64,000 nucleotides of DNA, from contig NZMY01000050.1 in the NCBI GenBank assembly GCA_002694745.1, positions 456,232 to 520,231 of the forward strand, given 5' to 3'. The stretch comes from Croceicoccus sp. GTDB taxonomy: Bacteria; Pseudomonadota; Alphaproteobacteria; Sphingomonadales; Sphingomonadaceae. Shown here piece after piece: positions 1 to 64,000 of this stretch; the first letter of the stretch is position 1, and every line of letters starts with the position of its first letter. A program made the translations under genes and the position numbers. The notes under the pieces are model-generated. The model worked only from the letters and a program-made list of their open reading frames with translations, ran no database searches and was not told the DNA's origin.

Positions 1-468
1 GACGAAATAGAACCCCCAGTTGCGCGATAGGGCCATCCAGCCGCGATCGGACAACCCCTCGAACGCGGCGCCCAGCAGATATTTGAGCAGCGGCTTGCCC
101 ATGCGCCAGCCGACCAGCAGGGCGACCGCGAACAGCGCGTAGATGATCGTTGGCTTGACCTGGACGAACACGGGGTCCTGAAAAAAGATCGTCAGACCGC
201 CGAAGAACACGATCAGCGCGGTCGACAGCATCAGCATGGGGGTGATGTGCCCCAGCTTCCATTTCGACATGCCCAGCGCCACCAGCGCCGCCACGATGAA
301 CGCGCCGGTGCCCTTTACCACGGCCAGCACCTCGGCCACCGAATTGCTGGCATCCTCGGGCGCGAAATAGCGATAGACCAGAAAGAAAATCAGCAGCGGC
401 CCGTAATCGATGGCGAGGTTCAGCCAGCCGGATTTCTTCTTCGGCGCGGCGGTGTTTTCGTGGTCCAT
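1..468 (-). CDS. yciB: Septation protein A / inner membrane protein YciB family (3' part cut by window edge)
   Basis: Reverse-strand translation from ATG at 468 (MDHENTAAPKKKSGWLNLAIDYGPLLIFFLVYRYF...SKWKLGHITPMLMLSTALIVFFGGLTIFF) is typical IspZ/YciB. Absent from the ORF track because it runs off the edge. Start overlaps the ftsY stop (ATGA). Confidence 0.85.
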   Translation of the reverse strand, partial: MDHENTAAPKKKSGWLNLAIDYGPLLIFFLVYRYFAPEDASNSVAEVLAVVKGTGAFIVAALVALGMSKWKLGHITPMLMLSTALIVFFGGLTIFFQDPVFVQVKPTIIYALFAVALLVGWRMGKPLLKYLLGAAFEGLSDRGWMALSRNWGFYFV

Positions 469-1388
469 CAGGCTACTCCGGCAATCACGCGGGCGACGAG
501 GTCGGGGTCGAAGGGCCGCAGATCGTCGATCCCTTCGCCGACGCCGATGGCGTGGATCGGCAGGCCGTATTGCTCGGCCGCGGCGACTAGTACGCCGCCG
601 CGCGCGGTGCCGTCCAGCTTGGTCATGACAAGGCCGGTCACGCCCGCCACTTCGCGGAACACGTCGATCTGCGACAGCGCGTTCTGCCCGTTGGTGGCGT
701 CGAGCACCAGCACCACGTCATGCGGCGCCTCGGGGTTGAGGCGGCCGAGCACTTTGCGGATCTTGGCAAGCTCGTCCATCAGCTCGCGCTTGTTCTGCAG
801 GCGGCCCGCGGTGTCGACGATCAGCGCGTCGCTGCCCTTTTCGGTCGCGGCCTTGACCGCATCGAACACCACGCTGGCCGGATCGCCGCCTTCGGGGCCG
901 GTGACGATGGGAACGCCCACCCGGTCCGCCCAGACCTTCAGCTGACCGATCGCGGCGGCGCGGAACGTGTCGCCCGCGGCCAGGATCACGCTGTAATCCT
1001 CTTCCTGGAACAGATGCGCCAGCTTGGCGATGGTGGTTGTCTTGCCGCTGCCGTTGACGCCGATCACCAGCACGACATGCGGGCGGGGGAAGGCGGTCAC
1101 GTCCAGAGGTTTGGCCACCGGGCGCAGGATCTCCGCGATCTCGTCGGCCACCGCCTGCCGGATCGCCTGCTCGTCGGCGCCGCGGTCGAAGCGGCGGTCG
1201 GCAAGCTTTTCGCGTATCCGCATCGCCGCGCGCGGGCCGAGATCGGAGAGGATGAGCGCATCCTCCAGCTCGTCCAGCTGCGCATCGGTCAGGCGGGTCT
1301 GCCCGCCGATACCGGCGAGATTGCCCGCCAGACGGTCCGAGGTCTTGCGAAAGCCGCCGAAGACGCGGTCCTGCCAACTCTCGCTCAT
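468..1388 (-). CDS. ftsY: Signal recognition particle receptor FtsY
   Basis: NG-domain GTPase motifs GVNGSGKTTTIAKLA, DTAGR, TKLDGTARGG. Start set at MSESWQDRVFGGF inside the 363-aa ORF. Confidence 0.93.
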   Translation of the reverse strand: MSESWQDRVFGGFRKTSDRLAGNLAGIGGQTRLTDAQLDELEDALILSDLGPRAAMRIREKLADRRFDRGADEQAIRQAVADEIAEILRPVAKPLDVTAFPRPHVVLVIGVNGSGKTTTIAKLAHLFQEEDYSVILAAGDTFRAAAIGQLKVWADRVGVPIVTGPEGGDPASVVFDAVKAATEKGSDALIVDTAGRLQNKRELMDELAKIRKVLGRLNPEAPHDVVLVLDATNGQNALSQIDVFREVAGVTGLVMTKLDGTARGGVLVAAAEQYGLPIHAIGVGEGIDDLRPFDPDLVARVIAGVA

Positions 1389-2605
1389 GCGGCTTCTCCG
1401 ACCAGCAGGCCTTCGTCGCGGGCGGCGATGCGAAGACGGCGGGTTTCGCCCTGCTTCATGCCTTCCGGCAGGCGAACGGGTGCGAAATTGGCGGCGTGGC
1501 CGGTGCCGTCGCGTTCGGCCAGCACCGTCTGGGTCGAACCGATCAGTCCGTCCAGCCACCGGCTGCGCTGCCGCGCGACCGCTTCGCGCAATTCGGCGGC
1601 GCGGGCCTTTACCAGCACCGGATCGACCTGCGGCATGCGCGCGGCGGGTGTGCCGGGGCGCGGGCTGAAGGGAAAGACATGGCCATGGACGATATCGCAG
1701 GCGCTGACGATGGACAGATTATTGGCGTGCATGTCTTCCGTTTCGGTGGGAAATCCGGCGATGAGATCCGCGCCCACCGCGATTTCGGGGCGGCGGGCCT
1801 TCAGACGCTCGACAAGGTTGATCGCATCGGCGCGGCTGTGGCGGCGCTTCATGCGCTTGAGGATCATGTCGTCGCCCGACTGCAGCGATAGGTGCAGGTG
1901 CGGCATGAAGCGCGACTCGCTGCCGGCCATGTCCTCGATCAGCGGATCGATCTCCGCCCCGTCGATGGACGACAGGCGCAGGCGTTCGAGCGACGGGCAG
2001 GCGTCGAGGATGGCGCGCACTAGAACGCCCAGCGCGGGCGATCCGGGCAGGTCGTGGCCCCAGCTGGTCACGTCGACACCGGTCAAGACGATTTCGGGCG
2101 CGCCCTGTTCAAGATGGTCGGCAATTATCCGCACCACCTCGTCCACGGCAAGCGAGCGGCTGGCGCCGCGGCCCTGCGGGATGACGCAAAAGGTGCAGCT
2201 GTGGTCGCAGCCGTTCTGCACCGGCACGAAGGCGCGTGTGCGGACACGCGGTGCGGGCGCATCTTCGGCGGCGGGCAGAGAGCGGCCGGACAGCCAGGCG
2301 GCGGGCTCCAGCTTGGCGGCATTGGGGACCAGCCCGTCCACTTCGGGCATGGCGGACAGGCGTTCGCCCTCAATATCGGCGGCGCATCCGGTGACCAGCA
2401 GGCGCGCATCGGGATGGCGGCGGCGCAGGCGGCGGATTGCGCGGCGGGTCTGGCGGACGGCCTCCTGCGTGACGGCGCAGCTGTTCACCACCACGGTCGG
2501 GCTGGCGCTGGCGGTCAGCATGGCGCCGATGCGCTCGCTTTCCGCCATGTTGAGGCGGCAGCCGAGCGTCACGACCTCTGCCTCTTGATGACCGGGGACG
2601 CTCAA
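1385..2605 (-). CDS. mtaB: tRNA (t6A37) methylthiotransferase MtaB-like radical SAM enzyme
   Basis: VVTLGCRLNMAESE N-terminus, radical SAM motif CDHSCTFCVIPQGRG, TRAM-like C-terminus. Probable TTG start overlapping the dapF stop. Confidence 0.85.
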   Translation of the reverse strand: MSVPGHQEAEVVTLGCRLNMAESERIGAMLTASASPTVVVNSCAVTQEAVRQTRRAIRRLRRRHPDARLLVTGCAADIEGERLSAMPEVDGLVPNAAKLEPAAWLSGRSLPAAEDAPAPRVRTRAFVPVQNGCDHSCTFCVIPQGRGASRSLAVDEVVRIIADHLEQGAPEIVLTGVDVTSWGHDLPGSPALGVLVRAILDACPSLERLRLSSIDGAEIDPLIEDMAGSESRFMPHLHLSLQSGDDMILKRMKRRHSRADAINLVERLKARRPEIAVGADLIAGFPTETEDMHANNLSIVSACDIVHGHVFPFSPRPGTPAARMPQVDPVLVKARAAELREAVARQRSRWLDGLIGSTQTVLAERDGTGHAANFAPVRLPEGMKQGETRRLRIAARDEGLLVGEAA

Positions 2606-3426
2606 GCGTAGGCCCCCCAGTCGAACGATCCGGTATAGGAAACGGTCGCGGGCCCGGTCATGGTGATCCGGCCCTTCGCGTCCGCCGTGTCTTCGCCCCA
2701 TGCGATCAGCAAATCGCCGCCAGGCAGCGAGACCGTGACTTCGCGCTCCACCAGCCCGCGGCGCATCGCCCCAACGGCGGTGGCGCAGGCTCCGGTTCCG
2801 CAGGCCCGCGTCAGTCCCGCGCCGCGTTCCCACACGCGCAGCCGGATCGCGCTGCGCGACAGGATCTGCGCGGCATTCACGTTCACCGCCTGCGGGAAGA
2901 TGGGATCCTTCTCGATCACCGGGCCGATTTCGCCGAGGGGGACGGCATCCAGATCCTCGACGAAGAAGATCGCGTGCGGATTGCCGACATTCACCGCTAT
3001 CGGATTTTCGAGCATGTCCCAGCCCACCGGCATCGACAGCGTGTCCATCGCATAGGCCAGCGGGATCGCGTCCCAGTCAAAGCGCGGCACGCCCATGTCG
3101 ACCGCGATACCCGCGGGATCGGGCCGGGCCGAGATCGTGCCGCCCAGCGTCTCGATCGTGACCGCATCGCCAGCGAGCAGGCCGACCGCGCGGGTCGCAT
3201 TGCCGCAAGCCTCGACCTCGCCGCCGTCCCGGTTGAAGATGCGCATCTTGAGGTCCGCCGTGTCCGAAGGCTCGATCAGCACGAGTTGGTCGCAGCCGAT
3301 GCCGGTATGGCGATCGGCGAGCGCCGCCGCGACCTCGCCATTAATCGGCGGCAGGGCCTGAACGCGGGCATCGAGCACGACGAAATCATTGCCGAGCCCA
3401 TGCATCTTGGTGAAGGGGATGCGCAT
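2602..3426 (-). CDS. dapF: Diaminopimelate epimerase
   Basis: MHGLGNDFVVLDAR, EACGNATRAV and RACGTGACA motifs (two catalytic Cys). Confidence 0.93.
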   Translation of the reverse strand: MRIPFTKMHGLGNDFVVLDARVQALPPINGEVAAALADRHTGIGCDQLVLIEPSDTADLKMRIFNRDGGEVEACGNATRAVGLLAGDAVTIETLGGTISARPDPAGIAVDMGVPRFDWDAIPLAYAMDTLSMPVGWDMLENPIAVNVGNPHAIFFVEDLDAVPLGEIGPVIEKDPIFPQAVNVNAAQILSRSAIRLRVWERGAGLTRACGTGACATAVGAMRRGLVEREVTVSLPGGDLLIAWGEDTADAKGRITMTGPATVSYTGSFDWGAYA

Positions 3427-3515
3427 GATGTGCCGCATCTATGCAGCGGGCGGCGCTACGTCCAGTCCCGTGGGCATTCAGGGCGCGTGTTCAGGGGCGG
3501 GAAGGGCAAGCAGCC

Positions 3516-5195
3516 TCAGGCGCCCGCCACTTTCCGTCCGTCGTCGCCGCGCGGCGTCGGGGCAAGCCTCGGTTCACTGCGGACATCCTCGGCCAGCCGC
3601 GCTTCGCTCTTCAAACGGGCGCGAACCTTTTCGGCGGGTTCGGGGCGGCCATAGAAATAGCCCTGTCCCTTGAACTGGCCCAGCGTGCGGAGGCGGTCGC
3701 GCACATGCTCGCTCTCGATCCCTTCCGCCGTTACCGGCAGACGCATGCCCGCGCCGATCGAACTGATCGCGCCGACGAGCGCGGAATTGTCGCCCCCGCG
3801 GCCCAGTTCGGCGATGAAGCTGCGGTCGATCTTGATCCGGTCGAAGGGCAGCGCGCGCAATTGCGCGATCGATGCATAGCCGGTGCCGAAATCGTCGAGG
3901 CTGACCGATACGCCCTGGTTCTTGAGGCTGGTGACCAGCGAGCGAACCAGTCCGATATTCTCGTGCAGGCAGCTTTCGGTGACTTCGATCTCAAGCCGTT
4001 CGGGCGGGAATTTCGCCTCGGCCAGCAATTTGAGCAATTTCTGCGCGAACCACGGATCGCGCATCTGGATCGGCGAGATATTGACCGAGAGGGTCAGCGA
4101 AGGATCCCATTCGGCCGCGTCCTTCAGCGCCTGCGCGATGACCGATTCGGACAATTCCGCGATGCAGCCGATCTCCTCGGCGACCGGGATGAAGAAATCG
4201 GGCGTGACAAGGCCGAGCGTCGGCGACTGCCAGCGGGCCAGCATTTCGAAACCGGTCAGCTCGCCCGTTTCGACATCGACCTGCTGTTCGTAGAATGGCA
4301 CGAACTCGCCGCGCGAAATGCCGCGCCGGATACCGCTTTCCAGCTCGCTGCGCAGCTTCAGCTCGCGCTCCATCTCGGGCGTGAACCAGTCATACCGGTT
4401 CCGGCCCAGTTTTTTCGCGTGATACATGGCGACATCGGCCATGTGCAGCAATTCGCCCGCCGCGTTCGATCCGGGATGGTCCAGTTCCACGCTGGTCGCG
4501 AGGCCGATCGAAAGACCGACGGCCAGCTCGCCGCCGTTGATGGCGATGGGTTTCTGGGCAATGTCGATGATGCTGGTCGCCAGCTGGTCGATCAGATCGG
4601 GCGAGGAGCGGCTATAGGGAACCACGCATGCGAATTCGTCACCGCCAAGCCGTGCGAGGCGGGCGCCCGGCGGCATCTGGGCGCGAATGCGGCGCGCGAT
4701 CTCGATCAGCATGGAATCGCCTGCGCGGTGGCCGTTGAGATCGTTGATCTGCTTGAAATTGTCGAGATCGATCATCACGAAGGCGACCGCGTTGTCGGCC
4801 TTCTCGGCGTCGATCACCATCTCCTCGGTCAGCGGCAGAATGGATCGGCGGTTGAGCGAGCCAGTCAGCGGATCGGTCAGCGCCAGTTCGCGCGCTTCTT
4901 CTTCTGCGATGCGGCTCTTTTCGACCTCGCTGATCAGTTCGCGGTAACGCCGCCAGCCGAAGATGATGAGCGCGATGTTTAGCAGCAGCGCACTGGCGGC
5001 CCATTGCGCCGGGCCTTCGCTGTCGCCCGTGATAAAACCGATCACCTGCGGCATCACCGCACCCGCGTGCCCAACCAGCATGATGGCGGCGGCGATGATG
5101 ACCCCCAACAGCACGAGATCGCGCTCCCCCCGGGGATACCGGTCGGTCAGGCGAATGACGCCCTCTGTCTGGGGATTTTCGGCGCGATTGTTCAT
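3516..5195 (-). CDS. Membrane-anchored GGDEF/EAL bifunctional protein
   Basis: LARLGGDEFACV (GGDEF), EAL domain with GFEMLARW, EVTESCLHEN, LDDFGTGYAS. Two N-terminal TM segments. Start MNNRAENP chosen; ORF extends to 5258. Confidence 0.85.
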   Translation of the reverse strand: MNNRAENPQTEGVIRLTDRYPRGERDLVLLGVIIAAAIMLVGHAGAVMPQVIGFITGDSEGPAQWAASALLLNIALIIFGWRRYRELISEVEKSRIAEEEARELALTDPLTGSLNRRSILPLTEEMVIDAEKADNAVAFVMIDLDNFKQINDLNGHRAGDSMLIEIARRIRAQMPPGARLARLGGDEFACVVPYSRSSPDLIDQLATSIIDIAQKPIAINGGELAVGLSIGLATSVELDHPGSNAAGELLHMADVAMYHAKKLGRNRYDWFTPEMERELKLRSELESGIRRGISRGEFVPFYEQQVDVETGELTGFEMLARWQSPTLGLVTPDFFIPVAEEIGCIAELSESVIAQALKDAAEWDPSLTLSVNISPIQMRDPWFAQKLLKLLAEAKFPPERLEIEVTESCLHENIGLVRSLVTSLKNQGVSVSLDDFGTGYASIAQLRALPFDRIKIDRSFIAELGRGGDNSALVGAISSIGAGMRLPVTAEGIESEHVRDRLRTLGQFKGQGYFYGRPEPAEKVRARLKSEARLAEDVRSEPRLAPTPRGDDGRKVAGA

Positions 5196-5562
5196 CGCAA
5201 ATTTGCTCCACGGCCCTTTGGCGCGTTTCCGGCGCCGGAACGGAATTGCTAGCCGCAAGACCCTAAAAAGAGGTTAAGCCGCGTTCGTGCCGCCGCGCCG
5301 CGCCCGGACCGCGGGAAGGCTTGCCATCGTGAGGGCCTGTCTGTATGAGGCGCCGCAGACGGAAAGGGCGGGCCATGGGCAGGCTCTGACCGGATCATGC
5401 ACAAGGGCGGTTCCAGGCGGCACCGCACGCATTGACATACACGCTGGTCGGCGAGGTTTCGCCCACCGGCGTTTTCGGCGTTTTGCGCCGGATCTGAACG
5501 GCCACGCGGCGATTTTCGCGGCAGGCGTAACTGGAGAAGCGGCATGACAGCCGGAGGTGACC

Positions 5563-7041
5563 ATGTTTGACGCACTGTCCGACCGGCTCGGCAATGTTTT
5601 CGATTCGCTGCGGGGCCGCGGCGCGCTGAAGGAAGACGATGTCCGCACCGCCATGCGCGAAGTGCGGATCGCATTGCTGGAGGCCGATGTCGCGCTTCCG
5701 GTGGTGCGCCGCTTCATCGACACCGTCACCGAACGCGCGATCGGGCAGGAAGTGCTCCGATCGGTCACGCCGGGGCAGCAGGTCGTCAAGATCGTCAATG
5801 ACGCGCTGGTCGAAATGCTGGGCGGCGATCCCGCGGAAGGCGGCAGCGCGCAGGCGGCCAAGCTGGATCTCGACGCCAAGCCGCCGGTCGTGATCATGAT
5901 GGTCGGCCTGCAGGGCTCGGGCAAGACGACCAGCACCGCCAAGATCGCCAAGCGGCTGAAGGAGACCGAGGGCAAGAAGGTCATGATGGCCTCGCTCGAC
6001 GTCAATCGCCCGGCGGCGCAGGAACAGCTGGCCATTCTGGGCGAGCAGGCGGGCGTGGCGACGCTCCCGATCGTGGGGGGGCAGCAGCCGGTCGATATCG
6101 CGAACCGCGCGATTTCCTCGGCCAAGCTGCAAAGCTTCGACGTGCTGATGCTCGACACCGCGGGCCGCCTGCATGTCGACGAAGCGCTGATGGCCGAGAT
6201 GAAGGCCGTGGCCAGCGTCTCGACCCCCAGGGAAGTGCTGCTGGTCGTCGACTCGCTGACGGGCCAGGACGCGGTCAATGTCGCGCAGAGCTTCACCGGC
6301 GAAGTGCCGCTGACCGGCGTGGTGCTGACCCGCATGGACGGCGATGCACGCGGCGGTGCGGCGCTGTCGATGCGTGCCGTCACCGGCAAGCCGATCAAGT
6401 TCGCGGGCACGGGCGAAAAGCTCGACGCGATCGAGGCGTTCCATCCCTCGCGCGTGGCCAATCGCATTTTGGGCATGGGCGACATCGTGTCGATGGTCGA
6501 AAAGGCCGCGACCGCCGTCAAGGAAGAAGACGCCGAACGCCTCGCCAAGCGCATGGCGAAGGGGGAGTTCGACATGAACGACCTTCGCATGCAGCTGCAG
6601 CAGATGACCAAGATGGGCGGCATCGGCGCGATCGCAGGCATGCTGCCGGGCATGAAGAAGGCCAAGGCGGCGATGGCGCAGTCGGGCATGGACGACAAGG
6701 TCCTGCTCCACATGGACGCGATCATCTCGTCGATGACTCCGAAAGAGCGCGAGAAGCCGCAGCTTTTGAACGCGCGTCGCAAGAAACGCATCGCGGCAGG
6801 GTCCGGCACGCAGGTGCAGGACGTGAACAAGCTTCTGAAAATGCATCAGGAAATGGCGAAGGCCATGAAGCAGATCAAGAAGATGGGCGGGCTGAAGGGT
6901 CTGGGCCAGCTGTTCGGCAAGGGCGGTCTGGGCGCGGCCATGCCGGGGCTTGGCGGCGGCGGCGGAATGGGCGGCATGCCGGGCCTTCCGGGCGGCGGAG
7001 ATATTCCGCCCGAGCTGCAGGATCTGCTCAAGAAAAAATGA
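5563..7041 (+). CDS. ffh: Signal recognition particle protein Ffh (SRP54)
   Basis: GLQGSGKTTSTAKIAKRL, DTAGRLHVDE, methionine-rich M domain. Strong RBS ggaggtgacc. Confidence 0.95.
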   Translation: MFDALSDRLGNVFDSLRGRGALKEDDVRTAMREVRIALLEADVALPVVRRFIDTVTERAIGQEVLRSVTPGQQVVKIVNDALVEMLGGDPAEGGSAQAAKLDLDAKPPVVIMMVGLQGSGKTTSTAKIAKRLKETEGKKVMMASLDVNRPAAQEQLAILGEQAGVATLPIVGGQQPVDIANRAISSAKLQSFDVLMLDTAGRLHVDEALMAEMKAVASVSTPREVLLVVDSLTGQDAVNVAQSFTGEVPLTGVVLTRMDGDARGGAALSMRAVTGKPIKFAGTGEKLDAIEAFHPSRVANRILGMGDIVSMVEKAATAVKEEDAERLAKRMAKGEFDMNDLRMQLQQMTKMGGIGAIAGMLPGMKKAKAAMAQSGMDDKVLLHMDAIISSMTPKEREKPQLLNARRKKRIAAGSGTQVQDVNKLLKMHQEMAKAMKQIKKMGGLKGLGQLFGKGGLGAAMPGLGGGGGMGGMPGLPGGGDIPPELQDLLKKK

Positions 7042-7090
7042 TTTAACCGTAATTTCAGTGATTTGAATATTGTTCGAAAGGTAGTTTGAT

Positions 7091-7558
7091 ATGGCAGTTG
7101 CAATTCGTCTGGCGCGCGGCGGCGCGAAGAAGCGTCCCTATTACCGCATCGTCGTCTCCGACACGCGCAGCGCGCGCGATGGCAAGTATCTGGAACAGGT
7201 CGGCGTCTACAATCCCGTCCTGCCCAAGGATTCGGAAGATCGCGTCAAGCTGATCGAGGACCGCATCCGTTATTGGCTGGGCGTCGGCGCGCAGCCGACC
7301 GACCGCGTTGCTCGCTTCCTCGACGCCGCGGGTATCCAGGAGCGTGCGGCTCGCAACAACCCCAAGAAGGCGGAGCCGGGCGAAAAGGCCAAGGAACGCG
7401 CCGAGGAAAAGGCTTCGAAGGCCGCTGAAGCCGAGGAAGCCCGCAAGGCTGCCGAGGAAGAAGCCAAGAAGCCCGCAGAAGCGCCGGCTGAAGAAGCGGC
7501 TGCCGAAGAGGCGCCTGCTGAAGAAGCCGCGGCTGAAGAGACTGCGACCGAAGAGTAA
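7091..7558 (+). CDS. rpsP: 30S ribosomal protein S16 with Ala/Glu/Lys-rich C-terminal extension
   Basis: [42 protein letters not shown] is canonical bS16, followed by a low-complexity acidic tail. Confidence 0.95.
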
Positions 7559-7578
7559 GATCGGTAAAGGCCGGACTG

Positions 7579-8124
7579 ATGGCGATTGCCCAGCGTATCG
7601 TGCTTGCCGCCATTGCCGGCGCGCATGGCGTGAATGGCGAGGTCCGGCTGAAACTGTTCGGCGAAGGCGTGGAGTCGCTGAGGAGATTCCGCGCCTTCAC
7701 GCTTTTGCGCGAGGTACCTTCCGGTATTGGGGGCGGCGAATCGCGCGAGGTCAGCCCCAAGAAATTGCGGGACGACGGCAAGGGCGGGGCGATCCTGAAG
7801 CTGGCCGGCGTCGACAATCGCAATGCGGCCGAGGCGCTGCGCGGCATGGTGCTGACCGTGGCCCGCGAGGAACTGCCTCCGCTGGAAGAGGGCGAATATT
7901 ACCACGCCGATCTGCTGGGTCTGTCCGCCGTATCCGATACGGGCGAGGCGCTGGGCACGGTGATCGCCATCGACAATTACGGTGCGGGCGACGTGATCGA
8001 GATCGAGCGGCCAGCGGCGGAGGGCGAGAAGCCCAAGCGCTTCATGGTGCCGATGCGGCCCGAAGCGGTGCCCGAATGGGACGCGGCGCGGATCGTGATT
8101 TCGTCCGACTTCGCGGCGGATTAA
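7579..8124 (+). CDS. rimM: Ribosome maturation factor RimM
   Basis: Position after rpsP, GAHGVNGEVRLKLF N-terminus, PRC-barrel C-terminal half. Confidence 0.9.
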   Translation: MAIAQRIVLAAIAGAHGVNGEVRLKLFGEGVESLRRFRAFTLLREVPSGIGGGESREVSPKKLRDDGKGGAILKLAGVDNRNAAEALRGMVLTVAREELPPLEEGEYYHADLLGLSAVSDTGEALGTVIAIDNYGAGDVIEIERPAAEGEKPKRFMVPMRPEAVPEWDAARIVISSDFAAD

Positions 8125-9125
8125 TCGCCGCCGACTATTTCGGCGAACAAGCCGCCGTCGACGTTCGATCCCGATATGACCACCACGGTCGCGCCATCCG
8201 CAGCGGGCGCCTTGCCTGCCAGCAGCGCGGCGAGCGCGACGGCGCCGCCCGGTTCGACCACCAGCTTCAGCACCTCGAACGCATAACGCATGGCGCGGCG
8301 AACCTCGTCGTCCGTGACCGCCAGCCCGCCGCTCAGGAGAGCCTTGTTGATCGGGAAGGTCAGGGCGCCGGGCGTCGGGGCCAGCAGGGCGTCGCATATC
8401 GACACGGCATCCGCCGCGACGGGCTCGCGTGTTCCTGACGTCAGCGATCGGGCCGTATCGTCAAAGGCCGCGGGTTCGACCGAATAGATCGCCGCATCCG
8501 GCAGACAGGGCCGCATGGCGGTGGCAATGCCGGCCACCAGCCCGCCACCGCCGCAGCAGACCAGCACCTGGCCGATGGACGCGCTTGCCTCGTCGGCCTG
8601 CTTGAGTATTTCCAGCCCGACCGTGCCCTGACCCGCGATGATGAAGGGATCGTCATAGGACGGCACCAGCACCGCGCCGCGCTCCTCGGCGAGGGCGGTG
8701 GCGATGGTCTCGCGCGACTGGGTCCGGCGGTCATAGGCGACGATATCTGCCCCAAGCGCGCTTGTGTTGGCCGTTTTAACCGACGGCGCATCGGCGGGCA
8801 TCACGAGGGTGGCGGGAATGCCCAGAATGCGCGCCGCCGCCGCCACACCCTGCGCGTGATTGCCCGACGACCATGCGACCACGCCTTTCGCGCGGTCCTG
8901 CTGAGGGATACGAGCAAGCCGGTTATAGGCGCCGCGAAACTTGAACGCGCCTCCGATCTGCGCGCCCTCGAACTTCAGCAGGACGCGCCGTCCGGTGCGC
9001 TCGTTCAGGAACGGAGATTCGATTAAAGGCGTGCGAACTGCCACGCCGCGGATCAAGTCCGCCGCACCATCGACATGCTGCGGTCCGATGGCAAGTGCCA
9101 ATTCCTGTCCTGCCGGGTCCTGCAC
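8121..9125 (-). CDS. PLP-dependent threonine/serine dehydratase family protein
   Basis: FKFRGAYNRL PLP-lysine motif, SSGNHAQGVA, CCGGGGLVAGIA. Confidence 0.85.
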   Translation of the reverse strand: MQDPAGQELALAIGPQHVDGAADLIRGVAVRTPLIESPFLNERTGRRVLLKFEGAQIGGAFKFRGAYNRLARIPQQDRAKGVVAWSSGNHAQGVAAAARILGIPATLVMPADAPSVKTANTSALGADIVAYDRRTQSRETIATALAEERGAVLVPSYDDPFIIAGQGTVGLEILKQADEASASIGQVLVCCGGGGLVAGIATAMRPCLPDAAIYSVEPAAFDDTARSLTSGTREPVAADAVSICDALLAPTPGALTFPINKALLSGGLAVTDDEVRRAMRYAFEVLKLVVEPGGAVALAALLAGKAPAADGATVVVISGSNVDGGLFAEIVGGD

Positions 9126-9128
9126 GGC

Positions 9129-10028
9129 CTAGCCCTCGCGCAGTTCCTTGGCGAGCAGCCTGAACTCGTCCGCGCGGGGCGAGCCGCGCCGCCAGACCAG
9201 CGCGATCTGGCGCGCCGCGTTCTTGGATTTCAGCTGTCGGGCCACGACATTCGTGCCGTCCAATATCCCCGATTCCAGCGCCATTTCGGGCAGCATGGTA
9301 AGGCCCAGCCCGTTGTCCACCATCTGCACCAGCGTATGGAGAGAGGTGCCGATCATCGTGGCCGATGCCCGCAATTCGGGCCGGTTGCAGGCCGCCAGCG
9401 CATGTTCCTTGAGGCAGTGCCCGTCTTCCAGCAGCAGCAGGCGCGCCTCGTCTATCATCGAGGGCGGCACGAGTTCGGGCGGATCGCGCGGATCGTCCTT
9501 GGGAAAGGCGACGAACAGGCGGTCGTTGAACAGGATTTCGCTGTCGACCTCGCCGGTCGCGAAGGGCAGGGCCAGCAGCACGCAATCGGCGCGCCCGTGC
9601 TGCAGCGACTCGATGGCGTCGGCGCTCGGCTCCTCGCGCAGGAAGAGCTTGAGGCTGGGGCGCTCCTTGCGCAGGCGCGGCAGGATCTTGGGGAGCAGGA
9701 AGGGCGCGATGGTGGGGATCACGCTCATGCGCAGTTCGCCCGACAGCGGCTTGCCCGCCGACTGGACGAGTTCGGCCAGCTCCTCCGCCTCGCGCAGCAA
9801 GACATGCGCCTTGTCCACCACGCGCTCGCCCAATGGCGTAAAGCGCACCACGCGGCGGGTGCGTTCGACCAGCGTGACGCCCAGCAGCGATTCCAGCTCG
9901 CGAATGCCGGCGGACAGGGTGGACTGCGAGACGTAGCAGCTTTCCGCCGCGCGCCCGAAATGGCGCTTTTCGTGCAGCGCCAGCAGATATTGCAGCTGCT
10001 TGAGCGTCGGCAGATAGGTGTTCTTCAA
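9129..10028 (-). CDS. oxyR: OxyR-like LysR-family hydrogen peroxide sensor
   Basis: LysR HTH (LKQLQYLLALHEKRHFGRAAESCYVSQSTLSAGI). Paired cysteines HCLKEHALAAC match the OxyR C199/C208 spacing. Confidence 0.82.
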   Translation of the reverse strand: MKNTYLPTLKQLQYLLALHEKRHFGRAAESCYVSQSTLSAGIRELESLLGVTLVERTRRVVRFTPLGERVVDKAHVLLREAEELAELVQSAGKPLSGELRMSVIPTIAPFLLPKILPRLRKERPSLKLFLREEPSADAIESLQHGRADCVLLALPFATGEVDSEILFNDRLFVAFPKDDPRDPPELVPPSMIDEARLLLLEDGHCLKEHALAACNRPELRASATMIGTSLHTLVQMVDNGLGLTMLPEMALESGILDGTNVVARQLKSKNAARQIALVWRRGSPRADEFRLLAKELREG

Positions 10029-10034
10029 GGCACC

Positions 10035-11234
10035 CTATTCCGTCGCAGCGGTTTCGGCGGCCAGGGGGACATCGTCGATGTGGGTCATTTTCAGATGTCC
10101 GTTCTCGACCGCGAAGGCCAGCTTGCCTTCGACCAGATCCAGCGCGTCGCGCCCGAATTCCTGATAGCGCCAGCCTTCCAGCATCGGTAGGTTCTTGCGC
10201 ACGCCCGCGGCCAAGGCCTCAAGATCGTCGGCGCGCGCGATGAGACGCGAGGCGACATCGATCTCGCGGCTGCGAATCTTGAGCAGCAGCTTGAGCAGAT
10301 CGGCGACCAGTGCGCCTTCCTTGCCCAGCGGCACGCCCTTCTTGCGTTCGGGCATCTCGTCCTTGGGAAGCGGTTCCGCCTCGTCCAGCACCTTCATCAG
10401 GCGTTTGCCGATGTCATTGTCCTTCCACCCGCCCGACAGGCCGCGCACCTTGGCAAGATCGCCCTGCTTCTTCGGCGGATGGCTGGCGAGATCGGCCAGG
10501 GTCTCGTCGCGGATGATCCGGCCGCGCGGGATGTTCTTGTCCTGCGCCTCGGTCTCGCGCCAGGCGGCCAGCGCCTTCAGCCGGCCCAGAACCTGCGCAT
10601 TGCGGCCCGGCGAGCGGATGCGGTGCCACAAGGTTTCGGGATCGCTGGCATAATTCGAGGGGTCGGCCAGCCGTTCCATCTCGCGGTTCAGCCATTCGCC
10701 GCGGCCGGTCTTCACCAGCTTCTTCAGCATCTTGGGGAAAATGCGCGAGAGATAGGTGACGTCGCCGATGGCATATTCGATCTGACGCTCGGTCAGCGGG
10801 CGTCGGCTCCAGTCGGTAAAGCGCGCGCCCTTGTCGATCTGGATATTGAGCCAGCTGTCGACGAGGTTCGAATAGCCGATCTGTTCGGACTGGCTGATCG
10901 CCATCATCGCGATCTGCGTATCGAAGATCGGATGCGGCGTCTTGGCGGTCAGATTATAGATGATCTCGACGTCCTGGCCGCCCGCGTGAAAGACCTTCAG
11001 AACCTCCTCGTTCTCGGTCAGCAGGTCAAGCAGGGGCTTGAGATCGATGCCCTCGGCCAGCGGATCGATCGCGGCGGCTTCCTTGCCGTCGGAGATCTGG
11101 ACGAGGCAGAGCAGCGGCCAATAGGTCGACTCCCGCATGAATTCGGTGTCGACGGCGACGAAATCGGCCGTGGACATCCGCTCGCAGATGTCGGCCAGCG
11201 CGTCGGTCGTGGTGATCAGTTCGTGAATTTTCAT
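10035..11234 (-). CDS. rnd: Ribonuclease D
   Basis: DEDD exonuclease: FVAVDTEFMRESTYWP, FHAGGQDVEIIY, YAIGDVTYL, plus HRDC-like C-terminus. Start MKIHELITT. Confidence 0.9.
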   Translation of the reverse strand: MKIHELITTTDALADICERMSTADFVAVDTEFMRESTYWPLLCLVQISDGKEAAAIDPLAEGIDLKPLLDLLTENEEVLKVFHAGGQDVEIIYNLTAKTPHPIFDTQIAMMAISQSEQIGYSNLVDSWLNIQIDKGARFTDWSRRPLTERQIEYAIGDVTYLSRIFPKMLKKLVKTGRGEWLNREMERLADPSNYASDPETLWHRIRSPGRNAQVLGRLKALAAWRETEAQDKNIPRGRIIRDETLADLASHPPKKQGDLAKVRGLSGGWKDNDIGKRLMKVLDEAEPLPKDEMPERKKGVPLGKEGALVADLLKLLLKIRSREIDVASRLIARADDLEALAAGVRKNLPMLEGWRYQEFGRDALDLVEGKLAFAVENGHLKMTHIDDVPLAAETAATE

Positions 11235-11347
11235 GGCTTCGGGCGGGTTACGCCGCATGAACGCCGCTTGCAATCATGCGTGGGGGGCGCATCCCCCTCT
11301 TTTTGCCCGTCACAGCCGTTTTTGCGGCCCGGAGCGCCCCGATCACG

Positions 11348-12367
11348 TCAGGCCGGGCGGCGGCGCAGGCGTTCGAACAGGCTGGAGACGAGGCTGGTGG
11401 GGGTCGACGCCGTATCGTTCGCAGGCTCCTCGACCGGCGCGGCATCGCGGATGCGGCGGCGCAGGCTGGTGCCGCTGACCTGTGTGTCGTCCTGAAAGAT
11501 GCTGCCCGGATCGTAATCGGCGGGGCGCGGGGCGAGCGACAGGCTGGCGAATTTCGATTCCTCGACCTCGCCTTCCTCGCCGTCCTCGATCAGATCGTAA
11601 TATTCCGCGCGGGTGTAGACCGGCGCGTCGAAGAAGGGATAGCTCTCGTTGCTGCCGACCAGCACGGTGACGGGTCGCGGCAGGCCGCGCCCTTCGATCA
11701 CTGCTCGCATCGCCTGATGCAGGCGCACCGCGACGAAGGCATGGCCCATCACCAGCGCGTCATTGTCGGCGGGCAGGGGCAGATCGCCCAGCTCGCGCCT
11801 GCGCTGATAGGCCAGCACTTCGCCATAGATGCCGCCAAGCCCGCGGACCTGCACCTCGGCGCCCGCTTCCTCGAACGCGCTGCGCCATACGCCTGCCTTG
11901 CGGCCATAGCCGTGATTGATCTCCTCGCGCCCGGCGCGGGCAAAGGCAAAGGCGCTGTCGGTGAAATAGAGCGTTTCGAGATCGGGTTCGCGGAAATTGC
12001 CGCGTTCCGGATCGGGCGCGGGCAGGGTCACCGGCGCGCTGATGTCGACCGACATGGCGGTCACAGGTTGTTCCGGCCGGTCGATCTTGCGGAATGTCTG
12101 GTCCAGAACCTCCCAACCGATCAGCCGCACGGCGCTGACGGGCGTCGCCTGCGCCAGCTTGGCGATATCGTGCCGGCCGTCGTTCAGTTCCATCAGCTGC
12201 GCTTCGATCAGCGTCGCGGCGACATCGGGCTGTCCCCGGCGCATCAGCGATTCGACATTGCCGAGAAACTGTTCGAGCTCTTCCTCGGACTCGAAGATCT
12301 CGCTGGCGAAAATGTCGGTTACGGACATGAACATGCTCTCCTGGCCCGCGGATCGGGGGTTCACCAT
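11348..12367 (-). CDS. Conserved hypothetical protein
   Basis: Long ORF with acidic N-terminus and ordered codon bias. No domain recognised by eye. Confidence 0.6.
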   Translation of the reverse strand: MVNPRSAGQESMFMSVTDIFASEIFESEEELEQFLGNVESLMRRGQPDVAATLIEAQLMELNDGRHDIAKLAQATPVSAVRLIGWEVLDQTFRKIDRPEQPVTAMSVDISAPVTLPAPDPERGNFREPDLETLYFTDSAFAFARAGREEINHGYGRKAGVWRSAFEEAGAEVQVRGLGGIYGEVLAYQRRRELGDLPLPADNDALVMGHAFVAVRLHQAMRAVIEGRGLPRPVTVLVGSNESYPFFDAPVYTRAEYYDLIEDGEEGEVEESKFASLSLAPRPADYDPGSIFQDDTQVSGTSLRRRIRDAAPVEEPANDTASTPTSLVSSLFERLRRRPA

Positions 12368-12802
12368 CAGTTGATAACCGGCCTTTGGTTAAGAATGGCT
12401 TGGCCAGCATGATTAACGCGGATGGCGGCGTGGCGCTGCTCAGGCCCGTTCAGCCGTCCGCGATGGAAACACGATCAAGAGGCGGAAGAAGCGGCTGAAT
12501 ATCCGCGCCAGCCACCAAATCCGCCTCTTGCCCGGTGTCGGCGCGCCTTTCGGTCTGCCGGTCCGAACGATCGATCCTCGCAGGACAGCGTTAAGATCGG
12601 GTAACCATCGGCGGTAGGATCGGCCGCATGATTGGTGCCGTGATCTTCGGCCGGAAACGCTCTGCCTACCGAAATGCGGACCGGTGCATCGGCGCACTGG
12701 AAATGAGGGACGGTTTGACCTAGTGCGCGGCGCAGCAATCGATAAAGGTGGCCGACAGCGGACACCGCATCATCCAGACCAGACGAGAAGCGAATTTTTG
12801 CC

Positions 12803-14620
12803 ATGCATGCCTATCGCACCCATACCTGCGGCGCCCTGACTGCCGCCAATGTCGGCGAGACCGTCCGCCTGTCGGGCTGGATCCATCGCAAGCGCGACCA
12901 TGGCGGCGTGCTGTTCGTCGACCTGCGCGACCATTACGGCATCACCCAGATCGTCGCGGACGAGGATAGCCCCGCGCTGCAGGTGCTGGACGGGCTGCGC
13001 GTGGAATCGGTGGTCACCATCGACGGCGAGGTCAAGGCGCGGTCGGCCAGCACGGTCAACGCGAACCTGCCGACCGGTGAGATCGAGATCTATGCCCGCG
13101 GCATCACGGTACAGAGCCGCGCCGAGGAACTGCCCATGCCCGTTGCGGGCGAGCAGGAATACCCCGAGGAGATCCGGCTGAAGAACCGTTTCCTCGACCT
13201 GCGGCGCGACAAGGTGCATTCCAACATCGTGCTGCGTTCGAAGGTGATCTCCTCGATCCGCCGCCGGATGACGGATGCCGGTTTCACCGAGTTCCAGACC
13301 CCGATCCTGGGTGCGTCCAGCCCCGAGGGCGCGCGCGACTATCTGGTGCCCGCGCGCATGCATCCGGGGCGCTTTTATGCACTGCCGCAGGCGCCGCAGA
13401 TGTTCAAGCAGCTGCTGATGGTCGCCGGTTTCGACCGCTATTTCCAGATCGCGCCCTGTTTCCGGGACGAGGATCTGCGTGCCGATCGCAGCCCTGAATT
13501 CTACCAGCTCGATTTCGAGATGAGCTATGTCACGCAGGAAGACGTGTTCCAGACGCTGGAGCCCGTGCTGGCCGGTGTGTTCGAGGAGTTCTCGGGCGGC
13601 AAGACGGTGACCCCGGCGGGCACCTTCCCGCGCATCCCCTATGCCGATGCGCTGCTGAAATATGGCAGCGACAAGCCGGACCTGCGCAACCCGCTGATCA
13701 TCTCGGACGTGACGAGCCATTTCGAACAGTCCGGCTTCGGCCTGTTCGAGAAGATCGTCGGCAGCGGCGGCAAGGTGCGCGTGATCCCCGCGCCGAACAC
13801 CGCCGACAAGAGCCGCAAGTTCTTCGACGACATGAACAACTGGGCACGCCAGGAAGGCTTCGCGGGGCTCGGCTATGTCACCCGGAAGGGCGGCGACTTC
13901 GGCGGACCGATTGCCAAGAATCACGGGCCCGAGCGCATGGAAGAGCTGTATAACGAGTTGGGCCTTGGCCCCGACGACGGGCTGTTCTTCGCGGCTGGCA
14001 AGGAAAAGGACGCGGCCAAGCTGGCAGGCGCCGCTCGCACCCGCACGGCCGAGGAACTGGGCCTGATCGAGGAGGGCTGCTTCAAGTTCTGCTGGATCGT
14101 CGACTTCCCGATGTTCGAATATGACGAGGACCTCAAGAAGATCGATTTCAGCCACAACCCGTTCTCGATGCCGCAGGGCGAGATGGAAGCGCTGGAAACG
14201 CAGGACCCGCTCGACATCCTGGCGTGGCAGTACGACATCGTGTGCAACGGATACGAGCTGTCGTCGGGTGCGATCCGGAATCATCGTCCCGACATCATGT
14301 TCAAGGCGTTCGAGATCGCGGGCTATTCGAAGGAAGAGGTCGAGGCGAATTTCTCGGGCATGATCAATGCGTTCAAATATGGCGCGCCGCCGCATGGCGG
14401 TTCGGCGCCGGGCATCGACCGCATCGTCATGCTGCTGGCGGAAGAGCCGAACATCCGCGAGGTCATCGCCTTCCCGATGAACCAGCGCGCGCAGGACCTG
14501 ATGATGGGCGCGCCGAGCGTGGTCAGCCCGAAACAGCTGCGCGAGCTGTCGATCCGCACGGTCGAGCCGCCCAAGGCCACCCCGGCCGACAAGGCGCGCG
14601 TCGACCAGATCGGCGATTGA
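12803..14620 (+). CDS. aspS: Aspartyl-tRNA synthetase
   Basis: [46 protein letters not shown]; class II motifs QLDFEMSY and [15 protein letters not shown]. Confidence 0.95.
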
Positions 14621-14792
14621 GGCGGCGTGTCCTGAACGCTGGCAATCGGGCGGGCATGGCGGTAATTGTTAAGCGCCTGTCACCCGCTCTTGCCAGCGGC
14701 GCACAGTCCGACTAGGGCCACGCCTGAGATTTTATCCGATCCTGTCACGTTACGCTCGGGGCAGGACAGTTTTAGTACCGAGAGGTTTATTC

Positions 14793-15029
14793 ATGAGCGA
14801 CACCGAGGAACGCGTAAAGAAGATCGTCGTCGAGCACCTGGGCGTTGAAGCCGACAAGGTGACCATGGACGCGAGCTTTATCGACGACCTGGGCGCGGAC
14901 AGCCTCGACATCGTCGAGCTGGTGATGGCGTTCGAGGAAGAGTTCGGGGTCGAAATCCCCGACGATGCCGCCGAAAAGATCACCACCGTCGGCGACGCGG
15001 TGAAATATATCGAAGAGCACAAGGGCTAA
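14793..15029 (+). CDS. acpP: Acyl carrier protein
   Basis: [24 protein letters not shown] Ppant attachment motif. Confidence 0.97.
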
Positions 15030-15225
15030 GCCTGCAAGGGGCCGGCCCCTGCCGGTTCTGCTCTGATCGCCTGCGCGTCCTTTAGGGGGCGTAGCGGGCA
15101 AACGGCAGGCTCGGCCCCAAGTGGCTGGGCCTGCTGCGTTTCGGGGCGGAGCGCGGAATCAGGCGGCCGGGCAGAGGGCAGGATGTCCGCCCGCGGGCGG
15201 ATTGGCCGAAAGGAAAGGATCACCC

Positions 15226-16488
15226 ATGCGCCGTGTCGTTGTCACCGGACTTGGACTTGTCACCCCGCTTGGTGCGGATGTCGAAACCGTGTGGGCGAAC
15301 CTGATCGCCGGCAAGTCGGGCGCCGGGCCCATCACGCGATTCGATGCGAGCGACCAGAAATGCCGCATCGCCTGCGAGGTGAAGCCCGCCGACCATGAAT
15401 ATGGCTTTGACCCTGACAAGCGCGTCGACCACAAGGTCCAGCGGCAGGTCGATCCGTTCATCGTCTATGGCATCGACGCCGCGGGACAGGCGATCGAGGA
15501 CGCGGGCCTTGCGGATATGCCCGAGGAAATGCGCTACCGCGCGGGCTGCTCGATCGGTTCGGGCATCGGCGGTCTGCCGGGGATCGAGAAGGAATCGCTG
15601 GTGCTGGCCGAAAAGGGCCCGAGCCGCGTTTCGCCGCATTTCGTCCACGGGCGGCTGATCAACCTGATCAGTGGTCAGGTTTCGATCAAATACGGGCTGA
15701 TGGGGCCGAACCATGCGGTCGTGACCGCCTGCTCCACCGGCGCGCATTCGATCGGCGATGCCGCGCGCATGATCAAGGACGGCGATGCCGACATCATGCT
15801 GGCGGGCGGAGCGGAAGGCACCGTATGCCCGATCGGGATTGCCGGATTTGCACAGGCCCGCGCTCTTTCTACCGGTTTCAACGACGAGCCGACCAAGGCC
15901 AGCCGCCCCTATGACGAGGCCCGCGACGGCTTCGTGATGGGCGAGGGCGCGGGCGTCGTCGTGCTGGAAGAGTATGAGCATGCCAAGGCACGCGGCGCGA
16001 AGATCTATGCCGAGGTCGTCGGCTATGGCCTGTCGGGCGACGCCTATCACGTGACCGCGCCGCATCCCGAAGGGTCGGGCGCCTATCGTTCGATGGAGAT
16101 GGCACTGAAGAAGGCCGGCATGACGCCTGCCGACATCGACTATGTCAACGCGCACGGCACCAGCACGCCGCTGGGCGACGAGCTGGAACTGGGCGCGGTG
16201 CGCCGTCTGTTCGGCGATGCGATGGACGGCGTGTCGATGTCCTCGACCAAATCCGCCATCGGCCATCTGCTGGGCGGCGCGGGCGCGGTCGAATCGATCT
16301 TCTGCATCCTGGCGATGCGCGACCAGATCGTGCCGCCGACGCTCAATCTCGATAACCCGAGCGAGAGCTGCAAGGGCGTCGATCTTGTGCCCCACAAGGC
16401 CAAGAAGCGCGAAGTGCGCGCGGTGCTGAACAATTCGTTCGGCTTTGGCGGCACCAATGCCTCGCTGATCATGAAGGCGGTGGACTAG
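15226..16488 (+). CDS. fabF: Beta-ketoacyl-ACP synthase II
   Basis: MRRVVVTGLGLVTPLG, TACSTGAHSIGDA active-site Cys, NAHGTSTPLGD, KSAIGHLLGGAGAVE. Confidence 0.95.
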   Translation: MRRVVVTGLGLVTPLGADVETVWANLIAGKSGAGPITRFDASDQKCRIACEVKPADHEYGFDPDKRVDHKVQRQVDPFIVYGIDAAGQAIEDAGLADMPEEMRYRAGCSIGSGIGGLPGIEKESLVLAEKGPSRVSPHFVHGRLINLISGQVSIKYGLMGPNHAVVTACSTGAHSIGDAARMIKDGDADIMLAGGAEGTVCPIGIAGFAQARALSTGFNDEPTKASRPYDEARDGFVMGEGAGVVVLEEYEHAKARGAKIYAEVVGYGLSGDAYHVTAPHPEGSGAYRSMEMALKKAGMTPADIDYVNAHGTSTPLGDELELGAVRRLFGDAMDGVSMSSTKSAIGHLLGGAGAVESIFCILAMRDQIVPPTLNLDNPSESCKGVDLVPHKAKKREVRAVLNNSFGFGGTNASLIMKAVD

Positions 16489-16494
16489 TCCGTC

Positions 16495-17469
16495 ATGAAA
16501 CGCGGCTGCAGCGTCCTTGTCGCCATTCTCGTGCTGGCGGCGCTGGGCGCTGCCGGCTGGTTCATGGCCGGATGGTACGGCGGCGCAGGGCCGGACAAGG
16601 CGACCAGCTTTGTCGTCCCGTCCGGCGCCACGCTGACATCGACGGCGGACAAGCTGGCGGAAGAGGGCCTTATCGGCTCCTCCGACGGCTTCCTGCTGCG
16701 CGCGAAACTGCTGGCCAGCGGCGATCCGGTGAAGGCGGGGGAGTTCGCGATTCCCGCCGGCGCCAGTCCCGCGACCATCCTCGACATCCTGCAGCACGGC
16801 GAGGTCATTCGGCGCTTTGTCACCGTGCCCGAGGGGCTGCCCTCGATCATGGTGCACGAACGGCTGATGGCCGAACCTTTGCTGACAGGCGAGGTTGCGG
16901 TCCCTGCCGAAGGATCGGTCCTGCCCGATAGCTATGACTTCGAGAGAGGCGAGGCGAGAGCGGACGTGCTGGCGCGGATGCAAGAGGCGATGGGCGAATT
17001 TGTCGCATCCGAATGGCCGAAACGCGACAAGGACCTGCCCGTTACGACGCCGCAGCAGGCCGTGACGCTTGCCTCGATCGTCGAGAAGGAGACAGGAGTC
17101 CCGCAGGAACGGCGGATGGTGGCTGGCCTCTATACCAACCGCCTGCGCAAGGGGATGCGGTTGCAGGCCGATCCGACGATCATCTACCCCATCACCAAAG
17201 GCAAGCCTCTGGGCCGCCGGATCAGGCGCAGCGAGATCGACGCGGTGAACGGGTATAACACCTATTCCATGGCTGGTCTGCCGGTGGGGCCGATCACCAA
17301 CCCCGGACGGGAATCGATCCTGGCCGTGCTGCATCCCGCCGATACCGACGCCGTCTACATGGTCGCCGACGGATCCGGCGGTCACGCATTCAGCGATACG
17401 CTGGACGGCCATAATGACAATGTGGCCGCATGGCGCGCGCTGCGCCGAAAGCGGGGCGAGATCGAGTAG
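16495..17469 (+). CDS. mltG: Endolytic murein transglycosylase MltG (YceG)
   Basis: N-terminal TM; ASIVEKETGVPQERRMVAGLYTNRLRKGMRLQADPTIIY and YNTYSMAGLPVGPITNPG motifs. Confidence 0.92.
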   Translation: MKRGCSVLVAILVLAALGAAGWFMAGWYGGAGPDKATSFVVPSGATLTSTADKLAEEGLIGSSDGFLLRAKLLASGDPVKAGEFAIPAGASPATILDILQHGEVIRRFVTVPEGLPSIMVHERLMAEPLLTGEVAVPAEGSVLPDSYDFERGEARADVLARMQEAMGEFVASEWPKRDKDLPVTTPQQAVTLASIVEKETGVPQERRMVAGLYTNRLRKGMRLQADPTIIYPITKGKPLGRRIRRSEIDAVNGYNTYSMAGLPVGPITNPGRESILAVLHPADTDAVYMVADGSGGHAFSDTLDGHNDNVAAWRALRRKRGEIE

Positions 17470-17817
17470 GATACCCGCTCCGCGCAAAGCGGCTGCCGCA
17501 GCGCGCATGCCGTCAGGGCCGCGGATAAGACTGCGCGCAATCCTCATAATTTGCCAGCGGAGCTGTGGTTGCGCCGCAGCGTGGCCTTTCGTTGAGGCTT
17601 TGCGCAGAGCGGAGAGACGGAATTGCCGCATTTGGCTGGCATCCGGGCATGGAACGTGCCGGATTAGCGACAGGCCGCTTCGCAGATGCGGAACGGGGGC
17701 AGCGCTTCCTCGTTTGGGCGTCATGGCTCTCGGACATGCTCGCCGCAGTGATGTGGACGATCAATAGCCCGACGCCTGCACGCTTTGGCGACGCGGTTCT
17801 TCCGGGCCGTGTGGACG

Positions 17818-17859
17818 GGGCGGACGACACCACTCCCCCCCTCCAGGTGTCGTCCGCCC
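17818..17859. repeat. Perfect 14-bp inverted repeat (hairpin) upstream of the 2'-5' RNA ligase-like gene
   Basis: GGGCGGACGACACC (17818-17831) / GGTGTCGTCCGCCC (17846-17859), 14-nt C-rich loop, no following T-tract. Confidence 0.85.
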
Positions 17860-17894
17860 TCGTTCTGGCGGCGTGTTGCTGCCATACAGGCGGC

Positions 17895-18419
17895 ATGACC
17901 AGCCCCATCATCGTGACCGCCGCCCTGCCGCCAGAGATATTCTCTTATGCAAACGGCCTCAGGACCGAGTACTTTCCGCCCGAGCGCAATTATCTGTCAG
18001 CGCATCTGACCCTGTTTCACGCGCTGCCTCCATCGGTCGAACCCGAACTGCGCGGCCTGATGGCCGACCTCGCAAGGGAATTTCCGCCACCTCCCGCCCG
18101 CATGAACCGGATCGTCAGCCTGGGGAGGGGCACGGCTCTCGGTATCGAAAGCGATGCCCTGATGGCGCTGAGAGACCGGATCGCCGACCGATTTGCCGGG
18201 TGCCTGACGCCGCAGGACAATCATCGTCCGCGCCTGCACGTGACGGTGCAGAACAAGGTCAGCCCCGACGAGGCCCGTAGGCTGCAAGCGCAATTGTCGT
18301 CCGGTTTCACCCCGCGCGAATTCACGATTCCGGCGCTGGAGGCCCATTATTATCGCGGCGGGCCATGGGAAGAGGCGGGCCGCTGGCCGCTGCGCGGCAG
18401 ACCGGCGCAGCGCCGATGA
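17895..18419 (+). CDS. 2'-5' RNA ligase / phosphoesterase (LigT) family protein
   Basis: Two H-x-T/L-like motifs: HLTLFHAL and HVTVQNK. ~174 aa. Confidence 0.75.
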   Translation: MTSPIIVTAALPPEIFSYANGLRTEYFPPERNYLSAHLTLFHALPPSVEPELRGLMADLAREFPPPPARMNRIVSLGRGTALGIESDALMALRDRIADRFAGCLTPQDNHRPRLHVTVQNKVSPDEARRLQAQLSSGFTPREFTIPALEAHYYRGGPWEEAGRWPLRGRPAQRR

Positions 18420-18545
18420 CAAGCGATGTGAATGCGATGTCGAATTCCCTTCAACTGCCGTATTGACCGCCGCCCGCACTACCCCTAAGAGGCGCGCCTG
18501 CCGCAGGTGCGGGCCACTGGCCAGACCGTCGCGGCACCCTTCGGG

Positions 18546-18622
18546 GGCGGAGTAGCTCAGGTGGTTAGAGCAGCGGAATCATAATCCGCGTGTCGGGGGT
18601 TCGAGTCCCTCCTCCGCTACCA
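18546..18622 (+). tRNA. tRNA-Met(CAT) (elongator Met or Ile2; not distinguished)
   Basis: Cloverleaf GGCGGAGTAGCTCAGGTGGTTAGAGCAGCGGAATCATAATCCGCGTGTCGGGGGTTCGAGTCCCTCCTCCGCTACCA. Anticodon loop ATCATAA; CCA encoded. Confidence 0.95.
18588..18621 (+). repeat. att-like direct repeat, proximal copy (3' end of the tRNA-Met gene)
   Basis: GCGTGTCGGGGGTTCGAGTCCCTCCTCCGCTACC; imperfect second copy at 22542-22574. Confidence 0.75.
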
Positions 18623-18811
18623 TTCTTCTCGAAAATCTTGCTGAAGGTTGGGCTTCCGATTCCCGTGGGAGGCCGGTCCATTTCGTCCTTAGGCTAATTC
18701 CCGATGGCCTAGCCTTGCATCGCCCCTATCATTTGGCTTCTTACGGCCCGCTGGCTGAAACGCCCGTCCCGGCCGCAAGGGGTTGCATTTGCTGAGCGGG
18801 GAGACAGGACG

Positions 18812-20656
18812 ATGAAGATCCTTTGTTCCGCGAGCATTGCGGTGCTTGCACTGGCCCAGGCTGGCTGTTCCTATGAAAGCGAAACGGCCAGCGCCCAGAC
18901 TGCCGCCGTGATGGCTGACGAGAGCGGTGTCAGCCAGAACCCGCTGAAAGATGCATTCTTTGGTGAGACCCATGTTCACACAGGGGTCTCGATGGATGCG
19001 TTCGTCGCCGGCAACCGGCTGACGCCCGACGACGCTTATCGCTTCGCCAAGGGTGAAGAGATCATGGTCAATGGATCGATGCACAGGATCAAGCGCCCGC
19101 TCGACTTCGTGGCGGTCACCGACCACTCCGAATTCATGGGAGAGGCATATAGCCTGATGAATCCCGGTGCGCCCGGTTATGACGACCCGGTCGCCAAGTC
19201 ATTCCGTGAGGCGAAGGACCTCGAGACGGCTCTGGGGCTTTACGCCAAATATGTGCTGGAACCGCTGGCGGGCGGGGGCGATCCGCGTCCCTCGTTCTTT
19301 CAGGGCACCAGCGCGATCGAGACGACCTGGCGAAGGAACTTCGAGGCGACCGAGAAGCACTATATCCCCGGCAAGTTCACGACCATCCACGCGTATGAAT
19401 GGACTTCGGCGCCGGGCGGCTTGAACCTGCATCGCAACATTCTGTTCCGCGACACCAACGTTCCCAACGTGCCTTTCTCGTCAAACGAGGGGGCCGACCC
19501 TGAAGAGCTTTGGGCATGGATGAAGGCTCAGCGCGACAAAGGCGTCAAAGTGTTCGCGATGCCCCACAATTCGAACGAGAGCAAAGGGCTGCTCTTCACC
19601 GAGACCACGTTGAGCGGCAAGCCGATCACGCGCGAATATGCGGCTACGCGCGCCAGCATGGAGCCACTGATCGAGATGATGCAGATCAAGGGCAATTCCG
19701 AAGTGGTGCCCGATTTCTGGCCGAATGAGGAGTTTGCCGATTTTGAAAATGCGCGGTCCCTGCAGGACTATAACGACCGCACCTTCATGAAGCGAAATTT
19801 CGTGCGCTGGGGGCTTGGTCGCGGTCTGAAATATCGGTCCGATCTTGGCGTAAACCCGTTTAAATACGGCTTTGTCGGCGGCACCGACAGCCATAATGGC
19901 GCGCCCAGCAATGTGGCCGAGGACAACTGGGACGTGGGTAGTCACGGCCTTGCCGATCAGACGGCAGAGATCCGGGCAACTGCCATCCTTGAAGGTGAAA
20001 TGAAGGTGTCCGATCTCAACCCCGGTGCCATTACGGGCGTGTGGGCGACGTCCAATACCCGCGGTGCGATCTGGGATAGCATGGCCGCCAAGGAAACCTT
20101 CGCAACCAGCGGGCCACGAATGAAGGTGCGGGCTTTCGCCGGGCAGGGGTTTGCGTCGAGCTATCCCTCCTATGCGGCTATGGTCCGGGACGGCTAAGCC
20201 AAGGGCGTTCCGATGGGTGGCAACTATACCGGCAGCGGCGCCCCGCAATTGCTGGTCTGGGCGGTGAAGGACCCGATCGGCCCCAATCTCGATCGCATCC
20301 AGATCGTGAAGGGCTGGTATGAAAACGGCGATATCAAGGACAAGGTCTATAATGCCGTGGCATCGGGCAATCGCCTGCGCTCCGACGGGACGGTACAGCC
20401 GATCAATGCGCCCATCGACGTGAAGACCGGCAGGTTCAATACCACCAAGGGTAGTGCCGAGTTGATGGGCCTGTGGACCGATCCCGACTACGATCCGAAC
20501 CGGCAGGCCTATTACTACATCCGCGTGTTGCAACTGCCGACCGCGCGCTGGCCGCTTTACGACGAGCTGCGCAAGGGCGTGAAGTTTGCTCCCGACGTCA
20601 AGCGCCAGATTGTCGAGCGCGCGTGGGGCTCGCCGATCTGGCACGAACCGAGCTGA
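18812..20656 (+). pseudogene. DUF3604 family (PHP-like hydrolase) lipoprotein, interrupted by one in-frame TAA
   Basis: ORFs 18812-20197 and 20213-20656 are in the same frame ((20213-18812)/3=467). Translation reads ...AAMVRDG*AKGVPMGGNYTG.... Lipobox LAQAGC; FFGETHVHTG and TDHSEFMGE motifs. Confidence 0.85.
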
Positions 20657-20661
20657 TCCTC

Positions 20662-21516
20662 ATGATGCTCAGACTGGCTCGGGAGCCGTTGGTTCATTTC
20701 ATCGCGCTGGGCACCCTGATCTTTGGCGGCTGGTATTGGCTTCACCCGCCACAGCCGCCGATGGACGAAATCGTGATCGACCAGCGGGAGTTCGATCATT
20801 TGAAGACCTTGTGGGAGGCGCAGTGGAAACGCGAACCGTCCCCGCAGGACGTGCAGGCGATCATCGACCGCCATGTCCGCAAGGAAGTGTTCTATCGCGA
20901 AGGGCTGCGCCTGAATCTCGACAAGAATGACGAGATCATCAAGCGCCGGCTTGCGCAGAAGATGGAAGCGGTGGCGGGCGATCTTGGCAGGCTGATGAAG
21001 CCGGCCACCGACGATGATTTGCGCGCTTTCCTGCGTGATCATCCAGAGCTTTTCCGAGTGCCCCAATCCTATGCGTTCCAGCAGGTGTTGTTTCTTCCGA
21101 CCGAGCGCCGGCAGGCTGCTGCAACACTGGCTTCCTTGCGCGGCGGTGGCTCTGTCCCTGCGACCAGCGAGGCCCGGTTGGGAGTGCCGAATGTCTGGCC
21201 GGAGACGACCTCTATCGATCTGGCCAATGCCTTTGGCGATGGCTTTCCAGTCCAATTGGCTGCCTTGCCACTTGGCGAATAGGCGGGGCCGGTCGAGTCC
21301 GGATACGGGCTCCATCTTATCCGCATCGACAAGCGCGACGCTGCCCATATGCCGGATTTCGCTGCCGTGAAGTCCTTGGTGCAGCGGGAATATGAATATC
21401 AGGCGCAATTGAATGCCGAGGATGCGACCTTCCAGAGCCTGCTCGCAAACTACAAAGTTCGCGTCACCGCCAAGGACGTTCCCGAAGAGCTTCGCACGGC
21501 GATGGCTGGCCGATGA
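20662..21516 (+). pseudogene. Parvulin-type peptidyl-prolyl cis-trans isomerase (membrane-anchored), interrupted by one in-frame TAG
   Basis: MMLRLAREPLVHFIALGTLIFGGWYW... reads ...LPLGE*AGPVESGYGLHLIRIDKRD...TAMAGR* in one frame. The PpiC motif normally has a residue (typically W) at the stop. Confidence 0.82.
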
Positions 21517-22538
21517 CGATGCAGGCCAATAGACAGCATATGCCAACGATGCTGTGGCGCGCCCTAGTGCTGGCGCTGATGATGTTTACGTTCCGCGTTG
21601 CAGGCGCAGAGGCACATGAAATCCGCACTGCCTTCCTGCAAGTGCGAGAAATCGCGCCGGACCGTTATGACGTTCTCTGGAAGGTGCCGCGCACCGACGA
21701 CACTGTGCTGGACATCACGCCACGTTTCGATTCCTCGTTCGAGTTGGAAGAAACCGAAGACGGGGCGCTGGTCGATGGTTTCGTCGTATTCCATTATCGC
21801 CTTGCCGGCACCCGATCACTGGGCGGCACAGAACTGCGGATCAACGGGTTGGAGCGCTCCACCGTTGATGCTTTGGCAGAGATCGATCTGCTGGACGGTC
21901 GTCGCCACAGCTATCTCCTGCAGCCGACCAATGCGGCGGTTACGATCGAGACCGAACCGTCGTTCTGGACGGTGGCGCGCAGCTATATCGTGCTGGGGGT
22001 CGAGCATATATTGCTAGGCTTCGATCATCTGCTTTTCGTGCTGGCGCTCGTCATCATCACGCGCGGCGCCGTGCGGATCGTAAAGATGATCACGGCCTTC
22101 ACCGTCGCACACAGCGTCACGCTCAGCCTTGCGGTGCTGGGCTATGTCGATGTGCCGGGACCGCCGGTGGAGGCGACTATCGCGCTCAGCATCGTTTTCC
22201 TCGCGGTCGAGATTTTGCGCACATTGGACGGCAAGGAGACGTTGACCAGTCGCAAACCCTGGCTGGTCGCACTTATCTTCGGGCTGCTGCATGGCTTTGG
22301 CTTCGCGGGTGCATTGTCGGAACTCGGTCTGCCACAAAGTGCCATTCCGCTCGCACTTGCCAGCTTCAACATCGGGGTGGAATTGGGGCAGCTGGCATTC
22401 GTGGGCGCGGTGCTGATTGTCATGCGCCTGCTGGCGCTGCAGTCCGATTGGCCGATGGCTACGCGCAAGCTGGCGCCTTATGCCATCGGGACGATCAGCA
22501 TGTTCTGGGTGATCGACCGGATCTCGGCCTTCGCCTGA
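21513..22538 (+). CDS. HupE/UreJ family membrane protein (C-terminal HupE_UreJ_2-like domain)
   Basis: Signal peptide, EIRTAFLQVREIAPDRYDVLWKVP, then VLGVEHILLGFDHLLFVLAL..AFTVAHSVTLSLAVLG. Overlaps the PPIase stop. Confidence 0.85.
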   Translation: MTMQANRQHMPTMLWRALVLALMMFTFRVAGAEAHEIRTAFLQVREIAPDRYDVLWKVPRTDDTVLDITPRFDSSFELEETEDGALVDGFVVFHYRLAGTRSLGGTELRINGLERSTVDALAEIDLLDGRRHSYLLQPTNAAVTIETEPSFWTVARSYIVLGVEHILLGFDHLLFVLALVIITRGAVRIVKMITAFTVAHSVTLSLAVLGYVDVPGPPVEATIALSIVFLAVEILRTLDGKETLTSRKPWLVALIFGLLHGFGFAGALSELGLPQSAIPLALASFNIGVELGQLAFVGAVLIVMRLLALQSDWPMATRKLAPYAIGTISMFWVIDRISAFA

Positions 22539-22541
22539 ACT

Positions 22542-22574
22542 GCGTGTCGGGGGTTCGTGTCCCCCTCCGCTACC
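22542..22574 (+). repeat. att-like direct repeat, distal copy (tRNA 3'-end remnant)
   Basis: GCGTGTCGGGGGTTCGTGTCCCCCTCCGCTACC, starting 3 bp after the HupE stop codon. Differs from the tRNA copy by substitution(s) and one missing base. Confidence 0.75.
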
Positions 22575-22647
22575 GTTTCGCACAGGTTGCTTTTTGCCTA
22601 GCGGACCCGTGTCATGACGGAAAATCTTTTCGTTCAGGGTAATAAAC

Positions 22648-23100
22648 CTAAGCGGGCAACCCGCCGGTCTGGCGAAGCGCCTCTCCAAGGGCGAGCGCCG
22701 CAGAGGTCGCAAGGTTCATCGAACGAACTTCTGCTCGCATCGGTATTCTGACCCGTTCCTGGCAGGCCTCTGCAACATGCTGCGGAACGCCTGCGCTTTC
22801 CTTTCCGAAAAGCAGTGTGTCGCCGGTTTGAAACTGGAACTCATAGGCCGATTGACTGGCTTTCGTCGTGAACAGCACCAGCCTTTCCGGGCGCGCTTCC
22901 GCGATAAAGGCATTGAATCCGGAATGGCGCACGATATCGACGTGATCGATGTAATCCATGGCGGTCCGCCTGACGCGCCGGTCGTCCCATTCGAATCCCA
23001 TCGGCTCGATCAGATGTATCGTCGCCCCGAAACAGGCGCCGAGCCTGAGGACGGCGCCGACGTTTCCGGCAATTTCGGGTTCGAACAGGGCGATGCGCAT
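22648..23100 (-). CDS. trmL: tRNA (cytidine(34)-2'-O)-methyltransferase TrmL (SPOUT)
   Basis: MRIALFEPEIAGNVGAVLRLGACFG...LLFGKESAGVP...IPMRAEVRSMNLATSAALALGEALRQ. True gene is the 3' end of the 633-aa ORF; the rest is shadow. Confidence 0.9.
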   Translation of the reverse strand: MRIALFEPEIAGNVGAVLRLGACFGATIHLIEPMGFEWDDRRVRRTAMDYIDHVDIVRHSGFNAFIAEARPERLVLFTTKASQSAYEFQFQTGDTLLFGKESAGVPQHVAEACQERVRIPMRAEVRSMNLATSAALALGEALRQTGGLPA

Positions 23101-23220
23101 AGAGGCCGATTGGCGCGGCCGCGCGCGATACGCAAGCGCCGGATCGCGCGCGAGATGGAAGTCGTCGATATGGCGTGTTAATCGCTGTCGGACTTCAAGA
23201 CATAAGGGACGGGATTTCTG

Positions 23221-24510
23221 ATGACCGAGCATAATCTGGAAACGATGACGGTGCACGCCGGATGCGAACCCGATCCGGCGACTAACGCACGGATCACGCC
23301 CATCTACCAGACGGCCAGCTATGTGTTCGACAGCACCGAACATGCCGCGGATCTGTTCGCCCTCAAGCAGTTCGGCAATATCTATTCGCGGATCATGAAC
23401 CCGACCAACGACGTTCTGGAAAAGAAGATCGCGGCGCTCGAAGGCGGGGTCGGCGCGCTTGGCGTGGCAAGCGGCCATGCGGCGCAGCTTATCGCGTTCT
23501 TCACGCTGATGGCACCGGGCTGCAATATCGTCGCCGCGCGCAAGCTGTACGGGGGCTCGCTCAACCAGATGGGTGAGGCGTTCCGCAAGTTCGGCTGGGA
23601 AACCCGCTTCGTCGACGCCGACGATCCTGAGAATATTCGCGCGGCAATCGACGCCGACACGCGCTGCGTCTTTGTCGAAAGCCTTGCCAATCCCGGCGGC
23701 GTGGTCACCGATATCGCGGCCATCGCCGACATCGCCCATAAAGGCGGCGTTCCCCTGATCGTCGACAACACGATGGCAACGCCCATGCTGTGCCGTCCTT
23801 TCGAGCATGGCGCGGATATCGTCACGCACTCGACCACCAAGTTCCTCAACGGGCATGGCAATGCCGTGGGCGGCCTTATCGTTGATTCCGGTAAGTTCGA
23901 CTGGAAGGCGCACGGGGACAAGTTCGCCAGCCTGACCCAGCCGAACGGATCCTATCACGGCGCGGTGCTGGCCGATGCGCTTGAGCCGATCGGGCCGATC
24001 GCGTTCATCATCGCCTGCCGGGTGCTGGGGCTGCGCGACCTCGGCCCCGCGATGGCGCCGCAGAACGCATGGCTTGCGCTTACGGGGATGGAGACGCTGG
24101 CGCTGCGCATGGAGCGGCATTGCGACAATGCGCTGGCCGTCGCGAAATGGCTGGAGCAGCACGAGAAGATCGAATGGGTCTCCTATGCCGGGCTTGATGG
24201 CAATCCGTACAAGCCGCTGGCCGACAAATATCTTGGTGGCCGGGGCGGCGCGGTTTTCACCTTCGGCGTCAAGGGCGGTTTCGAGGCGGGCGTGAAGCTG
24301 GTTTCCAGCGTCAAGCTGTTCAGCCATCTGGCCAATATCGGCGATACGCGCTCCCTGATCATCCACCCGGCCTCGACCACGCACAGCCAGTTGGAAGGCG
24401 AAGAGCTGATCGCAGCGGGCGCAGGCCCCGATGTCGTGCGGATCTCCGTGGGGATCGAGCACATCGACGACATTATTGCCGATTTGGACACGGCGCTGAA
24501 AAATCTTTGA
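23221..24510 (+). CDS. O-acetylhomoserine sulfhydrylase / Cys-Met metabolism PLP enzyme
   Basis: NIYSRIMNPTNDVLEKKIAALEGG, HSTTKFLNGHGNAVGG PLP lysine, SLIIHPASTTHSQL. Confidence 0.88.
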   Translation: MTEHNLETMTVHAGCEPDPATNARITPIYQTASYVFDSTEHAADLFALKQFGNIYSRIMNPTNDVLEKKIAALEGGVGALGVASGHAAQLIAFFTLMAPGCNIVAARKLYGGSLNQMGEAFRKFGWETRFVDADDPENIRAAIDADTRCVFVESLANPGGVVTDIAAIADIAHKGGVPLIVDNTMATPMLCRPFEHGADIVTHSTTKFLNGHGNAVGGLIVDSGKFDWKAHGDKFASLTQPNGSYHGAVLADALEPIGPIAFIIACRVLGLRDLGPAMAPQNAWLALTGMETLALRMERHCDNALAVAKWLEQHEKIEWVSYAGLDGNPYKPLADKYLGGRGGAVFTFGVKGGFEAGVKLVSSVKLFSHLANIGDTRSLIIHPASTTHSQLEGEELIAAGAGPDVVRISVGIEHIDDIIADLDTALKNL

Positions 24511-24630
24511 TGCCTTCGCGCCCAGCGAAGCCTCACAGATCCGCGTCAAGCTGAAGGAAACCGACCTTAAGCGCCGGTTTACCTGTGACGTCTACGCTCC
24601 GAGCCGATTTCAACTCGGGACGCGCTTGCC

Positions 24631-26001
24631 ATGGCTGACATTCAGGATCTGGCTAAACTCGATGGCAGCGAGGTGCAAAGCTCGCTTCCGGAACTGATGG
24701 GCGCGTTTTCATTCGCGCTCGATCTTACCGAGGGGCAACCGGAAGGGCACAGCCTTAGGGCTTGCTGGATCGCCATGCAGCTTGGCGAGCGGCTCGGTGC
24801 AAGCCGGGATGACCTGCGCAATATCTATTACGCGGCCATGCTGAAGGATCTGGGGTGTAGCAGCAACGCGGCCCGCGTGGCAGAGGTCTATCTGACCGAC
24901 GATCGCAGCTTCAAACATGATTTCAAGCTGATCGGCGACGGCATCGGCCCTGCGCTGCGATTTGTCTTTGCCAAGACCGGGCGCGGGGAATCGCTGTTGC
25001 GGCGCGGCACCGCGATCGTGAACATCCTGCGGAACGGACCGCAAATCGTCGATGACATGATCGAGGCGCGCTGCACTCGCGGTGCCGAGATTGCGCGGTT
25101 GCTGCGTTTCCCCGAGGAGGTCGCGCAGGCGATCTATTCGCTGGACGAGCATTGGGACGGCGGCGGTCGGCCAGCCGGCCTCAAGGCCGGCGACATCCCG
25201 CTCGCATCCCGCATCGCGCTGCTGTCACAGGTTGCGGATGTTTTCTTCACCAATGCAGGACCGCAGGCTGCACAGGCCGAAGTCGAACGATTGTCCGGAA
25301 GCTGGCTGGATCCCCGAATGTGCGAGGCTTTCTCTGCATTGAGCAAGGACGAGCGTTTCTGGAGCATGCTTGCGGATCCCGACCTCGCTATGCATGTGGT
25401 CACGCTGCTGCCCGAAGAAATGGGCATTCCCGTCGATGAAAAATTCCTTGACGACATCACCGCCGCCTTTGGGCGGGTGATCGACGCGAAAAGCCCGTTC
25501 ACATCGGGTCACAGCCAGCGGGTCGGCGAATACGCCATGCTGGTCGGCGAGGCGCTTGGGCTGGACGAAGCGCAATTGCGCTCGTTGCGCAGGGCAGCCA
25601 TGCTGCACGACGTGGGCAAGCTGGGCGTCAGCAGCCAGATACTCGAAAAGCCGGGCAAGCTTGAGGACGACGAATGGAACGCAATGCGCAGTCACGCCCT
25701 GCGCACGGCCGAGATATTGGGCCGGATCGCGCCCATGCGGGACATGGCGCACATCGCCGCCTCGCATCATGAGCGTCTCGACGGGAAAGGCTATCCCCTA
25801 GGTCTCGACGAAAGCCAGCTTGCGCTGGAAGCGCGGATCATCACTGTCTGCGATTTTTTCGACGCCCTTACGGCGGACCGCCCCTACCGCTCGGCTCTCT
25901 CCGTGGATGAGGCTTTTGCGATCATGGAAAAGGAGGCGGGCAGGGCAATCGATCCCAGATGCCTTTCGACCTTGCGCGAGGCGCTGGACGCGCCCCTGTA
26001 G
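24631..26001 (+). CDS. HD-GYP domain protein (putative c-di-GMP phosphodiesterase)
   Basis: AAMLHDVGKLGVSSQILEKPGKL...SHHERLDGKGYPLGL; two tandem HD-like domains. Confidence 0.85.
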   Translation: MADIQDLAKLDGSEVQSSLPELMGAFSFALDLTEGQPEGHSLRACWIAMQLGERLGASRDDLRNIYYAAMLKDLGCSSNAARVAEVYLTDDRSFKHDFKLIGDGIGPALRFVFAKTGRGESLLRRGTAIVNILRNGPQIVDDMIEARCTRGAEIARLLRFPEEVAQAIYSLDEHWDGGGRPAGLKAGDIPLASRIALLSQVADVFFTNAGPQAAQAEVERLSGSWLDPRMCEAFSALSKDERFWSMLADPDLAMHVVTLLPEEMGIPVDEKFLDDITAAFGRVIDAKSPFTSGHSQRVGEYAMLVGEALGLDEAQLRSLRRAAMLHDVGKLGVSSQILEKPGKLEDDEWNAMRSHALRTAEILGRIAPMRDMAHIAASHHERLDGKGYPLGLDESQLALEARIITVCDFFDALTADRPYRSALSVDEAFAIMEKEAGRAIDPRCLSTLREALDAPL

Positions 26002-26169
26002 CGAGCTGGATCGCCAATCTTGCCGATTGGTTATCCCTAAGTCATCTTCTGCCCAAGAGCGACCTCGTCATGACATCCGTCGAACCGTGCTTTTGCATGT
26101 TCGAAACCCGTTGCGTCACGCGGACCGCCTGTTAGCCTTGTAACAACCGACAATGGGGGGACGAATTTT

Positions 26170-27684
26170 ATGACAGGTCGCATTTCTCGTTTCGTGGCAG
26201 CCGCGCTTCTCGTGTCCGCCGCCATGCCAGCCAACGCGGAAACGCCCGATCGCGAGAAGATCGCCGGCGTGGTCGAGGCGCAGCACGACAACACGATCGA
26301 GGCTCTGAGGAACTGGATTGCCCTCCCGACCATCGCGGCGGAAAAGCGCAATACGCCGCAGGGCGCCGAATATATGAAACAGCTGGCGCTGGACGCAGGT
26401 TTCCAGCAGGCGAAGATCATCCCCACCGACGGCGTCCCGGCAGTGTTCGCGACGTTGGACGCAGGCGCCGACACGACGCTCGGCCTCTATTTCATGTATG
26501 ACGTCAAGCAGTTCGATCCCGCCGAATGGGACAACCCGCCCCTCGAAGGAAAACTTGTCGAGCGGGAAGGCGAGGGGCTGACGATGGTCGGACGCGGCGC
26601 GGTCAACCAGAAGGGGCCGGAAATGGCCTTCCTCGCCGCGATAAAGGCGATCCAGGCCAGCGGCAAGAAACTGCCCGTCAATCTCGTCCTTGTGGCGGAG
26701 GGCGAGGAGGAGGTCGCCTCCACTCATTTCGATCAGGTCGTGGCCGTTCCCGAAGTGCGTGAGGCGCTTTCGCGCAGTATCGGCGTCTTCATCCCTTCCG
26801 CCGCGCAGAGCGAGGACGGCAGCGCGAATATCACGCTGGGCGCCAAGGGCGCGGTGGAATTCCAGCTGGTCGTCGGCGGGGAAACATCCGACAAATATCC
26901 CAAAACGGACATCCATTCATCGAACCACGCCCGGATCGAAAACCCAGCATGGCGGCTGGTCAAGGCGCTGGACACGCTGGTCGCCGATGACGGCCATACG
27001 CCCGCGATCGACGGATGGTTCGAGAATGTGCGCCCCTTGACCGAACGGCAGAAGCAGCTGATCGCCGAAGGAGCCAAGATGAACCCCGAGCAGGCGGAGA
27101 AGGACCTGCTGGGCGTCGGCCGCTGGATCGACGACGAGCCTTATGTCACCAGCCTTGAAAGGTTCTATTCGCAGCCGACCGTCAATATTCAGGGCCTTGT
27201 CGCGGGCTATACCGGAACCGGCGGCAAGACCGTGCTGCCCGGCCGCGCAGAGGCCAAGCTGGAATTCCGGCTGGTCCCCGCAATGACCAAGGACGAAGCG
27301 GTCAGCAAGCTGAAGGCGCATCTGGCCAAGCGCGGTTTCGACGATGTGCAGGTCACCGTTTCGGGCGGATATGGTCCCAATGAAACCGACGAGGACAGCG
27401 TGCTGATCCGCGCGCAGAAGGCGCTGTTCGAAAAGGACGGCATTCCCTATTCGATCAGGCCGCGCAATGCGGGTAGCTGGCCGGGCGTGATCTTCAACGG
27501 GCCGCCGCTCAACCTTCCCGCATCGCAGTTCGGGCTGAGCCGTGGCGGCGGTGCGCATGCGCCGAACGAATGGTTCCTGATCGACAGCAGCGATCCCAAG
27601 GTCAACGGTCTGGACGAGGCAACGATGGCCTATGTCGACTATCTCTACGTGATCAGCGAGGAGGCGGCGAAAACCGCGCAATAG
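26170..27684 (+). CDS. Secreted M20 family metallopeptidase with substituted metal-ligand motifs
   Basis: Signal peptide; VAEGEEEVAS, AHAPNEWFLIDS conserved. GLYFMYDV and GRGAVNQKGP depart from canonical GHYDV / GRGxxDDKG. Confidence 0.8.
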   Translation: MTGRISRFVAAALLVSAAMPANAETPDREKIAGVVEAQHDNTIEALRNWIALPTIAAEKRNTPQGAEYMKQLALDAGFQQAKIIPTDGVPAVFATLDAGADTTLGLYFMYDVKQFDPAEWDNPPLEGKLVEREGEGLTMVGRGAVNQKGPEMAFLAAIKAIQASGKKLPVNLVLVAEGEEEVASTHFDQVVAVPEVREALSRSIGVFIPSAAQSEDGSANITLGAKGAVEFQLVVGGETSDKYPKTDIHSSNHARIENPAWRLVKALDTLVADDGHTPAIDGWFENVRPLTERQKQLIAEGAKMNPEQAEKDLLGVGRWIDDEPYVTSLERFYSQPTVNIQGLVAGYTGTGGKTVLPGRAEAKLEFRLVPAMTKDEAVSKLKAHLAKRGFDDVQVTVSGGYGPNETDEDSVLIRAQKALFEKDGIPYSIRPRNAGSWPGVIFNGPPLNLPASQFGLSRGGGAHAPNEWFLIDSSDPKVNGLDEATMAYVDYLYVISEEAAKTAQ

Positions 27685-27895
27685 GCGCCGCTTCGCTGCA
27701 CACAGGCATTCTGCCGCCCGATCGGTCCAGCCATAGGATCGATCGGGGGCGTCTTCCCGATTATCGGATGCGCCGGATGGTCAATCGAATGGTTCGATGA
27801 CAGGCGTCAATTTCTTTCGCTTTCACGATCAACTGTCTTTCGTCTAGCACTATGGTCGTTGCGCTGCGACGCATCGAACCAGGGGAGACATTGCT

Positions 27896-30136
<2,241 letters not shown>

Positions 30137-30157
30137 TCGATTGGGTCCTGAGGAAAG

Positions 30158-30188
30158 GGGCGGCATCTGCACGGATGCCGCCCTTTTT
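30158..30188 (+). terminator. Rho-independent terminator downstream of katG
   Basis: GGGCGGCATC-TGCACG-GATGCCGCCC followed by TTTTT; 10-bp perfect stem. Confidence 0.92.
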
Positions 30189-30276
30189 CGTTTCCCGATC
30201 TGATGTTTGCCGACGGTTCTATGTCGCCCGTCGATCAATTGCAGCGCCCGCCGGTTTGATCGACAAGGGGCGCTGA

Positions 30277-31113
30277 ATGAGAAACATCCTGATAGCCGCC
30301 GCCCTGTCCTTCCCTCTTGCGGTGTCCATTCCCCTTACGGTTCAGGCCGATGAGCTGATCGTGCGGGGCGACCGCCTTTTCATCCATGCCGAAGTGAACG
30401 GCCGCAAGGCCGAGGCGCTGCTCGACAGCGGTGCGGAAATGACGGTGCTCGATACACGCTTCGCGCGTGAGGCGCAGCTTGCGGAGGGCGAGGAAGTGAC
30501 CGCGCGCGGCACCGGGGCGGGCACGGTGAAGGCGCAAATCGTCGAGGGTGTCAATCTGACCGCGCTGGGACGACAGGTCGTGCTCCCCGCAGCAGCGGTC
30601 ATGGATCTGTCGGACATAGAGGCGCGCGTCGTGAAGGCGCCCGTGCCCGTCATCGTGGGCCGCGATTTGTTCGATGCGGGGCGCCTCGCCATCGATATCG
30701 AGGGAAGGCGGATCGAGTGGCTGTCCGGTGACGAGCCGATGGCGGGCGTCATGCTGCCATTGTCGGCTTCCCATGGCATCGAAACGATCCCGGTGACCTT
30801 CGGCGGTGTCGCCGCCGATGCCGACTTCGATCTCGGCAATGGAACCGGGCTATTGCTGTCCCGCGAACTGGCCGAGCGTCTGAATCTTAGGCCCGTCGGT
30901 GTAGAACCCGCAGGCGGCATCGGCGGGGCGGCCGGGCGCACGGTGGTCTATGTGCCCGAACTTACCATCGCGGGACGAAGTTTCCGTAACGTCCGGGCGC
31001 ATGTCGCGGATAATGCGCAGGTCCCGGCCAATGTCGGCGTAGGGCTGCTTCGGCAGTTCCGCATCGTCACCGATTTCCGGCAGCGCGCCGTCTGGCTCTA
31101 CCCGATCGAATAG
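30277..31113 (+). CDS. Secreted retropepsin-like aspartyl protease family protein
   Basis: Signal peptide; ALLDSGAEMTVLD catalytic motif and second half DFDLGNGTGLLLS. Confidence 0.75.
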   Translation: MRNILIAAALSFPLAVSIPLTVQADELIVRGDRLFIHAEVNGRKAEALLDSGAEMTVLDTRFAREAQLAEGEEVTARGTGAGTVKAQIVEGVNLTALGRQVVLPAAAVMDLSDIEARVVKAPVPVIVGRDLFDAGRLAIDIEGRRIEWLSGDEPMAGVMLPLSASHGIETIPVTFGGVAADADFDLGNGTGLLLSRELAERLNLRPVGVEPAGGIGGAAGRTVVYVPELTIAGRSFRNVRAHVADNAQVPANVGVGLLRQFRIVTDFRQRAVWLYPIE

Positions 31114-31187
31114 GGCGAAGCGGCACCCCGACACAATTTCTCGGAACGGTTTGCGCCCCCTGATGATTGGATGAACAGGGGGACATT

Positions 31188-32168
31188 ATGAAAAAACTCG
31201 GCATTTTCTGTCTTTTCGTTGCGATATTGCTGCTGATCGCGGTGCTCGTATCGCTTTTGCCCAGCGACGCCTGGTACGTCAGGACCATCGACATGGTGCG
31301 CGAACCGATGAGCTGGATCGCGGCGATATTGCTTATCGTTGCGGTCGTGGTGAAGGCACCGACGCGCTGGCCCACGGTCGGCGTGCTGGCGCTGGTCATC
31401 GCAATCAATGTCTGGCGCATCTGGCCCTATTCCGGCTTCGCGGAAGCGCAGGTCAGGCTGGCCAGCGGCTCCGATGCGGCGCAGGACGGGCAATGTTTCA
31501 CCGCGATGGCGGTGAATGTGAAGGTGAAGAACAAGGGCTACGCGGCCATCGCGCGGCAGATCCGCGAATATGATCCCGACGTGCTGTTCCTGATGGAAAC
31601 CGATAAGGAATGGATCGACCAGCTCGAACCGGTGCTGTCGCCCTATGGCTTTGTCCGGCGTCATCCTCAGCCGCATGCCTTCGGTCTGGTGTTCGCGACG
31701 CGCCTGCCGGTCGCCAAGGCCAATATCGTCGAGAATACCTATCGCGATACGCCCACGCTTTATGCGACGCTGGAACCGGCCGGCGCACCGCCGATCGAGT
31801 TCATCGGCCTGCACCCGAAACCGCCGCTCCCCGGCTGGAACACCGAGCAGCGCGATGAAAACATCGTCAATGCCGGCGTTCAGACCCCAGACCGTTTGCC
31901 CGATGCGCTGGTGATGGGGGATTTCAACGACGTTCCGTGGTCGCGCACGACGACTCGCTTTCGCGAGACCGGCGATTGGCGCGATCCGCGGATCGGTCGC
32001 GGCACATATGCCACTTTCCCGTCGCGCTATCTGTTCGCGGGCTGGCCGCTGGACCAGCTGATGGTGAAGGGCGATCTTGAGGTGGGGTCGTTCGCCGTAC
32101 TGCCGGACAACGGGTCGGATCACCGCGCGATGTACACGCGGGTCTGTGCCCGCCCGGCAGGCGGCTAG
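31188..32168 (+). CDS. Endonuclease/exonuclease/phosphatase family membrane protein
   Basis: N-terminal TM helices; LFLMETDKEWIDQL, VMGDFNDVPWS, GSDHRAMYTRV EEP motifs. Confidence 0.82.
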   Translation: MKKLGIFCLFVAILLLIAVLVSLLPSDAWYVRTIDMVREPMSWIAAILLIVAVVVKAPTRWPTVGVLALVIAINVWRIWPYSGFAEAQVRLASGSDAAQDGQCFTAMAVNVKVKNKGYAAIARQIREYDPDVLFLMETDKEWIDQLEPVLSPYGFVRRHPQPHAFGLVFATRLPVAKANIVENTYRDTPTLYATLEPAGAPPIEFIGLHPKPPLPGWNTEQRDENIVNAGVQTPDRLPDALVMGDFNDVPWSRTTTRFRETGDWRDPRIGRGTYATFPSRYLFAGWPLDQLMVKGDLEVGSFAVLPDNGSDHRAMYTRVCARPAGG

Positions 32169-34207
32169 TCCAACGGCTGCAATCTGATCGCCGCGCCGCC
32201 GCCGGGGGCCAGCCAGATCGACATGCTGTCGCCCGCCTTCACCGTGCGGTTGTCATAGGCGATGCGGTGGCGCGCTTCGGTTTCATAGGTCGCGCCTTCG
32301 CCGTCCTTCCAGATGGTGGCCTTGTACATTTTGCCGGGCGTCAGGAAATCGAAGTCGAGCGCGACCTCGCGCGCGGTCGCGTCGTTGACGCCGCCGACGT
32401 ACCAGTCTTCACTGTTGCGGTCCTTGCGCGCGAAGATGGCGTAATCGCCCACTTCGCCCGCGATCAGGTGGCTCTCGGCCCAGTCGGCGGGGACGGCCCT
32501 GATGAATTCCAGTTCGCGCGGATGCTCGGCCAGGCTCTCGATGAAATCGGCCGCCATCTGGATGGGCGAATAGATCGCCAGATACAGCCCCAGCTGCTTT
32601 GCCAGCGTCGAGGCGAGGGGGACGTCCTTGTCGCCTTTCAGGCTTAGCACGCCGGGCGTGAAATCCATCGGCCCGGCCAGCATGCGCGTATAGACCAGCG
32701 TCGGTTCGTGGTCCGGTCCGTTGTTGAACGGACCCCACGCGTTATACTCCATGCCGCGCGCACCTTCGCGGGCGACCCAGTTGGGATAGGTGCGGCGAAG
32801 GCCCGTATCCTTCACCGGCTCGTGCGGATTGACCGCGACGCGGTTCTTCGCGGCTTCTTCCACCACGCGCAGATGATGCTGCACCTGCCGCTGGCCGTCG
32901 TGCCATTCCATGACCTGCCCCTCGCAGGGGAGCGCAATATCGGCATTGCACGAGATGATGCCGCCCGCGTCCGCGACATAGCCGGTCTTGACGACATCGA
33001 CGCCCAGCCTGCCGTACAGCGCCATCGCGTCGGCGAGTTGCGCCTCGTAATTCGCGATATTGCCGCCGGTTTCGTGGTGGCCGATCAGGTGGACGCCCTT
33101 TTCCTTTGCATAGGCGGCAAGGCCTTCCAGATCGAAATCGGGATAGGCCTTGGTAAAGCTGAAGTCGCGGCCATTACCGAACCAGATGCCGTCCCAGCCG
33201 TAATCCCAGCCTTCGACCAGCACGCCGCGAAAGCCGTTCTTCGCGGCGAAATCGATATAGTCCTTGGTCCGCTCGGTCGTCGCGCCGTGACGGTCGCCCT
33301 GCGCCCATGTCCAGCGGTTCGAGATCATGCCCCACCAGATGCCGATATATTTCGCAGGCTCGAACCAGGATACATCGCCAAGCTTGTTGGGTTCGTTGAG
33401 GTTCAGCTCGAGATCGTTCTCGACCAGTCCCGCCGCGTCGTCGGCGATGCGGATGCTGCGCCACGGCGTATGGAACGCGCCGGTGCGCACCACCTTCGCC
33501 CCGCGCGAGGACGGCGCCAGATGCGCGCGGAAGCGGCGGTCCTGCAGGCGCTGCAGCCACATGCCCGAATAATCGACCAGCGCCGCTTCGTGGAACGACA
33601 GATGGGTTCCGTCCTCAAGCCGCATGGTTATCGGCGTATGCGCCATCGACACGCCCTCGATCGGCGTATTCGAATAGAGATATTCGTAACGGTTCCAGTC
33701 GCCCGCCGGGATCCACCACGCCGTGCCTTCCGGCGCGATGGTGAACTCGGTCAGTTCCTCGGCGATGTTCGTCACCGGATGGTCGGCCCGGTCCGCGAAT
33801 TCATAGCGGAAACCGATGCCGTCATCGAACACGCGCATGCGCAGGGTAAAGCCGCGCGGGGTGTCGTCCTTCTCCGCGAAGGTCACGGCCAGTTCGTTGT
33901 GCCGGTCGGTGACGAATTGCCGCTCGCCCCACGGCTGTTCCCAGCGCGTGTCGGCGCTGTCGGTCGTTTCGCCGGTAATGGCGAGGTTGCGGCGTAGCGG
34001 GTCCTCGTCGGTGAAGTTGAAACCCAGTTGCGACCGCGCGATCAGAACCTTTCCGTCGCGCATCACCTCGTAGAACGGCTTGCCTTCCTCGTCCGCGTCA
34101 ACCGTCACGCTGATGCGTCCGTCGGGCGAGGCGACCGTGCCCGCCAGGGCCGAGGCAGGAAGGGCGGTGGCGGCCAGCAGGGCCGCGGCGAAAAGGCGAA
34201 TGGTCAT
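32165..34207 (-). CDS. Glycoside hydrolase family 97 (SusB-like alpha-glucosidase)
   Basis: Signal peptide; GVLVEGWDYGWDGIWFGNGRDFSFTKAYPDFD and LIGHHETGGNIANYE typical of GH97. Confidence 0.9.
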   Translation of the reverse strand: MTIRLFAAALLAATALPASALAGTVASPDGRISVTVDADEEGKPFYEVMRDGKVLIARSQLGFNFTDEDPLRRNLAITGETTDSADTRWEQPWGERQFVTDRHNELAVTFAEKDDTPRGFTLRMRVFDDGIGFRYEFADRADHPVTNIAEELTEFTIAPEGTAWWIPAGDWNRYEYLYSNTPIEGVSMAHTPITMRLEDGTHLSFHEAALVDYSGMWLQRLQDRRFRAHLAPSSRGAKVVRTGAFHTPWRSIRIADDAAGLVENDLELNLNEPNKLGDVSWFEPAKYIGIWWGMISNRWTWAQGDRHGATTERTKDYIDFAAKNGFRGVLVEGWDYGWDGIWFGNGRDFSFTKAYPDFDLEGLAAYAKEKGVHLIGHHETGGNIANYEAQLADAMALYGRLGVDVVKTGYVADAGGIISCNADIALPCEGQVMEWHDGQRQVQHHLRVVEEAAKNRVAVNPHEPVKDTGLRRTYPNWVAREGARGMEYNAWGPFNNGPDHEPTLVYTRMLAGPMDFTPGVLSLKGDKDVPLASTLAKQLGLYLAIYSPIQMAADFIESLAEHPRELEFIRAVPADWAESHLIAGEVGDYAIFARKDRNSEDWYVGGVNDATAREVALDFDFLTPGKMYKATIWKDGEGATYETEARHRIAYDNRTVKAGDSMSIWLAPGGGAAIRLQPLD

Positions 34208-35784
34208 AGCTTGGCAATCCGGACAGCAAAGGGGGGAAGTTCATCTGCATCGGCACCGTTCAGCGCCAGCAGGGTTTGCGCGCTCGCGGGCAATTCGGGC
34301 GCCGTTATGGTTTCCGCGGAGAGGTTGAAGGCGCAGGAGATCCGCTCTTCGCTGGTTTCGCGAATGAAGGTCAGCAAAGGTCCATCCGCACGGCAATCCG
34401 CGACCGCCCCGTGATGCAGCGCCGGATGCGCAACGCGCAGCGCGATCATGGCGCGGGTGTGGTGCAGCAGCGAATTCGCGTCTTCCTCCTGCGCCTCGAC
34501 CGAGCGGGCGAGATTGGCGTCTCCAAATGGCAGCCAGGGCGTGTCCGAGCCAAAGCCGCCCTGCGCCGTCCACGGCATCGGCGTGCGCGCACCGTCGCGC
34601 GACAGGGTCAGGGGCCAGTTGGCAATCGCCTCGGGGTCCTGCAACTGGTGGTACGGGATATCGACCTGCTCCAGCCCCAGTTCCTCGCCGTTATAGAGGA
34701 TGATATTGCCGCGCATCGCCGCCAGCAGCGCCATCTTCATTCGCGCGAATTCCGCCTTGTGCTCGGGCGGGGCCCAGCGCGAGATCGCTCGCGGCGCGTC
34801 ATGGTTCTCGAAAGCGAAACTGGGCCAGTTGCCATCGGGCGCATCGGGCCACTGCGTGATCGCCTTGCACACCAGTTCGGGCGTCAGCGCATCGGCATAA
34901 AGGAAGTCGAAGCCATAGGTGGAATTGAGATGCGCGTTCCCGGCGGTGAAGGCGCGCATTTCCTCTTCGACGCCTTCGCCGCCCACTTCGGCCACGGTGA
35001 AGGTCGCGTCGTATCGATCGGTGAGGGCGCGAATGCGGCGGATGAAGGCCGGGATCTCGGGATGCGACTGGTTGTGGACCCGCAATTGGTAATCGAACGG
35101 GCGCGTGCGCGGCTTGCCGTTGCAGGGCGCGGGCGGATTGTCGCGGAAAGCGGGATCGTGCATCGCGAAATTGAGCGCGTCGATGCGGAACCCGTCGACC
35201 CCGCGATCCAGCCAGAATTGCGCGACGGCCAGCAGCGCGTCCTGAACATCGGGATTGTGGCCGTTCAGCTGCGGCTGGCTGGAGAGGAAATTGTGCAGGT
35301 AATATTGCCCGCGCCGCGCATCCCAAGTCCATGCCGGGCCGCCGAACACGGATTGCCAGTTGGAAGGGGGCGATCCGTCGGCCTTGGGATCGGCCCAGAC
35401 ATACCAGTCCGCCTTTGGATTGTCGCGGCTCGAACGGCTTTCGACGAACCACGGGTGCTCGTCCGAACTGTGCGAATAGACCTGGTCGATCAGGACCTTG
35501 AGGTTCAGCTGATGCGCGCGGGCGACCAGCGCGTCGAAATCGGCGAGCGTGCCGAAAATCGGATCGACATCGCGGTAATCCACCACGTCATAGCCGAAAT
35601 CCTTCATCGGCGAAGTGAAGAAGGGCGATATCCAGATCGCGTCCACGCCTAGAGAAGCGACGTGCGGCAGGCGCTGGGTGATGCCCGGCAGGTCGCCGAT
35701 GCCATCGCCGTTCGCATCCATGAAGCTGCGCGGATAGATCTGGTAGATGGCGGCGCCGCGCCACCACGGAAAATTGTCTGTCAT
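34204..35784 (-). CDS. GH13 alpha-glucosidase / oligo-1,6-glucosidase
   Basis: WWRGAAIYQIYPRSFMDANGDGIGDLPGI, DGFRIDALNF, FENHDAPR. Confidence 0.92.
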   Translation of the reverse strand: MTDNFPWWRGAAIYQIYPRSFMDANGDGIGDLPGITQRLPHVASLGVDAIWISPFFTSPMKDFGYDVVDYRDVDPIFGTLADFDALVARAHQLNLKVLIDQVYSHSSDEHPWFVESRSSRDNPKADWYVWADPKADGSPPSNWQSVFGGPAWTWDARRGQYYLHNFLSSQPQLNGHNPDVQDALLAVAQFWLDRGVDGFRIDALNFAMHDPAFRDNPPAPCNGKPRTRPFDYQLRVHNQSHPEIPAFIRRIRALTDRYDATFTVAEVGGEGVEEEMRAFTAGNAHLNSTYGFDFLYADALTPELVCKAITQWPDAPDGNWPSFAFENHDAPRAISRWAPPEHKAEFARMKMALLAAMRGNIILYNGEELGLEQVDIPYHQLQDPEAIANWPLTLSRDGARTPMPWTAQGGFGSDTPWLPFGDANLARSVEAQEEDANSLLHHTRAMIALRVAHPALHHGAVADCRADGPLLTFIRETSEERISCAFNLSAETITAPELPASAQTLLALNGADADELPPFAVRIAKL

Positions 35785-37613
35785 TGCGAAACCTTGTCGG
35801 CGCGGCAGATCGCCCAGCCGAATGGTGGAAGGGAAAAGCGGGCCGATCCGGGTGCGCTGGCCGCGGCGGGGCAGCTGCCCGCCAGCGTTTCCAGCGTCTG
35901 CACTCGCGAATCGATCACGACATTGCGGGTGATGGGCGCGTCCGACGTGTTGAACGCCAGCACATATTCGCGCCCCGTTTCCGGATCGAAGCGCGAGACA
36001 GCGAACAGCCCCGGCTCCTGTTCGTAAGCGCGCACCATCTGGCGGCCGCGCGACAGGGCAGGGTGCGCGCTGCGGATAGCGGAGAATTGCGCGATCAGGC
36101 GGTAGAGCGGATGGTCAGGGTCGAAATTGGCCTCTGCCGTGGTCGCATCGGTGCCGATCAGCGCGTTGTCGTTATAGACGGCGGTCCGGCTGGCAAACAT
36201 ATCCTCGCGCGCAAGCTGGTCGTTGCCGTCGCCGACGAAGCCTTGCTCGTCGCCGTAATAGATGACCGGCGATCCGCGCAGCGTCAGCATCATCGCATGG
36301 CCCAGCATCACGCGGGCGAGCAGTTCGTCCTGCCCGATCTGCGGCATATCCTCGCGCAGCAGGGTCGAAAAGCGGCCCATGTCGTGATTGCCAAGGAAGG
36401 TCGGCAGGTTCAGCGCCGCTTCGTCTCCGCCTTCGTAGAGCACGTCGCCGTCGAACAGTTCGTTGAGGATGACTGTGCCCTTGCCGCGTCCCAATGCCTC
36501 GCGCATCGAGGACTGGAAGGCGAAATCGAGCACGGCGGGCAGGCCGTCGCGGCGGGTATATTGCGCGATATAGCCGTTGGCGGGCACGTCCTTGTAGACT
36601 TCGCCGAACATGTGGAAATTGGGAATACCGCGGGCGCGGGCACGGGCCTGCATGGCGGGGACGAATGCCTGCCAGAATCCGGGATCGACATGGCGCGCGG
36701 TGTCGATGCGGAACCCGTCGATGCCGAAGTCGTCGATCCACGATCCATAGATGTCGATCATGCCCTGCCGCACGCGCGGATGTTCGGTGAACAGATCGTC
36801 CAGACCCACGAAATCGCCGAAGCGGCTGTCCTCGCCGGTAAATGTCGAATTGCCGCGATTGTGATAATAGACCGGATCGTTGAGCCACGCCGGGACCTTC
36901 ACCTCCTCCTCGCCCGCCGGGACATAGGGGGTGTAGGCGAAGGACGGGTCGGTCAGCCTGGCGAAATTGGCCTCGCTGCTGTCGGTGTCGCCCATGAATC
37001 CGGGGTTGATCGCTTCGCCGTTGGGGCCGCCTTTCGTCGAATAGGGAAAATCGGCGCGGCTGCGATAGAGATAGTCGTTCGCTTCGCCTTCGCGGTAGCG
37101 GATGACATCGGCGGTGTGGTTGGTGATGATGTCCATATAGACCTTCATCCCGCGCGCATGGGCCGCGTCGACGAAGGCACGGAATTCCTCGCGCGTGCCG
37201 AAATGGCTGTCGGGCCGCGTGAAATCGGTCACCCAGTAACCGTGATAGCCCGCGCTTTCGTCGCCCACCGGTCCTTGCACGACCTTGTTCTGGAAGATCG
37301 GCGCGAACCAGATCGCGGTGATCCCCATGCCCTGCAGGTAATCGAGCCTTTCGGTCAGGCCTTTCAGGTCGCCGCCGTGGAAATAGCCCTTGGCTGCGGG
37401 ATCATATCCCGTGGCCAGCCGGTCGCCGGTAAGGCCGCCGCGATCGTTGGCAGGATCGCCATTCTCGAACCGGTCGGGCAGCACGAAATAGACCACTTCC
37501 TCCGAAGGCGCGCGCTCGCGGAACGCCTCGGAAGCCGGCTGTGCCTGCACCGAGGCGCAGGCCGACAGGGCGAGGCCGGATATGGCGGCGAGCACGGGGA
37601 ATATGCGTGTCAT
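35781..37613 (-). CDS. GH13 alpha-amylase, secreted lipoprotein
   Basis: Lipobox LALSAC; VVYFVLPDRFENGDPANDRGG, DGFRIDTARHVD, FLGNHDMGR. Confidence 0.9.
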   Translation of the reverse strand: MTRIFPVLAAISGLALSACASVQAQPASEAFRERAPSEEVVYFVLPDRFENGDPANDRGGLTGDRLATGYDPAAKGYFHGGDLKGLTERLDYLQGMGITAIWFAPIFQNKVVQGPVGDESAGYHGYWVTDFTRPDSHFGTREEFRAFVDAAHARGMKVYMDIITNHTADVIRYREGEANDYLYRSRADFPYSTKGGPNGEAINPGFMGDTDSSEANFARLTDPSFAYTPYVPAGEEEVKVPAWLNDPVYYHNRGNSTFTGEDSRFGDFVGLDDLFTEHPRVRQGMIDIYGSWIDDFGIDGFRIDTARHVDPGFWQAFVPAMQARARARGIPNFHMFGEVYKDVPANGYIAQYTRRDGLPAVLDFAFQSSMREALGRGKGTVILNELFDGDVLYEGGDEAALNLPTFLGNHDMGRFSTLLREDMPQIGQDELLARVMLGHAMMLTLRGSPVIYYGDEQGFVGDGNDQLAREDMFASRTAVYNDNALIGTDATTAEANFDPDHPLYRLIAQFSAIRSAHPALSRGRQMVRAYEQEPGLFAVSRFDPETGREYVLAFNTSDAPITRNVVIDSRVQTLETLAGSCPAAASAPGSARFSLPPFGWAICRADKVSQ

Positions 37614-39115
37614 GCGGGTTCCTTGGCGCGGCCGTTGATGAAGTCCTGCAGGAAGTCGATGTGTCGCGGCATGGCGCGCACCTGTTCGACAAGCGCAGCC
37701 TCGGTTCCCTGCATCAGGTCGCGCAATTGCGCTTCGTCCAGCGTGTCGGCGATGGGGTTATGGCCCTGCGCCTCGACGCCTTGGCCGGCGAAGACCTGGA
37801 ACCACGCAACTTCGGTGAACAGTTCTTCGTGCTCGCGGTGGATGAAGCCGGTGTCGCGCCACAGCGCGATCTTGTCGGTCAGCGTGGAGGGTAGCGGCAT
37901 GGTGCGGACCGCGTCCCAGAACGGCTCGCCGTGCCGTTCGTTCGCGGTGTAGTGCAGGATCAGGAAGTCGCGGATGCGAGTCCATTCGAAATCGGCCTGC
38001 GCGTTGAAATGGCTTATCGCGGCCTCGCTGGGCCGGCCGTCGGGCAGCAGGGCGAGGAAGCGGCTGATCGCGCTCTGGATCAGATGGATGCTGGTCGATT
38101 CCAGCGGCTCCATGAAACCGGCGGCAAGGCCGAGCGCGAGGCAGTTGCGGTTCCAGTGCTTGCGCCGCTTGCCCGTCGTAAAGCGGATCGGACGGGGATC
38201 GGCCTGCGTCGCGCCGTCGAGATTGGCCAGCAGCATTTCCGCAGCCTCGTCATCCGGTAGATGGGCAGAGGAATAGACCAGCCCGTTGCCGATCCGGTGC
38301 TGCAATGGAATGCGCCACTGCCACCCCGCCTTGCGCGCGATGGATTTGGTGTAGGGCGTGAAATCCCCGCCGCCCTCGCAAGGCACGGCCATCGCGCGGT
38401 CGCAAGGCAGGTAATTCGACCAGTCGTCGAAGCCGGTCTCAAGCGCCCCTTCGATCAGCAGTCCGCGAAATCCTGTGCAGTCGATGAAGAAGTCCGCCGC
38501 CAGCACCCGCCCATCGTCCAGCGTGATCGAGGCGATGTCGCCGCTTCCCCCGTCGCGGTCGACCGATGCCATGGTGCCTTCGTGCCGCTCCACGCCCCGC
38601 GCTTCGGCATGGCGGCGCAGCAGCGCGGCATAGAGACCGGCGTCGAAGTGATAGGCATATGGCATTTCCGCCCCGGCGGAGGTCCGCCCGCGCTGCATCC
38701 GCATGGTGCGCGCGGCCAGCTCGTTCAGCGAATAGCGTTGCAGCGGCTTTGCGAAACCCAGTTGCCGGGCACGCAGCCAGTAATGCTGGAACGGCAGCAG
38801 ACCGATACCGCGTCCGATCTGGCCGAACGCATGCATATAGCTGTGCCCGTCACGCAGCCAGCCGTCGAATTCGATCCCCAGCTTGAAGCTGCCGCGCGTT
38901 TCGCGCAGGAATTCCGCCTCGTCCAAGCCGATCGCGCTGTTGAACAGGTGGATCTGCGGGATCGTCGCCTCGCCAACGCCCACGGTGCCGATTGCATCGC
39001 TTTCGACCAGCACGATCCGGTGTCCGGCGGCAAAGCGGGAGAGGGCGGCCGCCGCCATCCAGCCGGCGGTTCCGCCGCCCGCGATCAGGATCGTAGGTTG
39101 CTGTGTATCGTCCAT
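37610..39115 (-). CDS. Flavin-dependent tryptophan halogenase-family protein
   Basis: GGGTAGWMAAAAL FAD motif, WQWRIPLQHRIGNG (WxWxIP), LGLAAGFMEPLESTSIHLIQSAI. Confidence 0.88.
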   Translation of the reverse strand: MDDTQQPTILIAGGGTAGWMAAAALSRFAAGHRIVLVESDAIGTVGVGEATIPQIHLFNSAIGLDEAEFLRETRGSFKLGIEFDGWLRDGHSYMHAFGQIGRGIGLLPFQHYWLRARQLGFAKPLQRYSLNELAARTMRMQRGRTSAGAEMPYAYHFDAGLYAALLRRHAEARGVERHEGTMASVDRDGGSGDIASITLDDGRVLAADFFIDCTGFRGLLIEGALETGFDDWSNYLPCDRAMAVPCEGGGDFTPYTKSIARKAGWQWRIPLQHRIGNGLVYSSAHLPDDEAAEMLLANLDGATQADPRPIRFTTGKRRKHWNRNCLALGLAAGFMEPLESTSIHLIQSAISRFLALLPDGRPSEAAISHFNAQADFEWTRIRDFLILHYTANERHGEPFWDAVRTMPLPSTLTDKIALWRDTGFIHREHEELFTEVAWFQVFAGQGVEAQGHNPIADTLDEAQLRDLMQGTEAALVEQVRAMPRHIDFLQDFINGRAKEPA

Positions 39116-39207
39116 GGCCCTGCTCGCTCCGTTAGGTCAGCCTAGCAGCTCGGTTCCGGCCGGGCCCTGAGGGAGAGCAGACCCGGCCGGAATGGAGAAA
39201 CCGCTGA

Positions 39208-42069
39208 TCAGAAGCGGTAGGATGCACCCACCAGATAGGTGCGGCCATAGCGTTCGTAGTCGATGACCTGCGCCTTGTCCTCGCTCTGGTAACTGATGAA
39301 GGGTTCGTCGGTCAGGTTGAGCGCCTGCAGGGTCAGCGACAGGCCTTCCAGCGACCCGTCCTCGAAACGATAGCCGATCTGGCCGTCGAAGATCGATTCC
39401 GCATAGGTCTGGCGGAACTGGCGCGTGGCCGAGATGCCGATGAATTCCGCCAGATAGCTCGACCGGTAGCGATGCGACAGGCGCGCCTCGAAGCCCGACT
39501 TCTCGAAGAAGGCGGTCGAGTTCACGACCCATTTCGACAGGCCGGGCACGTCGGATTCGAACGAACTGCCCGAGATCGTGTCGGTCACGTCCAGCTTGCT
39601 GTCGGTGTAGGCGACGCTGGTCTGGAAGCCGAAGCCCTCAAGCGCGGTGGTGAAGATCTCGAACGGGATCGCGGCACTGGCCTCGATGCCGCGGATGCTG
39701 CCGTCGGCGGTGTTGTCGGGACCGCTGACGAAGCCAAGCGTGGTCGTGTTCTCGACGATTGCCTGCTGTTCCGGCGTCAGCGTCGGCACCAGATAGCTGA
39801 AATCGCGGATCGCGCTGACCGCATTGGGGTTCACGAAGTCGTCGAGCCATTTGTAATAGCCGGCGATCGCGATGTACCCCTTTCCGCCCGCGAAATAATG
39901 CTCGAACGACAGGTCGACGCTGTCCGCCATATAGGGGCGAAGCTGCGGGTTGCCGCCGCTGGCCGAGAAGATCGAGCCGAGGGGCGGCTGTGGCGAGGTT
40001 GCGATGGACGCGTTGGTCGAGGCGTTCAGCTGGTCCATGCGCGGACGGGCCAGCGTGCGGGCCGCGGCAAGGCGAACCGTCGTGTCCAGACCGACCTCGA
40101 AGTTCAGCGAGGCGCTGGGCAGGAAGTCGGCATAGGTGTCTCCGTCGGTGACGGGGACCTGCACCGCGCCGATGCCGCCGGGCGAGTTGAACCCGCTCGA
40201 GCTCTGGTCGGTGAAGACCAGCTGGCCGCCGATATTGCCGGTCATCGGAATGCTGCCCAGCATCGCGTCGAGGTCGGCGCGGACATAGCCGGTCCACACT
40301 TTCTCGCTGACCTTCCAGTCGCCGGGATAGGGCAGGTCCGACCCTTCGACGCTGGTCAGCAGATAGGTGCCGTTGTCGATCAGCGCGAACGGATCATAAG
40401 CGACCTGCGGACCGAAGCCGAGGAAGCCGAGGCTGTCGATCGGATCCAGCAGTGCATCTTCGGGGATCGGCGTCTCGCGGATCGCGCCCGGATCGTTCGG
40501 ATCGGTCGAGGTGCCGCCGGCAAAGCTCAGGAAGTTCTGCGTGATGTCGCGCTTCTTGGTGCGGTCGGAATAGGCCGCGCCCAGGACCAGCTGCTTGATG
40601 AAGGGGCTCTGAACCTTGCCCACGACCTCGAACCGGCCGGTCCACAGCTCGTCCTTGGTGGTGGTGTCGTTGATGAAACCGCCCTGCACGATATTGCGCC
40701 CGCCGCCCCAGCCGCGCGGATCGGTCAGCACGATGGTGTTCGTGTCCGAATAATCGGCGACATTGGTAAAGCGATAGGGGAACTTGCCGTCGGACAGCAC
40801 ATAGCTGATCGTGTCGGACGGATCGGCGGGGTTGGCGCCATAGCCAAAACCGGAATAGCTTTCGATCTGCTGCAGGCGGCGATCCGCCATCGAGTAGGAG
40901 ATGTCGAGGTTCAGCAGGACATCGTCATTCTCGTACTTGGTGTTCCAGCCGGCCGCGAAGGTTTCGGTATCCTTACGGTCGTAATCGTTGCGGACCACGG
41001 GCTGCACGCCGTCATAGGTCACCTCGTCGGCGAAGCCGCCGGCATTGCCCACATTGGTAATCGTGTCGGTCGCGCCCCAGCCCGGATAGAGCGGGAACTC
41101 GATGCCGCGCATCGGAATGCGTTCGCGGTAGTCGGCGTAGAACAGGTCGAGAGAGGTGTTGATGTCGGCGGTCGGCTCCCACTCGATGGTGCCGAACGCG
41201 CCAAGGCGGTCGAGGTCGACGGACTTGGCGTAGGGCTTCATGCCGCCCAGCACCATAGTGCCCTCGCTGCCCGCGGGCGCGACGCCGCCGGTGACGTCGC
41301 CTTCCGAGATCTCGGGATAGCCCCAGGCGTTGAAACGCTCGACCTGACTAGGGCTCGACTGCAGGGCAAGGCCCAGCGCGACGCCCAGCGTGTCGCCTGC
41401 GAACTGGTCGACATAGGTTCCGGTCGCGCGATAGCCCCAGCCGTCGAGATCGGGGTTGAGCGAGCCGTCCTCGTTGAATTCGAGCCGTCCGCCAAGCGAG
41501 ATGATGCGCTCGCCAGCGGCAAGCGGGCGGATCGTGCGCAGGTCGACCGTGCCCGCAAGGCCCTGGCCGATCAGGCCCGCATAGGGGGTCTTGTAGACGA
41601 TGCCCTGATTGATCAGCTCGGCCGGATACTGGTCGTATTCCACGGCGCGGTTATCGCCAGAGGACACCAGCTCGCGCCCGTTCAGCAGCGAGGTCGAATA
41701 ATCGGGACCAAGGCCGCGGACCGACAGCGACTGTGCGCGTCCGTTGATGCGCTGCACCGCGAGGCCGGGCAGTCGGCCCAGCGTTTCGGCGATGGACACG
41801 TCCGGCAGCTTGCCGATGTCTTCCGACGAGAACGCCTCGGCAATGACCGGGCTTTCGCGCTTGAGATTGATCGAGGTTTCGAGCGCCTCGCGGTAGCCGG
41901 AGACGACGATCTCGCCGGCGGCTGCGCCGGTGTCCTCGTCCACGTCCTGATCGCCGGGTTCGATGGTCGCTTCCTGCGCCGATACGATTCCGGGTGCGGC
42001 CATCATGGCCATCGCAATGGTAAATGCCGTGATGCTTGCGCCGTGGCGCAGGGTGTTTCGCTTGCTCAT
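39208..42069 (-). CDS. TonB-dependent receptor (carbohydrate-type, maltodextrin locus)
   Basis: Signal peptide; plug domain EDIGKLPDVSIAETLGRLPGLAVQR; C-terminal YLVGASYRF. Start MSKRNTLRHG. Confidence 0.92.
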   Translation of the reverse strand: MSKRNTLRHGASITAFTIAMAMMAAPGIVSAQEATIEPGDQDVDEDTGAAAGEIVVSGYREALETSINLKRESPVIAEAFSSEDIGKLPDVSIAETLGRLPGLAVQRINGRAQSLSVRGLGPDYSTSLLNGRELVSSGDNRAVEYDQYPAELINQGIVYKTPYAGLIGQGLAGTVDLRTIRPLAAGERIISLGGRLEFNEDGSLNPDLDGWGYRATGTYVDQFAGDTLGVALGLALQSSPSQVERFNAWGYPEISEGDVTGGVAPAGSEGTMVLGGMKPYAKSVDLDRLGAFGTIEWEPTADINTSLDLFYADYRERIPMRGIEFPLYPGWGATDTITNVGNAGGFADEVTYDGVQPVVRNDYDRKDTETFAAGWNTKYENDDVLLNLDISYSMADRRLQQIESYSGFGYGANPADPSDTISYVLSDGKFPYRFTNVADYSDTNTIVLTDPRGWGGGRNIVQGGFINDTTTKDELWTGRFEVVGKVQSPFIKQLVLGAAYSDRTKKRDITQNFLSFAGGTSTDPNDPGAIRETPIPEDALLDPIDSLGFLGFGPQVAYDPFALIDNGTYLLTSVEGSDLPYPGDWKVSEKVWTGYVRADLDAMLGSIPMTGNIGGQLVFTDQSSSGFNSPGGIGAVQVPVTDGDTYADFLPSASLNFEVGLDTTVRLAAARTLARPRMDQLNASTNASIATSPQPPLGSIFSASGGNPQLRPYMADSVDLSFEHYFAGGKGYIAIAGYYKWLDDFVNPNAVSAIRDFSYLVPTLTPEQQAIVENTTTLGFVSGPDNTADGSIRGIEASAAIPFEIFTTALEGFGFQTSVAYTDSKLDVTDTISGSSFESDVPGLSKWVVNSTAFFEKSGFEARLSHRYRSSYLAEFIGISATRQFRQTYAESIFDGQIGYRFEDGSLEGLSLTLQALNLTDEPFISYQSEDKAQVIDYERYGRTYLVGASYRF

Positions 42070-42192
42070 CCTCAGTCCCCATAGTCCGGTGTTGCGGGGT
42101 CCTTCGGAGGACCTTAACCGGCTTGCAATTTCGGGCCTCTGGCGGGGCCCTTGAGGTTCTGAATACAGGTGATTTTGCAGCGCCCGATAGAT

Positions 42193-42207
42193 GGCATACG
42201 TATACGC
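42193..42207. promoter_or_regulatory. Candidate LacI-family operator upstream of the TonB receptor
   Basis: GGCATACGTATACGC with perfect ATACGTAT core in the receptor/LacI divergent region. Confidence 0.4.
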
Positions 42208-42335
42208 TGCTGTTGCGAGATTGCATAAACTGCTGAATTGCAATGGGTTTCTCGCCGCTTTTCGGCACGGCCGAGTTGGGCTAGATTTGGCGATGCGGCG
42301 GGATCGGACTCGCCGCCAAGAAGGAGAGAGGAACG

Positions 42336-43373
42336 ATGGGGCGCAGGCCGACGGGGAGGCCGACCAGTTTCGACATCGCCTATGCCGCGGGCGTGTCGCA
42401 GCCTACCGTCAGCAGGGCGCTTCGCGGCGACCGGTCCGTCAGTGCCGAGACCCGTGCGCGCATCGAGGAGATCGCGCGCGACCTCAATTACACGGTCGAC
42501 AAGAACGCGTCATCGCTGCGTTCGCAGCGGTCGAACACCATCGCGCTGCTGTTCTTCGAGGATCAGACTGCCGACGACAGCAAGATCAATCCCTTCTTCC
42601 TTGCCATGCTGGGTTCGATCACCCGCGCCTGCGCGAACCGGGGGCTGGACCTGCTGATCTCGTTCCAGCGGATGGAGGACGACTGGCACCTGCGTTACCA
42701 GGACGCGAACCGCGCCGACGGGCTGATCCTGCTGGGCTATGGCGACTGGGAGATCTATCAGGCCCGGCTGGCGCAGCTGGTCGAGCAGGGGGCCAATTTC
42801 GCGCGATGGGGTTCGGTGCGTTCGGAAACGAGCGGGGCGACGATCGGCTCGGACAATCTGGGTGCAGGGCGGCTGGCGAGCGAACATCTGCTGTCGCTCG
42901 GCCGCCGCCGGATCGCCTTTCTGGGCCATGCGGACAGCCATTACCCCGAGTTTGCGGACCGTTACGAGGGACTGTGCAATGCATTGCGGGACGCGGGCAT
43001 TCAGCCCGACCCGGCCTTGCAGTTCGACGCGCTGACGAACGAGAAGGCGGGATTCCAGGCCGCCAACCGCCTGATCGCATCGGGCGAGCCATTCGACGCC
43101 GTTTTTGCCGCCAGTGACCTGATCGCCATCGGTGCGATGCGCGCGCTGACCGCGGCGGGCCTTGCGATCCCCGAAGATGTGGCGGTCGTCGGCTTCGACA
43201 ATATCCCCGGCGCCAGCCTGACCACCCCGCCGCTGACCACCGTCCAGCAGGACATCGCGGGCGCGGGCGTGCGGCTGATCGATACGCTGGTGGCTCAGAT
43301 AGAAGGCAGGCCCCTGCCCGAGGCGCGATTGCCGACCCGCCTGATCGTCAGGGGCAGCACGGTCGCGGGATAA
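42336..43373 (+). CDS. LacI family transcriptional regulator
   Basis: SFDIAYAAGVSQPTVSRALRGDRSVSAETRARIEEIA HTH; periplasmic-binding-like sensor domain. Confidence 0.92.
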   Translation: MGRRPTGRPTSFDIAYAAGVSQPTVSRALRGDRSVSAETRARIEEIARDLNYTVDKNASSLRSQRSNTIALLFFEDQTADDSKINPFFLAMLGSITRACANRGLDLLISFQRMEDDWHLRYQDANRADGLILLGYGDWEIYQARLAQLVEQGANFARWGSVRSETSGATIGSDNLGAGRLASEHLLSLGRRRIAFLGHADSHYPEFADRYEGLCNALRDAGIQPDPALQFDALTNEKAGFQAANRLIASGEPFDAVFAASDLIAIGAMRALTAAGLAIPEDVAVVGFDNIPGASLTTPPLTTVQQDIAGAGVRLIDTLVAQIEGRPLPEARLPTRLIVRGSTVAG

Positions 43374-43404
43374 GGGGCCCGTTCGCCCACGCACCAGCCG
43401 CGAA

Positions 43405-43418
43405 TGTATTCGTATTCA
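43405..43418. promoter_or_regulatory. Candidate LacI-family operator upstream of the MFS transporter
   Basis: TGTATTCGTATTCA, semi-palindromic, shares the central CG and TAT flank with the site at 42193. Confidence 0.35.
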
Positions 43419-43508
43419 GCTTGTGGCCCTGCCGCGATCCGTGCAGCCATTCACGATTGACGCGCGGCGAGCACGATCCGGGCGCGGAGGGAAAGGACAA
43501 GCGCCGAT

Positions 43509-45026
43509 ATGAGCCGGACGGAAAAACCGCTGCAGGGATTCTGGGGGCTGTGGAACATCAGCTTCGGCTTTTTCGGCATCCAGATCGGCTTTGCGCTTCA
43601 GAATGCGAATATGAGCCGGGTCTTCCAGACCTTGGGCGCCAGCATGGACGACCTGCCGGCGCTTTGGGTGGCCGCGCCGCTGACCGGCCTGATCGTGCAG
43701 CCCATCATCGGCCATCTGTCGGACCGCACATGGACGCGGCTTGGCCGCCGGCGCCCCTATTTCCTGACCGGCGCCCTGCTTTCGGCTTTTGCGCTGTTCC
43801 TGATGCCTTTCGCGCCCACCATTGCCGCGCCGCTGGTGTTCGCCGCCGCAATGCTATGGGTGCTGGACGCCAGCCTCAATATCTCGATGGAGCCTTTCCG
43901 CGCCTTTGTCGGCGACATGCTGCGTACCGACCAGCACGCGGCGGGCTATGCCGTGCAGACCGCCTTTATCGGCGCGGGCGCAGTGATGGGGTCGATCTTC
44001 CCGTTTCTGCTCGAGCATCTGGGCGTATCCAACGTGGCCGCGCCCGGCGCGCTGCCCGACACGGTGCGCTTCAGCTTCTGGACGGGCGCGGTGGCCTTGC
44101 TGGTCGCGGTCGTCTGGACGGTGGTGACGACGCGCGAGTTCAGCCCCGAGGAACAGGCCGCCTTTGCCAGCCACCAAACCCCGGTGGACGAGGCGGCGAT
44201 GATGCGCGCATTGGCGGACAAGCCCACGCTGGCCGGCATGGTGTGGATCGCGCTGGGCGCGGCGGTCGTGGTGCTGGTCGATGTGCTTGCGCTGGAAAAG
44301 GAAGTGCTGCTGCTAGGCGGACTGATGGCGCTATACGGCGTGCTGACGCTGATCGCGATCCGCATGGCGCGGGCAGGGCGGCCGCCCAACATGCTGTCCA
44401 GCATCGTCGGCGATTTCTCGGGCATGCCGCCCGTCATGAAGCGGCTGGCGCTGGTGCAGTTCTTCAGCTGGTCGGCGCTTTTCATCATGTGGATCAACAC
44501 CACGCCGGTGGTCACCCAATATGTGTTCGGATCGACCGACACGGCCAGCACCGCCTATAACGAAGGCGCGAACTGGGTGAATGTGCTGTTCACCGTCTAT
44601 AACGGTGTCGCCGCCGTGGCCGCGCTTGCGCTGCTGCCGGTTATGAGCCGCCGGTTCGGGCCGGTGCGAACCCATTCGATTTGCCTGACGCTGGGCGCGC
44701 TGGGCTTTCTGGGCTTTTTCGTGCTGCGCGATGCCAATGCGCTGATCGCGGCCGAAATCGGCATCGGCATCGCCTGGGCCAGCATCCTCGCCATGCCCTA
44801 TGCCATCCTCGCCTCGAACCTGCCGCAGTCGAAGCTGGGCATCTACATGGGGCTGTTCAACATCTTTATCGTCGTGCCGCAATTGCTGGTCGCCACCGTC
44901 ATGGGGTCGATCATGCTGTGGCTTTTCCCGGGTGAACCGATCTGGACGATGCTGTTCGCCGCCGCCGCCTGGATCATCGCCGCGCTCGCCATGACGCGCG
45001 TGTCGGCTGCCATTCCGCAGGAGTGA
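43509..45026 (+). CDS. MFS / GPH-type sugar transporter (maltose/maltodextrin predicted)
   Basis: GFFGIQIGFALQNANMSRVFQTLGA, HLSDRTWTRLGRRRPYFLTGA; position in the amylolytic locus. Confidence 0.88.
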   Translation: MSRTEKPLQGFWGLWNISFGFFGIQIGFALQNANMSRVFQTLGASMDDLPALWVAAPLTGLIVQPIIGHLSDRTWTRLGRRRPYFLTGALLSAFALFLMPFAPTIAAPLVFAAAMLWVLDASLNISMEPFRAFVGDMLRTDQHAAGYAVQTAFIGAGAVMGSIFPFLLEHLGVSNVAAPGALPDTVRFSFWTGAVALLVAVVWTVVTTREFSPEEQAAFASHQTPVDEAAMMRALADKPTLAGMVWIALGAAVVVLVDVLALEKEVLLLGGLMALYGVLTLIAIRMARAGRPPNMLSSIVGDFSGMPPVMKRLALVQFFSWSALFIMWINTTPVVTQYVFGSTDTASTAYNEGANWVNVLFTVYNGVAAVAALALLPVMSRRFGPVRTHSICLTLGALGFLGFFVLRDANALIAAEIGIGIAWASILAMPYAILASNLPQSKLGIYMGLFNIFIVVPQLLVATVMGSIMLWLFPGEPIWTMLFAAAAWIIAALAMTRVSAAIPQE

Positions 45027-45032
45027 TTGCAC

Positions 45033-46442
45033 ATGAAGCGCCTTTCCATCCTTTCGCTGACCCTGGGAGCCGCGCTCCTGTCGCCTTGCGCCATGGCGCA
45101 GGAACCGGCCGATCCGTGGACGCCGCAGCCCTACAGCACGATTCAGCATCCCGAATGGTCGAAGGACGCCGTGCTCTATCAGATAAACACGCGCCAGTTC
45201 ACGCCCGAGGGGACCTTCCGCGCCGCCGAGCGTGAATTGCCGCGGCTGAAAGAACTGGGCGTCGACATATTGTGGCTGATGCCGATCCATCCCATTGGCG
45301 AGAAGAACCGCAAGGGCACGCTGGGTTCGCCCTATTCGGTGCAGGATTATTACGAGGTCAATCCCGAATTCGGCACCAAGGAAGATCTGAAAAGCTTCGT
45401 CGATGCGGCGCATGCGCAGGGCTTTCACGTCATTCTCGACCTCGTCGCCAACCACACCGCGTGGGACAATGCGCTCGCGGAGCAGCACCCCGACTGGTAC
45501 GAAAAGGACTGGAAGGGCGATTTCCGCCCGACCCCGTGGTGGGACTGGTCCGACGTCATCGATCTCGACTGGTCGAAGCCCGGCGTTCGCAAGCATGTCG
45601 GCGAGGCGATGGAATACTGGGTCCGCGAATTCGACATTGACGGCTATCGCGCCGATGTGGCGGGCTATGTCCCGCTCGATTTCTGGGAGGCCGAGCGCCA
45701 GCGGCTCGACGCCATCCGTCCGGTGTTCATGCTGGCCGAATGGAAGACGCCGGAAATGACGCGACAGGCGTTCGACGCGGTCTATGCGTGGGAATGGCAC
45801 GAGACGATAAAGGAGATCGCGCAGGGCAAGGCCGATGCGACCGCATTGTTCAGCTATTATGCCGAGAACGAGAGCAGCTGGCCGCGCGAGGCCATGCGCC
45901 TTACCTATATCGCCAATCACGACAGCAATTCTTGGGAAGGCACGCAATACGAGAATTTCGGCGAAGCGCTGCCCGCGTTCATGGCGTTGTCCTTCGCCGG
46001 TGAAGGGCTGCCGATGCTGTATAACGGGCAGGAGGCTTGCAACGCCAAGCGGCTGGAATTCTTCGAAAAGGACCCGATCGACTGGTCGCAGGGCGAGGGA
46101 TGCACATTGGGCGATCTGGCGTCGCGGCTGATCGCGTTTCGCAAGGCCAATCCGGCTCTGGGCAACGGGCAATGGGGGGCGCGGATGCAGCAGGTCGTGA
46201 ACGACAAGCCGCAGCAATTGTTCGCATGGGTCCGCCAGCAGGACGGCAACAAGGTGGTCGGGCTGTTCAACCTGTCTGAAAAGCCCGTCAGCGCGCAACT
46301 GGCCGACGGGCTGGCCGCAGGGCGCTATGTCGATTTTGCGGACGGTTCGGCCATCGAGTTGAAAGCAGGGACCACGGTGGAATTGCCTGCGTGGGGTTAC
46401 CGGCTGCTGTCGACAGGGAGTAGCACCGCGCCGCGCGATTGA
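45033..46442 (+). CDS. Secreted GH13 alpha-amylase family enzyme
   Basis: Signal peptide; DAVLYQINTRQFTPEGTF, DGYRADVAGYVP, YIANHDSNSWEGT. Confidence 0.9.
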   Translation: MKRLSILSLTLGAALLSPCAMAQEPADPWTPQPYSTIQHPEWSKDAVLYQINTRQFTPEGTFRAAERELPRLKELGVDILWLMPIHPIGEKNRKGTLGSPYSVQDYYEVNPEFGTKEDLKSFVDAAHAQGFHVILDLVANHTAWDNALAEQHPDWYEKDWKGDFRPTPWWDWSDVIDLDWSKPGVRKHVGEAMEYWVREFDIDGYRADVAGYVPLDFWEAERQRLDAIRPVFMLAEWKTPEMTRQAFDAVYAWEWHETIKEIAQGKADATALFSYYAENESSWPREAMRLTYIANHDSNSWEGTQYENFGEALPAFMALSFAGEGLPMLYNGQEACNAKRLEFFEKDPIDWSQGEGCTLGDLASRLIAFRKANPALGNGQWGARMQQVVNDKPQQLFAWVRQQDGNKVVGLFNLSEKPVSAQLADGLAAGRYVDFADGSAIELKAGTTVELPAWGYRLLSTGSSTAPRD

Positions 46443-46566
46443 CGCGCCGGATGCCGAAGGCCGCAAGCCCAAGGGGGAGGTAAGAGCCCTGGACTTGCGG
46501 CGCGCGCTCCCATCATATCCGCGCGGCTTCCGGACCGTGCGGATATTTTCGCGATGGGAACGAGTG

Positions 46567-47088
46567 TCAGGCCGGCAGTGATACGGCGTCGGTTGCGTGT
46601 ATCACGCCGTTCGACGCCTTCACATCGGCTTGCACGACAGTCGCCGTGCCGCCCTTTGCGTCGGTCAGGATCACATTGCCGCCCGACATGCTGGCCGTCA
46701 GAGTTCCGCCCTGCACGGTGGTCAGTTCGGCGGTGCCGCCATTGCTCTCGATCATGCCGATCAGCTGCGTGGCGGAGACATTGCCCGGCACCACGTGATA
46801 GGTCAGCACCGAACGCAGCATGTCGGCATTCTCGGGCTTGAGCAGGGTCGACACGGTCCCGTCGGGCAGCTTGGCGAAAGCGGCATCGGTCGGCGCGAAA
46901 ACGGTGAACGGTCCATCACCGGCAAGCGTGTCGGCAAGGTTTGCGGCCTTCACGGCGGCGACCAGCGTTTCGTGATCGGGTGACGCCACGGCTGCCTCGA
47001 CAATGGTCGAGCCGCCATGATGGTCGGCGTGGGCGGGCATGGCGGCAGTAAGCAGGACGGCTGCTGCAAGCGAGATGGGAAGTTTCAT
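46567..47088 (-). CDS. Secreted fasciclin-domain protein
   Basis: GPFTVFAPTDAAFAKLP, LRSVLTYHVVPG, NGVIHATDAVSLPA. Confidence 0.93.
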   Translation of the reverse strand: MKLPISLAAAVLLTAAMPAHADHHGGSTIVEAAVASPDHETLVAAVKAANLADTLAGDGPFTVFAPTDAAFAKLPDGTVSTLLKPENADMLRSVLTYHVVPGNVSATQLIGMIESNGGTAELTTVQGGTLTASMSGGNVILTDAKGGTATVVQADVKASNGVIHATDAVSLPA

Positions 47089-47282
47089 ATCGTCCTCTTC
47101 GTTGGGGGGCTTGAAGTCGGGCGTGTTTGCAATCCGGTGGTCGAGGGGATCTTGCCGAACCGGTCGAGCCGGATTGCCTCGAACGGTAGATTGATAATCG
47201 GTTAGCTTGGACTTGATCTATCAAGTTGGACGGGACCTGCAGGCGGGTGGGAAGAACTCTGCAGGCCCCGTCGCTCCTGAAA

Positions 47283-47438
47283 TCACGGCATCGTAATCGC
47301 GCCGGTCATCCAGGTTGCAGAAAGAAAAGTAATCGCGAGCCCAAGGCTTATACCAAGCACGTAGCGCACCACACGTTCTTCGCTTCCGCCTCTGACGTCT
47401 TCTGATGCGTAGTGAGGTTCTTCATCGATCGGCAACAT
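47283..47438 (-). CDS. Small (51 aa) single-pass membrane protein
   Basis: Reverse-strand translation MLPIDEEPHYASEDVRGGSEERVVRYVLGISLGLAITFLSATWMTGAITMP*. Purine-rich RBS (tgagaggagg) precedes the ATG. Not in the ORF track. Confidence 0.55.
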   Translation of the reverse strand: MLPIDEEPHYASEDVRGGSEERVVRYVLGISLGLAITFLSATWMTGAITMP

Positions 47439-47584
47439 TGCATCCTCCTCTCAAACAGGTTGCGTGCCACGATAGGAAAGATGCGCCTCGCCTACCGCTT
47501 CAACAACCTGTCCGAAGGTGCAACCTTGTGGTCCAAGGAAGTACTTGCCGTGATCGAGACGTTATTTGTGCGGGCTGTCCAGTT

Positions 47585-48175
47585 TTAATATCCCGCTTCG
47601 ATGACGGTCCTGATCGCCTCTGCCGTGGTTCTTATGCCCAGCGTCTTCAGCAGGGCCGCGCGGTGCATCTTGATCGTCCGCTCGCTGAGGTCGAGGTCAT
47701 AGGCGATCTGCTTGTTCAGCTTGCCGCGCGCCATCTCGATCAGGATCTGCTTCTGGCGCGGGGTCAGCTTTTCGATCTGCTGGCGGGCCTGCTTCTGCCG
47801 GTCCTCGCCCACGGTTTCGGCCGCGCCGACGATTTCCATCTGCGAGCCGAGGAAATATTCCAGCTGGCCCTTGTCGTCGAAAATTGGCGCGACCATGACG
47901 GCGTTGCGGAAGGGGGTCCCGTCCTTCTTGTAGTTCAAAATCTCGACCATGGTGGGCCGCCGCTGCCGCACGCCCTGACGCAATTCCTCGGTCAGCCAAG
48001 GTTCGGTTTCGGGCCCAGTCAGGAACCGGCAGTTGTAACCGATGATCTCTTCGCGTTCATATCCCGTCAGCGCCGTGAAGGCGGCATTGCATTCGACGAT
48101 GGGATTGTCGGGCAGCCGCGGATTGCTGACGACCGCTGCCACGGTGCTCGAAGCGATGAGGTCTGACGCGTTCAT
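47585..48175 (-). CDS. LOV-HTH (LuxR-type) blue-light transcription factor, EL222-like
   Basis: LOV signature GYNCRFLTG, ILNYKKDGTPFRNAV, YFLGSQMEI; C-terminal LuxR HTH LTPRQKQILIEMARGKLNKQIAYDLDLSERTIKMHRAALLKTLG. Confidence 0.9.
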   Translation of the reverse strand: MNASDLIASSTVAAVVSNPRLPDNPIVECNAAFTALTGYEREEIIGYNCRFLTGPETEPWLTEELRQGVRQRRPTMVEILNYKKDGTPFRNAVMVAPIFDDKGQLEYFLGSQMEIVGAAETVGEDRQKQARQQIEKLTPRQKQILIEMARGKLNKQIAYDLDLSERTIKMHRAALLKTLGIRTTAEAIRTVIEAGY

Positions 48176-48282
48176 GAAACGAAGCTAGTCACTGGCAAGG
48201 CGATTTGAAAGTTTCCGAGCGTATCCTGGCATGCTTTTGAACGGCTTTCATTCCGCCGTCCGCTACTCCGGTCCCCAAGCAC

Positions 48283-49734
48283 CTACTCCAGACCCAGCGC
48301 GTCGAGGTCGACCGTCGCGGCCGCAAGGTCTGCCTGGGCGGCGGCAATGCGTGCCTGCGCGTTGATCAGCTGGACCTGTGCATCGGTCGCGGTCTCCTCG
48401 CGCTGGTTGACGAGGAAGAAATTGCTTGACCCCAGCTGGAACCGCCGCCGCTCGGCCTGCGCCAGTTCGCGGGCCAGTTCGAATTCGCGGCGCGACGTTT
48501 CGACCAGCCGCTCCGCGCCGTTCAGCGCGATGCGCATCGTCTCGACCTCGGTCTCGATCCGGTCGCGCAGGAATTCCTGCTGGATGGCCAGTTCGTCCAA
48601 CTTCGCCTCCGCCTCGACAACGCGGCCCTTGGCGGCCCGGTTCTGCAGCGGGACCGAAAACTGAAAGCCGACAATGGTTTCGAATGGCGTCCGGCTGAAA
48701 CCGCCCAGCCCTTCATCACCGATGTCCTTGGCCAGCTTGCCGACAAGGTCGAGGCGCGGCCGCATGGCGTTTTCCGCAAGGGCGAGCGACAGGACCGACT
48801 GGTCGACGCGCGCCAGCAGGCTCTGCAATTCGGGGCGCTGCGAGAGAGTGAAGTCGGGATCGACCGACAGCAGCGCCAGCGCCTGCGCATCGGATGGCAG
48901 GCGATCGGCCCCGACAATGACGGGATTGCCCGAAGGATCGCGATAGAACAGGGACAGGCGCACTGCCGCAGCCTCGAACGCCTGCTCCGCCTCGATCACG
49001 CGGGCGCGTCTGCGGACGAGGTTCTGCTCATTCTCGGTCTGCAGGATGCGTGGCTGCGCGCCAAGCTGTACCTGCCGGTCGATGGCGCCGGTGCGGTCCT
49101 GCGCCAGTTCCAGCAACTCGCGATAGGCCTGCAGCCGAAGCCCCGTGGCCACCCAGTCCTGATAGGCCGCGATGGTGCGGCTCTGCACGCCGATGGCGGC
49201 GGCCTCCGCCTCGAACCGGGCGACATCGATGCCGCGTGCCGCGATCGAACGCTGCGCGCGCCGTTCGTCAATCAGCCGGTCGCGCAGCAGCGAGAACAGC
49301 GCGCCGATCTGCAATTCGCCCAGCCGATTGGTAAAGGCCTCATCCTCATAGATCGGAAAATCGCCCCGGCTGACGCGATAGCCGCCATAGGCATAGCCGC
49401 CGTTGGTGCCCAGCGGCTGGTTGGCGGTCCCTTCGACGATGGTGCCGTCGTAATAGCCGGTCACCCGGCTGCGCCCTTCGACATCGAAGACGGTGTCGAA
49501 CGCGCCTTCGGAGCGCAGAGCCGCGCCCTGCGCCTGCCGGATCCTTGCCAGCGCCTCGATAATCTGGGGGGCCGTCCGGGCAGAGCGGCGCAGCACGTCG
49601 CTCAGCAGCAGCGGGCCTGTTTGCGGATCCTCTGCAACCACCATGGCCGGACCGTCGGTGGCCTGCGCCAGAACGGTCGCGGGCGCGGTGAGGGCGGCTC
49701 CCGCAATGATGATCCAGACCCTGCTTCGCCTCAC
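48283..49734 (-). CDS. TolC-family outer membrane efflux protein
   Basis: Signal peptide, long coiled-coil repeats, QRPELQSLLARVDQSVLSLALAENAMRPRLDL. GTG start overlaps the HlyD stop (GTGA). Confidence 0.87.
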   Translation of the reverse strand: MRRSRVWIIIAGAALTAPATVLAQATDGPAMVVAEDPQTGPLLLSDVLRRSARTAPQIIEALARIRQAQGAALRSEGAFDTVFDVEGRSRVTGYYDGTIVEGTANQPLGTNGGYAYGGYRVSRGDFPIYEDEAFTNRLGELQIGALFSLLRDRLIDERRAQRSIAARGIDVARFEAEAAAIGVQSRTIAAYQDWVATGLRLQAYRELLELAQDRTGAIDRQVQLGAQPRILQTENEQNLVRRRARVIEAEQAFEAAAVRLSLFYRDPSGNPVIVGADRLPSDAQALALLSVDPDFTLSQRPELQSLLARVDQSVLSLALAENAMRPRLDLVGKLAKDIGDEGLGGFSRTPFETIVGFQFSVPLQNRAAKGRVVEAEAKLDELAIQQEFLRDRIETEVETMRIALNGAERLVETSRREFELARELAQAERRRFQLGSSNFFLVNQREETATDAQVQLINAQARIAAAQADLAAATVDLDALGLE

Positions 49735-50783
49735 AACGAGGACCCCCAGTTTCCGCCCGGACTCGATGCGGCTTCGTCAGTGCGGTCATATTGCAGCGGG
49801 AAGTCGTTCAGCTGGCGCCAGATCTCGAAGCCCACGGTGACGGTATTGCCGCGGATCCAGCCCACGACATTGCTGCCCTGCCTGACGTAACGATCGCCGG
49901 GCCATGGACGTTCGGCATCGGGAAGGGGCTCGACGATGACGCGGAACTGGCCGTTGGGGGCGGCCACCGGATCGATGGTGCGGACACGCCCGTCATAGAC
50001 GCCGTAGACAAGGTTCGGCCATCCGCTGAACTGGACGGCGGGAAACCCCTCGAACTCCAGCCGCACGGGGCTGCCGCGTTCGATGATCGGCACGTCGCGC
50101 GCATCGACGAATATCTCGACCGCGCGCTCCACCTGTTCGGGCGCGATCACGGCTAGCACGGTGCCCGCCGTGATCAGCTGTCCGCCGGCTTCGCCATTAA
50201 CCTGCTGTATGCGGCCCTCGCGCGGGGCGGTCACCACCTGGGCCGAGCGGCGGTTGATCTCGGTCTCGATCCGGTTGATGCCCGCGCGCGCCTCGGCAAT
50301 CGTGGCATCGGCTTCGGCGATGCGGATCTGTGCCTGCTCGTATTCGCGCCGCGAAGCGAGCCCTTCGGCAAGCAGTTGCCGCGTACGTTCCACGTCGATC
50401 GTGGCGACCTGCCGCGCCTGCCGCATGGCCGCGATCTCCGCCTCGAGCTGGCGGCGTTCGGAATTGAGGCGGGAGAGCAGGTTGGGGTCGACGTCGACCA
50501 CGCGCGCGATCGGATCGCCGGCCGCCACCCTGTCGCCATCGCTGACGAAGAACTGTTCGACACGTCCGTCGATCAGCGACGACACCTGACGCGCCCTGTC
50601 GTCCGGATCGAGCGAGACGACCTTGCCCATGCCCTGCGCGGTCTGCACCCAGGGCACGAACAGCAAGCCTATCGTCAGCACGAAGCCGATGCCGATCATC
50701 CACGCCATCACCACCGCGAAGCGCGGCGGCCGGAGCGAGGCGAGGGTTCTGAAATGCTTAAGGTTTTCCGGCCGATCAGGCAT
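49731..50783 (-). CDS. HlyD-family periplasmic adaptor subunit
   Basis: One TM, lipoyl/hairpin DGRVEQFFVSDGDRVAAGDPIARVVDVDP, PREGRIQQVNGEAGGQLITAGTVLAVIAP. Confidence 0.87.
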   Translation of the reverse strand: MPDRPENLKHFRTLASLRPPRFAVVMAWMIGIGFVLTIGLLFVPWVQTAQGMGKVVSLDPDDRARQVSSLIDGRVEQFFVSDGDRVAAGDPIARVVDVDPNLLSRLNSERRQLEAEIAAMRQARQVATIDVERTRQLLAEGLASRREYEQAQIRIAEADATIAEARAGINRIETEINRRSAQVVTAPREGRIQQVNGEAGGQLITAGTVLAVIAPEQVERAVEIFVDARDVPIIERGSPVRLEFEGFPAVQFSGWPNLVYGVYDGRVRTIDPVAAPNGQFRVIVEPLPDAERPWPGDRYVRQGSNVVGWIRGNTVTVGFEIWRQLNDFPLQYDRTDEAASSPGGNWGSSL

Positions 50784-52479
50784 CGTGATGCTCCTGCTCG
50801 GCAAGGAAGCGCATCAGCTCGTCATGGCTGTCGAACCTCTGCTGGTGCTGGCTGCCCAGATAGAGCCAGCCGTCGCGCGCGATCGCTTCGGGCCGCTTGG
50901 TCGAGAGCAGCACGGTGGTGTCCGATGCGCGCAACTCGTCGAGCGCGAGCTGAAGGCGGTGGACCGGCATCATGTCGAACAATTCGGACAGCAACAGCAC
51001 GCGCGGCTTGCCCAGAAGGGCGCCCGCCAGTTTCAGCTGCATGACCTCGGCAATGGTCAGCGGCGCGCCCGACGACGACAATACCGTGTCCAGCCCGTCG
51101 GGCAGCGTCGCGATCCGACGTCCCAGTCCCACGGTATCGAGCGCGGCCATCATCGCGCGGTTTCCGCCGTCGCCGACTTCCAGCGCCAGATATTCGCGGA
51201 TCTTGACCTCGACGATGGTGGGGCGATTGAGCACGGTGACCGCGGTGCGCAGCAGATACATGTCGAACGTGCCAAGATCGCCCTTGCCGATCAGCAATTG
51301 CCCACGGTCGGGCAGGGCATGCCGTTTGAGCAGGGACGCCAGCAGGCGTTCCATGCCGGGTTCGACAACCGCCACCACCTGTTCGCCGCCTTTCAGCGAG
51401 AACGAGATATGCGCGTCGCCCTTTACCACTTCGCGCATATAGACCGACCCGTCGGACGGCGCCTCTCCGGTGACCTGTCCGCTTTCCTGCGGGATCGAGA
51501 ACAGGAGGGTCAGCTCTTCCGAGCTGGCGATCATCTCGTAGAACGTGTCGAGGTACCATCCGAGCTGCGAGATGCCGTAGAACACGCCCGAAAGGATCAG
51601 CTCGGCCGCCACCAGCTGTCCGATCGACAGCTGGCCCTGGATGATCAGATTGCCGCCCAGCGCCAGCAGGCCCGCGCTCGCCAGCGCATAAACCAGGAAA
51701 TAGGCCACCGCCTGCGAGAAGCTGTAGCGGAAATATTGCTTGTGCGCCTCGATATAGGCGGCGGTGACGCGTTCGGTGCGGTCCATCGCAAAGCCCATGT
51801 GGCGGCTGGACTTGTAGAACCCGTTCGATCCGCCGACGCTTTCCAGCCAGTGCGCCGCCTTGTGCTTTGCATCCGACAGCCCCACCGCGCCCGTCACCGC
51901 GCCGCGCCGCCACATGATCCAGATCAGCATCACGACGAACACCAGCAGCACGTTGAAGGCCAGGAAGAACGGGTGATAGAAGCTGGTGACGGCAAGCCCC
52001 ACCACGGCCTGAAGGATGATGGTGAACGCGCCGATCACCAGGCTGGGCACCGATTTTTGCAGCACCGGCATGTCGAAGAAGCGGTTGAACAGATGTTCGC
52101 TGTTCGCGTCTGAGAAATAGGGGTTCTGCGCGTGCACGGCCTTGACCGTGATGCCAGCGACGATGCGCGCGAACAGCCGCCGTTCGAACATCGCCATGAC
52201 ATACAGGCGCAGCGCACTGAGCGCCGCCACGATCAGCAGCAGCAGCAGCAATATGCCCGACAGCGTCCACAGCGGAGCCGGAAGCGAGGTCCGCGCGACG
52301 CTGTTGATCAGCACCTGGACCGAAATCGGCGTGGCCAGCGACAGCAGGGTTATCGCGACGGTATAGACGATGCCGATCCGAACATAGCCGTAATCGGGCC
52401 CGATGACTTCCGACATCCACAATGCCGCATCGCGCAATCCCAGTCTTTGTCCCGCCACTCTAGCCCCTTGATCGATCAA
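50776..52479 (-). CDS. ABC exporter-like protein with TM domain and degenerate nucleotide-binding domain
   Basis: ABC exporter TM domain then an NBD-like C-terminus (ISFSLKGGEQVVAVVEPGMERLLASLLKRH...RVLLLSELFD...TVLLSTKRPEAI). Walker A/B, signature and H-loop are all substituted. Start (TTG) uncertain. Confidence 0.82.
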   Translation of the reverse strand: MIDQGARVAGQRLGLRDAALWMSEVIGPDYGYVRIGIVYTVAITLLSLATPISVQVLINSVARTSLPAPLWTLSGILLLLLLIVAALSALRLYVMAMFERRLFARIVAGITVKAVHAQNPYFSDANSEHLFNRFFDMPVLQKSVPSLVIGAFTIILQAVVGLAVTSFYHPFFLAFNVLLVFVVMLIWIMWRRGAVTGAVGLSDAKHKAAHWLESVGGSNGFYKSSRHMGFAMDRTERVTAAYIEAHKQYFRYSFSQAVAYFLVYALASAGLLALGGNLIIQGQLSIGQLVAAELILSGVFYGISQLGWYLDTFYEMIASSEELTLLFSIPQESGQVTGEAPSDGSVYMREVVKGDAHISFSLKGGEQVVAVVEPGMERLLASLLKRHALPDRGQLLIGKGDLGTFDMYLLRTAVTVLNRPTIVEVKIREYLALEVGDGGNRAMMAALDTVGLGRRIATLPDGLDTVLSSSGAPLTIAEVMQLKLAGALLGKPRVLLLSELFDMMPVHRLQLALDELRASDTTVLLSTKRPEAIARDGWLYLGSQHQQRFDSHDELMRFLAEQEHHDA

Positions 52480-52860
52480 ACTGTTCGCAGTCGCGGTACA
52501 TATGGAGACAGGCGGCCGACTGAAAGCGGCCCTTGATGTCCCGAATGTAATTTATTGTTTCCGTCCGGCTATCCATAACGACATCTGTTGCCGCTGGCCA
52601 CGCCGGCGACGCGCCAACCATGCCGGGCAGGGGAAGGCACCGGTCGGGCCGGGCCTGCCGAAGATGCGACCGTCGCCCTTAACAGCAAAGTGCCCGTTGT
52701 TGTTGTTCGGTTCAGAAATGGCACGACTTTGACTTCAGATTTTCTTTTGCAGGATGCTCCGCTAATATTCGGGGCGACGCTCGGGTGATCGGGCGGCTTT
52801 GGCCTTTTTCGCGCGCCGGGGGGCATTATGCGCGGCGGGCGATGGAGGGGGCAAGGCCGC

Positions 52861-55800
52861 ATGGGGCCGGATCATATTGCATATCTCGTGACAGAGGATC
52901 GCGGCGAAGCCGTGCCTGATGCCGATACCGGACCCGAGAGCGCCGACAGCCTGTCCGCAAGGTTTCGGGATGTCGCGCGCGCACAGGGCGCCAAGGTGGC
53001 TGCCCGCTGCGGCGAGCAAGAACTGTCCTATGCCGCGCTGGACCGGCTTTCGAGCCAGCTAGCCAATCGGCTCAGGCGCATGGGCGTGTCGGGGGGCGCG
53101 CTTGTCGGCCTGCATGTCGGCCGCGATCTCGATATTCTCGTTGGCATATTGGGCATCATCAAGGCGGGCGGCGCCTATCTGCCGATGGATCCCGTCTATC
53201 CCGCCGACCGTCTCGCCTTCATGGCGGATGACGCCAATGTGGGGATCATCGTTACAAGGGGCGCGCTGGCGGGCAATCTGGTCGATACCGGGGCCGTTCT
53301 TGTCGATATCGGCGATTGCGGCGGCGAAAGCGCGTCATCTCCGCTCGCGGAAACGGGCGGCGGTGATCTGGCCTATGTGATCTATACTTCGGGTTCGACC
53401 GGCAAGCCCAAGGGTGTGGCCGTCAGCCATGCCAACGTATTGCGCCTGTTCGATTCGACGCAGCACTGGTTCGGTTTCGGCAGCGACGACGTCTGGACGC
53501 TGTTTCATTCCTATTCCTTCGATTTCTCGGTGTGGGAAATCTGGGGCGCGCTGCTTTACGGCGGATGCGTCGTGGTGGTCCCCGTGGAAGTGGGCCGATC
53601 GACCGAGGCGTTTCGCAGCCTTGTCCTTGCCGAAGGGGTAACGGTGCTCAACCAGACCCCGTCCGCCTTTCGCCGCTTCATCCAGGCGGACCGCGCCGCT
53701 GCGCCCGCCGATTATGCGCTGCGCCATGTGATATTCGGCGGCGAGGCGCTGGAGTTTCAGTCGCTGCGCCCGTGGTTCGCCCGCTATGGAGACCGATCGC
53801 CCCGCCTAATCAACATGTACGGCATTACCGAGACGACGGTGCATGTCACCTATCGCCCGGTCACGGTGAACGACCTCGATGCAGGACGCGGCAGCATCAT
53901 CGGAGAGCCGATACCCGACCTCACGCTTCACATTCTGGACGAGAACATGCGTCCCGTCCCCACCGGTGTCAGCGGCGAGATCTATGTCGGCGGCGCAGGG
54001 GTCGCGTCGGGCTATCTCAACCGCCCCGAACTGACGGCGCAGCGCTTCCTTGCCGATCCGTTTTCTTCGGACCGCAATGCACGGCTGTATCGCACCGGTG
54101 ACCTTGCCTTGCGCAACCGGGAAGGGGAGATCGAATATCTCGGCCGCGCCGACCATCAGGTGAAGATCCGCGGCTTTCGCATCGAGCTGGGCGAGATCGA
54201 AGCGCAGATCACCCGCGACGAGGCGATTCGGAACGCCGCCGTCATCGCGCGGCCCGACCGTTCGGGGGAACAGCAGATCGTCGCCTATCTGGTGACCGAC
54301 CAGACCGCGCACGAGGGACTAGCCGCCCGCCTGCGGGCGCGGCTGAGGGCCGTATTGCCCGATTACATGCTGCCCGCTCATTTTGTTCTGATCGACGATC
54401 TGCCGCTGACGGAAAACGGCAAGCTCGACCGCGCGCGGCTTCCCGAACCGGGGCAGGCACGCGCCAGCGCGGCCTATGTCGCGCCCAGGGGTGAGCGGCA
54501 GGAACTGATCGCGCGCATCTGGTCGGACGTGCTGGGCGTCGAACAAATGGGCGCGCATGACGATTTCTTCGAACTGGGCGGCCATTCGCTGTTGATCATC
54601 GACGTGCTGCAACGGCTTCGGGCGCATGGTCTGCACGTCTCCGCCGGCGACATGTTCCTGACGCCCACCATCGCGGCCATCGCCGATCTGGCAGAGCAGC
54701 ACGGATCGACTGAAGCCATCGCCCTCAGCAATATTCCGCCCGATTGCGACGCGATCCGGCCCGATATGCTGGATCTGGTCACGCTGGACGAGGATGAGAT
54801 TGCGCTGATCGAACGCACGGTTCCGGGCGGGGCCGCGAATATTCAGGACATTTATCCGCTCACCCCGCTGCAGGAAGGCATCTTCTATCACCACCGCGTT
54901 TCGGCCAGCGGCGATCCCTATCTGGTCACGACACTGATGGCCGCCCGCTCGCGCGAACAGGCGATGCGCTATGCCGCGGCGGTGCAGTCCGTGGTGAACC
55001 GTCACGACATCCTGCGCAGCGCCTTTCTGGCCGAGGGCCTGCGTCATCCGGTGCAAGTCGTGTGCCGCGAAGCGCGCGTGTCGGTCGAGGAGATGCAGTT
55101 CGAGCCTGCCGAGGGCGATGTCGCCGGGCAATTGCTCGACCGTTTCGATATGCGTCATCACCGGCTGGCGGTCGATCGCGCTCCGGCCATACGGCTCTAT
55201 ATCGCGCAGGATCCGGCGAACGAGCGCTGGCTGATCCTGCGTTCGCATCACCATCTGATAGAGGACCACACGACCGACGAGCTGATGAGCGGCGAGATCG
55301 CGGCGCTGATGGCGGACGGGGGCGCGGATCTTCCCGAACCGCTGCCGTTTCGCGCATTCGTCGCGCGTACCGCTGACAAGGCGGAGGCACCGGAATCGCG
55401 CGAATGGTTCGGCGAATTGCTGGGCGATCTGGATGAACCGACTGCCGCTTTCGGCCTGACCGAAACGGCGCAGGATGAACCGATAAAGGATGCGCGGCTG
55501 CGGCTGGACGACGGCCTATCGGAACGGCTGCGCATTATTGCCAGATCGCGCGGCGTAGGCGTCGCCAGCCTGTTCCACCTCGCCTGGGGGCTGGTGGTCG
55601 GACAAAGCTGCGGACGCGGCGATGTCGTTTTCGGTACCGTCCTGTTCGGGCGGATGCAGGCGGGCGATCATGCGGATCGCATCCTTGGCCCGATGATCAA
55701 TACGCTTCCGCTGCGCCTGCGCTTTGCGGGCCGCAGCGTGGCCGAAGCGCTGACCGACACGCATGAGCTGCTGGCCGGATTGCTGCGCCACGAACATGCG

Positions 55801-58800
55801 TCGCTGGCCATGGCGCAGGCCTGCAGCAGGCTCGCGCCGGGTGTTCCGCTGTTCAATGCGCTGATCAATTTCCGCCATGTGCAGATCCGCGGCGGGCGCG
55901 AGAGTACCAGGGTCCACGCGATGGGTCCGGCGATCGAGGCGATGGGGCTTGAGCTTCTGTCCTTCACCGAAAGGACGAATTACGCGCTCGAACTGTCGGT
56001 CGATGATCTTGGCGACGGCTTCATGGTGGAGGCGCAGTCGCGTCATCCGGTGGATCCCGCCATATTGTGCGACGCCGTGGCGGCCGCGCTGGAAGATATC
56101 GCCGCAAAGCTTGAGTTCGAGCCCGATGCGAGGACGGAGGACGTCCGCATTCTCTCCGCCGCTGCCGAGCGGCGATTGCTGCACGATTTCAACGACACCG
56201 CCACCGAATTCGGCACGCCCCAGCGCCTCCACGCCGCCTTCGAGGGGCAGGCGGCCCGCACACCCCAGGCGGTCGCGCTGGAGTTAGAGGGGCGCGAGAT
56301 GTCCTATGGCGAACTCGACCGCCGCGCCAATGCGCTGGCGCGCGCCATGCGCCAGGCGGGTGTGAGACGGGACGCGCTTGTCGGCGTATGCGCCGAACGC
56401 AGCTTCGAGATGGTCGTCGCGCTTTATGCCGCGCTGAAGGCAGGCGGTGCCTATGTGCCGCTGGACCCGTCGCTGCCTGCGGCGCGCCTTGCCGACATGC
56501 TGGCGGATGCCGCACCGAAAGTGGTTTTGTGCCAGCCGCATCTGCGCGACCGTATCGCGGGCTTCGAAGGCAAGATCCTCGATCTCGACCTCGCGGCGGA
56601 AACGGAAATCGCGAACGGCGCCCCGCTTTTAGACGAGGGCGAGCCGGGCGACCTTGCCTATGTAATCTTCACATCGGGCTCCACCGGGCGGCCCAAGGCG
56701 GCAATGAACGAACATCGCGGCATCGTGAACCGGCTGAACTGGATGCAGGCGCAATACGGCCTGACGGCAGACGACCGGGTGCTTCAGAAAACGCCGTTCA
56801 GTTTCGACGTGTCGGTCTGGGAATTCTTCTGGCCGCTGATGGTCGGCGCAAGGCTGGTGATCGCGCGGCCCGATGGCCACCGTGACAGCGGCTATTTGGC
56901 CGAACTGATCCGGTCGCGCGCCATCACCACGCTGCATTTCGTCCCGTCGATGCTGCGCGTGTTTCTCGAGGAACCGGCCGCCGCCGATTGCCCGTCGATC
57001 CGCCGCGTCATCTGCAGCGGAGAGGCGCTGACCCACGATCTTCAGACCGCCTTCTTCGATCGCTTCGCAGAGGCGGATTTGCATAATCTGTATGGCCCGA
57101 CCGAAGCGGGTGTCGACGTCACCCACTGGACTTGCCGCCGGGACGCGCAGGGCACCATCGTTCCCATCGGCAGGCCGGTCGCGAACACACGCATCCATAT
57201 TCTCGACGATCGCCTGCGGCCCGTTCTGCAAGGCGCGCCGGGCCATGTGTTCATCGGCGGGGGGCAGGTCGGTCGCGGCTATCTCGGCCAGGGCGAACTC
57301 ACTGCGGAGCGGTTTGTTGCGGATCCGTTTTCGGGCGATCCCGCGGCTCGCATCTACCGGACGGGCGACGTCGGGCGATATCTGCCGGACGGCACCATCG
57401 AATATCTGGGGCGCAGCGATTTCCAGGTGAAGATCCGCGGCCAGCGCATCGAACTGGGCGAGATCGAGGCGCGGCTGGAAGAGATCGAAGGCATCACGCA
57501 AGGCGTCGTCCTGGCGCGCGAGGATCCCGTGCAGGGCGCGCAGCTGATCGCCTATTATATCGCGTCGGACCAGCCAATCGATCCGGCACACCTGTCCGCG
57601 GAACTGGGGCGCTCGCTGCCGTCCTATATGGTGCCGGCTATTTTCGTCGAACTGGCGGAGATGCCGCTGACCTCCAGCGGAAAAATCGACCGCAAGGCCT
57701 TGCCCGAGCCCGGACCTGCCGAGCGCCAGCGCAGCGCTACGCCGCCGCGCGACGATGTCGAACGGGCGATGGCGGCGATCTGGCAGGACATGCTGGGCGC
57801 ATCGGAAATCGGCATAGACGAGGATTTCTTCGCGCTCGGCGGTCATTCGCTGTTGGCGTTGCAGATGCTGGTCCGGCTTGAAAGGCAGATGGGACTGCGT
57901 ATCCCGATCCGGACGGTGGTCGAGGGACGGACGATCCGCCGCATCTCGGACGGACTGGAAAACACAGCCGGAACCGATCTTCCCGAGGGGCTGATCCGCC
58001 TGCATGGCAGTGTGTCCCAGCGACCGCTGTTCTGCATACCCGGCGCGGGCGGCGTCGCGCTGCAGTTCGAGAATCTGGCGCGCAAGCTGGAGGGGGACCG
58101 CGCGGTCTATGCATTCGAATTGCACGAGATGGACGCGGGGCCCGCACGCTGGCCGACGATGCAGGATTATACGCAGGCGGTGGCCCGTGCGATGCGCGAG
58201 GTGCAGCCGGACGGTCCCTATTCGCTGATCGGCTTTTCGTCCGGCGGCAATCTGGCAGTCGAGGTCACAGCACTTCTGGAAAGCCAGGGGCAAAAGGTCG
58301 ACACATTGTGGGTGGTCGATTCCTATGCGCCGGGCACGATCTATCTGACCAGCCAGCTGGCGCGTTGGAAGGGGCACTTCGACGAGATCGTCGGCCTGCC
58401 GCTGCACGAGATACCCGGCCATCTGCGTTTCCGCGCAAGACGCATGTTTGGCCGTCTGCCAAGACGGCGGCGCGGCGAAACCGAGCTGGAATTCAAACTG
58501 CGTCTGGCGGAAGAGCGCGCCGAAAAAGTGCAGAAAAATTATGCGGCCAGCTCCGTGAAGACCGCGATCCACTGGACCCGCGCCAGCGGCACCATGGCCG
58601 AGAATTTCTGGGCCACCTTCGTCGATCCCACCGAAACGGGCGGCTGGATCGACCTGTGTAGCGAGCTCAAGGTCTATCGCTTCGACTGCGGCCACCACGC
58701 CATGTTGAAGGAGCCGCAGTTGGGCAGGCTGGCGGATCACATTTCCGAAAGTCTGCGTGCCTGCCGTGCGCCCGAACTAGAGTGCGATGGCGGTCACCAC

Positions 58801-58845
58801 ATGGCCGTCTGCCGCGAACCAGCGGCCGTCGAACCTTGTGCCTGA
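52861..58845 (+). CDS. Two-module non-ribosomal peptide synthetase: A(Thr)-PCP-C-A(Ser)-PCP-TE
   Basis: Two A domains (YTSGSTGKPKG / FTSGSTGRPKA), two PCPs (LGGHSLLIIDVL / LGGHSLLALQML), one C domain (HHLIEDHTT), TE with GFSSGG. ORF opens at 52828; ATG 52861 has a ggaggggg RBS. Confidence 0.93.
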   Translation: MGPDHIAYLVTEDRGEAVPDADTGPESADSLSARFRDVARAQGAKVAARCGEQELSYAALDRLSSQLANRLRRMGVSGGALVGLHVGRDLDILVGILGIIKAGGAYLPMDPVYPADRLAFMADDANVGIIVTRGALAGNLVDTGAVLVDIGDCGGESASSPLAETGGGDLAYVIYTSGSTGKPKGVAVSHANVLRLFDSTQHWFGFGSDDVWTLFHSYSFDFSVWEIWGALLYGGCVVVVPVEVGRSTEAFRSLVLAEGVTVLNQTPSAFRRFIQADRAAAPADYALRHVIFGGEALEFQSLRPWFARYGDRSPRLINMYGITETTVHVTYRPVTVNDLDAGRGSIIGEPIPDLTLHILDENMRPVPTGVSGEIYVGGAGVASGYLNRPELTAQRFLADPFSSDRNARLYRTGDLALRNREGEIEYLGRADHQVKIRGFRIELGEIEAQITRDEAIRNAAVIARPDRSGEQQIVAYLVTDQTAHEGLAARLRARLRAVLPDYMLPAHFVLIDDLPLTENGKLDRARLPEPGQARASAAYVAPRGERQELIARIWSDVLGVEQMGAHDDFFELGGHSLLIIDVLQRLRAHGLHVSAGDMFLTPTIAAIADLAEQHGSTEAIALSNIPPDCDAIRPDMLDLVTLDEDEIALIERTVPGGAANIQDIYPLTPLQEGIFYHHRVSASGDPYLVTTLMAARSREQAMRYAAAVQSVVNRHDILRSAFLAEGLRHPVQVVCREARVSVEEMQFEPAEGDVAGQLLDRFDMRHHRLAVDRAPAIRLYIAQDPANERWLILRSHHHLIEDHTTDELMSGEIAALMADGGADLPEPLPFRAFVARTADKAEAPESREWFGELLGDLDEPTAAFGLTETAQDEPIKDARLRLDDGLSERLRIIARSRGVGVASLFHLAWGLVVGQSCGRGDVVFGTVLFGRMQAGDHADRILGPMINTLPLRLRFAGRSVAEALTDTHELLAGLLRHEHASLAMAQACSRLAPGVPLFNALINFRHVQIRGGRESTRVHAMGPAIEAMGLELLSFTERTNYALELSVDDLGDGFMVEAQSRHPVDPAILCDAVAAALEDIAAKLEFEPDARTEDVRILSAAAERRLLHDFNDTATEFGTPQRLHAAFEGQAARTPQAVALELEGREMSYGELDRRANALARAMRQAGVRRDALVGVCAERSFEMVVALYAALKAGGAYVPLDPSLPAARLADMLADAAPKVVLCQPHLRDRIAGFEGKILDLDLAAETEIANGAPLLDEGEPGDLAYVIFTSGSTGRPKAAMNEHRGIVNRLNWMQAQYGLTADDRVLQKTPFSFDVSVWEFFWPLMVGARLVIARPDGHRDSGYLAELIRSRAITTLHFVPSMLRVFLEEPAAADCPSIRRVICSGEALTHDLQTAFFDRFAEADLHNLYGPTEAGVDVTHWTCRRDAQGTIVPIGRPVANTRIHILDDRLRPVLQGAPGHVFIGGGQVGRGYLGQGELTAERFVADPFSGDPAARIYRTGDVGRYLPDGTIEYLGRSDFQVKIRGQRIELGEIEARLEEIEGITQGVVLAREDPVQGAQLIAYYIASDQPIDPAHLSAELGRSLPSYMVPAIFVELAEMPLTSSGKIDRKALPEPGPAERQRSATPPRDDVERAMAAIWQDMLGASEIGIDEDFFALGGHSLLALQMLVRLERQMGLRIPIRTVVEGRTIRRISDGLENTAGTDLPEGLIRLHGSVSQRPLFCIPGAGGVALQFENLARKLEGDRAVYAFELHEMDAGPARWPTMQDYTQAVARAMREVQPDGPYSLIGFSSGGNLAVEVTALLESQGQKVDTLWVVDSYAPGTIYLTSQLARWKGHFDEIVGLPLHEIPGHLRFRARRMFGRLPRRRRGETELEFKLRLAEERAEKVQKNYAASSVKTAIHWTRASGTMAENFWATFVDPTETGGWIDLCSELKVYRFDCGHHAMLKEPQLGRLADHISESLRACRAPELECDGGHHMAVCREPAAVEPCA

Positions 58846-59454
58846 CCGGCCCAGACCCTCGATGTCGATACAGGTCGTGACAGCGAAACCGCTTTCCGAC
58901 GTTTCTACCGCGACCTCGCGGTAATCGACGAAGGCCCTGCCGATGGGAAACTGCGCCTTGTAGAACGCTTCCTTGGCCGAAAACATCAGGGTCGCGGCGG
59001 CGCGGCGCTCGTCCTGCGGCAGCAGTGCCAGTCGCTCGCGCTCCTCGGTCCTGAACAGCAGGTCCTGCAACTCGTCCGTTACGGCCCGTCGCTGTTCGAC
59101 GTCGATGCCGATTGATCGCGCCGTAACGTTAGCCGCGACGACCGCCATGGCGATCGTGCCGCTGTGCGAGATGCTTCCGATCGCGCCTTGCGGCCAGATC
59201 GGCATGCCCCGTTCCCCGCGCAGCACGGGCGCGTCGCCATAGCCCAGTGCATCGAGGCAGCTTCGCGCGCAGGCCCGGCCAGCGAGGAATTCGTCTCGCC
59301 TTCGTTCCGCAGCGCCGGCGACCAGCACAGCCTCTGCCGGGTGGTGCCGCGCGCCGGTCAGCGGAATCGCGCATCCGCACGCAGCGACGGGAAAGTCGAA
59401 CAGGCCGCGCAAGGCGGGCAGGTCTTCGATCCTGTCGGCGGATATCGGCACCAT
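58777..59454 (-). CDS. 4'-phosphopantetheinyl transferase (Sfp/EntD type)
   Basis: SISHSGTIAMAVVA, SIGIDVEQRR, FSAKEAFYKAQFP. Convergent with and overlapping the NRPS 3' end. Confidence 0.9.
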   Translation of the reverse strand: MVPISADRIEDLPALRGLFDFPVAACGCAIPLTGARHHPAEAVLVAGAAERRRDEFLAGRACARSCLDALGYGDAPVLRGERGMPIWPQGAIGSISHSGTIAMAVVAANVTARSIGIDVEQRRAVTDELQDLLFRTEERERLALLPQDERRAAATLMFSAKEAFYKAQFPIGRAFVDYREVAVETSESGFAVTTCIDIEGLGRSGTRFDGRWFAADGHVVTAIAL

Positions 59455-59595
59455 CCGCCGGATCTAGCGCGGATTTGCGGCTTTCCCAAACGGGATGAGG
59501 GCTGAACGCGGCTTTCGGGCAGGCATATCGATGATCCCACAGGCAAATGCGGCAACGCCTTCGACAATCGCGGCAAGCGGTCCTAGATTGCGGGC

Positions 59596-61497
<1,902 letters not shown>

Positions 61498-61508
61498 GGA
61501 TCAAGACG

Positions 61509-61853
61509 ATGAAATCGATGGAAGAAATGTTCCAGGCCGCCCAGCAGGCCGCGCAGAACATCCAGAAGCAGATGAACGAGGCGCAGGCCACGCTCGACGC
61601 GATCGAGGTCGAAGGCGTTTCGGGCGGCGGGCTGGTCAAGATCCGCTGCACCGCCAAGGGCCGCATCCTGGGCGTCGCCATCGACGACAGCCTGATCGTG
61701 CCTGCCGAAAAGCAGATGCTGGAGGACCTGATCGCCGCCGCGTTCAACGATGCGCGCACCCGCGCCGACCAGCGCGCGAACGAGGAGATGCAGAAGGTCC
61801 AGCAAGGCGCAGGCCTTCCGCCGGGCTTCGACCTGTCGAAACTGGGCATCTGA
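61509..61853 (+). CDS. YbaB/EbfC family nucleoid-associated protein
   Basis: MKSMEEMFQAAQQAAQNIQKQMNEAQATLDAIEVEGVSGGGLVKI downstream of dnaX. Confidence 0.92.
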   Translation: MKSMEEMFQAAQQAAQNIQKQMNEAQATLDAIEVEGVSGGGLVKIRCTAKGRILGVAIDDSLIVPAEKQMLEDLIAAAFNDARTRADQRANEEMQKVQQGAGLPPGFDLSKLGI

Positions 61854-61898
61854 AGGCACCGTTTCACCTCATCCAATTCGGATTAGTGCGGCGGGGCG

Positions 61899-61927
61899 CT
61901 TGTCCCTTGCTGCAGATGCACCATATT
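61899..61927 (+). promoter_or_regulatory. Candidate heat-shock (RpoH-type) promoter upstream of lon
   Basis: CTTGTC ... CACCATATT, resembling the CTTG-n-CCATnT pattern in the 282-bp gap before lon. Confidence 0.35.
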
Positions 61928-62135
61928 CAGCCGGAACAGCCCGCCGCCCCTTCGCCAGATCGCCGACAAATGGCGAATCTGGCAGAAAAGGGTCGAAAAC
62001 GGAGCAGACAGGCTCCTCTCATCGGCGGGCAGGCGTATAAAGGCGGCATCGGGCTGCAATGCCAGATCGCAATGTCGCCACTCGGCGCATGGGGCTGTGA
62101 AAGCCTGCGTGCGCCGGTCAATCGGAAAGTGACAG

Positions 62136-64000
62136 ATGAACAGCTACCCGCTTCTTCCCCTGCGCGACATCGTGGTGTTCCCCGGCATGGTCGTGCCGCT
62201 CTTCGTCGGGCGCGAGAAATCGGTCGCCGCACTGGAAGCCGCGATGGCGGGCGACAAGGACATCATGCTGGTCGCCCAGCTCGACCCCGGCTGCGACGAT
62301 CCGGAGGCTGACGACCTTTACGACATCGGCGTGATCGCCAGCGTCCTGCAATTGCTGAAGCTGCCCGACGGAACGGTCCGCGTTCTGGTCGAGGGGCAAG
62401 AGCGTGCCTCGGTCGAGTCGATGGCATTGCAGAACGACATGCTGGTCGCCGACGTGAAGCTGATGGACGAGATTACCGCCAGCGGGACCGAGGTGTCGGC
62501 CCTGATGCGGCAGGTGCTGGAACAGTTCAACGACTATGCCAAGCTGAACAAGAAGCTGTCGGCCGACGCGGGCGAGCAGCTGGGCGAGATCGACGACGCC
62601 TCGCGACTTGCCGATGCGGTGGCCGCGAATATCGCCGCCAAGGTGTCGGACAAGCAGGCCATGCTGACCGAGCGCGATCCGGTAAAGCGTCTGGAAATGT
62701 CGCTGTCCTTCATGGAAGGCGAACTGGGCGTATTGCAGGTGGAGCGCCGCATCCGCGGCCGCGTAAAGCGGCAGATGGAAAAGACGCAGCGCGAATATTA
62801 CCTCAACGAACAGCTCAAGGCGATCCAGTCCGAACTGGGCGGTGAGGGCGAGGACGGCGACGAACTCGCCGAACTGGCCGAGAAGATCGAAAAGGCCAAG
62901 CTGTCGAAAGAGGCGCGCTCCAAGGCCAATTCCGAGCTGAAGAAGCTGCGCTCGATGCAACCGATGAGCGCGGAGGCGACGGTCATCCGCAACTATCTCG
63001 ACGTGCTGCTCGGCCTGCCGTGGGGCAAGAAGAGCCGCGTCAAGAAGGACATCGCCAAGGCGCAGGAAGTGCTCGATGCCGATCACTATGCGCTGGACAA
63101 GGTCAAGGACCGGATCATCGAATATCTGGCGGTCCAGGCCCGTACCAACAAACTGAAGGGGCCGATCCTGTGCCTCGTCGGACCTCCGGGCGTGGGCAAG
63201 ACCTCGCTGGGCCGCTCGATCGCCAAGGCGACGGGCCGCGAATTCGTGCGCCAGTCGCTGGGCGGCGTGCGTGACGAGGCGGAGATCCGCGGACACCGCC
63301 GGACCTATATCGGCTCGTTGCCGGGCAAGATCGTGACCAATCTGAAAAAGGCCGGCGCGTCGAACCCGCTGTTCCTGCTGGACGAGATCGACAAGCTGGG
63401 TCAGGATTTCCGCGGCGACCCGGCCAGCGCCCTGCTGGAAGTGCTGGACCCCGAGCAGAACGCCAAGTTCCAGGACCATTACCTCGAGATCGACTATGAT
63501 CTGTCGGACGTGATGTTCGTCTGCACGGCAAACTCACTGAACCTGCCTCAGCCGCTGCTCGACCGCATGGAGATCATCCGGCTTGAGGGTTATACCGAGG
63601 ACGAGAAGGTCGAGATCGCCGAACGTCACCTGCTCGACAAGCAGGTCGAACTGCACGGTCTGAAGAAGGGCGAGTTCGAACTCACCGAACCGGCGCTGCG
63701 CGACCTGATCCGCTATTACACGCGCGAGGCCGGCGTTCGTACGCTTGAGCGCGAGATCGCGCGCCTGGCCCGCAAGAGCCTGCGCAAGATCCTTGAGGGT
63801 GAAGTCGAGAGCGTGGTGATCACGCCTGAAAACCTTGGCGACTTCGCGGGCGTGCGCAAGTTCCGCCACGGCGTTTCGGACGAGGAGAACCAGATCGGCG
63901 CGGTCACTGGCCTTGCCTGGACCGAGGTTGGCGGCGAACTGCTGACCATCGAAAGCGTGACCGTTCCCGGCAAGGGCGCGGTCAAGACCACCGGCAAGCT
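62136..64000 (+). CDS. lon: ATP-dependent protease Lon (3' end beyond window)
   Basis: [81 protein letters not shown]. Not in the ORF track because no stop lies inside the window. Confidence 0.96.

Follow-up and report, generated by a model that had tools for sequence, protein, structure and literature searches.

A HlyD/TolC-linked family of ABC exporters lacking the catalytic motifs of its nucleotide-binding domain

ATP hydrolysis is a defining feature of ABC exporters, and, to our knowledge, the known degenerate members still bind ATP, at the least, or have one functional site. What, then, is the role of an exporter whose ATPase domain has lost every catalytic motif? The question is posed by a 64,000-nucleotide stretch of DNA from Croceicoccus sp. 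(the window), in which an initial annotation, made from the sequence alone, described such a protein next to HlyD and TolC genes. We followed it from the fold of the protein to its relatives, its conserved residues and its gene neighborhood.

Fold and operon of the window protein

The ABC gene and the genes for a HlyD-type periplasmic adaptor and a TolC-family outer membrane factor lie on the same strand and form one operon (Table 1). The open frame spans 567 codons when counted from TTG 52479; the probable true start is GTG 52458, placed there because homologues begin at MAxQRxG, which yields a protein of 560 amino acids, the same length as the nearest relative. The frame is open, as described initially, and an 8-bp overlap between the ABC stop and the HlyD start, with a 4-bp overlap between the HlyD stop and the TolC start, bears out the coupled start and stop codons. 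Elsewhere in the same assembly, contig C11 opens with 6000 bases that match window positions 51518–57517 at 99.97%, reflecting either a repeated segment or assembly redundancy.

Table 1 Features of the exporter operon in the window
Feature	Position	Strand	Basis
Degenerate-NBD ABC exporter (TMD + pseudo-NBD)	50776..52479	(-)	Open frame, NCBIfam, AF2 model, Foldseek
Six-helix type I exporter transmembrane domain (TMD), residues about 20–330	51490..52422	(-)	Pfam ABC_membrane; model helices
Pseudo nucleotide-binding domain (NBD), residues about 345–550	50830..51447	(-)	NCBIfam full-length matches; AF2 NBD topology; Foldseek
Glu293 codon, TM6	51601..51603	(-)	64/64 degenerate relatives; Asn or another residue in canonical exporters
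Former Walker A (VEPGMERLL)	51340..51366	(-)	Alignment with 23 canonical exporters
Former Q-loop Gln (Asn418)	51226..51228	(-)	Alignment with 23 canonical exporters
Former signature LSGGQ (LTIAE)	51046..51060	(-)	Alignment with 23 canonical exporters
Former Walker B (VLLLSE; Asp to Ser)	50983..51000	(-)	Alignment with 23 canonical exporters
Former H-loop His (Lys528)	50896..50898	(-)	Alignment with 23 canonical exporters
HlyD-type periplasmic adaptor	49731..50783	(-)	Start ATG 50783; C-terminal motif FEIWRQLNDFP
TolC-family outer membrane factor	48283..49734	(-)	Start GTG 49734; Pfam OEP 2.9e-27

A Pfam scan of the ABC protein returned ABC_membrane alone, with no match to ABC_tran. Whole-length HlyB/LssB models from NCBIfam match residues 19–531 (E 1e-24 to 1e-25), with scores below the curated cut-offs of this subfamily (88.7 of 725 bits for TIGR01846 and 86.9 of 693 for TIGR03375). 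We built a single-chain AlphaFold2 (AF2) model from a 44-sequence alignment, in which the NBD is confidently predicted (pLDDT about 80–94 in most blocks) and the TMD is weaker (mean pLDDT 76.7 overall). Foldseek aligned the model over its full length with the structures of PCAT1 and HlyB (TM 0.82–0.85). By predicted fold, the C-terminal half is an ABC NBD and not some other domain, consistent with the NBD layout that had been read from the sequence.

The protein shares with exporters of the HlyB and LssB/LapB type I secretion systems (T1SS) the succession of exporter TMD and NBD fold, an operon with the HlyD adaptor and the TolC outer membrane factor, and its best NCBIfam and structural matches. 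It differs from them in lacking any catalytic NBD motif and a C39-like N-terminal domain, in belonging to a separate TMD clade and in having a distinct HlyD that ends in YE[LI]WRxxNxFP. A Persicobacter relative (L105:7473-9644, 724 amino acids) has an N-terminus about 150 residues longer than that of the window protein; this extension is possibly a C39-like domain and has no Pfam match.

Catalytic motifs across the family

We aligned 64 degenerate relatives with 23 canonical exporters, which show little or no variation in GK[S/T], Q, LSGG[Q/E], DE and H. The motifs for ATP hydrolysis (Walker A, LSGGQ, Walker B and H-loop) are missing from the window protein. GK[S/T] is replaced by EPG-MERLL, with K377 changed to Glu; Q418 is changed to Asn; the signature reads LTIAE in place of LSGGQ; and H528 is changed to Lys, all as first noted. 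The claimed loss of Walker B (LLLSE) stands for the Asp, D498 being changed to Ser, whereas the Glu (E499) is retained in the window and replaced by Pro or Gln in most relatives. None of the 64 aligned relatives carries the canonical catalytic set. Position 418 is Asp or Asn in nearly all Sphingomonadales relatives, and the signature position varies across the family, reading LSVGE, LTIAE, LSLPK or LQALE. A Walker A-like P-loop persists in four relatives (L089, L105, L121 and L123), none of which has a canonical signature or Walker B; the three that were scanned, L089, L105 and L121, each still match Pfam ABC_tran.

Relatives of the window protein occur in 7 of 14 genomes of the genus and in 53 of 400 sampled genomes of the family (13%), a patchy distribution indicating that the system is not essential. 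The named records that contain one belong to Croceicoccus, Novosphingobium, Sphingomonas and Novosphingopyxis. Plasmids, among them some of Sphingobium, also carry relatives, and at 30–43% identity they occur in another family of the order and another class of the phylum; more distant ones reside on Bacteroidota plasmids (Persicobacter, Riemerella, Aureibacter). The same degeneracy thus recurs with open frames across many species and is not a local decay of the window copy. The search turned up no close homologue with intact motifs, although genomes outside those searched may harbor a fully canonical one.

To keep the eroded NBD from driving the result, we computed a tree of 50 degenerate and 15 canonical sequences from the TMD columns alone. 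The degenerate sequences form one clade against the canonical exporters with full support (100/100). Three changes are needed to explain the absence of Walker A on this tree, and the starred branches force two or more of them; long branches leave the order of the deep nodes in the clade uncertain. With two or three independent losses of Walker A at the least, ATP binding is dispensable, and the plain reading is an early disappearance of catalysis followed by repeated loss of the P-loop.

The state of the signature bears on whether a partner could restore activity. The active site of known heterodimeric exporters still draws its LSGGQ from the degenerate half. The signature needed to complete a partner's site is missing from the window protein, and with this motif lost and variable, neither composite site would be canonical. 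This weighs against the heterodimer considered initially, in which the window protein would be the inert half and an active half-transporter encoded elsewhere would supply ATP hydrolysis. Heterodimeric exporters often contain a degenerate subunit (PMC7756269), and a search of the host genome for other ABC proteins found two canonical T1SS exporters in addition to MsbA-, Atm1- and CydC-like ones. However, one of these two T1SS exporters clearly sits with a HlyD and a TolC of its own, and the second adjoins a TolC and a giant secreted-protein gene. Moreover, 12–13 of 45 host genomes lack a T1SS-type ABC, their best match scoring about 294–329 bits, the level of MsbA, against 570–880 for true ones. 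In the neighborhoods read, no active partner half-transporter was found within the operon and no other ABC gene travels with it. An MsbA-like protein could still be the partner, but given the lost signature and the genomes devoid of a T1SS-type ABC, we consider a heterodimer improbable.

Selection, conserved residues and HlyD linkage

Nei–Gojobori dN/dS values were computed for close pairs (dS < 0.6, amino-acid identity > 80%), divergent pairs being set aside as saturated. The ratio is 0.07–0.32 for the NBD and 0.03–0.18 for the TMD; the NBD is therefore under purifying selection, less constrained than the TMD. The lower constraint would suit a once active exporter turning into a pseudogene in several lineages, as would a frameshift in the NBD of one relative (G010, near codon 418) and the further eroded NBDs of two relatives from small genomes (L130, L131). 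Such relaxed decay is nevertheless very unlikely: reading frames are open in nearly all relatives, dN/dS is well below 1 in close pairs, HlyD and TolC are strictly retained, and the family spans at least two phyla. In G010 (L013/L014), HlyD is intact and the frameshift is either a pseudogene or a sequencing error. The genomes of L130 and L131 measure about 2 Mb, and their NBDs miss short stretches near the former Walker A.

Among Sphingomonadales relatives, 57 of 311 TMD columns are invariant, as opposed to 14 of 206 in the NBD. Five TMD residues (E293, Q157, Y314, Q55 and R133) are present in all 64 degenerate relatives and five more (K142, H169, K205, W211 and Q256) in 62–63 of them; this conservation reaches across phyla, and most of these residues differ in canonical exporters. 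Glu293, assigned to TM6 from a predicted helix (residues 286–327) and the alignment, is a membrane-helix carboxylate kept without exception, which makes it a candidate coupling residue; alternatively, it could serve the structure or bind substrate.

The NBD has lineage-wide invariants of its own in Sphingomonadales, with R419, P473 and D502 present in 47 of 47 sequences and K385 in 46 of 47. These residues could serve ligand binding or docking, as expected if the ABC-like protein merely anchored the HlyD–TolC conduit, or gated it upon binding a ligand, and transported nothing. We judge a pure scaffold or regulator of this kind unlikely, since the most conserved part of the protein is the TMD, not the NBD, its invariant polar residues are those expected of a transport path, and no other inner-membrane pump accompanies the operon in the neighborhoods read.

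A HlyD with a C-terminal YE[LI]WRxxN[GDN]FP-type motif stands beside every degenerate relative whose neighborhood was read, a count that leaves out L132 and L133, canonical exporters that entered the set by chance. In a search of 32 genomes with the window HlyD, it was present in 9 of 9 genomes with the degenerate ABC and absent from 23 of 23 without. The degenerate ABC and this type of HlyD co-occur one to one, and their linkage is obligate. The window operon carries all the marks of the family, namely the degenerate NBD, the invariant TM6 Glu, the HlyD ending and TolC. The conserved degeneracy, open frames, purifying selection and strict HlyD linkage sustain the initial proposal of selection for a non-hydrolytic role over random decay.

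Possible mechanism and genomic context

We propose that the three genes encode an envelope-spanning tripartite exporter whose inner-membrane part would be a homodimer of the ABC type I exporter fold. This homodimer would no longer hydrolyze ATP and, in the window lineage, probably no longer binds it. The TMD dimer may still move substrate into the HlyD–TolC conduit by an ATP-independent route, which would be either secondary-active, probably proton-coupled via polar residues near Glu293 that are specific to the family, or a gated form of facilitated export. The pseudo-NBD would be retained as a cytoplasmic dimerization and gating piece.

We lean toward this reading in its general form, a tripartite exporter with ATP-independent, possibly proton-coupled transport and an NBD serving as structure or gate; we infer substrate transport, its energy source and any proton coupling. 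Two options from the initial annotation remain within it, a passive or PMF-driven exporter and a structural NBD. The more specific claim, that a natural and widespread family of ABC-fold tripartite exporters has abandoned ATP for secondary-active, proton-coupled transport with the NBD as a structural gate, is tentative and stands somewhat short of probable. The dead NBD could alternatively act as a regulator or ligand sensor.

Several known systems resemble parts of this arrangement. SUR1 and CFTR use the ABC fold in roles other than ATP-driven pumping, and both still bind ATP; their likeness to the family lies in this use of the fold, with no closeness in sequence claimed. The heterodimeric exporters TM287/288, TmrAB, TAP and BmrCD likewise possess a nucleotide site that is not canonical and that selection has preserved (PMC7756269), but their degenerate half keeps nucleotide binding and one composite site is canonical, whereas here all motifs are gone and no partner is linked. 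Proton-coupled transport has been reported for the NBD-less MsbA-MD and LmrA-MD (PMC4979069; see also PMC2704374), which share with the present family a type I exporter TMD devoid of ATPase; those proteins are engineered truncations, while the present family is a natural state that keeps the NBD fold.

Literature searches for ATPase-dead ABC exporters or for this operon gave no earlier description of the family; they covered few subscription journals and so do not establish novelty. Conserved homologues with no catalytic motif would offer a natural test of the role of the NBD beyond catalysis, and could also help to settle the dispute over whether ABC exporter TMDs alone couple to the proton gradient. 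If the more specific claim is true, a primary pump evolved into a secondary one. The public annotation of these proteins, often 'ABC transporter ATP-binding protein', would be misleading.

Beyond the three genes, no conserved neighbors were found in the loci read. As to a secreted protein substrate encoded nearby, an RTX-like gene adjoins one relative only (L025). DabA (DUF2309)/DabB-like inorganic-carbon transport genes were discarded as a linked system, as they flank the operon only in L021, L029 and L106. LysR-type genes flank several loci, and in three relatives belonging to another class they are NhaR-like; such genes are too common and too mixed to be interpreted as a conserved regulator.

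In the window, a two-module NRPS gene (52828-58845, plus strand; A-PCP-C-A-PCP-TE by Pfam) diverges from the operon across about 350 bp, and its end is overlapped by a convergent Sfp-type 4'-phosphopantetheinyl transferase gene (58777-59454, minus strand). Export of an NRPS product was dismissed as a general role, given that the window is the sole locus read with an NRPS beside the operon, and it is kept as a local lead only. Farther away, a tryptophan-halogenase-family gene (37610-39115, minus strand) sits beside a large TonB-dependent-receptor-like gene, near glycoside hydrolase-like genes, and a similar pair follows the operon in L088.
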